Shown in pieces: positions 1-61,397 of a stretch of 61,397 bases of DNA. Source of the DNA: Oscillospiraceae bacterium (GTDB taxonomy: Bacteria > Bacillota > Clostridia > Oscillospirales > Acutalibacteraceae); contig SVPH01000016.1 of the NCBI GenBank assembly GCA_015065965.1, forward strand, positions 1-61,397, given 5' to 3'. Position 1 is the first letter of the stretch, and the number at the start of each line of letters is the position of its first letter. The notes beneath the pieces are model-generated. The model saw nothing but the letters and a program-made list of their open reading frames with translations, ran no database searches and had not been told where the DNA came from. The translations under genes were made by a program, and so were the position numbers.

Positions 1-5
1 ATTTT

Positions 6-81
6 GCCCTAATAGCTCAGTCGGTAGAGCACGCGGCTGTTAACCGCGGTGTCACAGGTTCGAGTCCTGTTTGGGGCGCCA
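6..81 (+). tRNA. tRNA-Asn (GUU)
   Basis: A complete cloverleaf is visible. The 7-bp acceptor stem is GCCCTAA with TTGGGGC, the anticodon stem CGCGG/CCGCG holds the loop CTGTTAA with anticodon GTT, the T arm is ACAGG-TTCGAGT-CCTGT, and CCA is encoded. It delivers asparagine. Its promoter lies before the window start. Confidence 0.97.
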
Positions 82-83
82 GC

Positions 84-115
84 AAAAAGAACCATCCTTT
101 CGGATGGTTCTTTTT
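84..115 (+). terminator. rho-independent terminator after tRNA-Asn
   Basis: A 9-bp stem, GAACCATCC with GGATGGTTC around TTTC, is followed by TTTTT. It begins a few bases after the tRNA CCA end. Confidence 0.93.
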
Positions 116-397
116 CTTTGCTCTTCGCTTGCTTTGAAATTGTGATCAGGTTTGAGTAATATTTTTAGTGCTTAACGGTTTGCAGGGAGTAGGGGATACT
201 CCCTGTTTTTTATAATTATATTATACAGCATATCGGTCAAGAGCGGATATTATTATGCGAGGATACGGGCGACGGAACGTCGCCCCTACGTAATTAAACT
301 GATTTTTGAAAATAAGACAGCAATTTTAAATAGGATAAACATGAAATTTTTATTGAACCATTTATAATTGAAAGACTTTTTAATTCTTAATTTTATG
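116..397. other. non-coding gap
   Basis: AT-rich sequence with no gene that has a ribosome-binding site. It holds only the short GC-rich palindrome at 267-285 described separately. I see no other signal. Confidence 0.6.
267..285. repeat. REP-like palindrome
   Basis: GGGCGACG and CGTCGCCC form a perfect 8-bp inverted repeat around GAA, in otherwise AT-rich sequence. It resembles in form, not in exact bases, the palindrome at 12128-12152. Such GC-rich palindromes are often dispersed repeats in Clostridia, but only two related copies are in this window. Confidence 0.5.
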
Positions 398-426
398 TTG
401 AAAATGTAATTGTTTAGTGGTATACT
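398..426 (+). promoter_or_regulatory. sigma-A promoter of the BspA-like gene
   Basis: TTGAAA (398-403), a 17-base spacer and TATACT (421-426). The expected start near 433 falls on the first arm of the inverted repeat at 432-535, so the transcript would begin with that structure. Confidence 0.7.
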
Positions 427-431
427 TTGAA

Positions 432-535
432 TGCTACACAAATTTGAATATCTCTGAACACAAGTGTGTATTTTACTAAGGTAAAAATGCATGCTCTATT
501 TCGCATACTTGTGTTATGAGAAAATTTGTGTAGCA
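432..535 (+). promoter_or_regulatory. structured 5' leader (nested hairpins)
   Basis: A perfect 14-base inverted repeat (432-445 with 522-535) encloses a 12-bp stem with one G-U pair (457-468 with 504-515), which encloses TTTTAC/GTAAAA (471-476 with 481-486). The outer 5' arm coincides with the predicted transcription start. A further 7-bp hairpin, AGCCATG with CGTGGCT, follows at about 544-566. I do not recognise a known riboswitch consensus. The leader is about 175 bases long and precedes the 1420-aa surface protein. Confidence 0.6.
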
Positions 536-608
536 ACAATCGGAGCCATGTGTTTTTCGTGCGTGGCTTCGGCTGCGCACTTTTTAATTGTCTTGAGGAG
601 GAATCATA

Positions 609-3600
609 ATGAAAAAAATCGGAAAAAGAGTTATTATTTCTATTGCTTTTTTAATTGCGATAATTTGCACGGCAGTGTTTGCAGTTAACAACTCGGAAGC
701 GGGACTTTCTGTTTCTGCGGCAACGGAAGAAAGCAAATACGAATATCATAACGGCAGTTTTTATCTGCCAGAAGACGAGGCAAAAGCTTTTCTCGGTTTT
801 GTGTATGATTTAAATCCTGATGATTTAAATGATAAATTAGAAAAAGATGGTAACACAATATTGGATCTTCTTACCGGTAAGTATGCAGGTTCAGAAGATG
901 AAAAGCCTATGAAAATGGTTGCTGTTCAATTGATTTTAAACAATCTGAATGCAAAAATACAAAAATATGACAGCATGAATGTTGTTTCAAGTGACATTTT
1001 GCTCGAATGGCTTTATGCAAAAATAGACATGGATAACCAAACACAAGATGTTATTAACGGCGAGTGCGATGAGCATCTTGATGAATTGAAAGCAACAATG
1101 CTTGATATTGCTCTTGATTCAGGACTGGCAAGTGCATCGGAAATTTCTGCCGTTTCAGATATAATTGTAGGTTGGCATTCTTCCTTGGAAGTTGTCTCTA
1201 AAGCCAAAGAGACAGCAGAAGCCGTAAGAGCCGGATTGGCTACAATCGGATATGCTGCTTCTTCAAGCAGAACTGCTATGTATAAATATTTTATTTCATA
1301 CATACAGAATCGTGACCTTGCTGATTCGACGGTTGACGGATTTGAAATTGCAATGGATTATAATTTGCTCGCCCTTTCATCAGAAGGACTATATGACCCA
1401 TTCCTCAACTGGGCAAGCAAAGACCACATTAAGGTTCTTAACAGATGGGCAGAGCTTATCTACTGGCTTTCAGATGATTTGGGCAAAGTTGATTTTGATA
1501 ATGATGAAAGTACAGATGATGAGGAAGATGTTCCGGTTGTTGAATTTACACCGGGAACAAAGGTTTATACCGGTCAGTGCGGTGAGAACGTTTATTATTG
1601 CCTTGATACCCAAACAGGTATACTTGACATTTACGGTAACGGTAAAATGTATGATTATTCATCTGGAAAAGCACCTTGGTATAACTATCGCCAGTATGTC
1701 TATAAATTAAATATTCGCGATGAAGTAACTTATATAGGAAATTATGCTTTTTACAACTGTTCAACACTCAGCTTTGCGGGTCTTGGATATGATTTAACCG
1801 GCATAGGAAATTATGCATTTTATAATTGTAGTAGTTTAGTCAATTTAGTAATTCCTGATGGTGTAAAAAAAGTTGGAAATTATGCTTTTGAAAATTGTAC
1901 TGCAATAAAAAAACTTAAAATACCGGTGTCAGCAGAACTTAATAAAGGAGCTAACAATTCACCATTTAGAAACTGTACTAATATTGATTTAATTATATTG
2001 TCAAAAGGTTCAGGTGTTATGCAGGCATACAGTAGTTTTAAATATGATGATAGTGCCACATATTATGAATGCACACCTTGGTTTATAAGCGGTTGTTCAA
2101 ATATAATCGTTGAAGACGGAGTTAAAAATATAGGCGAGAGAGCTTTTTATAAATTATCAGATTTAAAGAATATTATACTTCCTGATAGTATAGTAAGTAT
2201 TGATCTTGGAGCTTTTTATAATTGTACAGGATTAAGTGATTTTTATTTACCTGATGGCTTGATTAATATTGGCGGATCTGCTTTTCAAGGTTGTACAGGA
2301 TTTATATCCGTTGAATTTCCCGAAAGTTTAGAAAATATCGGTAATTATTCTTTTAAGGATTGTACGGGACTTACAAACCTTGAATTCCCATATAGTTTAT
2401 CGTATATAGGTAGTAATGCTTTTCTAGGATGCACAGGACTTGTAAATGTTGAATTATCACCAAATTTGACAACAATTGATGACTATGCATTTTATGAGTG
2501 CATAGGTTTAACTAATATAGTTATTCCAGATAGTGTAAAAAGTATTGGTAATTATTCTTTTTCTAAATGCTCAAATCTTTCTTCTGTTACGATAGGCAAT
2601 GGTGTAACTAATATAGGCCACGGTGCTTTTTACTATTGTACAGCACTTTTTGAAGTTGCTATAGGAAATAGCGTAACCAATATAGAAGCTAGCGCTTTTG
2701 AAGGGTGCGTAGGAATAACAAATCTAACAATCCCAGATAGTGTAAAAAAATTAGGGCAGTTGGCTTTTGGCGATTGTATAGGAATTAAAACGCTTTCAAT
2801 GCCGGTGTCTACTGAAGTTTATTATAACGAGCACTCAAATTACACTACATTTACCAATTGTAAGAATATACAAAAGATTATCCTTACTAAAGGCACAGGT
2901 GAGATGAAAGACTATTCAACTGATTATAGATGTATGCTATTTGTTTATTCTCCTTGGCAAATTAGTTATGATTCAATCAAAGAAATTATAATTGAAGACG
3001 GTGTAAAAAACATAGGAAACTACGCTTTCCATGAATTCCATAAATCAATAGACTTGATTGTTCCGGACAGTGTTGAGACAATTGGAAATCATGCGTTCAG
3101 TTCATCTCATTTAAATATAAAAATAGATCCAAATATAAAGAGAATATATGGTTATGCATTTTATAAATGTCCTAGTATTGATAAGTCAACAACTCTAAGC
3201 GATACTATTTATATAGGTGAATACGCGTTTTATGATAGCAATCTTGATTATATACATATTCCTGTTGGCACAACATATATTGAAAAAAATATAATTGGTA
3301 AATCTAAATATATTTGTTCTAATAGTGAAGATTGCTATGCAAAAACATATGCAGATGAAAACGGATACACATTTAAACTCTGTGATAACCATATTACCCA
3401 CGTTGAAAGCATTTCATTTGATGCATCCGAAATCGAAATGGTTAACAAAAGCGAATATCAGTTTATACCGACCATATCCCCCAAAGATGCCGATGATAAA
3501 ACTGTCACATGGTCGTCCGACAACAAAACTGTCGCAAAAGTTGATGAAAATGGTGTTGTAACAGCGGTTTCTCCAGGCAATGCCAATATAACCGCAACCA

Positions 3601-4871
3601 CTAAAGATGGCGGATATACTGCAATTTGTACCGTAACCGTGTTGCCGAGAGATTTTAGCATTAATTGGATTGTTGATGAAATTGAAACAACATATATTGT
3701 TAAAGAATATTCCGATATAACGAAACCAGAATCTCCTCAAAAAGAAGGTTATACCTTCACCGGTTGGACACCTCAGGTTCCCGATATCATGCCTGCTGAG
3801 AATTTGACCTTTACTGCAACATGGGAAGCAAACAGTTATGATGCAGCATTCAATGCAAACGGTGGAATATGGGCTGACGGCACAACAGAAAAGACGGTTT
3901 CAACTGAATACGGCGCTGAAATCATTGCTCCCGAACCACCTACAAAGCAGGGCTATGTATTTTCAACATGGTCGGATGAAGTAGGTATAATGGATGATGC
4001 AAACGGAAAAACATTCATTGCCGAATGGATTCCAGCAACAGATACAAGATACACAGTTGAAACACACACAATGAATACAATGGGAGATTATGAAAAATCT
4101 GTTCAGACTTTCAGCGGAACAACAGATACAACCGTTAATGCCGAGTATGAAATTAGCAAAGGATTTGCACTCAATACGGAAAAGAGTGTTCTTTCCGGCG
4201 CAGTTGCTGCGAACAACTCGCTTGTGTTGAAAGTTTATATTGACAGAAATACTTACACTTTCACAACAATTGTTGACGGTGTTTCAACAAGCACAAATTA
4301 TCTTTACGGCTCGATGATTGCAGAACCTACTGTTCCTGTTAAGTCAGGATATAAATTCATTGGATGGAGCGGAAATGTTACTGAAACAATGCCTGCTGAG
4401 AACATGACCATAACGGCAGTGTTTGAGAAATCATATATTTGCCCGGATTGTGGAGATGAAATCCTCGGTGATGATGCCATTAGTGCCCATATTGCAGCAG
4501 AGGCAAGGATGAAAGCAATTGTTAAAATCAAGAACAACAACGGCTCAAAGACAATAAACTACGGTGAAACCCTCAGGCTTACCGCGATTACTGCCGACAT
4601 ACCTGCAGGTGTAAAAATTTATTGGTATGTTGACGGTGAGAAGAAGGGTGAAGGCGAAACTTTTGATGTGAAGTTTGAGAGCGGCACAAAGACGGTTGAA
4701 GTCAAACTTGTTGATGAAAACGGAAACATTCTTAAAAATGCAGACGGAAATGAAATCAAGGATTCCGAAAACGTCAGTGTTAAGTCAGGTTTCTTCCAAA
4801 AACTTATCTCTTTCTTTAAAAATCTTTTCAGAATAAACAGAACCGTTGTTCAGGCTTTCAAAGTATTATAA
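609..4871 (+). CDS. BspA-like leucine-rich repeat surface protein
   Basis: A 1420-aa secreted protein, probably a surface adhesin. An N-terminal signal peptide (residues 1-26) is followed by a helical region to about 300. Many LRR_5/BspA-type repeats (recurrent IGNYAFYNC-like motifs) run from about 350 to 920. A bacterial Ig-like (BIG2) domain spans about 930-1015, and InlB-type repeats ending in GW/TATWE-like motifs span about 1020-1270. A CPDCG motif comes next, then a predicted beta domain and an amphipathic tail rich in Phe and Lys (about 1390-1420). No LPXTG signal is seen, so how it is retained is unclear. The start is set by GAGGAGG eight bases upstream. Host ligand binding is known for some BspA proteins; the ligand here is unknown. 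Confidence 0.88.
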   Translation: MKKIGKRVIISIAFLIAIICTAVFAVNNSEAGLSVSAATEESKYEYHNGSFYLPEDEAKAFLGFVYDLNPDDLNDKLEKDGNTILDLLTGKYAGSEDEKPMKMVAVQLILNNLNAKIQKYDSMNVVSSDILLEWLYAKIDMDNQTQDVINGECDEHLDELKATMLDIALDSGLASASEISAVSDIIVGWHSSLEVVSKAKETAEAVRAGLATIGYAASSSRTAMYKYFISYIQNRDLADSTVDGFEIAMDYNLLALSSEGLYDPFLNWASKDHIKVLNRWAELIYWLSDDLGKVDFDNDESTDDEEDVPVVEFTPGTKVYTGQCGENVYYCLDTQTGILDIYGNGKMYDYSSGKAPWYNYRQYVYKLNIRDEVTYIGNYAFYNCSTLSFAGLGYDLTGIGNYAFYNCSSLVNLVIPDGVKKVGNYAFENCTAIKKLKIPVSAELNKGANNSPFRNCTNIDLIILSKGSGVMQAYSSFKYDDSATYYECTPWFISGCSNIIVEDGVKNIGERAFYKLSDLKNIILPDSIVSIDLGAFYNCTGLSDFYLPDGLINIGGSAFQGCTGFISVEFPESLENIGNYSFKDCTGLTNLEFPYSLSYIGSNAFLGCTGLVNVELSPNLTTIDDYAFYECIGLTNIVIPDSVKSIGNYSFSKCSNLSSVTIGNGVTNIGHGAFYYCTALFEVAIGNSVTNIEASAFEGCVGITNLTIPDSVKKLGQLAFGDCIGIKTLSMPVSTEVYYNEHSNYTTFTNCKNIQKIILTKGTGEMKDYSTDYRCMLFVYSPWQISYDSIKEIIIEDGVKNIGNYAFHEFHKSIDLIVPDSVETIGNHAFSSSHLNIKIDPNIKRIYGYAFYKCPSIDKSTTLSDTIYIGEYAFYDSNLDYIHIPVGTTYIEKNIIGKSKYICSNSEDCYAKTYADENGYTFKLCDNHITHVESISFDASEIEMVNKSEYQFIPTISPKDADDKTVTWSSDNKTVAKVDENGVVTAVSPGNANITATTKDGGYTAICTVTVLPRDFSINWIVDEIETTYIVKEYSDITKPESPQKEGYTFTGWTPQVPDIMPAENLTFTATWEANSYDAAFNANGGIWADGTTEKTVSTEYGAEIIAPEPPTKQGYVFSTWSDEVGIMDDANGKTFIAEWIPATDTRYTVETHTMNTMGDYEKSVQTFSGTTDTTVNAEYEISKGFALNTEKSVLSGAVAANNSLVLKVYIDRNTYTFTTIVDGVSTSTNYLYGSMIAEPTVPVKSGYKFIGWSGNVTETMPAENMTITAVFEKSYICPDCGDEILGDDAISAHIAAEARMKAIVKIKNNNGSKTINYGETLRLTAITADIPAGVKIYWYVDGEKKGEGETFDVKFESGTKTVEVKLVDENGNILKNADGNEIKDSENVSVKSGFFQKLISFFKNLFRINRTVVQAFKVL

Positions 4872-4873
4872 AT

Positions 4874-4917
4874 AAAAAAAGACTCATCCTTTTAAAGCAG
4901 CAGGGATGAGTCTTTTT
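4874..4917 (+). terminator. rho-independent terminator
   Basis: GACTCATCC pairs with GGATGAGTC and is followed by TTTTT, with an A run before it. It closes the BspA-like gene. Confidence 0.9.
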
Positions 4918-4998
4918 ATGCGCAAAATCCATTAATACGATTAATGTAAGTTGATTTTCGTTAAGATATACATTATAATATATTGCAGAGGTGATAGT

Positions 4999-5385
4999 AT
5001 GAAAATTGCAGTTACATATGAAAACGGAGATGTTTTTCAGCATTTCGGTCATACAAAGCAGTTTAAAATTTATGAAGCAGAGAACGGGAAGGTTATAAAC
5101 TCGGCTGTTGTTGATACAAACGGCAGCGGTCACGGTGCGTTAGCAGGATTTCTTGCTGCAAACGGCGTTGATGTTCTTATCTGCGGCGGCATTGGTATGG
5201 GTGCACAAAATGCTCTTGCAGATGCAGGAATCAAACTTTACGGCGGAGTTTACGGCGATGCGGATATCGCAGTTGCGGCTTTGCTTGGCGGCAACATAGT
5301 TTATAATCCTAATGTGAAATGTGACCACCACGGGCACGGCGCTGAAGGCCATGTCTGCGGCAGCCACGGATGCGGTAATCACTGA
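4999..5385 (+). CDS. NifX/NifB-family iron-molybdenum-cluster-binding-like protein
   Basis: 128 aa, matching the small Nitro_FeMo-Co fold (DinB-accessory NifX, MTH1175-type). It begins MKIAVTYENGDVFQHFGHT and carries the GVDVLICGGIGMGAQ loop typical of the family. The C-terminal tail (about 108-128) is rich in His and Cys and may bind metal. The start at 4999 is chosen because AGAGGTG precedes it; the frame stays open further upstream without a site. Its stop overlaps the next start by one base, so the two are probably translated together. Homologues outside nitrogen fixers are of unknown role. Confidence 0.85.
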   Translation: MKIAVTYENGDVFQHFGHTKQFKIYEAENGKVINSAVVDTNGSGHGALAGFLAANGVDVLICGGIGMGAQNALADAGIKLYGGVYGDADIAVAALLGGNIVYNPNVKCDHHGHGAEGHVCGSHGCGNH

Positions 5386-6176
5386 TGAAAATTACAGTTT
5401 TAACCGAAAACACAACAGGAAACGAAAATCTTACCGCAGAGCACGGTTTATCGCTTTTTATTGAAACAGAAAAGCATAAAATCCTTTTTGATATGGGTCA
5501 GACAGATGCTTTTTACAATAATGCCGAGAAACTCGGTGCAGATTTGTCAAAGGCTGATTTTGCCGTGCTTTCTCACGGACATTATGACCACGGCGGCGGT
5601 ATTGCAAAGTTCCTTGAAATCAATAAAACCGCAAAAATATTTGTCAGCCGCCTTGCTTTCGGAAAGCATTATAATGCAAGTGAAAAATATATAGGGCTTG
5701 ATAAAAGGCTTGCGGATGAAAAACGGCTGATATTTGTTGATGATTTTTATGAGATTACCGGCGGTATTTCACTGCATTCCTGCAATGAAAAAAACCGAAA
5801 GTTTTTAACAGAACCTTACGGACTCGGCATTGAGCGCAGCGGCGAGATTTGTCCCAATGATTTTCTGCATGAACAGTACCTGCTTATAGATGAAAACGGC
5901 AAAAAAGTTCTTTTCAGCGGATGTTCCCATAAAGGTGTTCTGAATATTGAGGAATGGTTTGCTCCCGATGTGTTTATAGGAGGTTTTCATCTTTCAAAAC
6001 TGGATACTCACGGTGAGGGTGCGCTTAAACTTAATGAAACAGCAGAAAGTCTTATGGTGAATGACACAAAATATTATACTGCGCATTGCACAGGAGTTGA
6101 GCAGTACCGTTATCTTAAAGAAATCATGGGTGATCGGCTCGGATACCTTTCAACAGGCAGTGTGCTTGAATTCTGA
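5385..6176 (+). CDS. metallo-beta-lactamase-fold hydrolase
   Basis: 263 aa. The HxHxDH metal motif (H64, H66, D68, H69) and later SGCSHKG and HC residues mark the metallo-beta-lactamase fold. It resembles the group annotated as 7,8-dihydropterin-6-methyl-4-(beta-D-ribofuranosyl)-aminobenzene-5'-phosphate synthase. That specific reaction is not shown here. It is coupled by a one-base overlap to the NifX-like gene, and this pairing is common in anaerobes, suggesting a shared metal-cofactor task (inference). Confidence 0.85.
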   Translation: MKITVLTENTTGNENLTAEHGLSLFIETEKHKILFDMGQTDAFYNNAEKLGADLSKADFAVLSHGHYDHGGGIAKFLEINKTAKIFVSRLAFGKHYNASEKYIGLDKRLADEKRLIFVDDFYEITGGISLHSCNEKNRKFLTEPYGLGIERSGEICPNDFLHEQYLLIDENGKKVLFSGCSHKGVLNIEEWFAPDVFIGGFHLSKLDTHGEGALKLNETAESLMVNDTKYYTAHCTGVEQYRYLKEIMGDRLGYLSTGSVLEF

Positions 6177-6242
6177 ACGGATTACTTGTGCAAATAGTAT
6201 AAATTTATTTCGACTTTTTTCGAAAGTACAATTTTTATGTCA

Positions 6243-6271
6243 TTGAAAACCGTTTTAACATATGATATAAT
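6243..6271 (+). promoter_or_regulatory. sigma-A promoter of cysK
   Basis: TTGAAA, a 17-base spacer and a perfect TATAAT, about 35 bases before the cysK start. No T-box or other leader fits in the short gap. Confidence 0.85.
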
Positions 6272-6306
6272 ATCAAATCGAATGATATCGGAGAAAGGTT
6301 TTCAAA

Positions 6307-7233
6307 ATGATTTGTAATACAATTCTGGAAGCAATGGGTAACACCCCAATTATCAGACTTCAGCATATGACAGGCCCCGATGATGCAGAGATTCTTGTTA
6401 AGTTTGAGGGTCTTAATGTAGGCGGCTCAATCAAAACCCGTACTGCACTCAACATGATTCTTGATGCAGAAGAGAAGGGTCTTATAAATTCGGATACGGT
6501 TATTGTTGAACCTACAAGCGGCAATCAGGGCATAGGTCTTGCGCTGGTAGGTGCTGTTAAGGGATACAAGGTAAAAATCATTATGCCTGATTCTGTCAGT
6601 GAGGAAAGACGCAAACTCGTTCAGCATTACGGCGCTGAGATTATTCTTGTTCACGATGCAGGCAATATCGGATTGTGTATTGAAGAGTGTCTTGCTCTTG
6701 CAATGAAGATGAAAGCGGAGGATCCGAATGTTTTTGTTCCTCAGCAGTTTGAAAATCCTGCAAACCCTGCCGTTCAAAGGTCGGTTACTGCAGTTGAAAT
6801 TCTTGAGCAGGTTAATGCACCGATACACGGTTTTTGTTCGGGCATCGGTACCGGAGGAACAATCACGGGCATCGGCGAGGTTCTTAAAGAGCATAATCCG
6901 GATATGACTATATGGGCGGTTGAGCCTGAGAATGCTGCAATTCTTTCGGGCGGTTCAATCGGCACTCATGTTCAGATGGGAATCGGCGACGGACTTATCC
7001 CCGACATCCTTAACTGCAACATTTTTGACGATGTGTGCATTGTCAACGATGATGAGGCGCTTCAGACATCAAGAGATCTGGCTTCAAAAGAAGGCATAAT
7101 GTGCGGCATAAGCAGCGGAACGAATGTTGCTGCGGCGCTAAGGCTTGCAAAAAAACTCGGTAAGGGTAAAACAGTCGTAACCGTTTTGCCTGATACGGCA
7201 GAGAGGTATTTTTCAACACCGCTTTTCAGATAA
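6307..7233 (+). CDS. cysK: cysteine synthase A (O-acetylserine sulfhydrylase)
   Basis: 308 aa, the normal length. It makes cysteine from O-acetylserine and sulfide using PLP. The PLP lysine is K43 in GGSIKTRT, the substrate loop is TSGNQG (70-75), and the phosphate-binding glycine loop GIGTGGT is present. The usual NPxxSxKDR is altered to LNVGGSIKTRT, so a related beta-substitution activity is not excluded. It has its own promoter and terminator and so is monocistronic. AGAAAGG precedes the ATG. Confidence 0.93.
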   Translation: MICNTILEAMGNTPIIRLQHMTGPDDAEILVKFEGLNVGGSIKTRTALNMILDAEEKGLINSDTVIVEPTSGNQGIGLALVGAVKGYKVKIIMPDSVSEERRKLVQHYGAEIILVHDAGNIGLCIEECLALAMKMKAEDPNVFVPQQFENPANPAVQRSVTAVEILEQVNAPIHGFCSGIGTGGTITGIGEVLKEHNPDMTIWAVEPENAAILSGGSIGTHVQMGIGDGLIPDILNCNIFDDVCIVNDDEALQTSRDLASKEGIMCGISSGTNVAAALRLAKKLGKGKTVVTVLPDTAERYFSTPLFR

Positions 7234-7236
7234 TTT

Positions 7237-7258
7237 AAACCGCCTCAGGGCGGTTTTT
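7237..7258 (+). terminator. rho-independent terminator
   Basis: AACCGCC-TCAG-GGCGGTT followed by TTT, directly after cysK. Confidence 0.9.
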
Positions 7259-7271
7259 GTTTTTTTTGATA

Positions 7272-7300
7272 TTGAAATTGAAACTTATATAATATATAAT
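7272..7300 (+). promoter_or_regulatory. sigma-A promoter
   Basis: TTGAAA (7272-7277), 17 bases, TATAAT (7295-7300). A second TTGAAA abuts the first. It serves the gene at 7334. Confidence 0.8.
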
Positions 7301-7333
7301 ACATTTATATATTATACCCGTGAGGTGGACGAA

Positions 7334-8284
7334 ATGAAAAATTACAATCACGCACTGCTTGTTATGGAAAAGCAGGATTACCCTGCCGAGGCAAGAGAAG
7401 TTATTATCAGAACAGAAGAAAAAATTATTAATAATGAACAGGCTAACAAGATATATGAGTCTATGTACAGAGCATATTGGGTTAAGAAGAAAAACTTCGG
7501 CGAGTTTTCGGATAAGTCAAAGGCTCTTGCTGAGATGATAGATGAAAGCGTGCATACGGTTAATCTTGTTCTTCTCATCAACTGCACAAAGCCCTTGCTT
7601 GCTGCTTACAAAAAAGAAGGCATCAGTGAGGATATTTATTGGAATACAATCATTGACCTTAAAGTTAAAATGCTTGAATGCAAGGAAAACCGTGATATAT
7701 GGGGCACTTTTGTTGAGGGTTGGTTCCGCGCATTTTATACTCTTGAGCGTTTCGGTCTGGGCAGACTTCAGTTTGAACTCTCCGATTTCGGCGAAGAATT
7801 CTATGAAGAAAACGGAATTTTTATAAAAGAAGATGAATTTGTTCTCGGCATGCATATTCCGTCGCATCTCGGACCTCTTACATACGAAGCAAGACTTGAC
7901 TCATATAAAAAAGCGTTTGAGATGTTTAAAGACAGATTCGGCGGCAAATATATCGCTGTTTGCTGCGGTTCATGGCTTCTTTATCCTGATAACCTTAATA
8001 TTTTGCCCGAAAAATCAAATGCAGCCGATTTCATTCTTGATTTTCAGCCGCTTGATATCAGACAGACATACGATTTCGGTGACGGATGGAGAATTTTCGG
8101 AGAAGGAAAAAGCAGCCTGCGTCCCAAGGAACTTCCGAGAAATACCTCAATGCAAAAGGCTTTTGCCGAGTGGTTTGATAAAGGCAAAAAAGCAGGCAGT
8201 GCTTATTGTATTCTTATTTTTGACGGCGAAAAAATTGTTACAAGATGTGACAGAGAAACTTACAGAAATAAATACGGATATTAA
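7334..8284 (+). CDS. acyltransferase-domain (GNAT-like C-terminal) protein, uncertain
   Basis: 316 aa, soluble, no signal or membrane segment. The overall pattern, with a helical N-terminal half and a C-terminal part containing LGMHIPSHLGPLTYEA near residue 175, recalls a Firmicutes family annotated as N-acyltransferase N-terminal plus GNAT-like C-terminal domain. I recognise it only by resemblance; the substrate is unknown. The ATG at 7334 is preferred over the in-frame GTG at 7325 because GAGGTGG sits seven bases before it. It is a single-gene unit between a strong promoter and a terminator. Confidence 0.55.
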   Translation: MKNYNHALLVMEKQDYPAEAREVIIRTEEKIINNEQANKIYESMYRAYWVKKKNFGEFSDKSKALAEMIDESVHTVNLVLLINCTKPLLAAYKKEGISEDIYWNTIIDLKVKMLECKENRDIWGTFVEGWFRAFYTLERFGLGRLQFELSDFGEEFYEENGIFIKEDEFVLGMHIPSHLGPLTYEARLDSYKKAFEMFKDRFGGKYIAVCCGSWLLYPDNLNILPEKSNAADFILDFQPLDIRQTYDFGDGWRIFGEGKSSLRPKELPRNTSMQKAFAEWFDKGKKAGSAYCILIFDGEKIVTRCDRETYRNKYGY

Positions 8285-8288
8285 TATT

Positions 8289-8316
8289 AAAGGCAGGAGA
8301 AATCCTGCCTTTCTTT
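8289..8316. terminator. bidirectional terminator
   Basis: A 10-bp perfect stem AAAGGCAGGA/TCCTGCCTTT around GAAA lies between two converging genes, with T-rich sequence on each side. Confidence 0.88.
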
Positions 8317-8318
8317 TA

Positions 8319-9254
8319 TCAGAATTTATAATCTGTCAATGCCTTGAATTCATAACCGTTTTCTCTTGCGTAGTCAATGATTCTGCCGAGGGCTTGGGCG
8401 TTATCGGGCGAAACGGAATGCAGAAGAATAATTGCACCGGGGTGCAGACGTGAGGTGACTTTGTCAAAGGCATAGTCGCCGCCTTTTGATGCCTTGACAT
8501 CCCAATCCGCATATGCGCATGACCAGAAAACGCTTGCATAGCCCATGGAGTCAATCAGTTCAAGAGCGTTTTCGTTATATGACCCTTCAGGGAAACGGAA
8601 AAACGGTGATGTATAGCCGAAGTTTTTGCGCAGATAATTGTCACATTCAAGAATTTCGTCAGCCATCTGCTGCCTTGAAATCTCGGAAAAATCAGCATGG
8701 TTTGCCGAATGGTTGCCGACGATATGCCCCTCATTAATCATTCTTGCAACCAGTTCGGGTGTGGACTTTATATGGTCTAAAGTGCAGAAGAAGGCAGCAG
8801 GAACATTCTTTTCTTTGAGAATATCAAGGCATTTATCAGTAAAGCCGTTTTCCCAGCCGCAGTCAAAGGTAAGGTAAAGCACTTTTTTCGCCGACTTGGT
8901 ATCGTAACACATAGCCTTGTATCCCGTTGACTCAAAATACTTTTGTGCATCAACGGAAATCTGATGGGGCTGAGAGTTTTTTGCAACCCCGAAACTGTGC
9001 TCAATCTTTTTAGTTGAAAGACCTCGTGTGTTTTCGGGGTCATTAACCGTAAAATCTGCCTTCGCCAGTATTGCTCTGCCTGTCAGTGCAGAAGTTACAC
9101 CGACTGTTGACGGAGGCTGGGTTGTTGAAAAATCGCGCTTATCTTCAACCGTTATCGGTGCGTTTGCGTTGTTTTCTTCAAGCGTGTTTCTGCCTGTACA
9201 GGAGGAAAGCATAATAAGCGAAACTAAAACAAAAATTAATAATGTTTTATTCAT
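8319..9254 (-). CDS. polysaccharide deacetylase lipoprotein (PdaA-like)
   Basis: 311 aa. A lipoprotein signal ends in MLSSC (C19). The NodB domain (about 120-305) has motif 1 TFDCGWENG and motif 2 HSANH. In PdaA, the cortex muramic-delta-lactam deacetylase, the second Asp of motif 1 is Asn; here it is Cys, so metal binding may differ. The start at the ATG 9254 follows AAGGTG; the in-frame GTG at 9263 overlaps that site. A role in the spore cortex or peptidoglycan is inferred from PdaA similarity. Confidence 0.85.
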   Translation of the reverse strand: MNKTLLIFVLVSLIMLSSCTGRNTLEENNANAPITVEDKRDFSTTQPPSTVGVTSALTGRAILAKADFTVNDPENTRGLSTKKIEHSFGVAKNSQPHQISVDAQKYFESTGYKAMCYDTKSAKKVLYLTFDCGWENGFTDKCLDILKEKNVPAAFFCTLDHIKSTPELVARMINEGHIVGNHSANHADFSEISRQQMADEILECDNYLRKNFGYTSPFFRFPEGSYNENALELIDSMGYASVFWSCAYADWDVKASKGGDYAFDKVTSRLHPGAIILLHSVSPDNAQALGRIIDYARENGYEFKALTDYKF

Positions 9255-9402
9255 ATTTAACACCTTGTTTTATTGTATTGTTTAATGTTATTATATGCAG
9301 TGCAAGTTGTTTTAAAAAAAATAAAAAATTTTTTAAAAAAGATGCAACAAAAATGATATTTGTCGACACTTATAAAATGAAGGGTAGTTGGGAGGGTCGG
9401 TT

Positions 9403-9951
9403 TTGAGCGCTCAGTTAAACGAACTCGTTACTCTTGCAAAAAGCGGAAATGCCGATGCTTTCGGCGAATTATATGAGATGTATTATAAGGAGATGTACTG
9501 TTATGCCTGCTATGTTACGGGCAGTGAAATCCTTGCACAGGATGCTGTGTCGGACGCAGTGCTCTCGGCATTCAAGCAGATAAAATCCTTGAAGAATACG
9601 AAAGCGTTCAAAGGTTGGCTTTTCAAAATCCTTTGTGCGGCTTGCAAGAGATACTACACAGAAAATGAAAAGAAAAAATCCATGGTCTATCTCGATGACG
9701 AAAACGGGGGATATGAAGAGCCTGCAGGGTTTGGCAGCATTGAACTTTCTGTTGAACTCAGCAGAGCGCTTGAAGACCTTTCTCATGAAGAAAGGGAGAT
9801 TGTTTTGCTCAGCGTTCTGGGCAACTATAAAAGCCACGAGATAGCCGATATTATTGATTGTCCGCCGTCAACGGTGCGTTCCAAACTTAAGCGTTCGCTT
9901 AAAAAACTCAGGGAATCGCTCAGCGGCGAGAATCAGAAGGAAGGGGGATGA
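9403..9951 (+). CDS. ECF-type RNA polymerase sigma factor
   Basis: 182 aa. Region 2 (about 10-85, LAQDAVSDAVLSAF) and region 4 (about 120-175, EREIVLLSVLGNYKSHEIA then TVRSKLKRSLKKL) are clear and no region 3 lies between, as in ECF factors. The start is a TTG six bases after GGAGGG; another TTG at 9388 lies before the site. TGCAAC and CGACAC about 15 bases apart upstream (around 9343-9369) could be an autoregulated ECF promoter, weakly supported. The stop overlaps the start region of the next gene, its probable anti-sigma partner. Confidence 0.9.
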   Translation: MSAQLNELVTLAKSGNADAFGELYEMYYKEMYCYACYVTGSEILAQDAVSDAVLSAFKQIKSLKNTKAFKGWLFKILCAACKRYYTENEKKKSMVYLDDENGGYEEPAGFGSIELSVELSRALEDLSHEEREIVLLSVLGNYKSHEIADIIDCPPSTVRSKLKRSLKKLRESLSGENQKEGG

Positions 9952-9953
9952 AA

Positions 9954-12017
9954 ATGATGAAGAAAACGGATAAACAGACTCTGGATATGCTTCGTGAGGA
10001 GTTTGCTGAGAGTACGGAAACGGCAAAAGTGCCTCTCAGGCTTCAAAAAGAAAGCGTTGTTGCCATGCTGAAAAGCAGTGATGGTATAAAAGAAAAGGAT
10101 TTTTCCGCTAAAACGGGGACCAAAAACAGCATTGTAAAATTCGGAAGAATAGGAATTGCGGCAGCGGCGATGATTGCGGTCGTTGCGGTTGCTGCGGCAA
10201 ATCTGCGTATGGGCGGAGTTACGGTTATTAAGACCGACTCGTTCTATGAAAGTTACAGAGGGCTTGAGCCTGTCAGAAGCGTAAACAGTTATGAGGATGT
10301 TGAAAAGGCAGTTCTTGAAATTTTAGGCAGCAAAACGGCGGATGAAACAAAATCATCTCAAACCGAAAAACCTTCAAACGGAAAAGAACCTGACACGCAG
10401 GCTGAAAATCACGGCGTGATTGAAGGGTACAGCAAATACGTTGCTCAGGCAAATGCTCAGCCTGAATACGGAGCGGAAAATATGAGACCCGTTCCCAATG
10501 CGGCGCAAGGTGTAGTTTCATACGGCGATTTCAAGGCTGATATAGTTAAAACAAACGGTGAATATCTCTATATTGTTACAACCGGTGTTGATGAAGAAAA
10601 CGGAGGAACGCTTGAACAGATAAAGATTGTCAAGGTTGTTCCCGCAGGTGAAATGCAGGTTGTTTCAACACTTGTTCTTTCGGATGGCACAAGCGCTGAA
10701 ACAGTTGATGAATGTATAGAAATCTATCTTAAAAACAACACGCTTATCGCTCTTATGAGCCGTTACAGTTACTCCGCAAGCGGAGCATATGACAGCATTT
10801 CTACCGTTGCCGTTCACTATGATATAACCGACCCTGCATCACCTGTTAAAACCCGTGAACATGTTCAGAACGGTTCTTATGTTACTTCGGGTCTTTATGA
10901 ATCCAAACTCAGCCTTGTAACAGAAAAGACGATTCATAAAGTTCAGGATAAGGCAACTTTAAGCGAAGATGATGTCATTCCCTCGTTCAGCGTAAATTCA
11001 AGCGTAACAAAACTTGATGCCAAAGATATATTTATAGCGGTCAATGACCCTGAGGCATCATATCTTTTTGTAACCGTTACGGATATCTCAGACTCTGAGG
11101 CGCAGGTAGGAAAACTTGCAATTCTCGGATGCGGCAAAGAGATTTATTGCTCAGCAAATTCGTTTGCTGTTACAAGAGGTTTTGTGTCGGTTGATGCTGA
11201 TGAAAACGGTGAACACACTTCATTTACGGAAATTTACCGTTTTGATATCAACGGATCATCAATTGATTTTTCGGAATCATATGTTGTTAAAGGAACGCTT
11301 GCAGGAGGTATTTCAATTGACGAAAAAAGCGGATATCTCAGAGCGGCTACTGCAGACGATAAGGCAAACAACTTCTATATCCTTAATGAAAAAACAGAGT
11401 TTGTAAGCGGACTTACCGGAATTTTTCCGAACGAAAAGATAAAGAGTGTTAAATTTATCGGCAGCAATGCATACTTTGTTGCAGGCGAGGACAGTGAAAA
11501 AACAATGATAGTTGATATTTCCGACCCAACCAAGCCAAAGGTTGCAGGCAATATTTCAACCGAAGGTTTTTCACATGAACTTTATGCAGTTTCGGATACG
11601 GCTCTTCTCGGAATCGGCGCTGCAAAGGGGAGTGACACAACAATCACTCTTTTTGATGTCAGCAATCCTGAAAACCCGAACGCAGCATCTGTTTATACTC
11701 TCAGTAAAGAAAACACAATTCTTTACGGCGCGGATAAACGCTGCGTAATGGTTGACAGCGAGAAAAAACTTTTTGGCATTCCCGTTGTGAAACAGGATGC
11801 CGAAACAGGTACGGAAGTTTCAGCGTATGTTCTTTTTAGTGTGTCTGACGGAAAGATAACTCCTGTAGGCACATATAACCACGATGATTCATACACCGGT
11901 GATGCAGCCGTCAGAGGCACATGCATTGACAAAACACTTTACACGGTTTCGGGTGAGCGCGTTGTTGCATTCTCAATTGATGAATGCAAGGCGGTTTCGT
12001 CGCTCGAAATAAGATAA
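9954..12017 (+). CDS. membrane-anchored beta-propeller protein, probable anti-sigma partner
   Basis: About 687 aa. A cytoplasmic N-terminus of about 60 residues is followed by one membrane span (about 65-85, rich in Ala, Val and Ile). A large outside domain (about 180-687) matches the secreted C-terminal beta-propeller family (Beta_propel), with repeated ISDPTKPKV-like motifs. This layout, directly behind an ECF sigma, fits a transmembrane anti-sigma whose propeller senses the outside; that is inference. Starts at 9948, 9954 and 9957 are possible. 9954 best suits the AGGGGG site, while 9948 abuts it. Confidence 0.78.
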   Translation: MMKKTDKQTLDMLREEFAESTETAKVPLRLQKESVVAMLKSSDGIKEKDFSAKTGTKNSIVKFGRIGIAAAAMIAVVAVAAANLRMGGVTVIKTDSFYESYRGLEPVRSVNSYEDVEKAVLEILGSKTADETKSSQTEKPSNGKEPDTQAENHGVIEGYSKYVAQANAQPEYGAENMRPVPNAAQGVVSYGDFKADIVKTNGEYLYIVTTGVDEENGGTLEQIKIVKVVPAGEMQVVSTLVLSDGTSAETVDECIEIYLKNNTLIALMSRYSYSASGAYDSISTVAVHYDITDPASPVKTREHVQNGSYVTSGLYESKLSLVTEKTIHKVQDKATLSEDDVIPSFSVNSSVTKLDAKDIFIAVNDPEASYLFVTVTDISDSEAQVGKLAILGCGKEIYCSANSFAVTRGFVSVDADENGEHTSFTEIYRFDINGSSIDFSESYVVKGTLAGGISIDEKSGYLRAATADDKANNFYILNEKTEFVSGLTGIFPNEKIKSVKFIGSNAYFVAGEDSEKTMIVDISDPTKPKVAGNISTEGFSHELYAVSDTALLGIGAAKGSDTTITLFDVSNPENPNAASVYTLSKENTILYGADKRCVMVDSEKKLFGIPVVKQDAETGTEVSAYVLFSVSDGKITPVGTYNHDDSYTGDAAVRGTCIDKTLYTVSGERVVAFSIDECKAVSSLEIR

Positions 12018-12068
12018 AAGAAATCTGCAAAAACTCAGGATGGATGGGTCTGAAGCAGTTTTCATACA

Positions 12069-12098
12069 GTCAGTTTTCTTTGGGGAAAGAAAACTGAC
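12069..12098. repeat. 13-bp perfect hairpin
   Basis: GTCAGTTTTCTTT and its exact complement flank GGGG. There is no T tract after it, so it is not a standard terminator, though it lies about 50 bases past the propeller gene. It may be a dispersed palindrome. Confidence 0.55.
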
Positions 12099-12127
12099 AA
12101 CAGGGGAAACCGGATGGTAGTGGAGGC

Positions 12128-12152
12128 GGGGCGTATCGGCACAATACGCCCC
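12128..12152. repeat. REP-like palindrome
   Basis: GGGGCGTAT and ATACGCCCC form a perfect 9-bp inverted repeat around CGGCACA. It resembles the palindrome at 267-285 and sits just past the stop of the minus-strand small gene. Confidence 0.5.
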
Positions 12153-12170
12153 TGCCGGAATACTGTTAAA

Positions 12171-12347
12171 TCAAAGGTCATCGGCATCCTGAACGGGATG
12201 TGGGTCATCGAAAGCAGTGCCCGTATAACTGCCGAGAACATCGGAGTGAAAATCCTCTTCGTTTTCGTATCCGGGCTGTTTAATTGTTTGAGGAAAGTGC
12301 CACTGAGCCTTGTTCTCGCTTTGATTTTTAGGAAATTTAAAGGACAT
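12171..12347 (-). CDS. 58-aa conserved small protein of unknown function
   Basis: This short minus-strand frame begins MSFKFPKNQSENKAQWHF and ends YTGTAFDDPHPVQDADDL. The ATG follows a strong AAAGGAG site at a 7-base distance. The acidic DVLGSYTGT...QDADDL ending is one I have seen in uncharacterised small proteins of Clostridia, from memory. It has no signal, no membrane segment and no cysteine. TATAAT with a weak TTGAGC lies upstream on the same strand. The function is unknown, but codon quality and the ribosome site make it a real gene. Confidence 0.8.
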   Translation of the reverse strand: MSFKFPKNQSENKAQWHFPQTIKQPGYENEEDFHSDVLGSYTGTAFDDPHPVQDADDL

Positions 12348-12462
12348 AATATGCTCCTTTCAAATAGATTTATTATATTTTCTGCTTTGCCGGCTCAAAA
12401 ATACAGTAATATCAACAATTATTAAGGTTTTCTTAATAATGCTTTTTGGTAAATATCTTCAC

Positions 12463-12491
12463 TTGACAAAAGCATGGATAATGTGTAAAAT
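12463..12491 (+). promoter_or_regulatory. sigma-A promoter
   Basis: TTGACA, 17 bases, TAAAAT, about 65 bases before the Thr-rich wall protein. Confidence 0.85.
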
Positions 12492-12555
12492 GATGAATGT
12501 ATTTTATGCTGGCGATTTGCCGTAAAAACAAATAAGAAAAGGATGGTATTTCAGA

Positions 12556-13056
12556 ATGAAAAAGACAATCGCTTTAATGCTCGCAATGCTCTTTGCTCTT
12601 TGTGCATTCGCAACAACAGCATTTGCTGAGAATGAGAACACAACCACCACAACAACAGCAGACAATACAGTAACAAATACCGTAGAGTCTGACGATGTAA
12701 CCGATGGTTTTGATGACAACACTACAACAACTGTTGCAAGCAGCACAACAACTGTTGCAAGCAGCACAACAACTGTTGCAAGCAGCACAACAACCACAAA
12801 AGCAGGCGACACAACCACAACAACTGTTGCAGGCAACACAACTACAACAACAGAACTTGTCGGCACACTTGCTCCCGGTCAGACTTCATATGAAGGTCAG
12901 GATCAGGAAGGTAAAGTAACAACAACAAAGAAGACTCCTGCAAAAGTTGAATCAGCAATTCCCTCAACAGGCAGCGGCATCGTTGTTCCCGCAATCGCTC
13001 TTGCAGTTCTCGCTGCAGGCACAGTTGCTGTAATCAAGACAAAGAAAGAAGACTAA
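12556..13056 (+). CDS. secreted Thr-rich repeat protein with sortase-like anchor
   Basis: 166 aa. A signal peptide (1-25, ending TAFA) is followed by a low-complexity Thr stretch (about 30-95) that includes three exact TTTVASS repeats. The C-terminus has IPSTGSG, a hydrophobic span (about 141-160) and KTKKED, the layout of a sortase signal with a non-LPXTG motif. The Thr run is probably an extended, possibly glycosylated stalk (inference). It is monocistronic, with its own promoter and terminator. Confidence 0.8.
   Translation: MKKTIALMLAMLFALCAFATTAFAENENTTTTTTADNTVTNTVESDDVTDGFDDNTTTTVASSTTTVASSTTTVASSTTTTKAGDTTTTTVAGNTTTTTELVGTLAPGQTSYEGQDQEGKVTTTKKTPAKVESAIPSTGSGIVVPAIALAVLAAGTVAVIKTKKED
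12724..12786 (+). repeat. three perfect 21-bp tandem repeats in a coding region
   Basis: The unit ACAACAACTGTTGCAAGCAG plus C occurs three times with no mismatch and encodes TTTVASS. Because the unit is a multiple of three, copy changes would keep the frame. Confidence 0.92.
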
Positions 13057-13075
13057 TTCTTTAAGTGAATTATAA

Positions 13076-13111
13076 CCGCCGAAGTTTAACTGCTTCGGCG
13101 GCTTTTTCTTT
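13076..13111 (+). terminator. rho-independent terminator
   Basis: CCGCCGAAG/CTTCGGCGG around an 8-base loop, then CTTTTTCTTT. Confidence 0.92.
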
Positions 13112-13128
13112 GTTCATTAAAGGTTTAC

Positions 13129-13157
13129 TTGATTTTCGTTTTATTATGTGGTAAAAT
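13129..13157 (+). promoter_or_regulatory. putative promoter giving a leaderless or near-leaderless mltG
   Basis: TTGATT, 17 bases, TAAAAT. The expected start (about 13163-13165) coincides with the mltG ATG at 13165, and no Shine-Dalgarno site precedes that ATG. Confidence 0.55.
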
Positions 13158-13164
13158 CATGTTT

Positions 13165-14004
13165 ATGAAAAATGTGTTTAAAAATCGAATTAAAAAGGTT
13201 GTTGCTCTTGCAGTTTCTGCGGCGGTTATTTTCAGCCTTTCTGCATGTTCGGTCAGGAATGCAAACCGAGCAGAAGAATCCGCAGAGCCAACAACTTCAA
13301 ATGTTGTCCGTGTGACTTTCCCTGAGGGGTCAACTGTTTCGCAGATTGCTTTGCTGCTTGAAGAAAACGGAGTCTGTTCCGCAACGGAGTTTATGGCGGC
13401 GGCAAATGATTCACTGAGCCTTGACGGTTATTCGTTTGTAATATCAAACCCTGAAGAACGAGCGTTTCTTTTGGAAGGCTATGTTTTCCCCGATACATAT
13501 GAGTTTTACCGTAACGAGAGTGCATCAGCGGCGCTCAGGCGTTTCCTGAAGAACACTCAGGCAAAACTTTCGGCGGAAGTTATCAGCCGATGCGATGAAC
13601 TCGGATATACCGTTGACGAAGTACTGACTCTTGCTTCAATTATTCAGGAGGAAGCAGGTAACCCGTCTGAGATGGGTAAGGTTTCGTCGGTTATCCATAA
13701 CAGGCTCAACAGCAGGCAGTTCCCCCGTTTGCAGTGCGATGCCGCAACTTTTTATCTGCGTGATTATGTTAAACCCTATGTTGACGAGATCAGGTATGAA
13801 GAGTTGACTGAACTTTATAACACTTATTATTGCGAAGGATTGCCGGCAGGGCCTATAACAAATGTTGGTATGGATGCAATCAATGCGGCGCTTTATCCCG
13901 AGGAAACGGATTACTATTATTTTGTAACCGATGCAGACGGCGAATATCTCTATGCCGAAACATGGAGCGAGCATCTGGATAACTGCGATATTGCAGGTCT
14001 GTGA
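13165..14004 (+). CDS. mltG: endolytic transglycosylase MltG-like lipoprotein
   Basis: 279 aa. It cleaves nascent peptidoglycan glycan strands at the outer membrane face. The YceG/MltG domain shows IIQEEAG with the expected catalytic Glu, the RLQCDAATFYL strand (usually QSDPT) and GLPAGPITN. Typical MltG has a transmembrane anchor. Here residues 1-27 form a lipoprotein signal ending LSAC. The start is uncertain because no ribosome site is visible; ATG codons exist at 13159 and 13165. Confidence 0.88.
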   Translation: MKNVFKNRIKKVVALAVSAAVIFSLSACSVRNANRAEESAEPTTSNVVRVTFPEGSTVSQIALLLEENGVCSATEFMAAANDSLSLDGYSFVISNPEERAFLLEGYVFPDTYEFYRNESASAALRRFLKNTQAKLSAEVISRCDELGYTVDEVLTLASIIQEEAGNPSEMGKVSSVIHNRLNSRQFPRLQCDAATFYLRDYVKPYVDEIRYEELTELYNTYYCEGLPAGPITNVGMDAINAALYPEETDYYYFVTDADGEYLYAETWSEHLDNCDIAGL

Positions 14005-14043
14005 TGTTAAAATATGTCAAATAAACCGAAAGGATTTTTATTT

Positions 14044-14655
14044 ATGAAAAAAGTTTTATCAATAGTTCTTATTATCGCAACAGTGCTTACTGTTTTTTGC
14101 GGCTGCTCAAGCAAGCCTGTTCAGTCGGGCGATTACGAGTATGTTGTTCTTGATGATGATACAGCAAAAATCACAAAGTATCTCGGAACAGCGGATATCA
14201 TTGAACTTGAAATCCCCACAGCGATTGATGATTACACCGTAACGGTTATCGGTAAGGAAGCATTCAAGGATGTTCAGTGCATCACCGTTGTTACAACACC
14301 TGACACACTCACAAAGATTGAAGAATATGCTTTTGCAAACAGTTCGCTCAAAAAGATTTTTATGCACAGATCTCCTCTTCTGACTGAAATCGGTGCATAT
14401 GCATTTTCAGAGTGTAAGAATCTTATTCAGGCAGATATGCCAATGGATCTTGTAACCCTCGGCGACTATGCTTTCTATTACTGTGACAAACTCAAGATTG
14501 CACAGTTCAGAGGCGATCCCGAACATATCGGCACATTTGCTTTTGATGCTTGCCCCAAGGTAAGGCTTTATGTTAAGGACAACGCACAGAGAACAAAGAA
14601 CTACGCTGATCAGTACAGACTTGAAACTAAAATTACCGATTCAACAGGCAAATAA
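14044..14655 (+). CDS. LRR_5 (BspA-like) lipoprotein
   Basis: 203 aa. The lipoprotein signal ends FCGC. About five leucine-rich BspA-type repeats follow (IGKEAFKDV, IEEYAFANS, IGAYAFSEC, LGDYAFYYC, IGTFAFDAC). It is a small relative of the 1420-aa protein at 609. The ATG at 14044 is chosen because AAAGGA precedes it by nine bases; the frame reaches back to 14014 without a site. Confidence 0.85.
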   Translation: MKKVLSIVLIIATVLTVFCGCSSKPVQSGDYEYVVLDDDTAKITKYLGTADIIELEIPTAIDDYTVTVIGKEAFKDVQCITVVTTPDTLTKIEEYAFANSSLKKIFMHRSPLLTEIGAYAFSECKNLIQADMPMDLVTLGDYAFYYCDKLKIAQFRGDPEHIGTFAFDACPKVRLYVKDNAQRTKNYADQYRLETKITDSTGK

Positions 14656-14664
14656 TAATTTCAG

Positions 14665-14696
14665 CCGTCATCTCATATCAATTAATGAGGTGACGG
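14665..14696 (+). promoter_or_regulatory. hairpin enclosing the symporter ribosome-binding site
   Basis: CCGTCATCTCAT pairs with ATGAGGTGACGG over 12 bp with one G-U pair and an 8-base loop. The 3' arm contains the GAGGTGA Shine-Dalgarno of the gene starting at 14700. With only TTT after it, this is a weak terminator at best, so control of translation is plausible. Confidence 0.65.
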
Positions 14697-14699
14697 TTT

Positions 14700-16058
14700 A
14701 TGTTTTATCAGATAAATTCTGCTATCAGCGCCTTTGTGTGGGGACCGCCTATGTTGGCGGTGTTTCTCGGCACAGGGCTTTTTCTTTCAGTTAAATCCGG
14801 ATTTTATCAGATTTTTGGGGTGAAAGATTGGTTTGGCGGCACGGTTGTTTCCGCTTTTAAAAACCGAAATAAGCAAAAAAGCAGCGACGGCTCAATTTCT
14901 CAGTTAGGAGCATTGACTTCTGCGCTTGCTGCTTGTCTGGGAACAGGCAATATTGTCGGCGTTGCAACAGCAATATGTTCGGGCGGAGCAGGAGCGGTCT
15001 TTTGGATGTGCATTTCTGCTGTTCTCGGAATGATAACATGTTGCTGCGAAAATATTCTCGGTGTAAAATACAGAGTCAGAGATTCTTTTGGCAAGTGGGC
15101 AGGAGGACCGATGTACTATATCGAGAGAGGGCTTGGCATGAAAGGTCTTGCAGGCGCATATGCCGTTTTCCTTACGGGTGCGTCGCTCGGCATGGGAAAC
15201 ATGACTCAGGCAAACTCTGTTGCGCAAGGTCTTTCGGGATTCGGTGTAAAGAATTTATGGGCAGGCATTATCCTTGCCGGTCTTGTTGCTGTTTCAATTT
15301 CGGGAGGTCTTAAAAGAATTTCCGCAATATCCGAAAAACTTATTCCTGTTCTTTCTGTCGCTTTTGTTGCTGCTTGTTTTATCATCATAGGTAAAAATAT
15401 TGAAAACCTCATCCCATGCATCAAAAGTGTTCTGAAAGAGGCGTTTACCATAAGGGCAGTTTCGGGTTTCGGAATGGCAAAAGCGGCAAGGTACGGCATT
15501 TCAAGGGGTGTATTCTCAAATGAAGCAGGTCTTGGAAGCAGCGCTATAATTCATGCCGCCGCAGATTGTAAAAATCCTGCAGAGCAAGGCAAATGGGGAA
15601 TTCTTGAAGTGTTTATTGATACCGTTTTTATGTGCACCGTAACTGCTGCCGCAATTCTTACAAGCGGTGTGTGGTCGCCCGATACATCCATTAACGGAGT
15701 TGAACTTTGCTCGGCAGTTTTTGAGAGCGTTTTCGGTAAGGCGGGCGGATATTTCCTTAACGGCTGTATTTGCCTTTTTGCTTTTGCAACTCTTGTAGCG
15801 TGGTCGTATTACGGCAAGAGCGGAGCGGAATATCTTTTTGGTGAAAAGAGCGGAAAGATTTATAATCTGCTTTATATTGCTGCGGCTTTTGCAGGCAGTA
15901 TGATACGGCTTGAAAGCGTCTGGAGCATATCCGATACGCTTAACGGACTTATGGCAGTGCCCAATATTTTTGCGCTTTTGCTTCTTTCAAAAGAGGCGGT
16001 CGGTTTGCTGAAGAAAAAGCCTGGTTGCCTGCAAAGCGGCGGTGTAAGCCAACGATGA
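14700..16058 (+). CDS. sodium:alanine/glycine symporter (AGCS family)
   Basis: 452 aa, with about ten membrane spans. Family marks are VWGPPMLAVFLGTGL at the N-terminus, ACLGTGNIVGVA, GGPMYYIERGLG and ISRGVFSNEAGLGSSAI. It imports small amino acids with Na+. Its ribosome site is in the hairpin just upstream. The last 72 bases overlap the converging minus-strand gene. Confidence 0.93.
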   Translation: MFYQINSAISAFVWGPPMLAVFLGTGLFLSVKSGFYQIFGVKDWFGGTVVSAFKNRNKQKSSDGSISQLGALTSALAACLGTGNIVGVATAICSGGAGAVFWMCISAVLGMITCCCENILGVKYRVRDSFGKWAGGPMYYIERGLGMKGLAGAYAVFLTGASLGMGNMTQANSVAQGLSGFGVKNLWAGIILAGLVAVSISGGLKRISAISEKLIPVLSVAFVAACFIIIGKNIENLIPCIKSVLKEAFTIRAVSGFGMAKAARYGISRGVFSNEAGLGSSAIIHAAADCKNPAEQGKWGILEVFIDTVFMCTVTAAAILTSGVWSPDTSINGVELCSAVFESVFGKAGGYFLNGCICLFAFATLVAWSYYGKSGAEYLFGEKSGKIYNLLYIAAAFAGSMIRLESVWSISDTLNGLMAVPNIFALLLLSKEAVGLLKKKPGCLQSGGVSQR

Positions 16059-16550
16059 GGGCTCATCGCTGTTTCTTAGAAAATCCGGAAAAGAACTTGA
16101 AATATATTGCCCTAAAGTTTCGGAAGTCTTTGTCGCAGTGAGAATTTCCGTGCCTTTTTCAAGCATCTGAGGGTAAGTCTGACAGTTGCTTTGCTGAATG
16201 CAGCGGGCGAGCAGTTCAACTTCAGACGCAAAACACGGTGCGGTGCGTGATGTGATACCCATTGCACAAAGGGTTTCAAAATCGGTTTCTCCGCTTGATT
16301 GGATTCCGTTTTCTTGTTGGATTTTTTTAACGGCTGAACGGGTTTCAATGCAATACTCTCCGTCACATAAGCCGTTATATAAATTTGATTCTGTAAGTTT
16401 ACGCTGAATTGCCGCAACTCTTTCACCGTTGCATCCCAAAAACACGGCTTGCGTTTTTGCCGTGCAAAGAGAAGCAATGAGAACAAGCATGGCAAGGTCA
16501 ACGGCAAGCAGAATAACAAGATGCCACATTTTTTTGGTTCTTCTGTTCAT
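15987..16550 (-). CDS. peptidoglycan-binding protein with degenerate SleB-like domain
   Basis: 187 aa. One N-terminal membrane anchor or signal (about 8-30) is followed by a PG_binding_1 repeat (about 38-92, GERVAAIQRKLTESNLY). The region from about 107 starts ELLAR and ends AYTAALQATRLF, which I align with the hydrolase domain of SleB-type cortex enzymes. However, the AEARGE segment with the catalytic Glu is replaced by QQSNCQTY. It is probably a non-catalytic wall-binding protein. GGAGGAG precedes the start. Its 3' end overlaps the symporter gene by 72 bases. Confidence 0.7.
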   Translation of the reverse strand: MNRRTKKMWHLVILLAVDLAMLVLIASLCTAKTQAVFLGCNGERVAAIQRKLTESNLYNGLCDGEYCIETRSAVKKIQQENGIQSSGETDFETLCAMGITSRTAPCFASEVELLARCIQQSNCQTYPQMLEKGTEILTATKTSETLGQYISSSFPDFLRNSDEPSSLAYTAALQATRLFLQQTDRLF

Positions 16551-16740
16551 TTTATCTCCTCCGAAAATATTTTTGATTTTTAAAGCATAAATATGAAATC
16601 CAAAATTTTTATTAAATACTCAAGCGGTTAAAACAGTAAATTTCTATATTGGATTTAAACTAAAACAGCGAAAAATGTTACTTTTTGGGCGATTTCGTCA
16701 CAATTGACTAAAAATTTCTTGAAATAAGGTAAATTTGTTG

Positions 16741-16769
16741 TTGACAAATTTCAAAGAATGCCTTATTAT
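16741..16769 (+). promoter_or_regulatory. sigma-A promoter
   Basis: TTGACA, 17 bases, TATTAT, 31 bases before the sigma-factor gene. Confidence 0.8.
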
Positions 16770-16800
16770 AATTCATAAGAGGATTTTGCGAGGTATACCT

Positions 16801-17379
16801 ATGTGCGAAAAGAGCAAAAAAACTTTGAGCAATGAGGAACTTGCTGTCCGCGCTGCCAATGGTGATGATGCATCAATGGCTTTGCTGATAGCGATTGTAA
16901 CTCCCATAGCAAAGGCAAAGGCATCGGGCTTCGCAAACGCAAGGATTTCGGGCGAGGATTTGGTTCAGGAAGGCATGCTTGGCTTTCTTGATGCCGTAAA
17001 AACCTTTGATGAATCAAAAGGCTCGTCTTTCAAATCGTACGCCGAAATATGTATTAATAACAGAATTGTTTCGGCAGTCCGTGAGAATTTCAACAACAAA
17101 AATGCTGCGCTTTCAAATGCATTGCCGTATGATGCTCAGTCGGCGGACAGAAGCGATGATACAGCGGACCCTGCCGTCATAATCTCCGAGAAGGATGAAA
17201 CGGAGTATCTGGCAGGCTTGCTCAGCAGCGGGCTTTCGGATTTTGAAAAGCAGGTTGTTGACCTTCGGCTTCTTGACAGAAGTTATTCTCAGATTGCGCA
17301 GGAACTCAGTTGCAGCGAAAAGGCGGTTGATAACGCCATGCAGCGAATCCGCAAAAAGATGCGCTTAAAACTCAGTTAA
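16801..17379 (+). CDS. sigma-70 family factor, sigma-H/sporulation-like
   Basis: 192 aa. Region 2 has ISGEDLVQEGMLGFLDAVK and SSFKSYAEICINNRIVSAVR. Region 4 has FEKQVVDLRLLDRSYSQIA and KAVDNAMQRIRKKMR. This pattern is that of SigH-like factors rather than ECF factors. The ATG 16801 follows a GAGG; the longer frame from 16735 has none. Which genes it controls is unknown. Confidence 0.85.
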   Translation: MCEKSKKTLSNEELAVRAANGDDASMALLIAIVTPIAKAKASGFANARISGEDLVQEGMLGFLDAVKTFDESKGSSFKSYAEICINNRIVSAVRENFNNKNAALSNALPYDAQSADRSDDTADPAVIISEKDETEYLAGLLSSGLSDFEKQVVDLRLLDRSYSQIAQELSCSEKAVDNAMQRIRKKMRLKLS

Positions 17380-17405
17380 TAATACTCCGTAAGGAGTATA
17401 AATAT

Positions 17406-17480
17406 GCCCACGTAGCTTAAAGCAGAGCGTTGTTCAACAAAGGTGGTTCAAAGGTGGCGGTGCGATTCCGCCCAAGGGCG
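17406..17480 (+). ncRNA. tRNA-like element in the leader of a zinc-ribbon gene
   Basis: The segment keeps tRNA spacing. A GCCC/GGGC acceptor end (17406-17409 with 17476-17479) is followed by TA, then D arm GCTT/GAGC with a 6-base loop. The T arm is GGCGG-TGCGATT-CCGCC and a 7-base acceptor 3' strand follows. The middle is abnormal. There are 27 bases between the arms where about 22-23 are expected, no clean anticodon stem, two acceptor mismatches, and an internal near-repeat (TTCAACAAAGGTGG, TTCAAAGGTGG). It is a decayed tRNA or a tRNA-mimicking leader. A TACTCC/GGAGTA hairpin and an ATG-CCC-ACG-TAG micro-frame precede it. Confidence 0.5.
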
Positions 17481-17511
17481 AAATAATATTTTTCAAGCGA
17501 GGTTAAAAACA

Positions 17512-17790
17512 ATGTACGAAGACAAGACTCTCATCTGTAAGGAATGCGGCAATGAATTCACTTTCACTGCAGGCGAACAGGAATTCTATGCTGAAAAAGG
17601 CTTTGTAAACGAGCCCCAGCGCTGCAAGGCATGCCGCGATGCACGCAAGAATGCTGCCCGTGGCGAGCGTGAGTGGTTTGAAGCAACATGTGATTCCTGC
17701 GGTGGAGTTGCAAAGGTTCCCTTTAAGCCCCGTGAGGACAGACCTGTTTACTGCAGCGAGTGCTTTGCAAAGAAGCAGGAGCAGGCATAA
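17512..17790 (+). CDS. small zinc-ribbon protein with four CxxC knuckles
   Basis: 92 aa. Cysteine pairs are C9/C12, C38/C41, C60/C63 and C81/C84, forming two zinc sites. It matches the short zinc-ribbon (zf-trcl/CxxC) proteins frequent in Clostridia, whose role is unknown. The ATG 17512 lies ten bases after GAGG. A longer frame begins at GTG 17443 inside the tRNA-like element and is unlikely to be used. Confidence 0.85.
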   Translation: MYEDKTLICKECGNEFTFTAGEQEFYAEKGFVNEPQRCKACRDARKNAARGEREWFEATCDSCGGVAKVPFKPREDRPVYCSECFAKKQEQA

Positions 17791-17819
17791 ACTCTGACTT
17801 TATATTTATGCTTAAAGAG

Positions 17820-17845
17820 CCCCCTTGGTTTATCCAAGGGGGTTT
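17820..17845 (+). terminator. rho-independent terminator
   Basis: CCCCCTTGG/CCAAGGGGG around TTTAT, then TTT. Confidence 0.88.
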
Positions 17846-17853
17846 AAACATTT

Positions 17854-17893
17854 AAAAAGCCGTAATGAGAGTTTTATCTCATTACGGCTTTTT
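17854..17893. terminator. bidirectional terminator
   Basis: A 17-bp perfect stem, AAAAAGCCGTAATGAGA with its complement, ends in T runs on both strands. It closes the minus-strand operon that ends at 17895. Confidence 0.93.
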
Positions 17894-17894
17894 A

Positions 17895-19199
17895 TTATGT
17901 GTTTGTATTCCCGTATATAAGTTTTGAGCCGAACTTGAACCGAACTTTAAACTTTTCGCTCTTTTCATTCTGCCCGAAACTGATTGCGCCGTATTTGAAT
18001 GCCTTTTTCAAGACGGCAGCCATTTCTTTGTTTTCGGTGAAATTCTTTGTGGCAAGCGGTTTTGACCATTTTTCGCCGATAGTGTCGTAACTGTCAAAGG
18101 TCAAGTCTGCCTCAGGCACGCTGCCGCCGTACAGGTATGCGGCTTTAAGTCCCTCACCCTTGAAATCGCCTGTAAGCCATGAGATTCCGTTATCGTTCAG
18201 TGCGGAAAGTGATGACTCAAGGTTTTCTTCAGCCCTGAGTTTACATACGACAAACGGAATACCGCTTTCTTTGAATTCACGAATTCCGTTGAGCAGTGAC
18301 TGAACTTCATAGGTGGTATGGAAATGTGAATAAAGACCGTATGCAACATTCTCGCCCTTGAATTTGTCGGGCGAAGGCAATGTGTCGGGTGCGCCTGCAG
18401 CCTCTATAATAACGGTGTGATTATCGTCAATGCTTCTGATTGCCTTATAGAGCCTTCTGTAAAATTTATGGAGAGTGTCGAGTTTATTCTCCCAATCTGC
18501 GATGCGATTCAGCGGTCTGTTGAGAAGGTCATAGGCAGCAATGGCAGGTTCATCTTTATAATGTGCCGCAACCTGTGTCCAGAGCCTTACAGCAGCATTG
18601 CGTGCTTCAAAACCGTCTTTTGATGAATCAAAAAGCACACTTTTTTCATTCTTGCCGCAGGCGGAATCTGTGTTCTGGAATCCTTTTGCGGAATGGAGTT
18701 CCAGAATTACATAAAGACCTGATTTTTTGCACTTTTCAACAAGAAAATCAAGGCGTTCAAAATCAATGTCGCCCTTGCAGTTTTCCTTGCTGTAAAGATA
18801 GCGGTAGCGCAGAGGGATTCTTACGCAGTTTGCGCCGAGTTTTGCAATGCGTTTGATATCTGAAGCAGTTATGAAACTTTCGTTATATTTTTGCACAATC
18901 TGCCTTGCGCCGTATCTGCCGAAGCGGCTTTCAAGGGCTGCAAAAACATCGTAACTCCTTGCACTTGAATCGAGGTCGTCTTTTTTGAACCAGAACAAAT
19001 CGTCATTGAGATTAATGCCCCTGAGAGCGATTTGTGCGCCGCATTCCGAAACGAAGCCGCCGTTTTCAACTCGGAGAAAATCTTTGTCGGTAATGGGTTG
19101 CCTTGCGGTGGCTTTTATGAAACCGTAAACAGCGGGAACGGTTGCTGCTGCCGCACCTGCAGCACAGCCTGCAACCATAATTTTTTCACTTTCAGTCAA
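17895..19199 (-). CDS. GH5-like protein lacking both catalytic glutamates
   Basis: 434 aa. An N-terminal hydrophobic segment (about 7-28) anchors it. The rest follows a GH5 (cellulase-type) TIM barrel: ALRGINLNDD, GANCVRIPLRYRYLY, LYVILELHSAKGFQN, AYDLLNRPL. The acid/base motif NEP reads NRP, and the nucleophile strand, usually VGEFG, reads VVCKLRAEEN. Both catalytic Glu are therefore lost, suggesting a carbohydrate-binding or scaffold role rather than hydrolysis. The start is a TTG with GGAGG upstream, and it overlaps the VanZ stop by four bases, so it is coupled. Confidence 0.75.
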   Translation of the reverse strand: MTESEKIMVAGCAAGAAAATVPAVYGFIKATARQPITDKDFLRVENGGFVSECGAQIALRGINLNDDLFWFKKDDLDSSARSYDVFAALESRFGRYGARQIVQKYNESFITASDIKRIAKLGANCVRIPLRYRYLYSKENCKGDIDFERLDFLVEKCKKSGLYVILELHSAKGFQNTDSACGKNEKSVLFDSSKDGFEARNAAVRLWTQVAAHYKDEPAIAAYDLLNRPLNRIADWENKLDTLHKFYRRLYKAIRSIDDNHTVIIEAAGAPDTLPSPDKFKGENVAYGLYSHFHTTYEVQSLLNGIREFKESGIPFVVCKLRAEENLESSLSALNDNGISWLTGDFKGEGLKAAYLYGGSVPEADLTFDSYDTIGEKWSKPLATKNFTENKEMAAVLKKAFKYGAISFGQNEKSEKFKVRFKFGSKLIYGNTNT

Positions 19200-19627
19200 C
19201 GCAAACGCCTCCTTTTTATACTTTTGAAAATAATTATAATCAAATACAGAAATATTATTGCGCTCGCCGCACCTGCGCAGTCAACAAACCAGTCAAAAAG
19301 TCGGCATGCTCTGCCGTCAACAAAAAGTTGATGAAACTCATCGCTTGCGGCATATACTGCGGTCAGCGCCAGCGAGAGAACGGGGCGGAACTGACCGAAC
19401 GAGCGGAACAGAGCATTGAAAATAAGCGCCGCAAGCCCTGCAAATTCAAGAAAATGAGCGCCCTTACGCACTATAAAACTGCCAAAGGGAAGGTTCAGAA
19501 GGAACGCAAATCTGTCGCTGAGTGACTGTGAATCACCGGCTGTCTGATGTGAGAAACCGAAAATCACAGCCATGCAGATAACAACCAATGCCCATGAAAA
19601 AATTACGGAAGATTTTTTGCTTCTCAT
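19196..19627 (-). CDS. VanZ-family membrane protein
   Basis: 143 aa, four membrane spans. KGAHFLEF and SDEFHQLFVDGR are the conserved VanZ motifs. VanZ proteins give low-level teicoplanin resistance in some hosts and otherwise have unknown envelope roles. It overlaps the upstream gene by one base and the downstream gene by four. Confidence 0.9.
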   Translation of the reverse strand: MRSKKSSVIFSWALVVICMAVIFGFSHQTAGDSQSLSDRFAFLLNLPFGSFIVRKGAHFLEFAGLAALIFNALFRSFGQFRPVLSLALTAVYAASDEFHQLFVDGRACRLFDWFVDCAGAASAIIFLYLIIIIFKSIKRRRLR

Positions 19628-21246
19628 CAGTCAAACCTCTTAACGCCGATAAATGAAACACTGCTTTCTGCGTTGATTATGGTTATGCCTTCAATTTCTT
19701 CATGCATAACAAAGCGGCTTGAACGGTTGTAAAGCGGATAGCATACAGCATTCTGAAGAATGTAGGTTTCTGCGGTAAAACAGCCGCCGAGCAGTTCTTT
19801 TTCATCTTCAACGGTGAGCAGACGGTTAATGATTTTACCGTATTCATCTGACGAAAAACGGAAAACACCGCCGTCTTTGAAGGATGAAAGAAAATCAATT
19901 GCGCTGTCGTATGAAGATTCAATGCCTGCAAGGGCAATCTGATAGTTTCCCGAATTTACTGCCGACTGAATTTCTGCAGGGGTTTTGTTTTCAACAGTTA
20001 TACCCAGATTTATACCAAGCGTTTGCTGCCAGATCTGCAATTGGCGGCGAACGGAAGTGTCAAGCCATTCAGGGCAGAGAACGGTTAGAGATATTTTATC
20101 TTTTGCAAGTTCATTCAGCGCTTTTTTCCAACAGGATGCAGCCGCGGCATAATCTGTGTTGATTTGCGGAGTTTGCGAACCTACCGTGTCACGGTAACTG
20201 CTGTTGCCGTAAGTACAACTCGGCGGAACAAAGCCGCTCATGGGAACAGCATTTTCTGTTCCCTGAGCAAAAAGGTTTCTGTCAATTGATTTACACAGAG
20301 CAAGGCGAAGATTTGTATTTTTGAGGTATGTATCGGAACAGTTAAACACAAAACCGAATACCGAGTTTGGATTTTCTTTTATAAGAACCGAGTTTTCAGG
20401 CATCTCGCAATCAGGCGGCAAAAGAGCCGCGGATGTATTTGCGGAAGAAATTTTATCCGATATGGTTTGTGCGTTGTATTTGAAATCAAAATTTACCGAA
20501 CTCGGCATAACCTCTTGTGAACCGGAATAATATTTGTTTTTTCTGATGGAAAGAGAACTTTCCTTGTCCCATGCACTTATATAGAAAGGTCCGTTGCAGA
20601 GAATGTGCCTGTGAGTCAAACCGTATCTGCCGTTTGTTGCGTTGAAGAATTCTTCGTTACAGGGCATAAATACGCTTTCGGTTAATCTTTTAAGAAAATC
20701 TGCACAGGGCTCGCTGAGTTTTATAATAAGCGTGCTGTCCTGCGGAGCAGTTACTCCGAGGGCGGAAACATCTGCCTTGCCTGAGTGAACTTCTATTGCG
20801 TTTTCAATAACATACAGGCGGTGTGCGCTCGGGGAATTCGTTGCAGGCGATATTGCTCTTTGCATTGCAAAGACAAAATCTTTTGCGGTTACTTTTTCGG
20901 TTGAGAATTTGTTGTAGAATTCCTCACCGAATTCACGCTTGAGCGATGACGGACAATACCATTCGGTCTTGGGTTTAAGGTTAAAGGTGTAAGTTAACCC
21001 GTCGGAGGAAATGCTCCAACTTTCGGCAATTCCGGGGATAACTTCACCATCTGCAGAAAGGCGAACAAGTCCCTCAAAAGAGTTGTTAATGATAATGTGT
21101 GAGCCGGTGTCGGTTGCATACTGAGGGTCAAGCGTTGACGGTGAAGCACTAAGGCTGTAGGATATCGCCTTGTTATCACCGCCTGAACATGACGAAAGTG
21201 AAAAAATCAGAGCAACCGCGACAATCAGGGAAAGGAAACGCTTCAT
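19627..21246 (-). CDS. oligopeptide-type ABC substrate-binding lipoprotein
   Basis: 539 aa. The lipoprotein signal ends LSSC. SBP_bac_5 features follow: SPSTLDPQYATDTGSHIIINN, GIAESWSISSDGLTYTFNL, and a LRLALCKSIDRN-like segment. It would bind peptides or nickel-type ligands outside the cell. No permease or ATPase gene is adjacent, so it is an orphan or sensor. The ATG at 21246 lies in an ATGA overlap with topB and follows GGAGG. Confidence 0.88.
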   Translation of the reverse strand: MKRFLSLIVAVALIFSLSSCSGGDNKAISYSLSASPSTLDPQYATDTGSHIIINNSFEGLVRLSADGEVIPGIAESWSISSDGLTYTFNLKPKTEWYCPSSLKREFGEEFYNKFSTEKVTAKDFVFAMQRAISPATNSPSAHRLYVIENAIEVHSGKADVSALGVTAPQDSTLIIKLSEPCADFLKRLTESVFMPCNEEFFNATNGRYGLTHRHILCNGPFYISAWDKESSLSIRKNKYYSGSQEVMPSSVNFDFKYNAQTISDKISSANTSAALLPPDCEMPENSVLIKENPNSVFGFVFNCSDTYLKNTNLRLALCKSIDRNLFAQGTENAVPMSGFVPPSCTYGNSSYRDTVGSQTPQINTDYAAAASCWKKALNELAKDKISLTVLCPEWLDTSVRRQLQIWQQTLGINLGITVENKTPAEIQSAVNSGNYQIALAGIESSYDSAIDFLSSFKDGGVFRFSSDEYGKIINRLLTVEDEKELLGGCFTAETYILQNAVCYPLYNRSSRFVMHEEIEGITIINAESSVSFIGVKRFD

Positions 21247-23420
21247 TTGTTTTCCTCCATCCATTTTGCAAGTTGGTCGGCAAGGGGATTGTTTGAAGTT
21301 TTTTGCTTTGACTGTTGCTGCATGTATTTTGCAACGTCTCTTTTGCCGGCGCCTGCACTTTCTTTTCTCTTTTCAAAATCAGAGAGTTTCTCTCTGTATC
21401 CGCAAACGCAGAAGAAGGATTTTTTATCGCCTTCTCCGCGCATTTCCAGTTTTTTATGGCATTCGGGGCAGCGAGCATTTGTTATAACAGAGATGCTCTT
21501 GCGGTATCCGCATTCCCTGTCCTGACAAACAAGCATTTTGCCTTTTTTGCCGTTGACTTCGAGCAGATATTTACCGCATTCGGGGCATGCCTCACGGGTC
21601 ATGTTATCGTGTTTATATTTTGATTCGCTTGATTTGACGGAGTTTACGAGTGAACTTGCGTAAACACGCATTTCTTCAATGAATTTTTTACTGTCCGCAT
21701 TTCCTTTTGCAATCAGTGAAAGACGCTGTTCCCACCTTGCGGTAAGTTCGGCGGATTTAAGGTCGGGCGGTACGATATCTATAAGTTGCTTGCCTTTCGA
21801 GGTTGGGAAAATCTCCTTGCCTTTGCGCTCAACGCAGAAAGAGTCAAAGAGTTTTTCGATTATATCCGCTCTTGTTGCAGGAGTGCCCAGACCGCCTGCG
21901 GTTTTAAGAGCATCTTTCAGTGAACCGTCATCAACCTGCCCAGTGGGATTTTCCATTGCGGAGAGCAGGGTTGCTTCAGTGTATCTTGACGGAGGAGCGG
22001 TTTTACCGGCGCAAAGGCGGACACCTTTTGCTGTTATGGGTGCACCCTGAGAGAGTGTGGGGAGAGACTGAGATGCAATATCGTCGTTTTCATCGTCATC
22101 GTCGGTAAGTGATGAATCATAAAGAGCCTTCCAGCCTGCAGATTTGACTGCCTGACCTTTGGTGTAAAATTTATGCTTGCCGACGGTTATTGTAACCTGC
22201 ATTTCATCATATTCAAAAGGTGAACTCAGAACAGCAAGGAAACGGCGCACAACAAGGTCATATATATGGCGCTCTTCCCTTGAAAGTTTGTTGAGGTCAA
22301 CATATTGTTCGGTTGGAATTATGGCGTGATGGTCGGTGACTTTTACATCGTTGACAATATATTTTGTCTGAATCGGTTTTGAACGCAAAACCGTATTCGC
22401 CGCATCTTTATATGGCCCGATTGCGATTGCCTTGAGCCTTTCGGAAAGAGTTGCGGCAACATCCTTTGTAATATAGCGCGAATCCGTTCTGGGATATGTG
22501 AGCAGTTTATGTGTTTCGTAAAGGCTTTGCATGAGCGAGAGCGTCTGCTTTGCGGAATAGCCGTATTTTTTGTTTGCGTCACGCTGCAGTTCGGTAAGGT
22601 CATAAGCGGCGGGAGGTGCTTTGAATCTGTAAACTTTTTTAACCTCTGATATAACACCTTTTTTACCTTTAACATCGTCGGCAACCGCCTGAGCAGCACC
22701 TGCATCGAAGAATCTTGCCTGATTGCGGCTGTCTTTATATATTGCTGAAAAACCGTCAAAATCTGCTTTGACAGTAAAATAATCTTTCGGTCTGAATTTC
22801 AAAATTTCTTCTTCACGCTTGACAATCATGGCAAGAGTAGGAGTCTGTACCCTGCCGGCGGAGAGTTGAGCATTGTGTTTACAGGTGAGCGCACGGCTTA
22901 CGTTAAGACCGATAAGCCAGTCCGCCTCCGCCCTGCACTGCGCACTGCGGTATAGATTGTCGTATTGCGATGCAGGTTTGAGGGATGCAAACCCTTCTCT
23001 GATTGCTTTATCTGTTTGTGAAGATATCCAAAGGCGAAGCATGGGCTTTTTGCAGTTTGCTTTCTGAATTATCCAACGTGCAACAAGTTCGCCTTCACGG
23101 CCTGCATCGGTTGCAATAACTACTTTGTCAACTTCATTGCTGCCGAGAAGTGCGCTCACCGCTTTGAACTGTTTGGATGTCTGACCGATAACAACAAGTT
23201 TCATATATTTGGGAAGCATGGGCAAATCTTCCATGCGCCATGTTTTGTATTTGTTGTCATATGCTTCGGGGTCAGCAAGTGTGACAAGGTGGCCGAGAGC
23301 CCACGTGATTATATATTTATCGCCGATTATGCAGCCGTTGCCGTTCTTTTTGCAGCCAAGAACCCGTGCTATATCTCTTGCGACAGACGGCTTTTCGGTT
23401 AAAACGAGAGTTTTTGCCAA
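21243..23420 (-). CDS. topB: DNA topoisomerase III
   Basis: 725 aa. A TOPRIM domain opens with LVLTEKPSVARDIARVL and has DAGREGE (105-111). The active-site Tyr is Y309 in TYPRTDSRY. Two C-terminal zinc-ribbon-like segments (CPECGKYLLEVNGKKG, CPECHKKLEMRGEGDK) are present. It decatenates and relaxes negatively supercoiled DNA. Start is TTG with GGAG nine bases before. It heads a four-gene overlapping operon. Plasmid or ICE copies exist elsewhere, but codon use here looks chromosomal. Confidence 0.95.
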   Translation of the reverse strand: MAKTLVLTEKPSVARDIARVLGCKKNGNGCIIGDKYIITWALGHLVTLADPEAYDNKYKTWRMEDLPMLPKYMKLVVIGQTSKQFKAVSALLGSNEVDKVVIATDAGREGELVARWIIQKANCKKPMLRLWISSQTDKAIREGFASLKPASQYDNLYRSAQCRAEADWLIGLNVSRALTCKHNAQLSAGRVQTPTLAMIVKREEEILKFRPKDYFTVKADFDGFSAIYKDSRNQARFFDAGAAQAVADDVKGKKGVISEVKKVYRFKAPPAAYDLTELQRDANKKYGYSAKQTLSLMQSLYETHKLLTYPRTDSRYITKDVAATLSERLKAIAIGPYKDAANTVLRSKPIQTKYIVNDVKVTDHHAIIPTEQYVDLNKLSREERHIYDLVVRRFLAVLSSPFEYDEMQVTITVGKHKFYTKGQAVKSAGWKALYDSSLTDDDDENDDIASQSLPTLSQGAPITAKGVRLCAGKTAPPSRYTEATLLSAMENPTGQVDDGSLKDALKTAGGLGTPATRADIIEKLFDSFCVERKGKEIFPTSKGKQLIDIVPPDLKSAELTARWEQRLSLIAKGNADSKKFIEEMRVYASSLVNSVKSSESKYKHDNMTREACPECGKYLLEVNGKKGKMLVCQDRECGYRKSISVITNARCPECHKKLEMRGEGDKKSFFCVCGYREKLSDFEKRKESAGAGKRDVAKYMQQQSKQKTSNNPLADQLAKWMEENK

Positions 23421-23534
23421 AATACTCGCTCCGTTTCTGTTTTATATTATTCCAAATTATATGATAACAAAAAGATAATAATTATATTTTCTTTTTAGGA
23501 AATATAATAAATTTAATATAATTGAAATAAATAT

Positions 23535-23561
23535 AAAAAACGGGCAACTTGCGCTGCCCGT
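23535..23561 (-). terminator. rho-independent terminator (minus strand)
   Basis: ACGGGCA and TGCCCGT form the stem; on the minus strand it is followed by TTTTTT. It closes the DUF4349-like gene. Confidence 0.85.
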
Positions 23562-23569
23562 TCAGTAAA

Positions 23570-24463
23570 TCAGTTCATGTTTCTTTTTGCTTTTCGTTTT
23601 TTGATTGTTCTTCGAATAATAAGGGCTGCAGCGGCAATTACTGCACACAAAGGAATAAGTATAGGCAGACCGCCGACAAATCCTACCACAACATCTTTAA
23701 ACCATTCCACAAGGTCGTCAAGGTTATCTGCAAAAGTATTTTTGATGCGCGACCATACAGTGGGTTCGGTTTCAGTAACACGCTCAACTTCATAAATTCT
23801 CAGCGTAACAGTGCTGTAACTTACCCTGTTTTCAAGAACTTTGAGTTGAGATGTGTATGTTTCAATCTGATAATTGACTTCAGAAAGCCTTTCCTGAATT
23901 GCAAGCACGTTTTCAAGGGATGCGGCTTTTTCAAGCAAATTTGTGAGAGTTACTTTTTCTGTTTTATATGCCTCTATTCTGCTTTCAAGGTCAACATATT
24001 CAAGGGTAACATTCTGCTGGTTTTCGGTCTTTCTTGTGATTGTGCCGTTTTCTCCGGCGGCGGTTAAGAATTCATCAAGTTTGTCGGAAGGAATTCTTAC
24101 CGTATAGTTTGCATAGCGGTTCGAACTGTAACCGTTGCCAAAGTCTGCGGTTGAAGTTTCAATATATCCTCCCAGACTGTTAACGCCGGAACTGAGAGCG
24201 GAAACATAAGTGTCATATTCTTTGGTTTCAACTGAAAGTTCAACGGTTTTAATGACTTTTTCGTTCTGTGTTGCGGAACTTCCGGCGGCAGCATCGGTAT
24301 CTGCTTTGTAGGATTCGGTTACAGCCCCCGAGGTATTTGCATAATACTGAAAATCAGCAGCGTTGCCTGCTTCCGCATCGGCAAGATTATCCGCTGATTT
24401 GCTGCATGAAATAAGCGTAAGGGCAAGGACAGCACAAAGTAAAAGTGCAATTAATTTTTTCAT
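23570..24463 (-). CDS. DUF4349-type lipoprotein
   Basis: 297 aa. The lipoprotein signal ends LISC. The body contains VETKEYDTYVSALSSGVN, YTVRIPSDKLDEFLTA and a long coiled coil (about 150-205), then a membrane span (about 260-283) and a basic tail. This is the DUF4349 pattern. The function is unknown. Confidence 0.82.
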   Translation of the reverse strand: MKKLIALLLCAVLALTLISCSKSADNLADAEAGNAADFQYYANTSGAVTESYKADTDAAAGSSATQNEKVIKTVELSVETKEYDTYVSALSSGVNSLGGYIETSTADFGNGYSSNRYANYTVRIPSDKLDEFLTAAGENGTITRKTENQQNVTLEYVDLESRIEAYKTEKVTLTNLLEKAASLENVLAIQERLSEVNYQIETYTSQLKVLENRVSYSTVTLRIYEVERVTETEPTVWSRIKNTFADNLDDLVEWFKDVVVGFVGGLPILIPLCAVIAAAALIIRRTIKKRKAKRNMN

Positions 24464-24595
24464 TGTTCATCAACCTTTCTTTTTGTGAATGTTATATTTG
24501 ATTTGCAGAAATGTAAAATTTCTTCAAACCTATTGACTTTTTTGAAAAATTGTGCCACAAATATAGTATAAAATAATTTTTCAGGAGGAGTTTAC

Positions 24596-25132
24596 ATGAA
24601 GAAAATAATTGCGATATTGCTTGCTTTGGCAACAATTCTTTCTCTTTCGGCATGTAAGGTAAATAAGAATAACGGTGAATCCGAGCCGTATGATGCTAAC
24701 GATTATCAGGCAAATTTGAATAAAATAGAAGAAGAGCAGTCGAAAAAAGCAGCAAAGGAAGCGGAAAAAGCATCCGAAGTTAATGCGGAAATTGACGAGT
24801 ATATTGAAAAAGTCGGCAAAACAAATCCTAAAACTCAAATTGTTGTAAAATCCAATTACGCTCTCGGTAGAAAGTATTTGAAGTTTGAGTTTAACAAAAA
24901 AGGTGAATTCGAAAACCATTTTGTATATTATTTCTTTGATACTTATGAGAACTACAGAGCAGTATATGAATCCGAGAAAAACAGAGACAGTGTAACTGTT
25001 GTTGATCACGATAAGGATACGCAGATGGTTGTTGTAAGACTTGATGAATATCCGGAATCAACTTATGATGAAGTATATAAAATATACAGCAGTGAAGCGA
25101 CGATTGGCTTGGGCTTCACATTAGTTGAATAA
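24596..25132 (+). CDS. lipoprotein of unknown function
   Basis: 178 aa. The lipoprotein signal ends LSAC (C20). A highly charged Lys/Glu helix (about 42-75) follows, then a small globular region. I do not recognise a family. CAGGAGG precedes the ATG by seven bases. TTGAAA and TATAAA 19 bases apart lie upstream as a weak promoter. Confidence 0.8.
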   Translation: MKKIIAILLALATILSLSACKVNKNNGESEPYDANDYQANLNKIEEEQSKKAAKEAEKASEVNAEIDEYIEKVGKTNPKTQIVVKSNYALGRKYLKFEFNKKGEFENHFVYYFFDTYENYRAVYESEKNRDSVTVVDHDKDTQMVVVRLDEYPESTYDEVYKIYSSEATIGLGFTLVE

Positions 25133-25142
25133 TTTGATTTTT

Positions 25143-25168
25143 CCGCCCTCATAAAGAGGGCGGTTTTT
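25143..25168. terminator. bidirectional terminator
   Basis: CCGCCCTC/GAGGGCGG around ATAAA, then TTTTT; it separates converging genes and abuts the stop of the minus-strand gene. Confidence 0.9.
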
Positions 25169-25760
25169 ATTTTACCGAATAATAACTGTCAATAATTTCG
25201 CGGTCAAAAGAGTATATTAATTCACTGTCAAAGAGATTTCCGCAAGAGGTATTTGTGCGGTCAAAATCTTCGCGCGATATATTGAAATACATGACAAACT
25301 GCATTATTGCCATGCCGCCGTCTGCGGAAACAGATGATTTCCACCGGGTATATTCAAGTTCATCAACAAGCAGTGTGAATTCAAATGGAATTACCGAATA
25401 TATTTTGTTGAAACCTGTTGCTTCAAATACCTCGGGTGGATATTGTGATTGAGACGAAAGACTGTCCGAGCCGTTTCCCGCAATGGAATCGGCTTCCGTA
25501 TCTGACGAATATAAAAAGAATTCATTGTTAACATCGTCTGCTTTTTCGTTGGCGGCGCTGTCGGGTGAAGATGCTTTGAGCAAAAAGCCCGGAGAAGCGA
25601 GTGCGATGATAATAACGGCAGCCGCCGCAACCGCTGCGAGCGGTTTATAATTGAATTTTCTTTTTTTGCCTGTGCAGGCGTTCAAAATATCTTTTTTCTG
25701 GCTGTCGCTGAGACTGATTTCTTCAACGGCAGGCTTTATTTTTTCAAAATCCACAGTCAC
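25167..25760 (-). CDS. probable transmembrane anti-sigma factor
   Basis: 197 aa. A cytoplasmic stretch (1-38) with LSDSQKKDILNACTGKKRK leads to one membrane span (about 40-60), then an outside domain. The GTG start overlaps the stop of the ECF sigma gene (GTGA) with GGAGG upstream. Position and topology support an anti-sigma role; sequence alone does not name a family. Confidence 0.7.
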   Translation of the reverse strand: MTVDFEKIKPAVEEISLSDSQKKDILNACTGKKRKFNYKPLAAVAAAAVIIIALASPGFLLKASSPDSAANEKADDVNNEFFLYSSDTEADSIAGNGSDSLSSQSQYPPEVFEATGFNKIYSVIPFEFTLLVDELEYTRWKSSVSADGGMAIMQFVMYFNISREDFDRTNTSCGNLFDSELIYSFDREIIDSYYSVK

Positions 25761-26245
25761 ATCGCCTCCTTTTCATAGATTTCACGAAGCATGTCTCTGC
25801 CGCGCTGCAAACGTTTTCTGACTGTTGCAGAGGATATGCCGAGCATAGCCGAGAGTTCATCCGTTTTATAACCCTCAACATAGTACAGGTGAATTATTAT
25901 TCTGTATTTTTCTTCAAGTGAAACAAGCAGACCGAGGATTTGCGCATTATCCTCGCTCGAACTTATGTTGCGGATTTCATCAAGGCTTAAAAAACTTGAA
26001 TGTTTACGCCAGCGCAGCATGTCTTTGCATATGTTTGAAGCAACCCGTATCAACCATGCTTTTTCGTGCTCAAAGTCTGTGAAATCGGGCGCTTTTGTTA
26101 TGTAACGCAAGAAGCATTCCTGAACGGCATCCTGTGCATCCTCACGATTTTGCAGCATTACTGTGCAAAGTCTGTAAAGGCTGTTGCCGTATTCTTCAAC
26201 AGCACGCTGAGGATCCGGCGGGATCTTTATTCTTTTCAGCGGCAA
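25757..26245 (-). CDS. ECF-type RNA polymerase sigma factor
   Basis: 162 aa. Region 2 has LQNREDAQDAVQECFLRYI and KAWLIRVASNICKDMLR. Region 4 has LVSLEEKYRIIIHLYYVEG and SSATVRKRLQRGRDMLR. Start is TTG after GGGGG. It sits between a small membrane protein and its presumed anti-sigma in one operon. Confidence 0.92.
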   Translation of the reverse strand: MPLKRIKIPPDPQRAVEEYGNSLYRLCTVMLQNREDAQDAVQECFLRYITKAPDFTDFEHEKAWLIRVASNICKDMLRWRKHSSFLSLDEIRNISSSEDNAQILGLLVSLEEKYRIIIHLYYVEGYKTDELSAMLGISSATVRKRLQRGRDMLREIYEKEAM

Positions 26246-26259
26246 GCAACCGCCCCCTT

Positions 26260-26622
26260 TTATTTTAAATATTCCATAAGTAATACTGTACCGTTCGGCA
26301 GTTTCAGATAAATCTCGTCGGTTGCATTTCCGTAAATTTCTGCGCCGATACAGTCATAGTTTGACTCAAAGTTATTCTGTGGCTTTTGTGAGTGCGGCAC
26401 AGAAGAATTAACCGAGCCGAGATATTTAAAAGAACCGTCAATTTCAATTCTGACGGGTTTCACATCACAAAGAAGCCTTTCGTTATAGCAAATCATCGGT
26501 CTGAGTGCCGGCGCAGGTTCAAACATTTCGGAAACTTGAAAATAAATATTTGCACCTGCCTGTATTAAAAACGGAATTACGGCGGCGATTAGGATTATGA
26601 AAATCAGTTTTTTCTTTTTCAT
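26260..26622 (-). CDS. small membrane-anchored protein
   Basis: 120 aa with one N-terminal membrane span (about 5-25) after MKKKK and an outside domain with two Cys. No family recognised. GGAGGTG precedes the ATG at 26622; the longer frame to 26682 crosses the promoter and is rejected. It is the first gene of the ECF operon. Confidence 0.75.
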   Translation of the reverse strand: MKKKKLIFIILIAAVIPFLIQAGANIYFQVSEMFEPAPALRPMICYNERLLCDVKPVRIEIDGSFKYLGSVNSSVPHSQKPQNNFESNYDCIGAEIYGNATDEIYLKLPNGTVLLMEYLK

Positions 26623-26652
26623 AAAAATCACCTCCGAAGTGCTTTCACTATA

Positions 26653-26681
26653 TAAACGAAACAAAAGCGGAAAATGTGACA
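26653..26681 (-). promoter_or_regulatory. ECF-type promoter of the sigma operon
   Basis: On the minus strand, TGTCAC (26681-26676) and CGTTTATATAG (from 26658) are 17 bases apart, the spacing and CGT core of ECF-sigma promoters. No good sigma-A pair overlaps it. This suggests the operon is switched on by its own sigma. Confidence 0.65.
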
Positions 26682-26700
26682 TTGTTTCTGAAAAAATTCA

Positions 26701-26723
26701 AAAAGCGCCGCAAGGGCGCTTTT
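26701..26723. terminator. bidirectional terminator
   Basis: AAAAGCGCC/GGCGCTTTT around GCAAG, ending the minus-strand flavin reductase gene. Confidence 0.85.
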
Positions 26724-26726
26724 GTA

Positions 26727-27221
26727 CTATTTTTTGTAAACTTTTATTATTTCACCGATATACATTTTGTGGTAATCCTTGTTGGCATAGTTGTTTTCAA
26801 CCGAAGCATCAACAAAGCCTGCAGGGTCAATAAACTGCGCAGCCATTTTGCGGCAAACGATTGTGTATTCAGCCTGTTCAAAAGTTACTCCGCCGTCAGT
26901 GAAAACGGGAGTCAGCCCGCACGCCATCGCCTTATCAATATCTCTGCCGCTTTTTGAGCCGCAAAGGCGCAGAGCATCTTTATATTCGCTGCCGTAGAAT
27001 GAGATTGTGAAAATATCCTCTTTTTCGGTGAATTCATAAGTGTATCTCTGCGGACGGATAAAAATGAATGCGGCATCTTTGCCCCATATTTCGCCTACAG
27101 CGCCCCAACTGACAGTCATGGTATTGAATTTTTCGCTGTTGCCTGCGGTGACAAGACCCCAGCCGTCTGCAATAAGTTCAACGGGGCTTTTGCCGATATC
27201 TCTGATGTTTATTTCTTTCAT
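26727..27221 (-). CDS. flavin reductase-like FMN-binding protein
   Basis: 164 aa. The split-barrel flavin reductase fold shows in NTMTVSWGAVGEIWGKDAAF, IFIRPQRYTYEF and FTISFYGSEYKDALRLCGS. It likely uses FMN as cofactor with an unknown partner. CGGAGGTG precedes the ATG. It is a single gene. Confidence 0.85.
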   Translation of the reverse strand: MKEINIRDIGKSPVELIADGWGLVTAGNSEKFNTMTVSWGAVGEIWGKDAAFIFIRPQRYTYEFTEKEDIFTISFYGSEYKDALRLCGSKSGRDIDKAMACGLTPVFTDGGVTFEQAEYTIVCRKMAAQFIDPAGFVDASVENNYANKDYHKMYIGEIIKVYKK

Positions 27222-27333
27222 AAAGCACCTCCGTGGTAAATTCTATTCGTACTTTAACTATTATATCATAAAAGTATCGGAATGTATACACAAAAATCAA
27301 ACCGTAAACAAAGTGTAAATTATTTTCTTGATA

Positions 27334-27362
27334 TTGAAATTTCAAAAAAAAAATGATACAAT
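27334..27362 (+). promoter_or_regulatory. sigma-A promoter
   Basis: TTGAAA, 17 bases (with an A10 run), TACAAT. Confidence 0.75.
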
Positions 27363-27395
27363 ACACTCCTATATGATATAAAGGAGGAAAAGCGT

Positions 27396-29015
27396 TTGGA
27401 TAAGGAAACTTTAAACGGCATCCCCGAAGAAGAAATTGATGAAACGGTTGAACAAGCGGAAGAGGTAACCGAAACCGTTGATGATGCAGCGGATGATACC
27501 GCTGAGGAAGAAACTGCCGCAGAACTTGAAGAAGAACCTGCTGAAGATGCTTCGCAGGAAGAAATCTCATCAGACGAAACGGCAGAAGAAGAACCTCAGG
27601 CTGAAAGCGAAAACGCAGAGGAATCCGATGAAGGAATCGGAGAAGAATCTTCTGAAGAGAATTCTGAGGATATTGTTATTTGTTCTGCTTGCGGAGAGAA
27701 TGAGGTTGCCGAAGGCGGAAATTATTGCATAGAATGCGAAACAAAAATGCTTAAGCGCAAAATACCTTTGCTTGCATGGCTTTCAGGTTTGTGGGCACTC
27801 GGATTCAGCGTTTTTGCCGTTGTGCTCGTTGCGCTTTCAAGCGCGCCTGCCTTTCAGGTAATAAAAGGCGATATATGTGCAAAAGACAAGCGCTGGTATG
27901 CCGCTTATAATGAATACAGTCAGGTTTCTGCCGTTGCTGACGAAATCAATTCGATTCTTGGCATGGAATCTGATTACACAAAAATCGGTATGGGCGTTAA
28001 CAAAAGAATCGTTGACAGTATTGCAAATTATACAAGCCCAATTGATGCATATTATGCCGCTCAGAATCTGATTGGCGCAGAGCATCTGGATGCTCCGTTT
28101 ATGAAGGAATATTCACGTATCTATCAGGAACATTATGATTCGTATATGGCGATGGGTGAAATCCTTGATAAAACTTTTGCCGAAGGTGCTGATGCCGAAG
28201 CAATTTTTGCCGAACTTGATGCGCTCAGAGGAACAGAGGGTATGACTGACCTCTATATTGATTTCTATAAGTTTGCCGTTGCCGCCGAACTTGGCATTGA
28301 TGCGAACGGTCAGGTTGAACTTCTTAAAGACCTTGAGAAATCATGCCTTGCAACGGGCGATGACTATGGCTGGCTTTATTATCAGCCACTTGCAGATACT
28401 CTTTGTCAGGCAGGCAGAAGTGAAGAAGCGATAGAATACCTCGATAAAATCATTGATGCAGATGCATCAAAGTATGATGCGTATTCACTTAAAACGGATA
28501 TCCTGCTTAAGTCGGGCGATGTTGATGCCGCACGCAGCACGGTTGAGGATTTCAAAACCAAAAACGAGGGTATGGATTCGGCTTATCTGCTTGAGGTAAT
28601 TTTCTTGCGCAGCACAGGGGAAATCGAAAAAGCAAGTGCGCTTTGCACAGAGGCCATGCAGGAATATGAAAATGTTCCCGAACTTGGCCGTCAGTCTGCT
28701 TTGCTTAGTTTGCTTGAAGGAGATTACATTACGGCATTCAACACTATGATGAATGCATATAACAATGCTTACTATATGTATTACTATACTCAGGATGCAA
28801 GCACTCTTGATGACCCCAAGTTTTACGGTGCAGTTTATCTTACTGCCAAACTGCTCAGCGAAAGCGATCAGATGACAGAGGAAATTGCAGAAGAGGTTGC
28901 AGGCGTTTTGGAAACATTCAAGGAAGGAACTCTTCCGGATAATGTTGAAGCAATTGTTAACGGAGAAAAGACAATTGAGCAAGTTCTTACGGAAGGAGAG
29001 TGTGATTTGGCATGA
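27396..29015 (+). CDS. acidic zinc-ribbon/TPR membrane protein
   Basis: 539 aa. Residues 1-90 are extremely rich in Glu and Asp. CSACGENE...CIECE (about 94-114) is a zinc ribbon. One membrane span lies at about 124-148, followed by a large outside helical domain with TPR-like pairs (YLDKIIDADASKYDAYSLK). Start is a TTG eight bases after AAAGGAGG. The stop overlaps the next ATG by four bases. The function is unknown; a zinc ribbon plus TPR membrane layout occurs in Clostridia as uncharacterised proteins. Confidence 0.78.
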   Translation: MDKETLNGIPEEEIDETVEQAEEVTETVDDAADDTAEEETAAELEEEPAEDASQEEISSDETAEEEPQAESENAEESDEGIGEESSEENSEDIVICSACGENEVAEGGNYCIECETKMLKRKIPLLAWLSGLWALGFSVFAVVLVALSSAPAFQVIKGDICAKDKRWYAAYNEYSQVSAVADEINSILGMESDYTKIGMGVNKRIVDSIANYTSPIDAYYAAQNLIGAEHLDAPFMKEYSRIYQEHYDSYMAMGEILDKTFAEGADAEAIFAELDALRGTEGMTDLYIDFYKFAVAAELGIDANGQVELLKDLEKSCLATGDDYGWLYYQPLADTLCQAGRSEEAIEYLDKIIDADASKYDAYSLKTDILLKSGDVDAARSTVEDFKTKNEGMDSAYLLEVIFLRSTGEIEKASALCTEAMQEYENVPELGRQSALLSLLEGDYITAFNTMMNAYNNAYYMYYYTQDASTLDDPKFYGAVYLTAKLLSESDQMTEEIAEEVAGVLETFKEGTLPDNVEAIVNGEKTIEQVLTEGECDLA

Positions 29016-29548
29016 CGGCTCTTTATATAGCATCAAAAATCCTGACTTTCCCCGGTGCCTATATCAAAGGCTTTTGGGAGCATCTGACCTGCAAAATTCT
29101 TGGTTTGCCGGTTGAAGTGCCCGGTTATCTCAGAATAGATGAAGCGTGCGGTCATGTTGAACATGTGCTGCCCAAGGGCGGATTTTCGGCATACCTTATG
29201 TCAACGGGTCCTGCTTTTATGAACTTTAATATCGGCATATGGATTTTCCTTGCGGGTTTTGTAAATCTTTATTATATGGGAATTACTCCTTATGATTCGG
29301 TTGCACTTTTTGTGATGTATGTTCTTATGACATATGTCGGAGCATCCATGCTTTGCAATGTGTTTCCGCTGGTTGAAGATGCAATGAATCTTTATGATTT
29401 GCTTTATTCGCAGAAAAAAGGCAACGCAGTCGGCAGAATATTTGCCTTTATTCCTACGGTTGTAACTTATGCAGGCGCATATCTTGAAAAGTATTGCATA
29501 ACAACTGTTCTTTGGATAGTATTTATACTTCTTGCTTTTGTATTTTGA
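29012..29548 (+). CDS. integral membrane protein, unknown function
   Basis: 178 aa with four or so membrane spans (about 70-95, 105-122, 145-160, 162-178). An N-terminal soluble part contains DEACGHVEHVLPKGG. It is translationally coupled (ATGA) to the zinc-ribbon/TPR gene, so the two probably act together. No family recognised. Confidence 0.72.
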   Translation: MTALYIASKILTFPGAYIKGFWEHLTCKILGLPVEVPGYLRIDEACGHVEHVLPKGGFSAYLMSTGPAFMNFNIGIWIFLAGFVNLYYMGITPYDSVALFVMYVLMTYVGASMLCNVFPLVEDAMNLYDLLYSQKKGNAVGRIFAFIPTVVTYAGAYLEKYCITTVLWIVFILLAFVF

Positions 29549-29556
29549 TTAACAGT

Positions 29557-29593
29557 ATCAGGGTCGGTAACAGCACCGACTCTGATTTTTTTT
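29557..29593 (+). terminator. rho-independent terminator
   Basis: ATCAGGGTCGGT/ACCGACTCTGAT with one G-U pair around AACAGC, then T8. Confidence 0.93.
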
Positions 29594-29653
29594 GTTGCAT
29601 TTTTTTGCTGTTTATGTTAGAGTAACTTGAAGTTATTTAAAGGAGAAATGGAA

Positions 29654-30784
29654 ATGTCGGTAATTAAATACATAGTAAAATTTATACCGCTTGTGATTTC
29701 AACGCTCGTTCTGTTCTTTTCATTACCTTCTGTCGGTGCGGAAAGGCTTGAAACTGAAATTAACGAGCAGGTTGAGCGCATTGCCGCTCTTGAAACAGCG
29801 TATGAAAACGGAGAAATTGAGCCTGTTGACCAGAGTGAATTTTTCAACGGAGATTTGAAAGAAGAACTTAAAAACGGAATAAAATTCAACGAACTCCGTT
29901 ATATCGCAACCCATAACAGTTATCAGACCGAATCGGTGGAAGAACTTAAAAATCTCTACCGTAATCTTTCTGATCTTACTTTCGGATTGGTTGCAGGCAA
30001 CAAGGCAGATTTTATCAGCCCTACCGTTACAGAGCAACTTAATTCGGGTATTTACAGCCTTGAACTTGACATTGAGGTTTTTGATAAGAAAGGTGATGTT
30101 TCGTTTACCTGTATGCATGCGCCTCAGATTCAGATGACAACCTCGTGCTATGATTTTGAACTGACACTTAAGGAAATTGCCATGTGGTCGGATAACAATC
30201 CCGATCATCTGCCCATAACAATTATAATTGAGCCTAAGGAATCGTTTATTCCCATGAAAAATCTCAAAGCATTAAATGTTGACTATGCAAAGGATTTTGA
30301 TGCGCTTCTCAGAAAGGGTCTTGGTGATAAACTCTTTACGCCTGCGGATATGCTGCGTGATTACGGCAGTTTCGGTGAAATGAGAAGAGCGGATGATTGG
30401 TGTAAGGTTCAGGATATGCTCGGCAAAGTGCTTATTCTTCTCCACGACTGCAAGACAACCGAAAAATATATAAAACTTGATCAATCCCTCAAATCACAGG
30501 CAATGTTTCCGATGCTTGAAAAGGAAGATGCAGACCGTGACTGTGCATCGATCCTTCTCATAAACACTCCCGAGGAATGCAAAACTTCTTTCATAACAGA
30601 GCAGAATTTTGTTGTACGCACAAGAGCGGATAAATTTACATCCGTAACGGAAGAAAGACGCACTCTTGCTTTTGCGTGCGGAGCGCAGATAATCTCAACC
30701 GATTATCCTGCCAGAGAAGGCTTGCCACAAGATGCTTACACAGTAAGTTTTGAAAACAATAAAACAATTTCACCCGAAAAATAA
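29654..30784 (+). CDS. secreted PI-PLC-like phosphodiesterase
   Basis: 376 aa. One hydrophobic signal or anchor (about 5-27). The calcium-dependent phosphoinositide-phospholipase C fold shows as RYIATHNSYQTE (first catalytic His), SLELDIEVF, TCMHAPQ (second His) and ITIIIEPKE. It probably cleaves phosphodiesters of inositol lipids or related molecules; the true substrate is unknown. The ATG at 29654 is nine bases after AAAGGAG; an earlier ATG abuts the site. Confidence 0.82.
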   Translation: MSVIKYIVKFIPLVISTLVLFFSLPSVGAERLETEINEQVERIAALETAYENGEIEPVDQSEFFNGDLKEELKNGIKFNELRYIATHNSYQTESVEELKNLYRNLSDLTFGLVAGNKADFISPTVTEQLNSGIYSLELDIEVFDKKGDVSFTCMHAPQIQMTTSCYDFELTLKEIAMWSDNNPDHLPITIIIEPKESFIPMKNLKALNVDYAKDFDALLRKGLGDKLFTPADMLRDYGSFGEMRRADDWCKVQDMLGKVLILLHDCKTTEKYIKLDQSLKSQAMFPMLEKEDADRDCASILLINTPEECKTSFITEQNFVVRTRADKFTSVTEERRTLAFACGAQIISTDYPAREGLPQDAYTVSFENNKTISPEK

Positions 30785-30788
30785 AGTT

Positions 30789-30822
30789 AACCCGTACACG
30801 ATTGTGTACGGGTTTGTGTTTT
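30789..30822. terminator. bidirectional terminator
   Basis: AACCCGTACAC/GTGTACGGGTT around GATT, between converging genes. Confidence 0.88.
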
Positions 30823-30824
30823 GT

Positions 30825-32504
30825 TTAATTGGGTGATGCATTATTGTGCGGAACATTTTCGGTTACGGCAGCAATCAGTTCGTTGGCAGAAATTACAACC
30901 ACATTGCTGTCAAGGCAACTCACAAAGTATCTAAGGTCATCCGGACCTACCGTCCAGGGATGCACGTTGATAACGGAATATCCGTTTATTGAATTTATAT
31001 CGGCAGGATAGTTGTTAACTATTTGAGCCTGCTCATACAGCCATTCCTGAGTAACCTCGTTTTCATTTCCGCTCGGATGCCACAGTGAATGTTTTACGCT
31101 GACAAAGGGTTTTTCGTTTGAAAAATAAACTTTGCCCTGACCGCCTGCATATCTTTCGGGGTCAATTTGAATAATGCCGCCGTTTATGTTGTCATATCTT
31201 GAAAAATAGTCAAGTTTTTTTGAAAAACTGTTTTCGCGTGCTCCGAGAGGCTCATCAAGCAAGGTTATTGTTGTTAAGCCTGTTTTGAGCATTGCCGCAG
31301 CAGTCAGATCCGAAAAGGATTCAAGTTCTTTTGCGGACATTTTGGTGATTCTCGCATAACCCGCGCCGGATGGACCTGTAATAAACGATCCGTTGCCGAC
31401 GTTTTCTTTTGCTTTTTTTAGCGCAGAGGGTGAAAACTCATTCATCATCGGGGCAAAAGTCCATGTAACAGGGATGTCAATACCGTAAGATTGCCATGTG
31501 TGGAATTCTCTGTAACCGTTGGAAATCCATTGGGCATTGTCACCGTCACTGTAAACGATTGCTATATAGTGTTTTGTCTGATCAAGTTTGGGAGATTCAG
31601 TATTACTGCCAAGGTTTTGTTTGCCGTAATCGCAGCAGTTCAGCAGACTCATGTTAAAACTGTGGTCTGAGGGGATAACATAATGACCGAACGATGAAAC
31701 AGATTCGGTGAATTTAACCTCATACTGACACCATCCGAGAATGATTGATGCAGGTTCAAGGTCGCTGAATATTTTATCGCGGAAAGAACGTGCAATTATG
31801 TCCTCATCTTCTACATAAGTGATAAAGATTTTTTGTTGAACGGCAAAGTCGCGAAGCCCGGAGGCATAGGAATAAAGATGAACGAGAGCATCTTTTCTGA
31901 AAAAGTCTTTATGTTTCTCGTAAAATTCGCGTTCAAAGACAAAGTTGATTTCATCATCGGTGTAATCTTCTGCTTTTTTCATGCCGAGTCCGATTACGAT
32001 ATTTTCGCTTGATGAGGGAACGGCAAGCCATCCATATAGCGAGGCAGTGTTGAATGCAGTGTTTATCTGACCGTGAGTATCGGCATCGGTGAAAAGAACA
32101 TAACTGTAGTCTTTAATATGGGATGCATAACGAGGAATGAGATTGCTGAGAGTCCAGTTGTTGCCGTTTTCATCAGTGTAAAGGAGAGTGCAACCTGATT
32201 TTTTCAGGTCGGTGAGTTCGGTTTCTGCATCCTGACCGTAGTTTATGAATATTGAAGCCTCTGTTCTTGCTACCAGACCTTGCAGGCACTGTATTGCCGC
32301 ACGCTCGTCTTTTGAGATTCCGGATGTGCTGACAACAACGATTTCATCGGCAAGGGGATAACTTTCAAAAAGGTCAGCCATTTTGAGGAGTTCCGTCTCG
32401 CTTTTTGGCTCAGGAACAACACCGGGGAAATAGGATGTGATTTCGTTCGATATAAACATAAATAGTGAGAGTAATAATGCGAGCGCCGTTTTCAAAATAT
32501 TCAT
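30825..32504 (-). CDS. secreted GxGYxYP-domain protein, putative glycoside hydrolase-related
   Basis: 559 aa. The N-terminal hydrophobic signal (1-28) has no lipobox Cys. The match is to the GxGYxYP family: SGAGYARITKMSAKELESF, IAIVYSDGDNAQW and DEPLGARE. The naming GxGYxYP motif is GAGYARI here, so the YP pair is missing. The family is thought carbohydrate-active but has no proven reaction that I know of. GGAGG precedes the ATG. Confidence 0.78.
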   Translation of the reverse strand: MNILKTALALLLSLFMFISNEITSYFPGVVPEPKSETELLKMADLFESYPLADEIVVVSTSGISKDERAAIQCLQGLVARTEASIFINYGQDAETELTDLKKSGCTLLYTDENGNNWTLSNLIPRYASHIKDYSYVLFTDADTHGQINTAFNTASLYGWLAVPSSSENIVIGLGMKKAEDYTDDEINFVFEREFYEKHKDFFRKDALVHLYSYASGLRDFAVQQKIFITYVEDEDIIARSFRDKIFSDLEPASIILGWCQYEVKFTESVSSFGHYVIPSDHSFNMSLLNCCDYGKQNLGSNTESPKLDQTKHYIAIVYSDGDNAQWISNGYREFHTWQSYGIDIPVTWTFAPMMNEFSPSALKKAKENVGNGSFITGPSGAGYARITKMSAKELESFSDLTAAAMLKTGLTTITLLDEPLGARENSFSKKLDYFSRYDNINGGIIQIDPERYAGGQGKVYFSNEKPFVSVKHSLWHPSGNENEVTQEWLYEQAQIVNNYPADINSINGYSVINVHPWTVGPDDLRYFVSCLDSNVVVISANELIAAVTENVPHNNASPN

Positions 32505-32592
32505 GACAAAACCTCCGTGATTTTATGGAAATATGTTATCATGCAGAAGAACAAAAATCAAGATTTTAATATGCTGGTACAGGGTTGTAAAT

Positions 32593-32620
32593 AAAAAACT
32601 CCGATAAAAAATCATCGGAG
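32593..32620 (-). terminator. terminator after the broken tRNA-Arg copy
   Basis: On the minus strand, CTCCGATGAT pairs with a near complement ending CGGAG and is followed by TTTTTT. It matches 32792-32819 apart from one base, showing duplication. Confidence 0.85.
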
Positions 32621-32622
32621 CA

Positions 32623-32791
32623 TGGCACCCCCTGCGAGAATCGAACTCACAACTGACCCTTAGGAGGGGCCAATGTATATTACGAGCAAAGCGAGTAACA
32701 AGGTTTTGGAGCGGAGCGACAAGTTCTTATTACGAGCAAAGCGAGTAACAAGGTTCTGATGCGCCAGCATCAGGTTCTTATATCCATTAAC
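32623..32791 (-). pseudogene. broken tRNA-Arg copy with hairpin insertion
   Basis: Bases 32623-32671 repeat the anticodon arm, T arm, acceptor and CCA of the intact tRNA-Arg exactly. Bases 32778-32791 retain only D-arm sequence (GTTAATGGATATAA on the minus strand). The acceptor 5' strand is missing, with the upstream terminator T run fused to the D arm. About 105 bases of hairpin repeats separate the halves. It cannot fold as a tRNA. Confidence 0.85.
32680..32777. repeat. tandem hairpin modules inside a tRNA-Arg copy
   Basis: Modules in order: TTACGAGCAAAGCGAGTAA, then TTGGAGCGGAGCGACAA, then TTACGAGCAAAGCGAGTAA again, then CTGATGCGCCAGCATCAG, separated by AAGGTT or AAGTTCTTA. The first three share the plan stem-GA-GC-loop-GC-GA-stem, giving tandem G-A mismatches inside the hairpin. 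Confidence 0.85.
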
Positions 32792-32819
32792 AAAAAACTC
32801 CGATGAAAAATCATCGGAG
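32792..32819 (-). terminator. terminator of tRNA-Arg
   Basis: CTCCGATGA-TTTTT-CATCGGAG on the minus strand, then TTTTTT. Confidence 0.9.
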
Positions 32820-32821
32820 CA

Positions 32822-32896
32822 TGGCACCCCCTGCGAGAATCGAACTCACAACTGACCCTTAGGAGGGGCCTGTTATATCCATTTAACTAAGGAGGC
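32822..32896 (-). tRNA. tRNA-Arg (CCU)
   Basis: 75 bases. Acceptor GCCTCCT/AGGGGGT has G-U pairs at 1-72 and 4-69. D arm is GTTA/TAAC. Anticodon arm GGCCC-CTCCTAA-GGGTC gives anticodon CCT. T arm is GTGAG-TTCGATT-CTCGC, and CCA is encoded. The G1-U72 closing pair is unusual. It is the only complete copy in a block of three. Confidence 0.93.
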
Positions 32897-32926
32897 AAAT
32901 ATTAAATTTAGATGTTTTAAAATTGC

Positions 32927-33009
32927 GCCTGTTATTACGAGCAAAGCGAGTAACAAGGTTCTCGAGTGTAACGCACGAGAGGTTCTTATATCCATTTAAC
33001 TAAGGAGGC
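32927..33009 (-). pseudogene. 5'-half tRNA-Arg remnant with hairpin insertion
   Basis: Bases 33009 down to 32986 repeat the first 24 bases of tRNA-Arg exactly. After about 50 bases of hairpin modules the tRNA sequence resumes as ATAACAGGC and then diverges. ATAA is found on both sides, like a target duplication. It lies directly behind the tRNA promoter, so it is probably transcribed with the intact copy. Confidence 0.82.
32936..32985. repeat. hairpin modules in the 5'-half remnant
   Basis: TTACGAGCAAAGCGAGTAA is followed by CTC-GA-GTG-TAACG-CAC-GA-GAG, again a hairpin with tandem GA mismatches, then AGGTTCTTATATCC. Confidence 0.82.
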
Positions 33010-33025
33010 ATATTCAACTTTGACT

Positions 33026-33054
33026 ATTCTACCAAAAACCCATTGTAAAGTCAA
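33026..33054 (-). promoter_or_regulatory. promoter of the tRNA-Arg block
   Basis: On the minus strand TTGACT, 17 bases, TAGAAT, about 17 bases before the remnant copy. The only promoter seen for the block. Confidence 0.85.
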
Positions 33055-33110
33055 GATGAAAAATTGCGATAAAACCGCTTTATATTCGGCGTTTTGCCGA
33101 TAAATAATAC

Positions 33111-33139
33111 TTGAAATATTTGACATAATAATATAAAAT
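33111..33139 (+). promoter_or_regulatory. promoter of pgk
   Basis: TTGAAA, 17 bases, TAAAAT, divergent from the tRNA promoter. A TCGGC/GCCGA hairpin lies between the two. Confidence 0.75.
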
Positions 33140-33190
33140 AAATAATTGGTAAAGTATGTTCCTACTAAAATATCGAAAGGATTGACAAAA

Positions 33191-34402
33191 ATGAGCTTAC
33201 TTAACAAAAAAACAGTTGACGACATCAATGCAAAGGGCAAGAAAGTGCTTGTTCGCTGCGATTTCAACGTTCCTCTCAAGGAAGGCGTTATCACAGATGA
33301 AAACAGAATCAACGCTGCTCTTCCCACAATTCAGAAACTTATAAATGACGGTGCAAAGGTTATCCTTTGCTCACACCTCGGCAAACCCAAGAACGGTCCC
33401 GAAGCAAAGTTCTCACTTGCTCCCGTAGCAAAAAGACTCAGTGAAAAACTCGGCAAGGAAGTTGTTTTTGCTGCAGACGATACAGTTGTAGGTGAAAACG
33501 CAAAGGCTGCTGTTGCTGCTATGAATGACGGCGATGTAGTTCTTCTTGAAAACACTCGTTTCCGTGCAGAAGAAACAAAGAACGGCGAAGCATTCTCAAA
33601 GGATCTTGCAAGCCTTTGCGAAATGTATGTTAACGATGCCTTTGGTGCTGCTCACAGAGCACACTGCTCAACAGTCGGCGTAACAGCATATGTTGAAGAA
33701 GCAGCAGTAGGTTACCTTATGGGTAAGGAACTCAAATATCTCGGCAACGCTGTTGAAGATCCCGAAAGACCCTTCGTTACAATTCTCGGCGGCGCAAAAG
33801 TTGCTGACAAACTCAACGTTATCGAAAACCTTCTTAATAAAGCAGATACACTTATTATCGGCGGCGGTATGGCTTACACATTCCTTGCTGCTCAGGGCTA
33901 CGGTGTAGGTAACTCACTCCTTGATGAGAGCAAGATTGACTACTGCAAGGATATGCTTGCAAAGGCAGAGGCAAAGGGCGTTAAGATTCTTCTTCCCATT
34001 GATGTTGTTGCTGCAGCAGGCTTTCCCAACCCCATCGACGCTCCCATTGACACTGTTGTTTATGATGCAGACAAGATTCCTGCAGATATGGAAGGTCTTG
34101 ATATCGGTCCCAAGACAGCAGAACTCTATGCAGCAGCAGTTAAGAGCGCAAAGACAGTTGTATGGAACGGTCCCATGGGCGTTTTCGAAAACCCCACTCT
34201 TGCAGCAGGCACAATCGCAGTTGCAAAGGCACTTGCTGAAACAGACGCTGTTACAATCATCGGCGGCGGCGACTCAGCAGCAGCAGTTAACACTCTCGGC
34301 TTCGGCGACAAGATGACTCATATCTCAACTGGCGGCGGCGCATCACTCGAATTCCTCGAGGGTAAGGCTCTCCCCGGCATCGAAGCAGTAAATGATAAGT
34401 AA
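33191..34402 (+). CDS. pgk: phosphoglycerate kinase
   Basis: 403 aa, normal length. It makes ATP from 1,3-bisphosphoglycerate. [32 protein letters not shown] and the C-terminal ATP-binding GGGDSAAAV are all present. The ATG at 33191 follows AAAGGATTG; earlier in-frame starts have no site. It leads the lower-glycolysis block pgk, tpiA, gpmI. Confidence 0.97.
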
Positions 34403-34424
34403 TTTTGGCGAAATTTACTTTTCT

Positions 34425-34480
34425 CCCTCGGTCACGTATACTAATACGCGTCCCTCGGTGCAAAAATCAAATTTCATCCA
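34425..34480. repeat. direct-repeat/hairpin element between pgk and tpiA
   Basis: Two CCCTCGGT direct repeats flank CGTAT-ACTA-ATACG, and outer GAAATTT/AAATTTC arms lie further out. It has no T tract and is not a terminator. It looks like a small dispersed element, seen once here. Confidence 0.45.
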
Positions 34481-34532
34481 AAATTCCATTATCATTCTTT
34501 AAACTAATAATTTTGTAAGGAAGTAAAATATT

Positions 34533-35300
34533 ATGGATAAATCACTCCGCAGACCTGTTATTGCAGGCAACTGGAAAATGAACAATAATCCCGAGCAGAC
34601 AAAGGCTCTTATTGAAGCAATGAAGCCTCTCGTTGCAGGCGCTGACTGTGACGTTGTTATCTGCGCTCCCTATATCGACCTCTATGCCGCTATGGATGCA
34701 GCAGCAGGCTCAAACATTAAAATCGGTGCTGAAAACTGCCACTGGGCAGAAAAAGGCGCTTTCACAGGCGAAGTTTCAGCAGAAATGCTTAAGGCAGCAG
34801 GTGTTCCCTATGTTATCATCGGTCACTCAGAGCGCAGACAGTATTTCGGCGAAACAGACGAAACAGTTCGTGACAGAGTAAGAGCCGCTCTTAACGCAGG
34901 TCTTAAGGTTATCCTCTGCGTTGGCGAAGTTCTTGCAGAAAGAGAACTCGGCATAACCGCTGAAGTTGTAAGAAAGCAGACAAAAGTTGCTCTTTCAGGT
35001 GTTTCTGAAGCAGAACTTGCAAACATTATCATCGCTTATGAACCCGTTTGGGCTATCGGTACAGGTCTTACCGCTACTCCCGAGCAGGCAAACGAAGTTT
35101 GCGCTATCATCCGTGCTCTTATCGCTGAACTTTACACAAAGGATGCAGCAGATAAGTTTGTTATTCAGTACGGCGGTTCAATGAACGATGCTAACGCTGC
35201 TGAACTTCTTGCTCAGTATGATGTTGACGGCGGTCTTATCGGCGGCGCATCACTTGTTGCAGAGAAGTTTGCAAAGATTGTTGAAGCAGCATCTAAATAA
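34533..35300 (+). CDS. tpiA: triosephosphate isomerase
   Basis: 255 aa. AGNWKMN, the catalytic His in IIGHSERR and the catalytic Glu in AYEPVWAIGTG are intact. It interconverts dihydroxyacetone phosphate and glyceraldehyde-3-phosphate. GTAAGGAAG precedes the ATG. Confidence 0.97.
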   Translation: MDKSLRRPVIAGNWKMNNNPEQTKALIEAMKPLVAGADCDVVICAPYIDLYAAMDAAAGSNIKIGAENCHWAEKGAFTGEVSAEMLKAAGVPYVIIGHSERRQYFGETDETVRDRVRAALNAGLKVILCVGEVLAERELGITAEVVRKQTKVALSGVSEAELANIIIAYEPVWAIGTGLTATPEQANEVCAIIRALIAELYTKDAADKFVIQYGGSMNDANAAELLAQYDVDGGLIGGASLVAEKFAKIVEAASK

Positions 35301-35311
35301 AAAACGATGAT

Positions 35312-35338
35312 TGCAGGGGTCGGGTTTCGACCCCTGCA
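35312..35338 (+). terminator. hairpin between tpiA and gpmI
   Basis: An 11-bp perfect stem TGCAGGGGTCG/CGACCCCTGCA around GGTTT is followed only by TTTG. It is a weak or partial terminator, or an mRNA stabiliser. Confidence 0.6.
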
Positions 35339-35360
35339 TTTGATGAAAGGAAAATAGATT

Positions 35361-36881
35361 ATGAGCAAAAAACCCGTTCTTCTTTGCATCATGGACGGTT
35401 TCGGCAGAAATGACAGCGATTACGGCAACGCAATCGTTGCCGCCAAAACTCCAAATCTTGACAAAATTATGGCTGAAAACCCCATGACATATATTGGCGC
35501 ATCGGGCATGGATGTAGGTCTGCCTGACGGCCAGATGGGTAACAGCGAGGTTGGTCACACAAATATCGGTGCAGGCCGTGTTGTTTATCAGGAACTCACA
35601 AGAATCACAAAGTCAATCAATGACGGCGATTTCTTTGAGAATGAAGCACTTGTCGGCGCAATGGAAAACTGCAAAAAGAATAATTCGGCTCTTCACCTTA
35701 TGGGTCTGCTTTCAGACGGCGGCGTTCACAGCCACAACACTCATCTTTACGGCATCGTTAAGATGGCAAAGAAAATGGGCGTTGAAAATGTTTTTGTTCA
35801 TTGCCTTATGGACGGCAGAGATGTGCCTCCTACCTCAGGTAAGGATTTTATTGCTGACCTTTATAAAAACCTTGCGGAAATAGGTGTTGGTAAGATTGCA
35901 ACAATCATCGGCAGATATTATGCAATGGACAGAGATAACCGTTGGGAGCGCGTTGTTAAGGCATACGATGCAATGACAAAGTGCGAGGGTGTAAAGTTTG
36001 ACTGCGGCTGCGAAATGATGGAAGAATCATATAAGAACGAAGTTACCGATGAATTCATCGTTCCCGCTGTATCAAAGGATGCACAGCCTGTTTCGGATAA
36101 TGACTCGGTTGTATTCTTCAACTTCCGCCCCGACAGAGCAAGAGAAATCACAAGAGCATTTGTTGACGGCGAATTCAGCGGATTTGAGCGCGAGCAGATT
36201 AAGAATCTCTACTATGTATGTATGACACAGTATGATGCAACAATGCCCAATGTTCATGTTGCATTCAAACCCCAGACACTTGATAACACATTCGGTGAAT
36301 ATCTTTCGGCAAAGGGCATGACACAACTCAGAATTGCCGAAACCGAGAAGTATGCTCATGTAACATTCTTCTTCAACGGCGGTGTTGAAAAGCAGTATGA
36401 AGGTGAGGACAGAATCCTTGTTAAGTCACCTGCAGTTGCTACCTATGACCTTCAGCCCGAAATGAGCGCATATGAGGTAACCGATAAACTTGTTGAGGCA
36501 ATTGATACGGAGAAATACGATGTAATTATTCTCAACTACGCTAACTGTGACATGGTTGGTCATACAGGTGTGTTTGATGCTGCTGTTGCTGCTGTTGAAG
36601 CGGTTGATACCTGCGTCGGCAAAATCTGCGATGCTGTTTCTGCAAAGGGCGGCGTAATGCTTATCACTGCTGACCACGGCAATGCTGATAAGATGTATGA
36701 GCCCGACGGTTCACCTTTCACCGCTCACACAACAAATCCTGTTCCTTTTGTTGTAGTCGGTCACGATTGCAAACTTAAGGAAAACGGCGGCAAACTCTGC
36801 GATATCGCTCCCACAATGCTTGATATCATGGGCATTGAGCAGCCTGCGCAGATGACAGGTGAAAGCCTTATTGTTAAATAA
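35361..36881 (+). CDS. gpmI: 2,3-bisphosphoglycerate-independent phosphoglycerate mutase
   Basis: 506 aa. It converts 3- to 2-phosphoglycerate with manganese. The phosphatase-like metal site shows as CIMDGFG, the catalytic Ser in QMGNSEVGH, HCLMDGRDVPP, NFRPDRAR and TADHGNADKM. GAAAGGA precedes the ATG. Confidence 0.97.
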   Translation: MSKKPVLLCIMDGFGRNDSDYGNAIVAAKTPNLDKIMAENPMTYIGASGMDVGLPDGQMGNSEVGHTNIGAGRVVYQELTRITKSINDGDFFENEALVGAMENCKKNNSALHLMGLLSDGGVHSHNTHLYGIVKMAKKMGVENVFVHCLMDGRDVPPTSGKDFIADLYKNLAEIGVGKIATIIGRYYAMDRDNRWERVVKAYDAMTKCEGVKFDCGCEMMEESYKNEVTDEFIVPAVSKDAQPVSDNDSVVFFNFRPDRAREITRAFVDGEFSGFEREQIKNLYYVCMTQYDATMPNVHVAFKPQTLDNTFGEYLSAKGMTQLRIAETEKYAHVTFFFNGGVEKQYEGEDRILVKSPAVATYDLQPEMSAYEVTDKLVEAIDTEKYDVIILNYANCDMVGHTGVFDAAVAAVEAVDTCVGKICDAVSAKGGVMLITADHGNADKMYEPDGSPFTAHTTNPVPFVVVGHDCKLKENGGKLCDIAPTMLDIMGIEQPAQMTGESLIVK

Positions 36882-36904
36882 TTTTCCACGAATAAAAATA
36901 AAAT

Positions 36905-36943
36905 CACTCTGCACACTTTATAGTGAAAGCAGGGTGTTTTTTT
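36905..36943 (+). terminator. terminator of gpmI that also contains the ypeB ribosome site
   Basis: CACTCTGC/GCAGGGTG (with one G-U) encloses CACT/AGTG, then T7, then directly the ypeB ATG at 36944. The only Shine-Dalgarno candidate, AGGGTG, lies in the 3' arm. Confidence 0.82.
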
Positions 36944-38206
36944 ATGGCTGTAAAAAGAAGAAAGTTTATACGGACGGTTTCTTATCTGATCGCAGTTTGT
37001 GTTGTATTTGCTGTTGCCGGCAATTTTTCACGCAGTGCAAAAGCATCGTATGAAGATACACTTGAAAAAGTGCGTTTTGAAGGACTTAATTCTCTTTGCG
37101 AATATATGCATGAACTCAGCGGCGGATTGAGTCTGCTTGCCGTTTCATCGGGTGAATCCGTTGCGGACAGTTCATATTATGTCAGTGCGCGTGCTGTAGG
37201 CGCTCTCGGCAGCGCAGGCTGTTTTAACAGCGAAAAAACCGTTAATATCAGCCACTTTCTGAAAACTGTTTATGATTTTTCGCAAAGTTTTTCAGGGGAT
37301 GATATCGCCCGTGAAACTGCGGCAAAATTCTCCGATTATGCGGAGGAAGTGTATTATCATCTGAGCGATATTACGGCTGCGATATTGGGCGGAGCATATT
37401 CTCTCAGTGAATATGGCAGCCCTTACGCACGAAACAAACAGCCTTATTTTGAGAATTATCTTGATTATTCAAACGGCAGCGAGGATGAGATTTTTGCGCT
37501 TGCCGCATCGGCACAGGCGACTGTTTCAAATTGCGAATTTCTTAACGGAAAGGAAACAATTTCGGCTGAAAAAGCAAAACAGAAGGCAAGTGAAATAATC
37601 GGTATTGATGCTGTGCTGTGGCGAGAAAATGTGAATAAAAGCGAAAATAGTTTTGAGGTTTATTCTTTTACTCATGGTGATACGGCGATTGATATCTGCA
37701 AATCGGGCGGTGTTTTGTGCAGGGTTATAAGCCCAGGACCGAGTGCAGAAAGAATCTATTCATATGACGATGCACTTTTAAAAGCGGAAGATTTCCTAAG
37801 CCGCTACGGATATAAAAACATGAAAGTAATGGGCAGCGAAACAGGAGAGTTTACTGCCTGTTTTCTGTTCGTTCCTGAGATTAACGGTGTGCTGTTGATG
37901 AACGCTTCGGTTCAAATTGAGGTTTGTCTTTCAAGCGGCGGTATAAGTTTTTTTGATGCTTCGGATTATATAAAGAATTTCCGCTATGATATTTACTCAA
38001 CTGATGAAATACCTGATATAAGCGGGGTTTTGCCTTCGAACCTTGCACTTGAGAATGTTTTTGTTTGTTTTGAGGAGATTAACGGCAGAGAAAAAGTTTG
38101 TTATCTTGCAGTTTGCAGGTATGGCAGTGATGAGGTATATGTTTATATTGACCGTTTCAGTTTAAAAGTTATCAAAACCCTTATAAAAAACACTTTACCA
38201 AATTAA
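36944..38206 (+). CDS. ypeB: spore-germination protein YpeB-like
   Basis: 420 aa. N-terminal anchor (about 10-30) and the YpeB body with LEKVRFEGLNSLCEYM, then PepSY-like C-terminal modules (FLSRYGYKNMKVMG). YpeB stabilises and localises the cortex-lytic enzyme SleB in spores. sleB normally sits beside it but is absent here. The ATG at 36944 is preferred over the GTG at 36923 inside the terminator. Confidence 0.88.
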   Translation: MAVKRRKFIRTVSYLIAVCVVFAVAGNFSRSAKASYEDTLEKVRFEGLNSLCEYMHELSGGLSLLAVSSGESVADSSYYVSARAVGALGSAGCFNSEKTVNISHFLKTVYDFSQSFSGDDIARETAAKFSDYAEEVYYHLSDITAAILGGAYSLSEYGSPYARNKQPYFENYLDYSNGSEDEIFALAASAQATVSNCEFLNGKETISAEKAKQKASEIIGIDAVLWRENVNKSENSFEVYSFTHGDTAIDICKSGGVLCRVISPGPSAERIYSYDDALLKAEDFLSRYGYKNMKVMGSETGEFTACFLFVPEINGVLLMNASVQIEVCLSSGGISFFDASDYIKNFRYDIYSTDEIPDISGVLPSNLALENVFVCFEEINGREKVCYLAVCRYGSDEVYVYIDRFSLKVIKTLIKNTLPN

Positions 38207-38252
38207 ACTAATGTGATATATTTAAATCAAAGTGAATTAAGGAGGAGATAAA

Positions 38253-39695
38253 ATGAAACGCACTCTCAAAATTCTTTCGCTCATCATGGCGATGATTATG
38301 CTCATGCAGGCACTGCTCATGTCATCAAACGCTGCATTTGATGCACCAAAACTTTCTGACTCGGAGTGGGATAATCTTTATGAGTCGCTCTGCGACGAAA
38401 ACACATTGCCCATGCTTTGTGTCGGTGCGGATGAAGGTGAGGTCAGCCTTTGCTGGCATGCGGATAAAGATACCGCCAATCCGAAAGTCCGCCTTGCAAA
38501 AAATTCCGCAATGACAGATGCTGCCGTTTATGCAGGTAAAACAACAGAGGCGGAAACCGAAAATCAGGTTGTCTGCCGAGTTATAATGAATGGTCTTGAA
38601 GAAAACACAACATATTATTATCAGTGGTATGGCGACAACGGCTGGAGCAAAGCATATAAATATGAAACCAAGTCGTTCGACGACCACAAGGCGCTTGTTA
38701 TCGGTGATATTCAGATCGGCGGTCAGACTGAAGATTCCAAGGTGCAGTCTTTTAACGGAAAAACATGGAATAATGTTCTTGCGGAAGCGCTTAAAGAAAA
38801 CCCCGATATCAGTTATATGGTGTCGCCCGGCGATAACACTTCGACCGGTCAGACTGCTGCGGAATGGCAAACATTGCTCATGCCTCAGGGCGTGCGCGGT
38901 CTGCCGATGGCTCTTGCAATCGGCAACCACGATAAAAAAGGCATGACCTATAATTATTACACCAATATGCCCAATGAGTATTTCGGTAAATATTTTGAAG
39001 GACTTGACCGAGATTTCTGGTTCCGTTACGGCGATGTTCTCTACCTTGTTTTTGATGCATGTTCGGCATCCGCTGCCGACCACATGGCAATGGCAAAAGA
39101 AGCGGTTGAGAAAAATCCCGACGCAAAATGGCGAATCGGCGTCATGCATCAGGCGCTTTTCGGCCCTGCGTTCTGTGCGTTCAGTGCAGAAACTCAGATT
39201 CTTCTCAACGCAGTATTTACTCCGATTTTTGATACATTTGATGTTGACCTTGTTCTCACGGGACACAGCCATATTCAGGGACGCTCAAACTTCATGTATG
39301 AGAGCATGACAATCGGAAAGGCTGAAAGCGGAAAAACATATACTGACCCGCTCGGAACGGTTTATGTTAATGTTAATGCTATCTGCGATCAGAACAGTTT
39401 TGAGGAATACGAATGGCTTAACCTGCCTTATGTTGCTTACAGTTTCGGTAAAAACGATGTAACTACATATTCAACCCTTGAGTTCAAAGGTGATTCAATG
39501 ACCCTTGAAACAAGAAGAGGCGATAACAGCGAGTTGCTTGACAGCCTTACAATCGTAAAGACTGATGATGACCATAACGATAATTCAATCTTCAAGTTCT
39601 TCCATAGAGTTCTTTATAAAGTTGTTGAATTTCTCGGCTTGGTATATCTTGAAGGGGATAAGATAACCGTAGCAATCAGAGGCGGACATTTCTAA
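38253..39695 (+). CDS. secreted metallophosphoesterase with N-terminal Fn3-like domain
   Basis: 480 aa. Signal peptide (1-27). A purple-acid-phosphatase N-terminal domain (LEENTTYYYQWYGDNGWS) is followed by the metal site GDIQIGG, SPGDNT, IGNHD, and GHSHIQGRS. It probably removes phosphate from outside substrates. AAGGAGGAG precedes the ATG; TTTACC-17-TATATT is a possible promoter. Confidence 0.9.
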   Translation: MKRTLKILSLIMAMIMLMQALLMSSNAAFDAPKLSDSEWDNLYESLCDENTLPMLCVGADEGEVSLCWHADKDTANPKVRLAKNSAMTDAAVYAGKTTEAETENQVVCRVIMNGLEENTTYYYQWYGDNGWSKAYKYETKSFDDHKALVIGDIQIGGQTEDSKVQSFNGKTWNNVLAEALKENPDISYMVSPGDNTSTGQTAAEWQTLLMPQGVRGLPMALAIGNHDKKGMTYNYYTNMPNEYFGKYFEGLDRDFWFRYGDVLYLVFDACSASAADHMAMAKEAVEKNPDAKWRIGVMHQALFGPAFCAFSAETQILLNAVFTPIFDTFDVDLVLTGHSHIQGRSNFMYESMTIGKAESGKTYTDPLGTVYVNVNAICDQNSFEEYEWLNLPYVAYSFGKNDVTTYSTLEFKGDSMTLETRRGDNSELLDSLTIVKTDDDHNDNSIFKFFHRVLYKVVEFLGLVYLEGDKITVAIRGGHF

Positions 39696-39702
39696 AAAAA
39701 TA

Positions 39703-39736
39703 ACCGGTTCACTGTTCAAGTGAACCGGTCTTTTTT
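39703..39736. terminator. bidirectional terminator
   Basis: ACCGGTTCACT/AGTGAACCGGT around GTTCA, then CTTTTTT, with an A run on the other side. Confidence 0.92.
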
Positions 39737-39743
39737 ATAGGAA

Positions 39744-40604
39744 TTAAAGGCTTTCTGCAACCTTCTTCATTGCGTCCCAACCCTCTTTGCTGATGGGGAG
39801 GAAGGGCTTGCGGCAGGGACCCATGTCAATGCCCATATGGGTAAGAACTGCCTTTTCGCACTGGAAAACGCCGTACTTAATCATTTCAGAGATAATTACA
39901 TTGGCTTCGTTCTGAATTTCCTGAGCCTTTGCGATGCTGCCGTTGTGGAATTCATCGTAAATCTTAAGGAACTTATCGCCCATGAAGTTATACGTGCTGC
40001 CGATTGCGCCGTCTGCACCCATTGCGAGGCCGCCGAGACACATTTCGTCAAAGCCGTTAAATACGGTTACGCCGTCAATCTTCTCTTTGAACTGCTGGAG
40101 CGCAAAAAGGTCGGCTGAGGTGTGCTTGATACCGATGAAACGCTTATCTTGGAACATCTCTGCAGCGTAGTCTGCGGTGAAAGTAAAGCCGTTGCCGCCG
40201 GGGAAGTTGTAAACAACCATGGGGATATTTACGCTTGAAACGATATCGGTGTAATACTGCTTGATAGCGGCTGCGGGGAATGAATAGTAGAAAGGAGCAA
40301 CGGCTGAAACTGCATCATAGCCGAGGCTTTCCGCTGTTTTTGCCATATCAATTGCTGCATCTGTTGAAATTGCGCCGCAGTGAGCAATCATAGGCACTTT
40401 ATCGCCTGCTGCTTCTTTAACAATGCGGAAAACTTCCTTGCGTTCCTCAGCGGTCATAACCATGCTTTCGCCTGTGCTGCCGCCTACATAAAAGCCGTTT
40501 ATGCCTTTTTCAAGGTTGAATTCAACAAGTTTTTTAAGTGCTGACTCATTAATTGTGTAATCTTCTTTGAAAGGGGTAAGAAGTGCAGTGAAAATACCTT
40601 TCAT
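39744..40604 (-). CDS. N-acetylneuraminate lyase / DapA-family aldolase
   Basis: 286 aa. The Schiff-base Lys lies in FIGIKHTSADLFALQQF, Tyr in MVVYNFPGG, and GGSTGES is the substrate carboxylate loop. GIKHTSADL favours sialic-acid lyase (NanA) over dihydrodipicolinate synthase. It would split sialic acid to ManNAc and pyruvate. No other sialic-acid gene is nearby, so substrate is not proven. Confidence 0.85.
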   Translation of the reverse strand: MKGIFTALLTPFKEDYTINESALKKLVEFNLEKGINGFYVGGSTGESMVMTAEERKEVFRIVKEAAGDKVPMIAHCGAISTDAAIDMAKTAESLGYDAVSAVAPFYYSFPAAAIKQYYTDIVSSVNIPMVVYNFPGGNGFTFTADYAAEMFQDKRFIGIKHTSADLFALQQFKEKIDGVTVFNGFDEMCLGGLAMGADGAIGSTYNFMGDKFLKIYDEFHNGSIAKAQEIQNEANVIISEMIKYGVFQCEKAVLTHMGIDMGPCRKPFLPISKEGWDAMKKVAESL

Positions 40605-40624
40605 GTTTAAACATCTCCTATCAA

Positions 40625-41875
40625 TTATTCATAAATGGGATAACGCTCGCAGATTTCGTTGACACCTTGCTTTATCTTTTCTGCGCTGTTTTCAAAATCG
40701 GTTGCGCAAAGATAAATGAATTCTGCAATTTTATCCATATCTTCTTCGTTAAGACCTCTTGATGTTACTGCGGCAGTGCCGAGTCTTATACCGCTTGTAA
40801 CAAAGGGTTTCTCAGGGTCATTCGGAATGGCGTTTTTGTTTGCTGTGATATAAACGGAATCGAGTCTGTGCTCAAGTTCTTTGCCGGTGATGCCTGTAGA
40901 GCGAAGGTCAACAAGCATAAGGTGGTTATCAGTGCCGCCTGAAACAAGGTTGATTCCTCTTGAAAGCAGACCTTTTGCAAGAGCTGCTGCGTTTTTAACA
41001 ATATTTTCCTGATATACTTTGAATGAGGGATCAAGCGCTTCGCCGAAGCAAACTGCTTTTGCTGCTATAACATGCATCAAAGGACCGCCCTGATTGCCGG
41101 GGAAGATTGCCTTGTTGATAGCAGGTGCGAGTTCTTCGGTTGAAAGAATAAGACCGCCTCTGGGACCTCTGAGTGTTTTATGGGTTGTGGTTGTAACGAT
41201 ATCGGCATAGGGTACCGGTGAGGGATGGAGCCCTGCTGCTACAAGACCAGCAATGTGAGCCATATCAACCATGAAGTATGCACCGACTGACTTTGCTATT
41301 TTGCCGATACGCTCAAAATCAATGATTCTGGGGTATGCCGATGCACCTGCAACAATGAGTTTGGGCTTAACTTCATTTGCGTTTTTTTCAAATTCGTCGT
41401 AGTCGATAAAACCGTCATCGTTAACACCGTAGGGGATAAATTTATAAAGTTTGCCGCTTGCGTTTACGGGTGAGCCGTGAGTAAGGTGGCCGCCGTGCGC
41501 AAGGTTCATGCCCATAACAACATCGCCGGGTTCAAGGATGGCTGCATAGGCTGCCATGTTAGCCTGAGCACCCGAGTGGGGCTGAACATTTGCGGCTTGT
41601 GCACCGAAAAGTTTTTTTGCTCTTTCAATAGCGATTGTTTCAACAACATCCACGCATTCGCAGCCGCCGTAGTATCTTTTACCGGGGTAACCTTCGGCGT
41701 ATTTATTTGTGAGAACACTGCCCATTGCAGCCATAACTGCAGGGGAAACGATATTCTCCGATGCGATAAGTTCAAGGTTTCTTCTTTGTCTGCCGAGTTC
41801 AGCCTGCATTGCAAGACCGACTTCTTCATCCGCTTTTATAACAGCGGAGATTGTGTCAATATAGTCTGAAAACAT
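40625..41875 (-). CDS. glyA: serine hydroxymethyltransferase
   Basis: 416 aa. It interconverts serine and glycine using tetrahydrofolate. PLP-Lys is in [21 protein letters not shown] and [15 protein letters not shown] are conserved. The ATG at 41875 follows GTGGGGT; the frame reaches 41935 without a site. It is 20 bases downstream-coupled with the aldolase gene. Confidence 0.97.
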
Positions 41876-41958
41876 AAAATACCCCACTTTCTTATTATCT
41901 ACAACATAATAACACAAAAAACAATGAAGTGTCAAACTGCATTGTTAACAAAAAATAC

Positions 41959-41987
41959 TTGTATTATTTTTATAAATAGGTTATACT
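41959..41987 (+). promoter_or_regulatory. sigma-A promoter
   Basis: TTGTAT, 17 bases, TATACT, about 30 bases before the gene at 42018. Confidence 0.75.
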
Positions 41988-42017
41988 GTATGATAACACA
42001 AATAAGGAGATGAATCC

Positions 42018-43757
42018 ATGGATCCTATAAAAGTAGATTTTTCCAAGAAGAACGGCGGAGGAAAAAAAGAAATTGTTATTCCTCCGGAAAAAGCAGCGCT
42101 TAAGATTGTGCTCAGCATAGTATGTATGCTTGTTTTCGCTGTAGTTGCATTTTATGTTATGCTTCCCGCAGTCAACTTCAAGGAATATGATTTTTATCTT
42201 TATCTTGGCATGGTTGCCGCTTCATATGTTGTATTTAACGGCATTTTCTCAAATGTAATGGCAAAGCCTGAATATATTCCTTATGTTAAAAAGAGAGCAA
42301 TCGTTCCCGGCGTAATCATCGGCATTCTTGTTGTTGCAGTGGGTATCGGCTATCTTGTTTCAAGCGAATTTTTCAGAGCAAAGTCATACAGCGAAATCAT
42401 TACGGTCAACAACGGAAGTTTTACGGAAGAAATTGAGGCACAGGATATTGAATCGTTTAAAGATATACCCAAACTTGATAATGATTCGGCAACCGAACTT
42501 GCAAACAAAGCGCTCGGCGACCTTGCAGAAAAAGGTTATGTTTCTCAGTTTACCGCTTCGGCAGAAAGTACACAGATTAACTATAACGAAACACCTGTAA
42601 GAGTTGCTCCGCTTAAATATGCAAGCATAATCAAATGGCTTTATAATACAAAAGAAGGCCTGCCCGGCTATGTTATCATTGACATGGCTGATGAAAGTAC
42701 CAAATTTATGGATGCAACCGTTAAATATTCAACCGCTGAGTATTTCAACAAAAAACTCAGCCGTCATCTTCGCTTTGAATATCCCACTTATATGTTTGGC
42801 GATGCAACATTTGAAATTGACGATAACGGCGTTCCCTATTGGATTTGTCCCAGACTTGATAAGACAATCGGTCTTTTCGGCGGAACTGATGTAATAGGTG
42901 CGGTTATGGTTGATGCCGCAACAGGCGAATGCGTATACTACGATATTGATGTGTTCAGAACAGATGAGTCGCTTAAATGGGTTGACCGAGTTTATGATTC
43001 GGACCTCATTGTTCAGCAGTACAACTACTACGGCAAATACAGAGACGGCTTCTGGAACTCAATTCTCGGTCAGAAGAACGTTATCACAACAACTCAGGGT
43101 TATAACTACATCGCCAAAGATGATGATGTATGGATGTATACAGGCGTTACATCAGTAACATCTGACAGTTCAATCACAGGTTTTGTACTTGTTAACCAGA
43201 GAACAAAAGAGTCTATTTATTATCCCGTAACGGGCGGTACTGAGGCTTCGGCTCAGGAGGCTGCACAGGGACGAGTTAAGCAGTATAACTACACTGCAAC
43301 ATTCCCTCTTATCGTTAATATTGACGGACAGCCGACTTACTTTATGTCACTTAAAGATGCAAGCAATATCGTTCAGCAGTATGCGCTTATCAATGTTAAT
43401 CAGTATAACAAGATTGGCGCAACAAGCAACGATTTGAGCACATGCCTTGATAACTACAGAAAGTCGCTTAAATCAAACGGCGCGGAGATTATTGTTGACC
43501 AGACTCCCGTTGTTGATGAAAATGATGAGCCTGCAGCAGAAACTCTTACTGCAACAGGCACAATTTCACAAATCAGAACCGCAGTTAAGGGCGGCGACAG
43601 TTATTACTATATTAAACTTGACTCAAATGCGGCATATTTCTCAATCGCTGCTTCAAAGGATGAAACCGTTGTTATCCTTAATGCAGGCGACAGCGTAACA
43701 ATTACCTATTCAGGCGAAGGTGCTATAATTGCTGCTGATTCGATAAAAATAAATTGA
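42018..43757 (+). CDS. uncharacterised membrane protein with large outside domain
   Basis: 579 aa. A basic N-terminus is followed by three membrane spans (about 27-48, 58-78, 93-113) and then about 460 outside residues. TGFVLVNQRTKESIYYPV and QPTYFMSLKDA are strongly patterned, and a C-terminal OB-like strand region follows. I recall similar uncharacterised Clostridia proteins but no proven role. AAGGAG precedes the ATG. It is monocistronic. Confidence 0.78.
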   Translation: MDPIKVDFSKKNGGGKKEIVIPPEKAALKIVLSIVCMLVFAVVAFYVMLPAVNFKEYDFYLYLGMVAASYVVFNGIFSNVMAKPEYIPYVKKRAIVPGVIIGILVVAVGIGYLVSSEFFRAKSYSEIITVNNGSFTEEIEAQDIESFKDIPKLDNDSATELANKALGDLAEKGYVSQFTASAESTQINYNETPVRVAPLKYASIIKWLYNTKEGLPGYVIIDMADESTKFMDATVKYSTAEYFNKKLSRHLRFEYPTYMFGDATFEIDDNGVPYWICPRLDKTIGLFGGTDVIGAVMVDAATGECVYYDIDVFRTDESLKWVDRVYDSDLIVQQYNYYGKYRDGFWNSILGQKNVITTTQGYNYIAKDDDVWMYTGVTSVTSDSSITGFVLVNQRTKESIYYPVTGGTEASAQEAAQGRVKQYNYTATFPLIVNIDGQPTYFMSLKDASNIVQQYALINVNQYNKIGATSNDLSTCLDNYRKSLKSNGAEIIVDQTPVVDENDEPAAETLTATGTISQIRTAVKGGDSYYYIKLDSNAAYFSIAASKDETVVILNAGDSVTITYSGEGAIIAADSIKIN

Positions 43758-43761
43758 TTTT

Positions 43762-43789
43762 AAAGCCGTCGCGTTTGCGGCGGCTTTTT
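43762..43789 (+). terminator. rho-independent terminator
   Basis: AAAGCCGTCGC/GCGGCGGCTTT (one G-U) around GTTT, then T. Confidence 0.9.
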
Positions 43790-43847
43790 CAAAAGACAAA
43801 ACGGATATAATAATCATAAAACTGTTATGTCGCTCCAAGGAGAAATT

Positions 43848-45095
43848 ATGGAATTTTACGAAAATAAACAGGAACCCGAAAAGGCTGTGCTCATTGCCGT
43901 TGATACGGGGGAATACGATTGCGAAATTTCGCTTGACGAACTTGAAGAACTTGCAAAAACCGCAGGGGCAGAAGTTGTCGGCAGGTTGTGGCAGAAAAGG
44001 GATAAGCCTGATTCTGCAACATTTCTCGGCTCCGGCAGGCTTGAAGAACTTGCTGAGTTTTGCGAGAATAATGAGGTTGACCTTGTTATTGCAGACAGTG
44101 AACTTTCACCTGCTCAACTCCGCAATGTTGAAAAAGCAACAAAAATAAGGGTCATAGACAGAACAACGCTTATCCTTGATATTTTTGCAGAGAGAGCAAG
44201 GAGCAACGAGGGCAAACTGCAAGTTGAACTTGCCCAACTTCGCTATACTTTGCCGAGGCTTACGGGTCAGGGAACAAAACTTTCAAGGCTTGGCGGCGGT
44301 ATAGGTACGAGAGGTCCCGGCGAAACAAAACTTGAATCGGATAAACGCCATATCAGACGCAGAATCAAATCACTTGAAGAAGAATTTGATGCGCTTGAAA
44401 AAAGGCGCGGTCTGGCAAGGGCAAGGAGAGAAAAAGACGGCGTTGAAACCGTGGTTATTGTCGGATATACAAATGCGGGAAAATCAACGCTTATGAATGC
44501 ACTTACTCAGGCAGGCGTTCTTGCACAGGATAAACTTTTTGCAACTCTTGACCCTACTTCAAGAGCGCTTACTTTGCCTGACGGCAGAAAGGTTATGCTT
44601 ATAGATACCGTTGGATTTATCCGCAGGCTTCCTCACCACCTTGTTGAAGCCTTCAAGTCGACGCTTGAAGAGGCAGCATGCGCAAAAGTCATCCTTAACG
44701 TCTGCGATGCGTCTGATCCCGAATGCTCCGAGCATATCAGCGTTACAAATGAATTGCTTGAAGAACTCGGCTGTTCAGGCAAACCTGTTATAACCGTGTT
44801 TAACAAGTGCGACAGACCCGAAGCACAGGAGAATATGCTTTTTGAACACGATGCGGTTATGATTTCCGCGCTTGAAGAAAAAGGTTTTGATAAATTGCTT
44901 GATGCAATTTCAAAGGCTCTGCCTCCCACAAGGGCAAAGGCGAAAATGCTTATCCCTTATTCTGACGGCGGCGCAGCGGCAATTCTCCGCAAAGACAGTG
45001 TTATAAATGTTGAAGAATACAGGGCAGACGGTCTTTATTTTGAACTTGTTGCAGATGTTGCTATGATTGACAGGTATCAGGATTATTGCGTTTGA
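43848..45095 (+). CDS. hflX: GTPase HflX
   Basis: 415 aa. It splits stalled 70S ribosomes. N-terminal domain with FLGSGRLEEL, the GTRGPGETKLE linker, Walker A GYTNAGKST, DTVGFIRRLPH and NKCD are all present. The ATG at 43848 follows AAGGAG. An imperfect AAAACA/TGTTTT hairpin lies just after the stop. Confidence 0.95.
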   Translation: MEFYENKQEPEKAVLIAVDTGEYDCEISLDELEELAKTAGAEVVGRLWQKRDKPDSATFLGSGRLEELAEFCENNEVDLVIADSELSPAQLRNVEKATKIRVIDRTTLILDIFAERARSNEGKLQVELAQLRYTLPRLTGQGTKLSRLGGGIGTRGPGETKLESDKRHIRRRIKSLEEEFDALEKRRGLARARREKDGVETVVIVGYTNAGKSTLMNALTQAGVLAQDKLFATLDPTSRALTLPDGRKVMLIDTVGFIRRLPHHLVEAFKSTLEEAACAKVILNVCDASDPECSEHISVTNELLEELGCSGKPVITVFNKCDRPEAQENMLFEHDAVMISALEEKGFDKLLDAISKALPPTRAKAKMLIPYSDGGAAAILRKDSVINVEEYRADGLYFELVADVAMIDRYQDYCV

Positions 45096-45238
45096 ATAAA
45101 AACAGGTAACGGTGTTTACTCTTGTTTTTGCTTTGCACGGCGATTGTGAAGGCGTTTTAAAGGCGATTATAGTTACAATATCTGTGCAAAGCAGAGTTGC
45201 TGTTACTGATTTGTTACAAAATGTTAAATTATTGGCGG

Positions 45239-45267
45239 TTGACAATATTTGATTATTGGTTTATAAT
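45239..45267 (+). promoter_or_regulatory. consensus sigma-A promoter
   Basis: TTGACA, 17 bases, TATAAT, both perfect. It drives the 63-aa gene at 45315. Confidence 0.9.
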
Positions 45268-45314
45268 ATCACTGCAGAAATTTTTGCATACATAAAAAAA
45301 GGGGGATAAAAACA

Positions 45315-45506
45315 ATGAATTTTGACAACATCAGCACTGAAGGCATTGAAGAACTTATTTATGTGTTTTTTAAGTCAATTGCAGAGTTTGATATAAAAAC
45401 TCTTGATTTTGACTGGATTCCCGCTCTTGTAACATTTTTCGCTCCCATTTGGAATCCCATCTGGGAAGTAGTTAACGAGTGGCTCCTTACAAACTTTGGT
45501 TTCTGA
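45315..45506 (+). CDS. 63-aa hydrophobic small protein, unknown
   Basis: An acidic N-terminal half (IEELIYVFFKSIAEFD) is followed by an aromatic-rich part (WIPALVTFFAPIWNPIWE, then WLLTNFGF). It may lie along or in a membrane as an amphipathic helix. GGGGG lies nine bases before the ATG. A perfect promoter and a strong terminator frame it, so it is expressed alone and probably well. No family recognised; an alternative is a secreted peptide, but no signal is seen. Confidence 0.75.
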   Translation: MNFDNISTEGIEELIYVFFKSIAEFDIKTLDFDWIPALVTFFAPIWNPIWEVVNEWLLTNFGF

Positions 45507-45522
45507 TAAAATTGTTTTTTCG

Positions 45523-45551
45523 CAGGTCTGCTTTGTGCAGACCTGTTTTTT
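45523..45551 (+). terminator. rho-independent terminator
   Basis: CAGGTCTGC/GCAGACCTG around TTTGT, then TTTTTT. Confidence 0.95.
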
Positions 45552-45583
45552 CATCCGCAACTGCAAAAATAGTGTTATTTTTC

Positions 45584-45612
45584 TTGAACATATGATAATT
45601 GTTTGCTATAAT
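45584..45612 (+). promoter_or_regulatory. sigma-A promoter of murD
   Basis: TTGAAC, 17 bases, TATAAT, about 45 bases before murD. Confidence 0.82.
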
Positions 45613-45665
45613 ATAAAGAACAATGTTTCGGCGGAATTTATCACTGCGGCAAGGGGGACTCAAAA

Positions 45666-46970
45666 ATGTTTCAGCAGTTGATTGAATATTTCAATGAGCG
45701 CAATGTGCTTATTCTCGGTTTTGGCAGAGAAGGACGCTCAACATATGATGTTATCAGGCGTAATCTTCCTGATAAACATATAGGCATAGCGGATATAAGG
45801 GAGATAAATCTTAACGATTCCAACGTCACTCTGCATTGCGGTGAGAACTATCTTGATGCAATCAGTCAGTATGACACGGTAATAAAAACTCCGGGCATGT
45901 CATTCAGAGATGTTACCGTGCCTGAGGGAGTTGAAGTTACCTGCCAGACGGATTTGTTCCTGCGTTTTTCAAAATGCATTTGCATTGGAGTAACAGGAAC
46001 AAAAGGGAAAACAACAACATCAACGCTTATTTATGAAATGGTAAAGCAATCGGGTAAAAGCGTTTGTCTTATCGGCAACATAGGTGTACCTGTGCTTGAT
46101 AATCTGGCAGAGGGTGAGTGCGATGTCGCAGTTATTGAAATGTCGTCACACCAACTTGAGTTTACAACAGCATCTCCTCATGTTGCGGTTATGACAAATA
46201 TCTATCCTGAGCACCTTGACCATTATAACGGATTTAAAGGCTATGTTGCGGCAAAACTTAATATAATCCGTTATCAGACGGGTTGTGATTATTTCATCTG
46301 CAATGCCCAGCAGGATTTTGATAAATATTATGATTTTTCAAAAACTCCCGCATCGGTTATCAAAGTTTGCCTTGACGGCGGCAGAGAAGATGAAGAGATT
46401 ATCGCTGTGGCAGCGGCGAATGAAAGGCTTAAGGGTATGCACAACAGGCAGAATGTATGCCTTGCTGCAAATGCTGCAAGATGCATCGGTATCAGCAACG
46501 GAGATATTCTGGCAGCGGTTGAAAACTTTGCAGGTATAGAAAACCGCATGGAACCGTTCGGTGTATATCACGGCATAAAATTCTATAACGATGCAATAGC
46601 AACCATTCCCCATGCCGTTCAGTGCGCTGTTGAAGCGCTCGGAGATGTCGATACGCTTATTTTTGGAGGAATGGACAGAGGTATTGATTATTCGGGCTTT
46701 GAAAAATTCCTTGAAACCTGCAGAGTTAAAAATCTTATCGGTCTTCCCGATACCGGTATAAATATCTGCAACTCGCTGCTTGAAAAGGGATGCACAAAAA
46801 ATATCATTGTTGCAGAAGATATGGAGGCGGCTGTTGAAGCGGCTTTCAGATTTACCGGAGAAGGTAAAAGTTGCATAATGTCACCTGCAGCATCAAGTTA
46901 TAATGTATACAAAGATTTTGAACACAAGGGAAATCATTATAAAGAACTTGTTAAAAATTGGAAGAAATAA
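45666..46970 (+). CDS. murD: UDP-N-acetylmuramoyl-L-alanine:D-glutamate ligase
   Basis: 434 aa. It adds D-Glu to the peptidoglycan precursor using ATP. The Mur P-loop GVTGTKGKTTT, MSSHQLEF, TNIYPEHLDHY and the NDAIATIPHA segment are present. AAGGGGG precedes the ATG. It has its own promoter and terminator, away from a mur cluster. Confidence 0.94.
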   Translation: MFQQLIEYFNERNVLILGFGREGRSTYDVIRRNLPDKHIGIADIREINLNDSNVTLHCGENYLDAISQYDTVIKTPGMSFRDVTVPEGVEVTCQTDLFLRFSKCICIGVTGTKGKTTTSTLIYEMVKQSGKSVCLIGNIGVPVLDNLAEGECDVAVIEMSSHQLEFTTASPHVAVMTNIYPEHLDHYNGFKGYVAAKLNIIRYQTGCDYFICNAQQDFDKYYDFSKTPASVIKVCLDGGREDEEIIAVAAANERLKGMHNRQNVCLAANAARCIGISNGDILAAVENFAGIENRMEPFGVYHGIKFYNDAIATIPHAVQCAVEALGDVDTLIFGGMDRGIDYSGFEKFLETCRVKNLIGLPDTGINICNSLLEKGCTKNIIVAEDMEAAVEAAFRFTGEGKSCIMSPAASSYNVYKDFEHKGNHYKELVKNWKK

Positions 46971-46973
46971 GAC

Positions 46974-47002
46974 AAAACGGTCACTTTTGTGACCGTTTTT
47001 TT
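46974..47002 (+). terminator. rho-independent terminator
   Basis: AAAACGGTCAC/GTGACCGTTTT around TTTT, then TTT. Confidence 0.93.
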
Positions 47003-47072
47003 ATTGTATTTGAAAACCCCTGGCTGTGCCAGGGGTTCCGAAAAAGCTTTAGCGATGCGTATACAAGAAAAA

Positions 47073-47128
47073 CTCCTTTTGATAAAATAAAGGTGCGGCT
47101 ACCAACTGCACCAAGAAATCAAAAGGAG
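47073..47128 (+). promoter_or_regulatory. leader hairpin hiding the tnpA ribosome site
   Basis: CTCCTTTTGAT (47073-47083) pairs perfectly with ATCAAAAGGAG (47118-47128), which is the tnpA Shine-Dalgarno, and GGTGC/GCACC forms an inner stem. This kind of translational block is known for IS200. Confidence 0.85.
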
Positions 47129-47137
47129 GACATTCAA

Positions 47138-47596
47138 ATGAATGACAACAGTAGTTTAACACATACAAAATGGAATTGCAAATATCATATCGTATTTGCA
47201 CCGAAATACAGAAGAAAAATCTTTTACGGAGAACACAGAGAAGAAATAGGAAAGATATTAAGAGAATTATGTAACTGGAAACAGGTAAACATAGTTCAAG
47301 CAGAAGTATGCCCAGATCACATACATATGCTCGTAGAAATTCCACCGAAAATGAGTGTTTCAGGTTTCGTAGGATTTCTCAAAGGAAAAAGCACATTAAT
47401 AATCTTTGAGCGTCATGCGAATTTGAAGTATAAGTATGGAAACAGAAGTTTTTGGTGTAGAGGATATTATGTGGATACAGCAGGAAAGAACGATAAAAAG
47501 ATAGCTGAATACATAAAAAATCAGTTGGATGAAGATTTGGTACATGACCAAATGACGCTCAAAGAATACACTGACCCGTTTACGGGTAGCAAGTAA
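47138..47596 (+). CDS. tnpA: IS200-type transposase TnpA
   Basis: 152 aa, full length. The HUH motif is in CPDHIHMLV, and the catalytic Tyr is in the YxxxQ motif EYIKNQ near the C-terminus. It cuts single-stranded DNA at IS ends. The ATG at 47138 follows AAAAGGAGG; a longer upstream frame crosses the IS end and is rejected. No tnpB is present, so it is IS200-like. It appears intact. Confidence 0.94.
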   Translation: MNDNSSLTHTKWNCKYHIVFAPKYRRKIFYGEHREEIGKILRELCNWKQVNIVQAEVCPDHIHMLVEIPPKMSVSGFVGFLKGKSTLIIFERHANLKYKYGNRSFWCRGYYVDTAGKNDKKIAEYIKNQLDEDLVHDQMTLKEYTDPFTGSK

Positions 47597-47746
47597 CAAG
47601 CCTTTGCGGTTGGTAGCCGTAGGGTACGCCTTAAGGCGATGCCAGTAACATAGGGCTTTGCCCGCATATGAAGAACCCCCGGCTTAGCCGGGGGGTTACT
47701 ATTTGAAATAATGGGAATGATATAAATAAAAAACAAAGGTGAGAAA

Positions 47747-49180
47747 ATGAAATCTGTGTGGAGCAAAAGTGTTAAGATGCCGCGGTTTGAAAGCCTTGAT
47801 AAAAGCATTGAAACGGATGTTGTTATTATAGGCGGAGGTATGGCAGGCTTGTTAACCGCCCATAAACTGAAAGAAAAAGGAAAAGATTCCGTTATTCTTG
47901 AAAAAGCGGAAATCTGTTCGGGTCAGACCCAAAACACAACCGCAAAAATAACCTGCCAGCATGGGCTGATTTATGAAAGGTTGATTGATGCCTTTGGCGA
48001 GCAAAAGGCTGCACAGTATGCAAGGGCAAACCGAAATGCCATTGACGAGTATGAGCGTATTATTGTCGATGAAGGGATAAACTGCTCGTTTGAACGCTGT
48101 CCGTCATATTTGTATACTTTTTCGGATACAGAAGCGATTGAAAAAGAATTTGCGGCGGCAAGAAGGCTTGGAATCAATGCGGAAATTACCGAAAAAATCT
48201 CTTTGCCCCTTAAAGTCAGCAAAGCACTGCGTTTTGAAAATCAGGCTCAGTTTAATCCGCTTGAATTTGCGGCGGCAGTAGCCAAAAAACTTAAAATTTA
48301 TGAAAACACACCGGTAGTATACAACGGAAAAGGTGCAGTAACGGCTGACGGCAGAGAAATCAAAGCAAAGCATGTTGTAATTGCGGCGCATTATCCGTTT
48401 ATTGATTCCGCAGGATTTTATTTTTTGCGCATGCATCAGGCAAGGTCATATGTGGCAGCGTTTGAAAACTGCGGTGATATCGGCGGAATGTATTACGGAA
48501 TTGACCCCAAAACGCTGTCATTCAGAAATTACGGCAGTTTGCTGATTGCATCAGGCTGTTCTCATCGCACGGGTGAGAGTGAGGGCGATGAGTTTGAACG
48601 GATAAAAGCAAAAGTAAAAGCAATTTTCCCAAAAGCGGAAGAGGCGGCGAGATGGTCTGCGCAGGATTGCATGCCGCCTGATTCCGTACCGTATATAGGC
48701 AGATATTCGAAAAAACTTGATAATTTTTATCTTGCAACGGGTTTCCAAAAATGGGGCATGACAAATTCAATGGCTGCTGCCGAAATAATATCGGATATGA
48801 TTTGCGGAACAGAAAATGAAAATGCTGAAGTTTTTTCTCCTCAGCGCAGTAATGCAGCGGCATCGTGTGAGTTGATGCGAAACGGTTTGCATTCGGTTGA
48901 CGGTTTGGTGGGCAAAAAATTAAAAGCACCCTCAAAAACCGCTTCTCAACTGAAAAACGGTGAGGGTGCTGTAGTTAATTATAATGGTAAAACCGTTGCG
49001 GCCTATAGGGACGAAAACGGCAAAATACATGCTGTAAGTCCAACCTGCACACATCTTGGCTGCAGACTTTCTTTTAACGCAGAACTCAAAAGTTGGGATT
49101 GTCCTTGCCACGGGTCAAGGTTTGATATTGACGGAAAAGCGATTGACAACCCTGCTTTGAAAAATCTCGAAAAGTATTAA
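47747..49180 (+). CDS. FAD-dependent oxidoreductase with C-terminal Rieske domain
   Basis: 477 aa. FAD-binding VVIIGGGMAGLLTAH at residues 26-40, a DAO-type body, then a Rieske [2Fe-2S] domain (about 405-477) with CTHLGC and CPCHGSRFD, all ligands present. It oxidises an unknown amine or acid. AAAGGTGAG precedes the ATG. The stop overlaps the stop of the converging gene. Confidence 0.9.
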   Translation: MKSVWSKSVKMPRFESLDKSIETDVVIIGGGMAGLLTAHKLKEKGKDSVILEKAEICSGQTQNTTAKITCQHGLIYERLIDAFGEQKAAQYARANRNAIDEYERIIVDEGINCSFERCPSYLYTFSDTEAIEKEFAAARRLGINAEITEKISLPLKVSKALRFENQAQFNPLEFAAAVAKKLKIYENTPVVYNGKGAVTADGREIKAKHVVIAAHYPFIDSAGFYFLRMHQARSYVAAFENCGDIGGMYYGIDPKTLSFRNYGSLLIASGCSHRTGESEGDEFERIKAKVKAIFPKAEEAARWSAQDCMPPDSVPYIGRYSKKLDNFYLATGFQKWGMTNSMAAAEIISDMICGTENENAEVFSPQRSNAAASCELMRNGLHSVDGLVGKKLKAPSKTASQLKNGEGAVVNYNGKTVAAYRDENGKIHAVSPTCTHLGCRLSFNAELKSWDCPCHGSRFDIDGKAIDNPALKNLEKY

Positions 49181-50343
49181 AGAAAAATTCTGTTATAACG
49201 TGGCTTTATATCGAATGAGCCGTCGTTGTGAACTGTTGTAAGTGTTACGCCTTCAAGCCATTCGGATTCGGGCTTATCGGTTTTGTCGCCGAGATTATAA
49301 ACCGCATATCCTGCAGGCAGGTTATAACAAAGGTGAACGCCTTTGTAAATTGCACACCAGTCATTAACATGGTCGTGTCCGCAGAAAACGGCTTTTGTTC
49401 CTTTTTCAAGGATAGCATCAAACATTCCGCTGTTGAATTTTGATGAACCAACGCTTTCATACTGTTCACCATAGAGGATTTCGCATTCGTCTGAAGGAAT
49501 ATACCTGCCGTTTTCATCTTCTTTAAAAGCGTGGGAATATTCGATCAGGGGAATGTGGAAATACATAAAGGAACTGTTGTTGCCGTATTCTTTTTCAAGG
49601 CGGTCGGATTCTTTCTTATAGAAATCAATCTGCTCATTTTTGAGGAAGTCATAGCCGTCCCAGTCAGCGGGTATGCCGTATTTTTCTCTGTCTCTGTCAA
49701 GAATATCTCTGCCGGAGTCAAAGAAGAAAAGTGCTTTGTTGAGTTTGCCGCCTTCACCGAGAATATTTACTGTATAGTTGCCGTAGCCGAAGAGTTCTTC
49801 GGGGCCGAATTTGCAAAGGCAGTGGTCATAGTCAACAAAACTTTTCATGAGGAGATATTTATAAAAACCTCTGTCCTCTCTTGTTTCGTGGTTGCCGAAA
49901 ACGGCTGTCCAATAAATGCCGATCTCTTCCATCATCTGAGCAAACTGAATTGCATCAATCTGCTGATACTTTGAAAGAATAACATCGCCTGTGAGAACAA
50001 CAAGGTCAGGCTTGGTTTCTTTAATATGGCGCACAAAATATGTCATGGCCTTTGTGTTTATTTCGTGGTCAACGTCAAGGTGAAAATCAGTGCTTGAAAG
50101 GATAACAAAATCATCGCTTTTTATGTTGCCGTTTTCGTCAACCTTAGCAATAGTTGTTGAATAATCGTTCTGAGAAATAATCTTAACATCCGTTCCGATT
50201 TTTTCGGGGTTGGCTCTGCTGCAAAACAGAGATTTGGGCAGTTTGCCGCCGCTGATTTTATAGACAGCCTTTGCTGCAGCAAGATGAATTCGGACTGCAC
50301 TTTGTCTGACGAAGCCCCATACATTATAAAGAATTTTACTCAT
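49177..50343 (-). CDS. metallophosphoesterase
   Basis: 388 aa. The metal site shows as SSTDFHLDVDHE, LTGDVILSK, VFGNHE and FCGHDHVNDW. The N-terminus has a short amphipathic region rather than a clear signal. The ATG at 50343 follows AAAGGCGG; the frame extending to 50559 has no site. It has a consensus promoter. Confidence 0.88.
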   Translation of the reverse strand: MSKILYNVWGFVRQSAVRIHLAAAKAVYKISGGKLPKSLFCSRANPEKIGTDVKIISQNDYSTTIAKVDENGNIKSDDFVILSSTDFHLDVDHEINTKAMTYFVRHIKETKPDLVVLTGDVILSKYQQIDAIQFAQMMEEIGIYWTAVFGNHETREDRGFYKYLLMKSFVDYDHCLCKFGPEELFGYGNYTVNILGEGGKLNKALFFFDSGRDILDRDREKYGIPADWDGYDFLKNEQIDFYKKESDRLEKEYGNNSSFMYFHIPLIEYSHAFKEDENGRYIPSDECEILYGEQYESVGSSKFNSGMFDAILEKGTKAVFCGHDHVNDWCAIYKGVHLCYNLPAGYAVYNLGDKTDKPESEWLEGVTLTTVHNDGSFDIKPRYNRIFL

Positions 50344-50374
50344 TGATATACCGCCTTTGCTTACTGATAAATCA

Positions 50375-50403
50375 ATTATATTCTTAAGGTATAATTTTGT
50401 CAA
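50375..50403 (-). promoter_or_regulatory. consensus promoter of the metallophosphoesterase
   Basis: On the minus strand TTGACA, 17 bases, TATAAT, both perfect. Confidence 0.9.
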
Positions 50404-50606
50404 CAATTTGATTGAGTCCTTTTTATTGGACTTGCACGCTGCTATAATGAAATCAAAGAAAGGATGCGGCAAATAAATGCACTGCCGCAAAAAGTTTCTG
50501 TGATATCCGCGTGATAATCTGCATATATTTGAACAGAAAGCACAAAAAAGTTTTCGCACGAAGGTTTATTTTCTATATTAAACAGCAGTTATTGTGGTCA
50601 AACTGT
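50404..50606. other. non-coding gap
   Basis: AT-rich sequence. A small AGTCC/GGACT hairpin (about 50417-50431) and a TATAAT without a good -35 are seen. A 16-codon frame after GAAAGGA near 50462 is too weak to call. Confidence 0.45.
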
Positions 50607-50635
50607 TTGACAATGTGTATATCTTGTGGTATAAT
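50607..50635 (+). promoter_or_regulatory. consensus promoter 1 of the small membrane protein
   Basis: TTGACA, 17 bases, TATAAT, perfect. Confidence 0.85.
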
Positions 50636-50663
50636 AACAGTGTAAAAAATGTTAAGAGAAATC

Positions 50664-50724
50664 GAACATTTGTCTTGACAAACGAATGTTCATCTGTTAT
50701 AATAAACTCACAGAACAAATGTTT
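50664..50724 (+). promoter_or_regulatory. promoter 2 with three LexA-like boxes
   Basis: A second perfect promoter, TTGACA (50675-50680), 17 bases, TATAAT (50698-50703). Boxes of the Gram-positive LexA form GAACNNNNGTTY lie in it: GAACATTTGTCT (50664-50675, one mismatch), AAACGAATGTTC (50680-50691, in the spacer) and GAACAAATGTTT (50713-50724, past the start). The placing suits repression. Confidence 0.68.
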
Positions 50725-50751
50725 AATGTGTTCATTTGAGGAGGAATAGAA

Positions 50752-51024
50752 ATGACATTTTTTGAAATAGTTAAAATATTTTTTGAGTTTGCAGCAGTTG
50801 TGCTTCTCATTGTCGGTTTTATAAACGAAAAGAAAGTTGTTGCTTTTGAGGTTAAACTTGCAAGAGCAATAAGAATCCATCTTCGCAATTACCGTGCACG
50901 CAAGCAAAGAGAGGCTCAGAGAGAATATGCCGCAAAGGTGCAGAAAAGAGCACCTGAAGATGTTTATGAAGAGACTCCCGTTCTTACGGTTGTCGGCGGA
51001 AAGAGTTCTCACAGAGTTGCTTAA
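50752..51024 (+). CDS. small membrane protein, possibly SOS-induced
   Basis: 90 aa. One membrane span (about 4-22) is followed by a basic helix (LARAIRIHLRNYRARKQREAQ) and an acidic-to-neutral tail. No family recognised. TGAGGAGG lies nine bases before the ATG. Two perfect promoters and three LexA-like boxes precede it. Small SOS-induced membrane proteins often halt cell division (YneA, SulA-type functions), which is only an analogy here. Confidence 0.75.
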   Translation: MTFFEIVKIFFEFAAVVLLIVGFINEKKVVAFEVKLARAIRIHLRNYRARKQREAQREYAAKVQKRAPEDVYEETPVLTVVGGKSSHRVA

Positions 51025-51050
51025 AAACTTTCATTTAAATTTTATTGCAT

Positions 51051-51089
51051 AAAGAAGAACGGAGTGTTAAAAACACTCCGTTCTTCTTT
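51051..51089. terminator. strong bidirectional terminator
   Basis: A 17-bp perfect stem AAGAAGAACGGAGTGTT with its complement around AAAA, then TTT. Confidence 0.94.
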
Positions 51090-51151
51090 AACTGTCGATA
51101 AAGAAATCCTTCCGGCTTTTGCTTTCTTTTCTCAACAGCCAAACAATTTGA

Positions 51152-52603
51152 TTATTTGCCGTTTTTGCTGAGCAGTTCGTGTTTGAGATCCCAGAGAGGC
51201 TGAGAAAGGTCAACATAATAATTGTGCGGATTCTCAAATCTGGTTACTTCGTCCCAAAGAGTTTCAACCTGAGATTTGCAGTATTCCCTTATTTCTTTAA
51301 CATCTTTTTTCTTGAAGACACACTTACCCTTACTGAAAAGCGGCTCAAGCAGTTCGCGCACAGTGAAATTTGTAACGGTTTTACGCTTCCATGTATAATC
51401 CGGATCAAAAAGTTCATAGGGCTGAGATTCGTCTATCTTTTCGCTTGCAAGAGTAATAAGGTCAGCAATTGCTTTGCCGGTTTCCTTATCAAAAAGACGG
51501 TATGCTCTTTTGTTGCCCGGTGTGGTAATTTTCTGAACGTTTTCGCTGAGTTTGATTTTAGGAACGATTTCTCCGTCGGTTTTCTCAACGGCAACAAGTT
51601 TATATACACCGCCGAGCATGGGGCTTGAGGATGAAGTTATCAGCCTTTCGCCAACGCCGAAAGAATCAACCTTTGCACCCTGAAGGAGCATATCTCTGAT
51701 AATATATTCATCAAGTGAGTTTGAGGCGACAATTGCACAGTCGGGGTAACCTGCCTCGTCAAGCATTTTTCTTGCTTTGCGTGAAAGATAAGCAATATCG
51801 CCGCTGTCAATGCGGACTCCTTTGGGGCGCTTGCCGAGAGGCTTGAGCACTTCGTTAAAAGTTTTGATTGCGTTGGGTATACCCGATTTAAGGGTGTTAT
51901 ATGTGTCAACGAGCAGTGTGCATGCATCGGGATATTCTTTGGCATATGCCATAAAAGCATCAAGTTCGCTGTCGAAAAGTTGAATCCAACTGTGAGCCAT
52001 TGTGCCCAGCGCGGGGACACCGAACATCTCATCGCTGATTGTGCATGCTGTGCCCACGCAGCCTCCGATATACGCTGCTCTTGCACCGTAAATTGCACCG
52101 TCTGCACCCTGAGCACGCCTTGAACCGAATTCCATAACTGTCTTTTCGCCTGCGGCGCGGACAATTCGGTTTGCTTTTGTGGCAATAAGACTCTGGTGAT
52201 TTATACAAAGGAGAAGCATTGTTTCAATAAACTGTGCCTGAATAACAGGGCCTTTGACTTTGACGATTGGCTCACCGGGAAAAACAGGCGTACCTTCAGG
52301 GATTGCCCATACATCGCAGGTAAACTCAAAATCGGCAAGATATTGAAGAAATTCCTCTCCGAATCCTTTACTGCGGAGATATTCTATATCATCATCGGTA
52401 AATTTAAGGTTGGCAAGGTAATCAACGAGTTGCTCAACGCCTGCCATAATAACAAAACCGCCGTCATCAGGAACTTTTCTGAAGAACATGTCAAAGTAGG
52501 CGATGGTATCTTTAAAATCATTTTTGAAATAACCGTTTGCCATTGTAATTTCATAAAAATCTGTCAGCATTGTTAAATTGCGCTGCGGCATTGCAGAATT
52601 CAT
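51152..52603 (-). CDS. pncB: nicotinate phosphoribosyltransferase
   Basis: 483 aa. It makes nicotinate mononucleotide for NAD salvage. MLTDFYEITMANGYF, the EFGSRRAQG phosphate site, DTYNTL and RIDSGDIAYLSRKAR are present. AAAGGAA precedes the ATG. It is a single gene. Confidence 0.95.
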   Translation of the reverse strand: MNSAMPQRNLTMLTDFYEITMANGYFKNDFKDTIAYFDMFFRKVPDDGGFVIMAGVEQLVDYLANLKFTDDDIEYLRSKGFGEEFLQYLADFEFTCDVWAIPEGTPVFPGEPIVKVKGPVIQAQFIETMLLLCINHQSLIATKANRIVRAAGEKTVMEFGSRRAQGADGAIYGARAAYIGGCVGTACTISDEMFGVPALGTMAHSWIQLFDSELDAFMAYAKEYPDACTLLVDTYNTLKSGIPNAIKTFNEVLKPLGKRPKGVRIDSGDIAYLSRKARKMLDEAGYPDCAIVASNSLDEYIIRDMLLQGAKVDSFGVGERLITSSSSPMLGGVYKLVAVEKTDGEIVPKIKLSENVQKITTPGNKRAYRLFDKETGKAIADLITLASEKIDESQPYELFDPDYTWKRKTVTNFTVRELLEPLFSKGKCVFKKKDVKEIREYCKSQVETLWDEVTRFENPHNYYVDLSQPLWDLKHELLSKNGK

Positions 52604-52785
52604 AGGTCATTTCCTTTCAAAAATTTATTTTATTTATTATACTGCAGTTTCTGAAATGTTTACAATGTACAATTCAAACAAAAATTTTCATATTAAGAAG
52701 ATTTGTTTTGCAAAAGTAAGAAATTGGTAAAAATGTTACAATAATGTTAAAAATGTTAATTAAGACTGATTTTACCAAAAAACTG
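52604..52785. other. non-coding gap
   Basis: AT-rich, with three ATGTTA repeats (52733-52758) and a TGGTAAA/TTTACCA inverted repeat (about 52727 and 52770) just before the XRE promoter, which could be operator sequence. Confidence 0.4.
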
Positions 52786-52814
52786 TTGCAATTTATGCTT
52801 GTATATGCTAAAAT
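52786..52814 (+). promoter_or_regulatory. sigma-A promoter of the XRE gene
   Basis: TTGCAA, 17 bases, TAAAAT. The leader is about 105 bases. Confidence 0.75.
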
Positions 52815-52924
52815 TGCTGAGAAAAAACAATGATTGAGTGTAAAGTGAAAAATAATCACACAATGATTATACAGAGAGTATAATCTGCGGAGCAATCTTT
52901 TGTTATGATATCAGGAGGTTTAAA

Positions 52925-53173
52925 ATGAGAATCAGAAAACAGGCACTTGGCGACAGAAACATTGTCGGCGCAAAAGTTGAAGCACGTCGCAAGGAAATCA
53001 ACATGAAGCAGAAGGATCTTCTTACTCAACTTCAGATTAAAGGTGTTGACCTTAATGCCTCGGGTCTTTCAAAACTTGAGGGACAACTTCGTTATGTTAC
53101 GGACTTTGAACTGAAGGCACTTTCAGAGGTGCTTGGAATGACAGTTAACGAACTTCTCGGCATTAACGGTTAA
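52925..53173 (+). CDS. XRE-family helix-turn-helix protein
   Basis: 82 aa, DNA-binding only. NIVGAKVEARRKEINMKQKD and ASGLSKLEGQLRYVTDFELK form the HTH. No sensor domain. CAGGAGG precedes the ATG. It may control itself; its target is unknown. Confidence 0.9.
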   Translation: MRIRKQALGDRNIVGAKVEARRKEINMKQKDLLTQLQIKGVDLNASGLSKLEGQLRYVTDFELKALSEVLGMTVNELLGING

Positions 53174-53291
53174 TGTGATATTTATATATCCTCTTATATA
53201 CACAACTCCTCAAAGTAAACCGCACCTGCAATGGGCGGGGTTCATAAAACAGTTTTTGTTTAATTTCTGAAAATTGAATATTTTCAAGGCT

Positions 53292-53322
53292 CGGCGTGAC
53301 TTCGGTCACGCCGTTTTCTTTT
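53292..53322 (+). terminator. rho-independent terminator
   Basis: CGGCGTGAC-TTCG-GTCACGCCG, then TTTTCTTTT. It ends the XRE transcript and overlaps the tail of the recombinase remnant. Confidence 0.85.
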
Positions 53323-53581
53323 GCATAAGTTCATTCAGCGGTATAAATCCGATGAAATCGTATTCGATTGAAATGCTTTGTTTTCGTTTGCCGTTTGACT
53401 TGTCAGCTGCTGAAACATAAATCTTTTTGACAAGTTCCCTTAAAGCATAAGGTGTAAGCGGAACTCCGTCAGCATACTTTGATGCAAGCTGAATGAACTT
53501 TTCTAAATTTTCTATCTGTCGTTCCTGTACTTCGATATTTTCCTGTAATGTTACCAACTCTGATTTAATGTATATGTTCTC
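53306..53581 (-). pseudogene. C-terminal remnant of a large serine recombinase
   Basis: About 90 residues remain: LTPYALRELVKKIYVSAADK and GKRKQSISIEYDFIGFIPL match the DUF4368 tail of TndX/Tn1549-type recombinases. The frame continues upstream of the ATG at 53557 to a TAA near 53581, with coiled-coil sequence in it. The catalytic and zinc-ribbon parts are absent. It is a trace of a mobile element. Confidence 0.85.
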
Positions 53582-53711
53582 TTATGCAAAGTGGGATACA
53601 GTAAGAGTGCAAGTAAAACAATTATTTATAGAAAAGTTTGCAATTCCGCAAACAAATGTTTGACGCTATTTAATATCATTTTATTATAAAGTCAATAGCG
53701 GAAATAAAAAT

Positions 53712-53737
53712 GCTGGCAACTCTAAAATGTTGCCAGC
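53712..53737 (-). terminator. terminator of the two-component operon
   Basis: GCTGGCAAC/GTTGCCAGC, T-rich after it on the minus strand. Its GGCAAC core recurs at 56178-56210. Confidence 0.8.
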
Positions 53738-53756
53738 GAGTCTATTTTTGCTTTTT

Positions 53757-55346
53757 TCAGTTTTTCTTCTGCTTTGATTTTCCACTGAAATAAAACTCAA
53801 TACCGTTCTTTAATTTGTTATAACCGTATTTAACAGAGTGAAGATAAAATATTCTTTTACAGATAGGCAGTCCCATTCCTGTGGAATTACCATTACTGTG
53901 TCTTGATTCATCACCTTTGATAAAAGTATCCCAAACGTCATTTGAAATAGTTTTATTTTTGCAGTCATTATAAACTCTGAATGAAAAATCGTGACCATCT
54001 TTTTTTAGTGAAACAGAAATATTCTTTTCACCATCAGCGTATTTAACGGCGTTAGAAAGATAATTGTCAACCGCAAGTGAAATCAATTCTGCATTTCCGT
54101 TTACAAAAATATTAGAATCAATATCCACTTCAAATGATGCGTCATTGGAATCCGCAAATGCTTTATACTTTTTTATTTCATTTTCAATGGTTTCGGATAA
54201 ATTAAAATCAGATTTGGTAACTTCCTCTATGTTTGAAATACGGTTAAAGACTAAAAGCGTATTTACAATTTCACTCATTCTCAATGCTTCTTCATAAACA
54301 GATCCAACATAATCTTTGTTTTTTTCAGGCGCAATATCATCAAGAACACATTCACATTGATTTTGAATGACCGCAAGAGGTGTTTTGAGTTCGTGCGCCG
54401 CAGCAGAAATGAACGCCCTCTGATTATCCTTGATTCTCTGACTTTTATTGAAAAGATAAAGAGCAACAATCAAAATAATTATAGTTGCAAACGCAAAAAT
54501 GATTGCGGTATAAAAAGTTAGTGCCCAAAAGAAGTTTGAGGTAAGCGTTTTATGGAATGGACTGTATTCAACGTACATAAAGAAAGCATATCCGTCAATG
54601 ACACTACAATGATTAAATTCTCCTGAGCTGAAAAAACCATGCCCGCCATCATTTTCGTTATATTCATATTCCGAAATCGCTTTTTCAAGTTTGGTCATTG
54701 CTTTTTGATAATATTTATGGTCAATGCTGTTTTCATCGAGATCATAAAAGTTCCAACTCAGAACCAGATATCTGCTTTTTTCTCTGTTAACGGTTTCATT
54801 TATTTCAAAGTCATTGAGCTTAACCGTCATATATCCGCCCTTTTGGTCGCCAAGAACAATTGAAACGGGGATCTTCTTCTCCCCGTCAGAATGAAGATTG
54901 ATTTCATGTATAAGAATATTGCCATGACCGCTCTGTTTCTTGAATTTCATTATTTCTGATTTTACTTCGGAGGTCATATATTCTTCTATCGAGGCATAGT
55001 TCATACTGCTTTGATTTGTTTTTTCATCATATATGCTCCACCATAAACCGTTCTCGCTTTTGAAAAGAACATTTTTGTTTTTATCGACCAAAGCGAAAGC
55101 ATATGCAGGCTTTGTATTAGTTGAATCAGGAGTATAACCCAAAATGTTTCGGTGAAGAGATTCAATATCTTCAATACGTCCTTCAATATAATCAACAATC
55201 ATTTCATCAGAATAAGTTGATTTGTAATTCTGACGTATATCCTCCAACATATCTTCTAATGCACTGAAATAATTGATAAATGTTGCGCAGATAAACATCA
55301 TAAATGAACCAAGAAGAATAACTACAGTCAATTTCTTTTTTGTCAT
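53757..55346 (-). CDS. membrane sensor histidine kinase
   Basis: 529 aa. Two membrane spans (about 7-28 and 276-300) hold an outside sensor domain. HisKA follows with the phospho-His in SAAAHELKTPLAV, then HATPase_c with DNYLSNAVKYADG and GMGLPICKRIF. ATG 55346 fits the AGGAG site better than the GTG at 55355. It is coupled to the response regulator upstream. The signal is unknown. Confidence 0.93.
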   Translation of the reverse strand: MTKKKLTVVILLGSFMMFICATFINYFSALEDMLEDIRQNYKSTYSDEMIVDYIEGRIEDIESLHRNILGYTPDSTNTKPAYAFALVDKNKNVLFKSENGLWWSIYDEKTNQSSMNYASIEEYMTSEVKSEIMKFKKQSGHGNILIHEINLHSDGEKKIPVSIVLGDQKGGYMTVKLNDFEINETVNREKSRYLVLSWNFYDLDENSIDHKYYQKAMTKLEKAISEYEYNENDGGHGFFSSGEFNHCSVIDGYAFFMYVEYSPFHKTLTSNFFWALTFYTAIIFAFATIIILIVALYLFNKSQRIKDNQRAFISAAAHELKTPLAVIQNQCECVLDDIAPEKNKDYVGSVYEEALRMSEIVNTLLVFNRISNIEEVTKSDFNLSETIENEIKKYKAFADSNDASFEVDIDSNIFVNGNAELISLAVDNYLSNAVKYADGEKNISVSLKKDGHDFSFRVYNDCKNKTISNDVWDTFIKGDESRHSNGNSTGMGLPICKRIFYLHSVKYGYNKLKNGIEFYFSGKSKQKKN

Positions 55347-55351
55347 CTCAA

Positions 55352-56020
55352 TCACTCCTCTCTGAACGAGTAGCCTCTGCCGATTATTGTCTTAATATGA
55401 ACCGATTTTTCTCCGAGAGCTTTTCGGAGTTTTTTAATATGAGTATCAACCACTCTGTCATCGCCCTCATAATCCCAACCCCAAACTTTTATCAGGATTT
55501 GTTCTCTTGAGAGTATGTTGTTTTTATTTTCCATAAGCAGAGCAAGAAGGTAAAAAGTCTTATTGGAAAGACTGATTTCATTGCCCGAAACAGATACTGT
55601 TGCTCGGTTTTTGTCAAGAACAATGCCGCAGCACGACAATTCTTTCTGAAGTTTGTTACCGTTATGACGGTTGATTAAAACATTGCATTTTTCTGCGAGA
55701 ACTGACATAGGAAAAGGTTTTACGATATAATCATCACAACCGTTACGGTAACCGTCAAGCAGGTTGTTTTCTTCTCCCAAAGCAGACAGAAACAAAACGG
55801 GTATATCAGATATTTTTCGTATTTCTCTGCAAGCATCCAAACCATTCATAATAGGCATCATAACATCAAGTACAACGATATCATAGTAATCATTTCTTAC
55901 CTTTTCAACCGCTTCTTTGCCGTTTTCTGCAAGGGTAACATCAAAACCTTTTGCAGAGAGATAGTCATAAAATGTTTCTCTTATTTTCTTTTCATCATCA
56001 CAAACAAGAACTTTGTGCAT
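55352..56020 (-). CDS. OmpR-family response regulator
   Basis: 222 aa. The receiver has acidic VCDDEKK and the phospho-Asp in VVLDVMMP; the winged helix has LSREQILIKVWGWD and DTHIKKLRKALG. ATG 56020 lies eight bases after AAAGGAG; ATG 56029 abuts the site. It partners the kinase at 53757. Confidence 0.94.
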   Translation of the reverse strand: MHKVLVCDDEKKIRETFYDYLSAKGFDVTLAENGKEAVEKVRNDYYDIVVLDVMMPIMNGLDACREIRKISDIPVLFLSALGEENNLLDGYRNGCDDYIVKPFPMSVLAEKCNVLINRHNGNKLQKELSCCGIVLDKNRATVSVSGNEISLSNKTFYLLALLMENKNNILSREQILIKVWGWDYEGDDRVVDTHIKKLRKALGEKSVHIKTIIGRGYSFREE

Positions 56021-56177
56021 ATCCGTCATCTCCTTTCAACGGAATTATAAATCTGCAATGTGTATTTCATGTGTCGATTCAACATAAATCACTAAACTTT
56101 TTCATTGTTTTTAAAACATTTTCTCTTGTTTACATTCTATATCAATACTTTGGTATTATCAATAGGAGAAAACAAAG

Positions 56178-56210
56178 CAGCAGGCAACATCTTTTGAATG
56201 TTGCCTGCTG
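56178..56210 (-). terminator. terminator-like 13-bp hairpin
   Basis: CAGCAGGCAACAT/ATGTTGCCTGCTG around CTTTTGA. On the minus strand it is followed by CTTTGTTTTC. It follows the gene remnant at 56216. Confidence 0.8.
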
Positions 56211-56215
56211 TGATT

Positions 56216-56401
56216 TTACATAAACTCACAACCGTCATAAATATCAGACATCCAAAGCATTTCTGATGAATGTTCTGCATCAAAAACGAACTTCATTTTG
56301 CCGTGAGCGGTAGAATATTTCGGGTCATCATCATCTTTTTCAACCATATCAAACACATAAGTAAATTTACCGTCATCAGTATTACCACTTCTTTTGATTT
56401 T
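56216..56401 (-). pseudogene. C-terminal fragment of a lost gene
   Basis: An open frame of 61 codons has good codon use and no start with a ribosome site: FTYVFDMVEKDDDDPKY and KMKFVFDAEHSSEMLWM, ending CEFM. A TGA lies just before it. It has its own terminator-like hairpin. The family is not recognised; it may be the tail of a secreted protein. Confidence 0.6.
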
Positions 56402-56455
56402 TCATAAAACATATGCTAATATTTTGTGACCTAACATTATGTCTATAACATGAGT

Positions 56456-56494
56456 AAAAGCCCTCTGATTCTTAAAAGAATCAGAGGGCTTTTT
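56456..56494. terminator. orphan bidirectional terminator
   Basis: AAAAGCCCTCTGATTCTT with a near-perfect complement and T run. No gene ends next to it on either strand, which suggests a deleted gene. Confidence 0.88.
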
Positions 56495-56661
56495 AATTGT
56501 TTTTACCAACCCTGTCAGACAGATGTTCTGAACATAATTTTTAAATTATTGTTTTATGAACACCCGGCTAAAGGTGCGGTTAATTTTTTATAATAACTTG
56601 ATTACAATGTCATTAATATATACTAATCGGGTATTTTCTGATTTTATATATGAATTTTCAC
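56495..56661. other. non-coding gap
   Basis: AT-rich sequence upstream of the uxaC promoter; nothing recognisable. Confidence 0.5.
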
Positions 56662-56702
56662 TTGCAAATCTCTTAATATATGATACAATTATTATGTATC
56701 AT
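56662..56702 (+). promoter_or_regulatory. uxaC promoter with palindromic operator
   Basis: TTGCAA, 16 bases, TACAAT (56684-56689). A perfect inverted repeat ATGATACA-N7-TGTATCAT (56680-56702) covers the -10 and start, a classic repressor site. The repressor is not in the window. Confidence 0.7.
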
Positions 56703-56723
56703 TATTTTTAGGAGGAAACGCCA

Positions 56724-58124
56724 ATGGTTAAAGAATTTATGGGCAAGGATTTTTTGCTCAACAGCGAGCCTGCAATCAAAATGTTTGAGGCAGCGGATAA
56801 AATGCCGATTTTTGACTGGCACTGTCACCTTTCACCCAAAGAAATTTATGAGAATAAGCAGCCTGAGGATATCGCATGGCTTTGGCTTGCAGGTGACCAT
56901 TATAAATGGCGTGCAATGCGCTCGTGCGGCGTTGACGAAAAATATATAACGGGCGATGCAAGCGGATATGAAAAATTCAAGGCTTTTGCAAGCATTATGC
57001 CTAACCTTATCGGCAACCCGATGTATCACTGGTGTCATCTTGAGTTGAGAAGATATTTCGGCATTACCGATATTCTTAATGAAGAAAACGCAGACAGCAT
57101 ATGGGAAAGAGCGAATGCTGCGATCAAGGCGGGCGGTTTTACTCCTCAGGAACTTATTTTGAAGTCAAACGTATCGCATCTTTGCACAACAGATGACCCT
57201 GCAGATACTCTTGAATATCATAAACTTATTGCGGAAAGCGGTTTCAAGTGCAAGGTTCTCCCTGCGTTCAGACCCGACAAGGCGCTCGGAATTGATCTTC
57301 CGTCATGGAGAGGCTGGCTTTCCGATATGGAAAAGACAGCAGGCAAGTCTATTGACGGTTTTGCGCAACTTTGTGATGTTCTTAAGGAAAGAATAGATTA
57401 TTTTGCTTCCATGGGCTGCCGTGCAAGTGACCACGCTTTTGCATATGTTCCGTATGAAGAAGCAACCGAGGATGAACTTCAGGCAATTTTTGTTAAAGCA
57501 TGCAGCGGAATGGACATTACTGTTACCGAAGCAGATAAATTCAAGACGGCACTACTCGCTTTCCTTGCTTCAGAATATGCGGACAGGGGCTGGGGTATGG
57601 AACTTCATATCGGTCCGATGAGAAACAACAATACACTGATGTTCAAAAAAATCGGCCCCGATGCAGGCTTTGATTCGATTGATGACAAGGAAATTGCAGG
57701 CAAACTTTCGCGTTTTCTTGACAGTCTTGCAGTAATCGGCAAACTTCCCAGAACGGTTTTGTTTACTCTTAATCCTAAGGATAATTATGTGCTTGGCACA
57801 ATGCTTGGCAACTTCCAGAACAGCGATGCTGAAAGCAAAATTCAGTTCGGTTCCGCATGGTGGTTCAACGATAATATCGACGGAATGCGTGAGCAGATGA
57901 AGGCGCTTGCAAATCTTGGTGCAATCGGTAAGTTTGTCGGCATGGTAACGGATTCCCGTTCATTCCTTTCATATCCAAGGCATGAATATTTCCGCAGAAT
58001 AATGTGCGGCTTGCTTGGTGATATGGTTGCAGACGGTCTTTATCCTTACGATGAAAAAGCAATCTGCAAAATTGCGGAGGATATTTCATATAATAATGCA
58101 ATTAAATACTTTGGAGTTAAATAA
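56724..58124 (+). CDS. uxaC: glucuronate isomerase
   Basis: 466 aa. It isomerises glucuronate or galacturonate to the keto acid. [13 protein letters not shown] (metal His pair), [26 protein letters not shown] and [13 protein letters not shown] are family marks. AGGAGG precedes the ATG. It leads an operon with glpK and the malic enzyme. Confidence 0.95.
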
Positions 58125-58140
58125 TGAAAGGGTGAGGTCA

Positions 58141-59643
58141 ATGGCAAAATATGTTCTTGCACTCGATCAGGGCACAACAAGTTCGAGAGCAATTGTTTTC
58201 GATAAAAAAGGAAACATAGTCAGCAAGGCTCAGAATGAATTTGAACAGATTTATCCTCAGGCAGGCTGGGTTGAACATGACCCGCTTTCAATTCTTTACA
58301 GTCAGTTTCAGGCAGTGTCTTCATGTATAATGACAGGCGGAATAAATCCCTGTGATATTGCGGGTATAGGCATCACGAATCAGCGCGAAACAACTATTCT
58401 TTGGGACAGACAGACGGGCAAACCCGTATATAACGCAATCGTATGGCAGTGCCGCAGAACGGCTCAACTTTGCGAAGAACTCAAGGCTCAGGGTCTTGAA
58501 GATTATATAAAAGATAAAACAGGTTTGCTCATTGATGCTTATTTCTCGGGAACAAAAATCAAGTGGATTCTTGATAATGTTGCAGGAGCGAGGGAACTTG
58601 CAGAGCAGGGAAGGCTTCTTTTCGGAACGGTTGAAACATGGCTTATCTGGAATCTTACCGGCGGAAGTGTTCATGTAACCGACTATTCAAATGCATCCAG
58701 AACAATGCTTTTTGATGTCGATAATCTTTGTTGGGATAAATTTCTCTGTGAAAAACTCGGTATTCCCATGTCAATTCTTCCCGAACCTGTTCCTTCAAGC
58801 AAGGTTTACGGCAGAGTTGCAAAAGGTATTCTCGGACTTGAATTCCTTGAGGGAATTCCCATTTGCGGTGCAATCGGTGACCAACCTGCCGCTCTTTTCG
58901 GCCAGGGTTGCTTTGAAGCAGGTCAGGCAAAGAATACTTACGGAACAGGCTGTTTCTTGCTGATGAACACGGGTAAAAAGAGGGTTAAGTCAAAAAATAA
59001 TCTTCTGACAGGCGTTGCATGGGGTATAGGCGACCAAGTTGAATACGCTATCGAAGGGTCTGCTTTCAATGCAGGCTCGGTTATAAAGTGGCTGCGTGAC
59101 GAACTGCATATGATAGATACCGCAAAGCGCTGCGATGAACTTGCAGAAAGTGTTCCCGATTCAAACGGAATTTACTTTGTACCCGCATTTACGGGTCTTG
59201 GTGCACCTTACTGGGATATGTATGCAAGAGGTACTCTCGTGGGTCTTACCAGAGGTGTCAACAGGGCACATATCGCAAGAAGTGTTCTTGAGGCTATTGC
59301 ATATCAGGTTACCGATTTGCTTGAAGCGATGAAGTCTGATTCGGGTATTGACTTTACAGAACTTCGCGTTGACGGCGGTGCAAGTGTAAGCGATATAATG
59401 ATGCAGATTCAGGCGGATATGATTCGCTGCTGTGTGAACCGTCCGAGGAATGTTGAAACAACAGCCCTGGGCGCAGCCTATCTTGCAGGTATAGCGGTAG
59501 GCTTGTGGGAAGATATTGACGAAATCAAGAATAACCGTGAGGTTGCAAAGGTTTTTGAGCCTGAAATGGATATTGAACGCAGAAACGAACTCTATAAAGA
59601 TTGGAAACGAGCCGTTGAGTGTTCGATGGGCTGGGCAAAATAG
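58141..59643 (+). CDS. glpK: glycerol kinase
   Basis: 500 aa, normal. FGGY kinase: [24 protein letters not shown], the [10 protein letters not shown] substrate loop, [10 protein letters not shown] and [12 protein letters not shown]. These favour glycerol over sugar kinases. The ATG at 58141 is 17 bases past the uxaC stop. Pairing with uxaC is unusual. Confidence 0.94.
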
Positions 59644-59655
59644 GAGATGCAAAAA

Positions 59656-60825
59656 ATGGATTACTTAAAGGAGTCGATAAGGCTTCATTATGAATGGAAA
59701 GGCAAAATTGAAACAAAAGCAAGGGCAAGCGCAAAATGTAAGCAGGATTTATCACTTGCTTATACCCCCGGTGTTGCTGCGCCCTGCCTTGAAATTCAAA
59801 AGGATATAAATAAAAGTTATGAACTTACACGCAGATGGAACACGGTTGCCGTTATTACCGACGGCACTGCGGTTCTCGGTTTGGGTGATATAGGACCGGA
59901 AGCAGGCATGCCTGTTATGGAAGGCAAGTGCCTTCTTTTTAAGGAGTTTGCAGGGATAGATGCAATACCTCTTTGTATCCGATCAAAGGATACCGATGAA
60001 ATTGTTAGAGCGGTTTCTCTTTTTGCAGGCAGTTTCGGCGGCATAAATCTTGAAGATATTGCGGCGCCCAGGTGCTTTGAAATTGAAAAAAGGCTTAAAG
60101 AGATCTGCGACATTCCCGTTTTTCACGATGACCAGCACGGCACAGCGGTTGTTGTGCTTGCAGCGGTTCTAAATGCTCTGCGCTGTGTAGGGAAAAAACT
60201 TGAGGATTGCACTGTTGCGATGAGCGGTGCAGGTTCTGCAGGTTCTGCGATTGCAAAACTTCTCAATGCATGCGGTGCAGGCAATATCATTATGAGCGAT
60301 AAAGAGGGTATTATCTGCAAAGGTCAGCCTCTTTCGCCGGCATTTGATGACCTTGCTGATTTCACAAATAAAAACCGTATTACAGGCACTCTTGCCGATG
60401 CGATGAAAGGCGCTGATGTTTTTGTAGGTGTTTCAGCAGGCGGAATAGTCAGCAGGGAAATGGTTGCGTCAATGGCAGATAACGCAGTTGTTATGGCAAT
60501 GGCAAATCCCACTCCCGAAATTATGCCGGACGAAGCGCTTGCTGCAGGTGCGGCTGTTGTCGGTACGGGCAGAAGCGATTATCCGAATCAGATTAATAAT
60601 GTGCTTGCGTTTCCCGGAATTTTCAGAGGTGCACTTGATGTTAGGGCATCCGATATAAATGAAGAAATGAAACTTGCGGCGGCACATGCCATTGCGGATT
60701 TGGTTTCTGATGATAAACTTTGTCCGGAATACATTCTACCTGAAGCGTTTGATGAAAGGGTAGGTCCTGCGGTTGCACAAGCAGTTGGAAAAGCGGCTTG
60801 TGATTGTGGAATTGCACGAATTTAA
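59656..60825 (+). CDS. malic enzyme (NAD(P)-dependent)
   Basis: 389 aa, short bacterial form. It turns malate into pyruvate and CO2. SLAYTPGVAAPCL, FHDDQHGTAVV and the dinucleotide loop GAGSAGSAIAKLL are intact. ATG 59656 is preferred because the ATG at 59647 abuts the AGGAG site. It is the last gene of the uxaC operon. Confidence 0.94.
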   Translation: MDYLKESIRLHYEWKGKIETKARASAKCKQDLSLAYTPGVAAPCLEIQKDINKSYELTRRWNTVAVITDGTAVLGLGDIGPEAGMPVMEGKCLLFKEFAGIDAIPLCIRSKDTDEIVRAVSLFAGSFGGINLEDIAAPRCFEIEKRLKEICDIPVFHDDQHGTAVVVLAAVLNALRCVGKKLEDCTVAMSGAGSAGSAIAKLLNACGAGNIIMSDKEGIICKGQPLSPAFDDLADFTNKNRITGTLADAMKGADVFVGVSAGGIVSREMVASMADNAVVMAMANPTPEIMPDEALAAGAAVVGTGRSDYPNQINNVLAFPGIFRGALDVRASDINEEMKLAAAHAIADLVSDDKLCPEYILPEAFDERVGPAVAQAVGKAACDCGIARI

Positions 60826-60831
60826 TACTGC

Positions 60832-60867
60832 GTTTTTGTAAGAGGTTCACAAAAACATGTTTTTTTA
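60832..60867 (+). terminator. probable terminator
   Basis: GTTTTTGT/ACAAAAAC around a 9-base loop, then ATGTTTTTTT. Confidence 0.7.
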
Positions 60868-61010
60868 AAAAAGTTTTTCTTTTTGACTATTGCTTTATTT
60901 ATAATTATGTGCAATAATTAGACGATAAAATGGATTGTAATGCTCAAAAAGTGTTGCATCCTTAATATGGAATGAGAAAAAATTCCAAAAATAAAAAGGG
61001 AGGAAAAATT

Positions 61011-61397
61011 ATGTCCACTTTTAAAAAGGTCATCAGTATAGTGCTCTGTATAGCAATGCTTGCAGGTTCATTTGCTATGCTCGGTGGTCTTGCAACTCCT
61101 GAGGCATCAGCGGCCGAAGGAACATCACAGATTGATTCATATGAATCACTTGCAGCAACATACGATAAATTCGTATACTTCGGTTCAGAAGTTTATGAAC
61201 TTGACATCACTGTAAATGCTGACGGTACATACAGTGATCCTCAGAATCAGGAACTCACCGACTACTATGTAGACGCAGGACAGATTCTTGAAGTAAGACT
61301 TTACATCAAGAGTGATATGTATATGGGTAACGGTCAGTTCTTCATAGCATATGATAACGCATTCTTCGATGTAACCCATCCTATAGCAGCAGTTCCC
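61011..61397 (+). CDS. secreted protein, partial (runs off the window)
   Basis: 129 residues visible. Signal peptide (about 1-34, VISIVLCIAMLAGSFAML...ASA) followed by an outside domain with YELDITVNADGTYSD and QILEVRLYIKSDMYMG, which looks like a surface or cohesin-type beta fold. GGGAGG precedes the ATG by about eight bases. TTGCTT-17-AATAAT with an extended TG is a possible promoter about 90 bases upstream. The rest of the gene is outside. Confidence 0.8.
   Translation, partial: MSTFKKVISIVLCIAMLAGSFAMLGGLATPEASAAEGTSQIDSYESLAATYDKFVYFGSEVYELDITVNADGTYSDPQNQELTDYYVDAGQILEVRLYIKSDMYMGNGQFFIAYDNAFFDVTHPIAAVP

Follow-up and report, generated by a model that had tools for sequence, protein, structure and literature searches.

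On one contig of a draft genome from a gut bacterium of the Oscillospiraceae, an intact tRNA-Arg(CCU) gene stands between two partial copies of itself, both interrupted in the D arm by short hairpins, and the question that this locus raises is what filled the two breaks and how such copies came to lie beside a working gene. The window, by which we mean the whole stretch of 61,397 nt that was analysed, is contig C6 of a draft assembly of 2.33 Mb in 56 contigs that is 86% complete. We propose that the hairpins are units of a REP-like, target-choosing element, here called E, that is nested in non-functional tRNA copies, a reading that we rate as slightly better than even.

Layout of the tRNA-Arg(CCU) block

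The block occupies 33009-32598 on the minus strand, and reading of the sequence together with ARAGORN and Rfam bears out an earlier note on this DNA, which had described a tandem of related tRNA-Arg sequences with a whole middle copy (Table 1). Read along the minus strand, the block opens with GCCTCCTTAGTTAAATGGATATAA (33009-32986), then come hairpins and the intact gene. Behind the terminator of that gene stand GTTAATGGATATAA, further hairpins, and a CCA-bearing 3′ half that extends to 32623, with another terminator after it. The intact gene thus has a 5′ part on its upstream side and, downstream, a copy from the D arm onward, both of them interrupted at GGATAT|A and, as the earlier note had seen, filled there with short hairpin repeats. 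Its account of what the partial copies retain needs some adjustment, as the proximal copy does keep its 5′ part up to the D arm but the tRNA resumes for about 7 nt (AACAGGC) past the hairpins, and the distal copy does keep a 3′ half and terminator but is more than a 3′ half since it begins at the D arm.

Table 1. Features of the tRNA-Arg(CCU) block, in the direction of the minus strand
Feature	Position	Strand	Remarks
Promoter-like site TTGACT-17-TAGAAT	33026..33054	-	Upstream of whole block; best-placed minus-strand promoter match
Proximal partial tRNA-Arg copy, 5′ end to D arm	32986..33009	-	
E unit 1, single, in proximal copy	32934..32987	-	R1 61.4 bits
Resumed 7 nt of tRNA (AACAGGC) and second leader	32897..32933	-	
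Intact tRNA-Arg(CCU), CCA encoded	32822..32896	-	ARAGORN; Rfam RF00005 54.3 bits
Predicted terminator of intact copy	32797..32820	-	
D-arm start of distal partial copy (GTTAATGGATAT)	32780..32791	-	
E unit 2 in distal copy	32729..32779	-	R1 74.3 bits
E unit 3, tandem, in distal copy	32679..32728	-	R1 64.5 bits
Distal tRNA-Arg copy, 3′ part with CCA	32623..32678	-	
Predicted terminator of distal copy	32598..32621	-	Near-identical duplicate (repeat family D2, 98%)

The Rfam tRNA cut-off is passed on contig C6 by 6-78 and 32825-32896 only. A second tRNA called by ARAGORN at 32623-32696 extends into the hairpins and has no Rfam support; a split or permuted tRNA is ruled out by the intact, uninterrupted CCU gene. 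The hairpin TTACTCGCTTTGCTCGTAA occurs three times in the window (at most 2 mismatches) against 0.00 expected, it has no further exact occurrence in the organism's own genome, and a block search of that genome found no second DNA-similar copy. A site like the promoter-like site of the window directly precedes the intact tRNA in three relatives that lack the 5′ copy (G061, G062, and G017). The 5′ remnant is likely co-transcribed with the intact gene because it lies between the predicted promoter and that gene, while the downstream remnant, behind a predicted terminator, probably is not.

Structure, targets and distribution of element E

A unit of E begins with AAGAACC and continues with a variable hairpin, the stretch GAACCTTG, a hairpin of the form TTAC-TC-GC, loop, GC-TC-GTAA, and a final T. 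The first hairpin is a palindrome whose sequence is free. Units are 44-61 nt long in a short form and 74-97 nt in a long form, and extraction by script gives 77 distinct short and 12 distinct long units, one of the latter being two fused units. The element is present in low copy number, holds no gene and has no terminal inverted repeats. In an alignment of 43 units with 13 pairs (A2), 92.4% of 550 cells pair, and 74 paired cells have changed on both sides, in 10 of the pairs, compared with 5 that have changed on one side. None of 500 shuffles of A2 reaches the covariation score or three other measures, although 25 of 500 reach the pair-type count, and all six partner slides fall far below the true register, with the signal destroyed. 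A gap-free alignment of 17 units (A1) agrees with A2, with 64 of 500 shuffles reaching the pair-type count. The scarcity of one-sided steps, 5 of 79 changed and still paired cells, suggests that the hairpin is kept at the DNA level. Folded as single-stranded DNA, the window's units are no more stable than shuffles (z from −1.14 to 0.24), and this absence of excess stability, taken as evidence by itself, counts against a DNA-level hairpin.

Within the genus the E core (at most 1 mismatch) is present in 33 of 45 genomes, the organism's own included, and a reversed control in 0 of 45. The flanks are nearly always T|E|A: of 79 distinct arrays extracted by script from the loci examined, 76 are preceded by T and 77 followed by A, and G is the commonest base at −6 (61/79) and −5 (64/79), counts in which many arrays have three tRNA sites in common. 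Entry appears to be at T|A, mostly where G and A dominate the preceding bases (GGATAT|A, GGGGTGT|A, GGGGAAT|A), but the joint varies, with one extra T when the right flank starts with G and, at REP-like sites, a C of the empty form absent. By flank motif, 35 of the 60 distinct arrays of the genus set lie in copies of tRNA-Pro (14, in 5′ copies), tRNA-Arg (11, in D-arm copies) or tRNA-Gln (10, in 3′ copies, antisense), 7 are at REP-like sites, 4 at one stop codon and 14 elsewhere, 3 of these last being within 82 nt of tRNA-Pro, tRNA-Gln or tRNA-Val. ARAGORN places a tRNA within 300 nt of 32 of the 60. At stop codons the T together with the initial AA of E forms TAA, and one viral contig also carries E, apparently at a stop codon. 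The earlier note had thought repeated insertion into the D arm odd. The arrangement does recur beside an intact gene in records of Clostridia, but the emphasis on the D arm is too narrow because the same filler family also occupies tRNA-Pro 5′ ends, tRNA-Gln 3′ ends, REP-like palindromes and stop codons; the common D-arm break fits a preference of E for sites like GGATAT|A.

Several loci hold variants. A weaker copy of E in the organism's own genome (G000:C30:601-646, L275; 34.3 bits) adjoins tRNA-Ser and tRNA-Thr genes. L065, L119, and L140 have an E-like stretch, AGAACC...AGAACCTTGTTAC, that may adjoin the end of a reading frame and has no match to the E model at E ≤ 0.001. The 5′ partial tRNA-Arg copies at L263 (G060), L016 (G004), and L018 (G010) contain a diverged two-hairpin insert without AGAACC, with a spacer of about zero to the intact gene in G060. 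At L041 (646-883) two complete-looking tandem tRNA-Arg genes each have E in the D loop with both halves kept, and an intact gene at 331-405 lies beside this pair with a run of N between them.

Outside the genus, the word ATGGATATAAGAACCT gives at least 115 matching stretches, among the listed ones of which 27 match the E model at the tRNA-Arg D arm. These are not 27 independent cases, because six of them belong to genomes that the genus set also contains and one isolate is represented by two entries, and the set is uninformative on how frequent E is elsewhere, the word itself including the D arm. ARAGORN finds a CCU tRNA within 700 nt in 23 of the 27; among the remaining four, L036 is masked, L051 and L056 are cut, and L071 is broken at the anticodon loop. 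A search of the order with the E model, in which 24 candidates per genome were scored, finds E in at least 5 of 245 genomes, the organism's own included. In an even sample of 394 genomes of the order, the exact D-arm word is present in 125, and in 3 of these it is followed by TAAG (G000, G124, and G426); G124 lacks a full E. Two D-arm words within about 210 bp occur in 7 of the 125, namely G000 and G426, which have E, G124, without a full E, G354, G436, and G169, which are broken at the anticodon loop, and G407, which is broken further on. Matches to the block occur in 21 plasmid and 25 phage records, none over more than 80% of the block, and the best 8 in each set cover 17-23%, on the tRNA. 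A faecal phage record (MT835598.1, 14702-14776) contains a 75-nt stretch that is 94.7% identical to the tRNA-Arg(CCU) of the block.

Filled and empty sites, known systems and the search for a mobiliser

Sites with and without E can be compared directly at a gene ending in VEEAMK, the end of which was matched in 34 of 45 genomes, with 30 loci read. E is at the stop codon in G030, G066, G013, and G022, in each case that of the only matched copy of the gene, a decayed piece is there in the organism's own genome, 24 loci have nothing alike and one is unreadable. The full gene copy in G061 is clean, and four tandem E units lie in a partial second copy of the gene's end. The tRNA locus beside pgk, read at 30 loci in one of which no pgk start was recognised, has E upstream, downstream, on both sides or on neither among relatives, and it is E-filled or E-free in relatives whose upstream sequences are alike. 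In G020, compared with the window, the 5′ and 3′ copies have exchanged the single unit and the pair. Several relatives have a different type of tRNA-Arg at this locus, or none. In ten loci (L241, L243, L244, L245, L247, L253, L256, L306, L307, and L309) tRNA-Arg(CCU) is broken at the anticodon loop (CCTCCTAA|) and another tRNA-Arg follows, and in L308 it is broken further on. These anticodon-loop breaks and the change of tRNA-Arg type beside pgk are possibly remnants of integrase attachment.

E shares features with several known systems. Palindrome-associated elements derived from IS200/IS605 lack terminal inverted repeats, have hairpins close to their ends that include an internal loop, and enter 3′ of a short motif. 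E resembles such passengers in lacking terminal inverted repeats and in having a short preferred motif on its 5′ side, but no parent element with matching ends was found in 20 Y1 loci searched by pattern and some others searched by eye. Rickettsia palindromic elements are palindromic repeats within genes, whereas E was seen at stop codons and in broken tRNA copies, a distinction drawn between descriptions rather than sequences. Integrative elements that target tRNA genes likewise place tRNA fragments beside a whole tRNA, but the block has neither cargo nor a recognised integrase and its joint is in the D arm rather than the anticodon loop or 3′ end. MITEs have terminal inverted repeats and target duplications, whereas the ends of E, AAGAACC and CGTAAT, are not inverted copies. 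As to a target duplication, E has TA on both sides but an extra T when the next base is G. REP/BIME sequences with RAYT (Y1) enzymes are, like E, short imperfect palindromes that are dispersed, gene-less and found in tandem runs. PMC3733652 gives REP/RAYT systems a GTAG or CGTC tag, and no such tag was seen by eye at the hairpin feet of 89 E units; E differs further in that the RAYT-type genes of the genus carry other palindromes and that E sits inside one such kind of palindrome. No description of E was found in titles, abstract openings, and passages of PMC3733652 and PMC8040213.

A search for PF01797 in the 45 genus genomes and a survey of Y1 loci found no mobilising enzyme for E. The Y1 transposase (PF01797) is encoded in 26 of the 45, with one gene in the window, and G031, which is 97% complete and has 8 E cores, has no match to it. 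The E pattern is absent from 20 Y1 loci searched (L206-L225), and no E was seen at the flanks of 14 RAYT-type genes read by eye. We rejected the idea that E belongs, as their palindrome, to the RAYT-type genes that lie between pgk and tpiA, the flanks of which carry other palindromes, and the idea that it is a part of the window's IS200-like gene, which has different end hairpins. That gene, for a Y1 transposase, lies at about 47138-47596 on the plus strand, with end hairpins CCCCTGGCTGTGCCAGGGG and CCCCCGGCTTAGCCGGGGG unlike E. In L226-L229 (G023, G062, G011, and G008) pgk and tpiA are separated by a RAYT-type Y1 gene, with the tRNA-Arg locus about 1.5 kb away, and the window has none at that position. 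E was also rejected as a known structured RNA or a group I/II intron, as Rfam matches only tRNA in the window at gathering score, and four E loci compared with Rfam at E ≤ 1 have no match over E.

Proposed nesting in spare copies and its alternatives

E is nested in spare copies of tRNA genes, and the mechanism that we favour starts with the tRNA-Arg(CCU) gene being partly duplicated twice in place, which would have provided two such copies. Each would then have taken E at the identical preferred site, with selection keeping the functional copy clean, an order in which duplication presumably came first and E second. The element would be moved by an enzyme acting in trans and would persist where it does little harm, as at stop codons, in palindromic repeats and in partial tRNA copies. 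Tandem stacking probably arises since the right end of E (...GTAAT|A) is again a target.

The order of events can be turned around, such that E, choosing its site and with no integrase involved, enters a tRNA gene that is essential and single-copy, while a partial duplication, direct or inverted, arises in the same event by template switching or by unequal sister exchange at the hairpins, so that the tRNA end is rebuilt, an intact gene remains and the host survives, as would have been repeated in tRNA-Arg, tRNA-Pro, and tRNA-Gln of Clostridia. We regard this self-rescuing insertion as a tentative alternative that is unlikely, though far from negligible. All 12 palindromic tRNA-Pro leaders that were found without using E carry it, one in decayed form, and by eye some 5-12 nt separate E from the junction where the tRNA-Arg copy is a 5′ one. 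Leader copies resemble each other more closely inside one locus than across loci (mean score 9.7 versus 3.9, 0 of 20000 permutations, 23 of 25 loci usable), implying that the duplications are recent, repeated or homogenised, but 2 of the 23 leader pairs (L011 and L041) are not pairs of an E copy and an intact copy. An uninterrupted same-strand copy of the flank pair is found within 700 bp at 38 of 79 arrays compared with 52 of 1091 control positions, although some of these copies are dispersed REP-like repeats. Duplication also accompanies E outside tRNA genes, in a local 24-nt direct repeat in L031 and in the partial copy of the protein gene's end in G061. Against coupling stand the four genomes with E at the stop codon of a sole matched gene copy, and partial tRNA-Gln 3′ copies without E in four genomes (G036, G032, G023, and one in G066), which hold another hairpin-rich insert and which overturn the idea that partial copies never lack E. 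At L324-L327 partial tRNA-Gln 3′ copies are closed by an inverted piece of the T arm around a hairpin-rich insert containing ACAGTCCACCGGACTGT. Among the loci read, no 5′ partial tRNA-Arg copy lacks E or an E-like insert, except where the break is at or beyond the anticodon loop. The one tRNA-Arg 3′ copy without E, that of G124, continues as AAGGACTG, which from its sequence may be a decayed start of E, and this copy therefore decides nothing on the order of events. The tRNA-Pro leaders, the lack of an E-free 5′ tRNA-Arg copy, the partial copy in G061 and the G124 copy together hint that E and duplication can arise together. On the whole we hold nesting to be more likely than coupling, and coupling to be possible for some tRNAs.

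The partial copies might instead be attachment-site leftovers of integrases that use tRNA-Arg(CCU), with E having come along, and the anticodon-loop breaks with a change of tRNA-Arg type at the same locus in several relatives would fit this, as would the tRNA-like stretch of the faecal phage record. The anticodon-loop breaks, however, are without E and the E breaks are in the D arm, E is also found at stop codons and REP-like repeats, no integrase was recognised by eye among the window's open reading frames, and loss of an island would be required at every locus, so that we consider such an origin improbable. It is very improbable that the 5′ remnant together with E acts as a leader RNA tuning tRNA expression. 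The remnant is downstream of a predicted promoter, and in the minimum-energy fold its GCCUCCU pairs with the intact tRNA's 3′ acceptor strand (z −2.12), but E is sense to tRNA-Arg and tRNA-Pro and antisense to tRNA-Gln, it is found at stop codons and downstream of terminators as well, the intact tRNA of several relatives has no upstream E, and one-sided steps of the G-U type are rare. As modelled, the pairing with the acceptor strand would be a possible cost. An assembly collapse, which the earlier note had named as a refuting explanation, is scarcely credible, since separately assembled records repeat the layout with different hairpin sequences, even though the genus genomes are draft assemblies of many contigs.

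With nesting as the preferred reading, the block beside a working tRNA gene in a gut bacterium looks like the work of a little-known family of mobile hairpins rather than damage to one gene. As a palindrome family E is well defined and open to testing, since its targets are sharp, both filled and empty sites exist, and covariation is strong and two-sided with few one-sided steps, and it offers a way to study the spread of gene-less hairpins for which no transposase is obvious. The block illustrates too that tRNA genes collect dead partial copies, and that a tRNA finder can miscall such a copy as a second tRNA.
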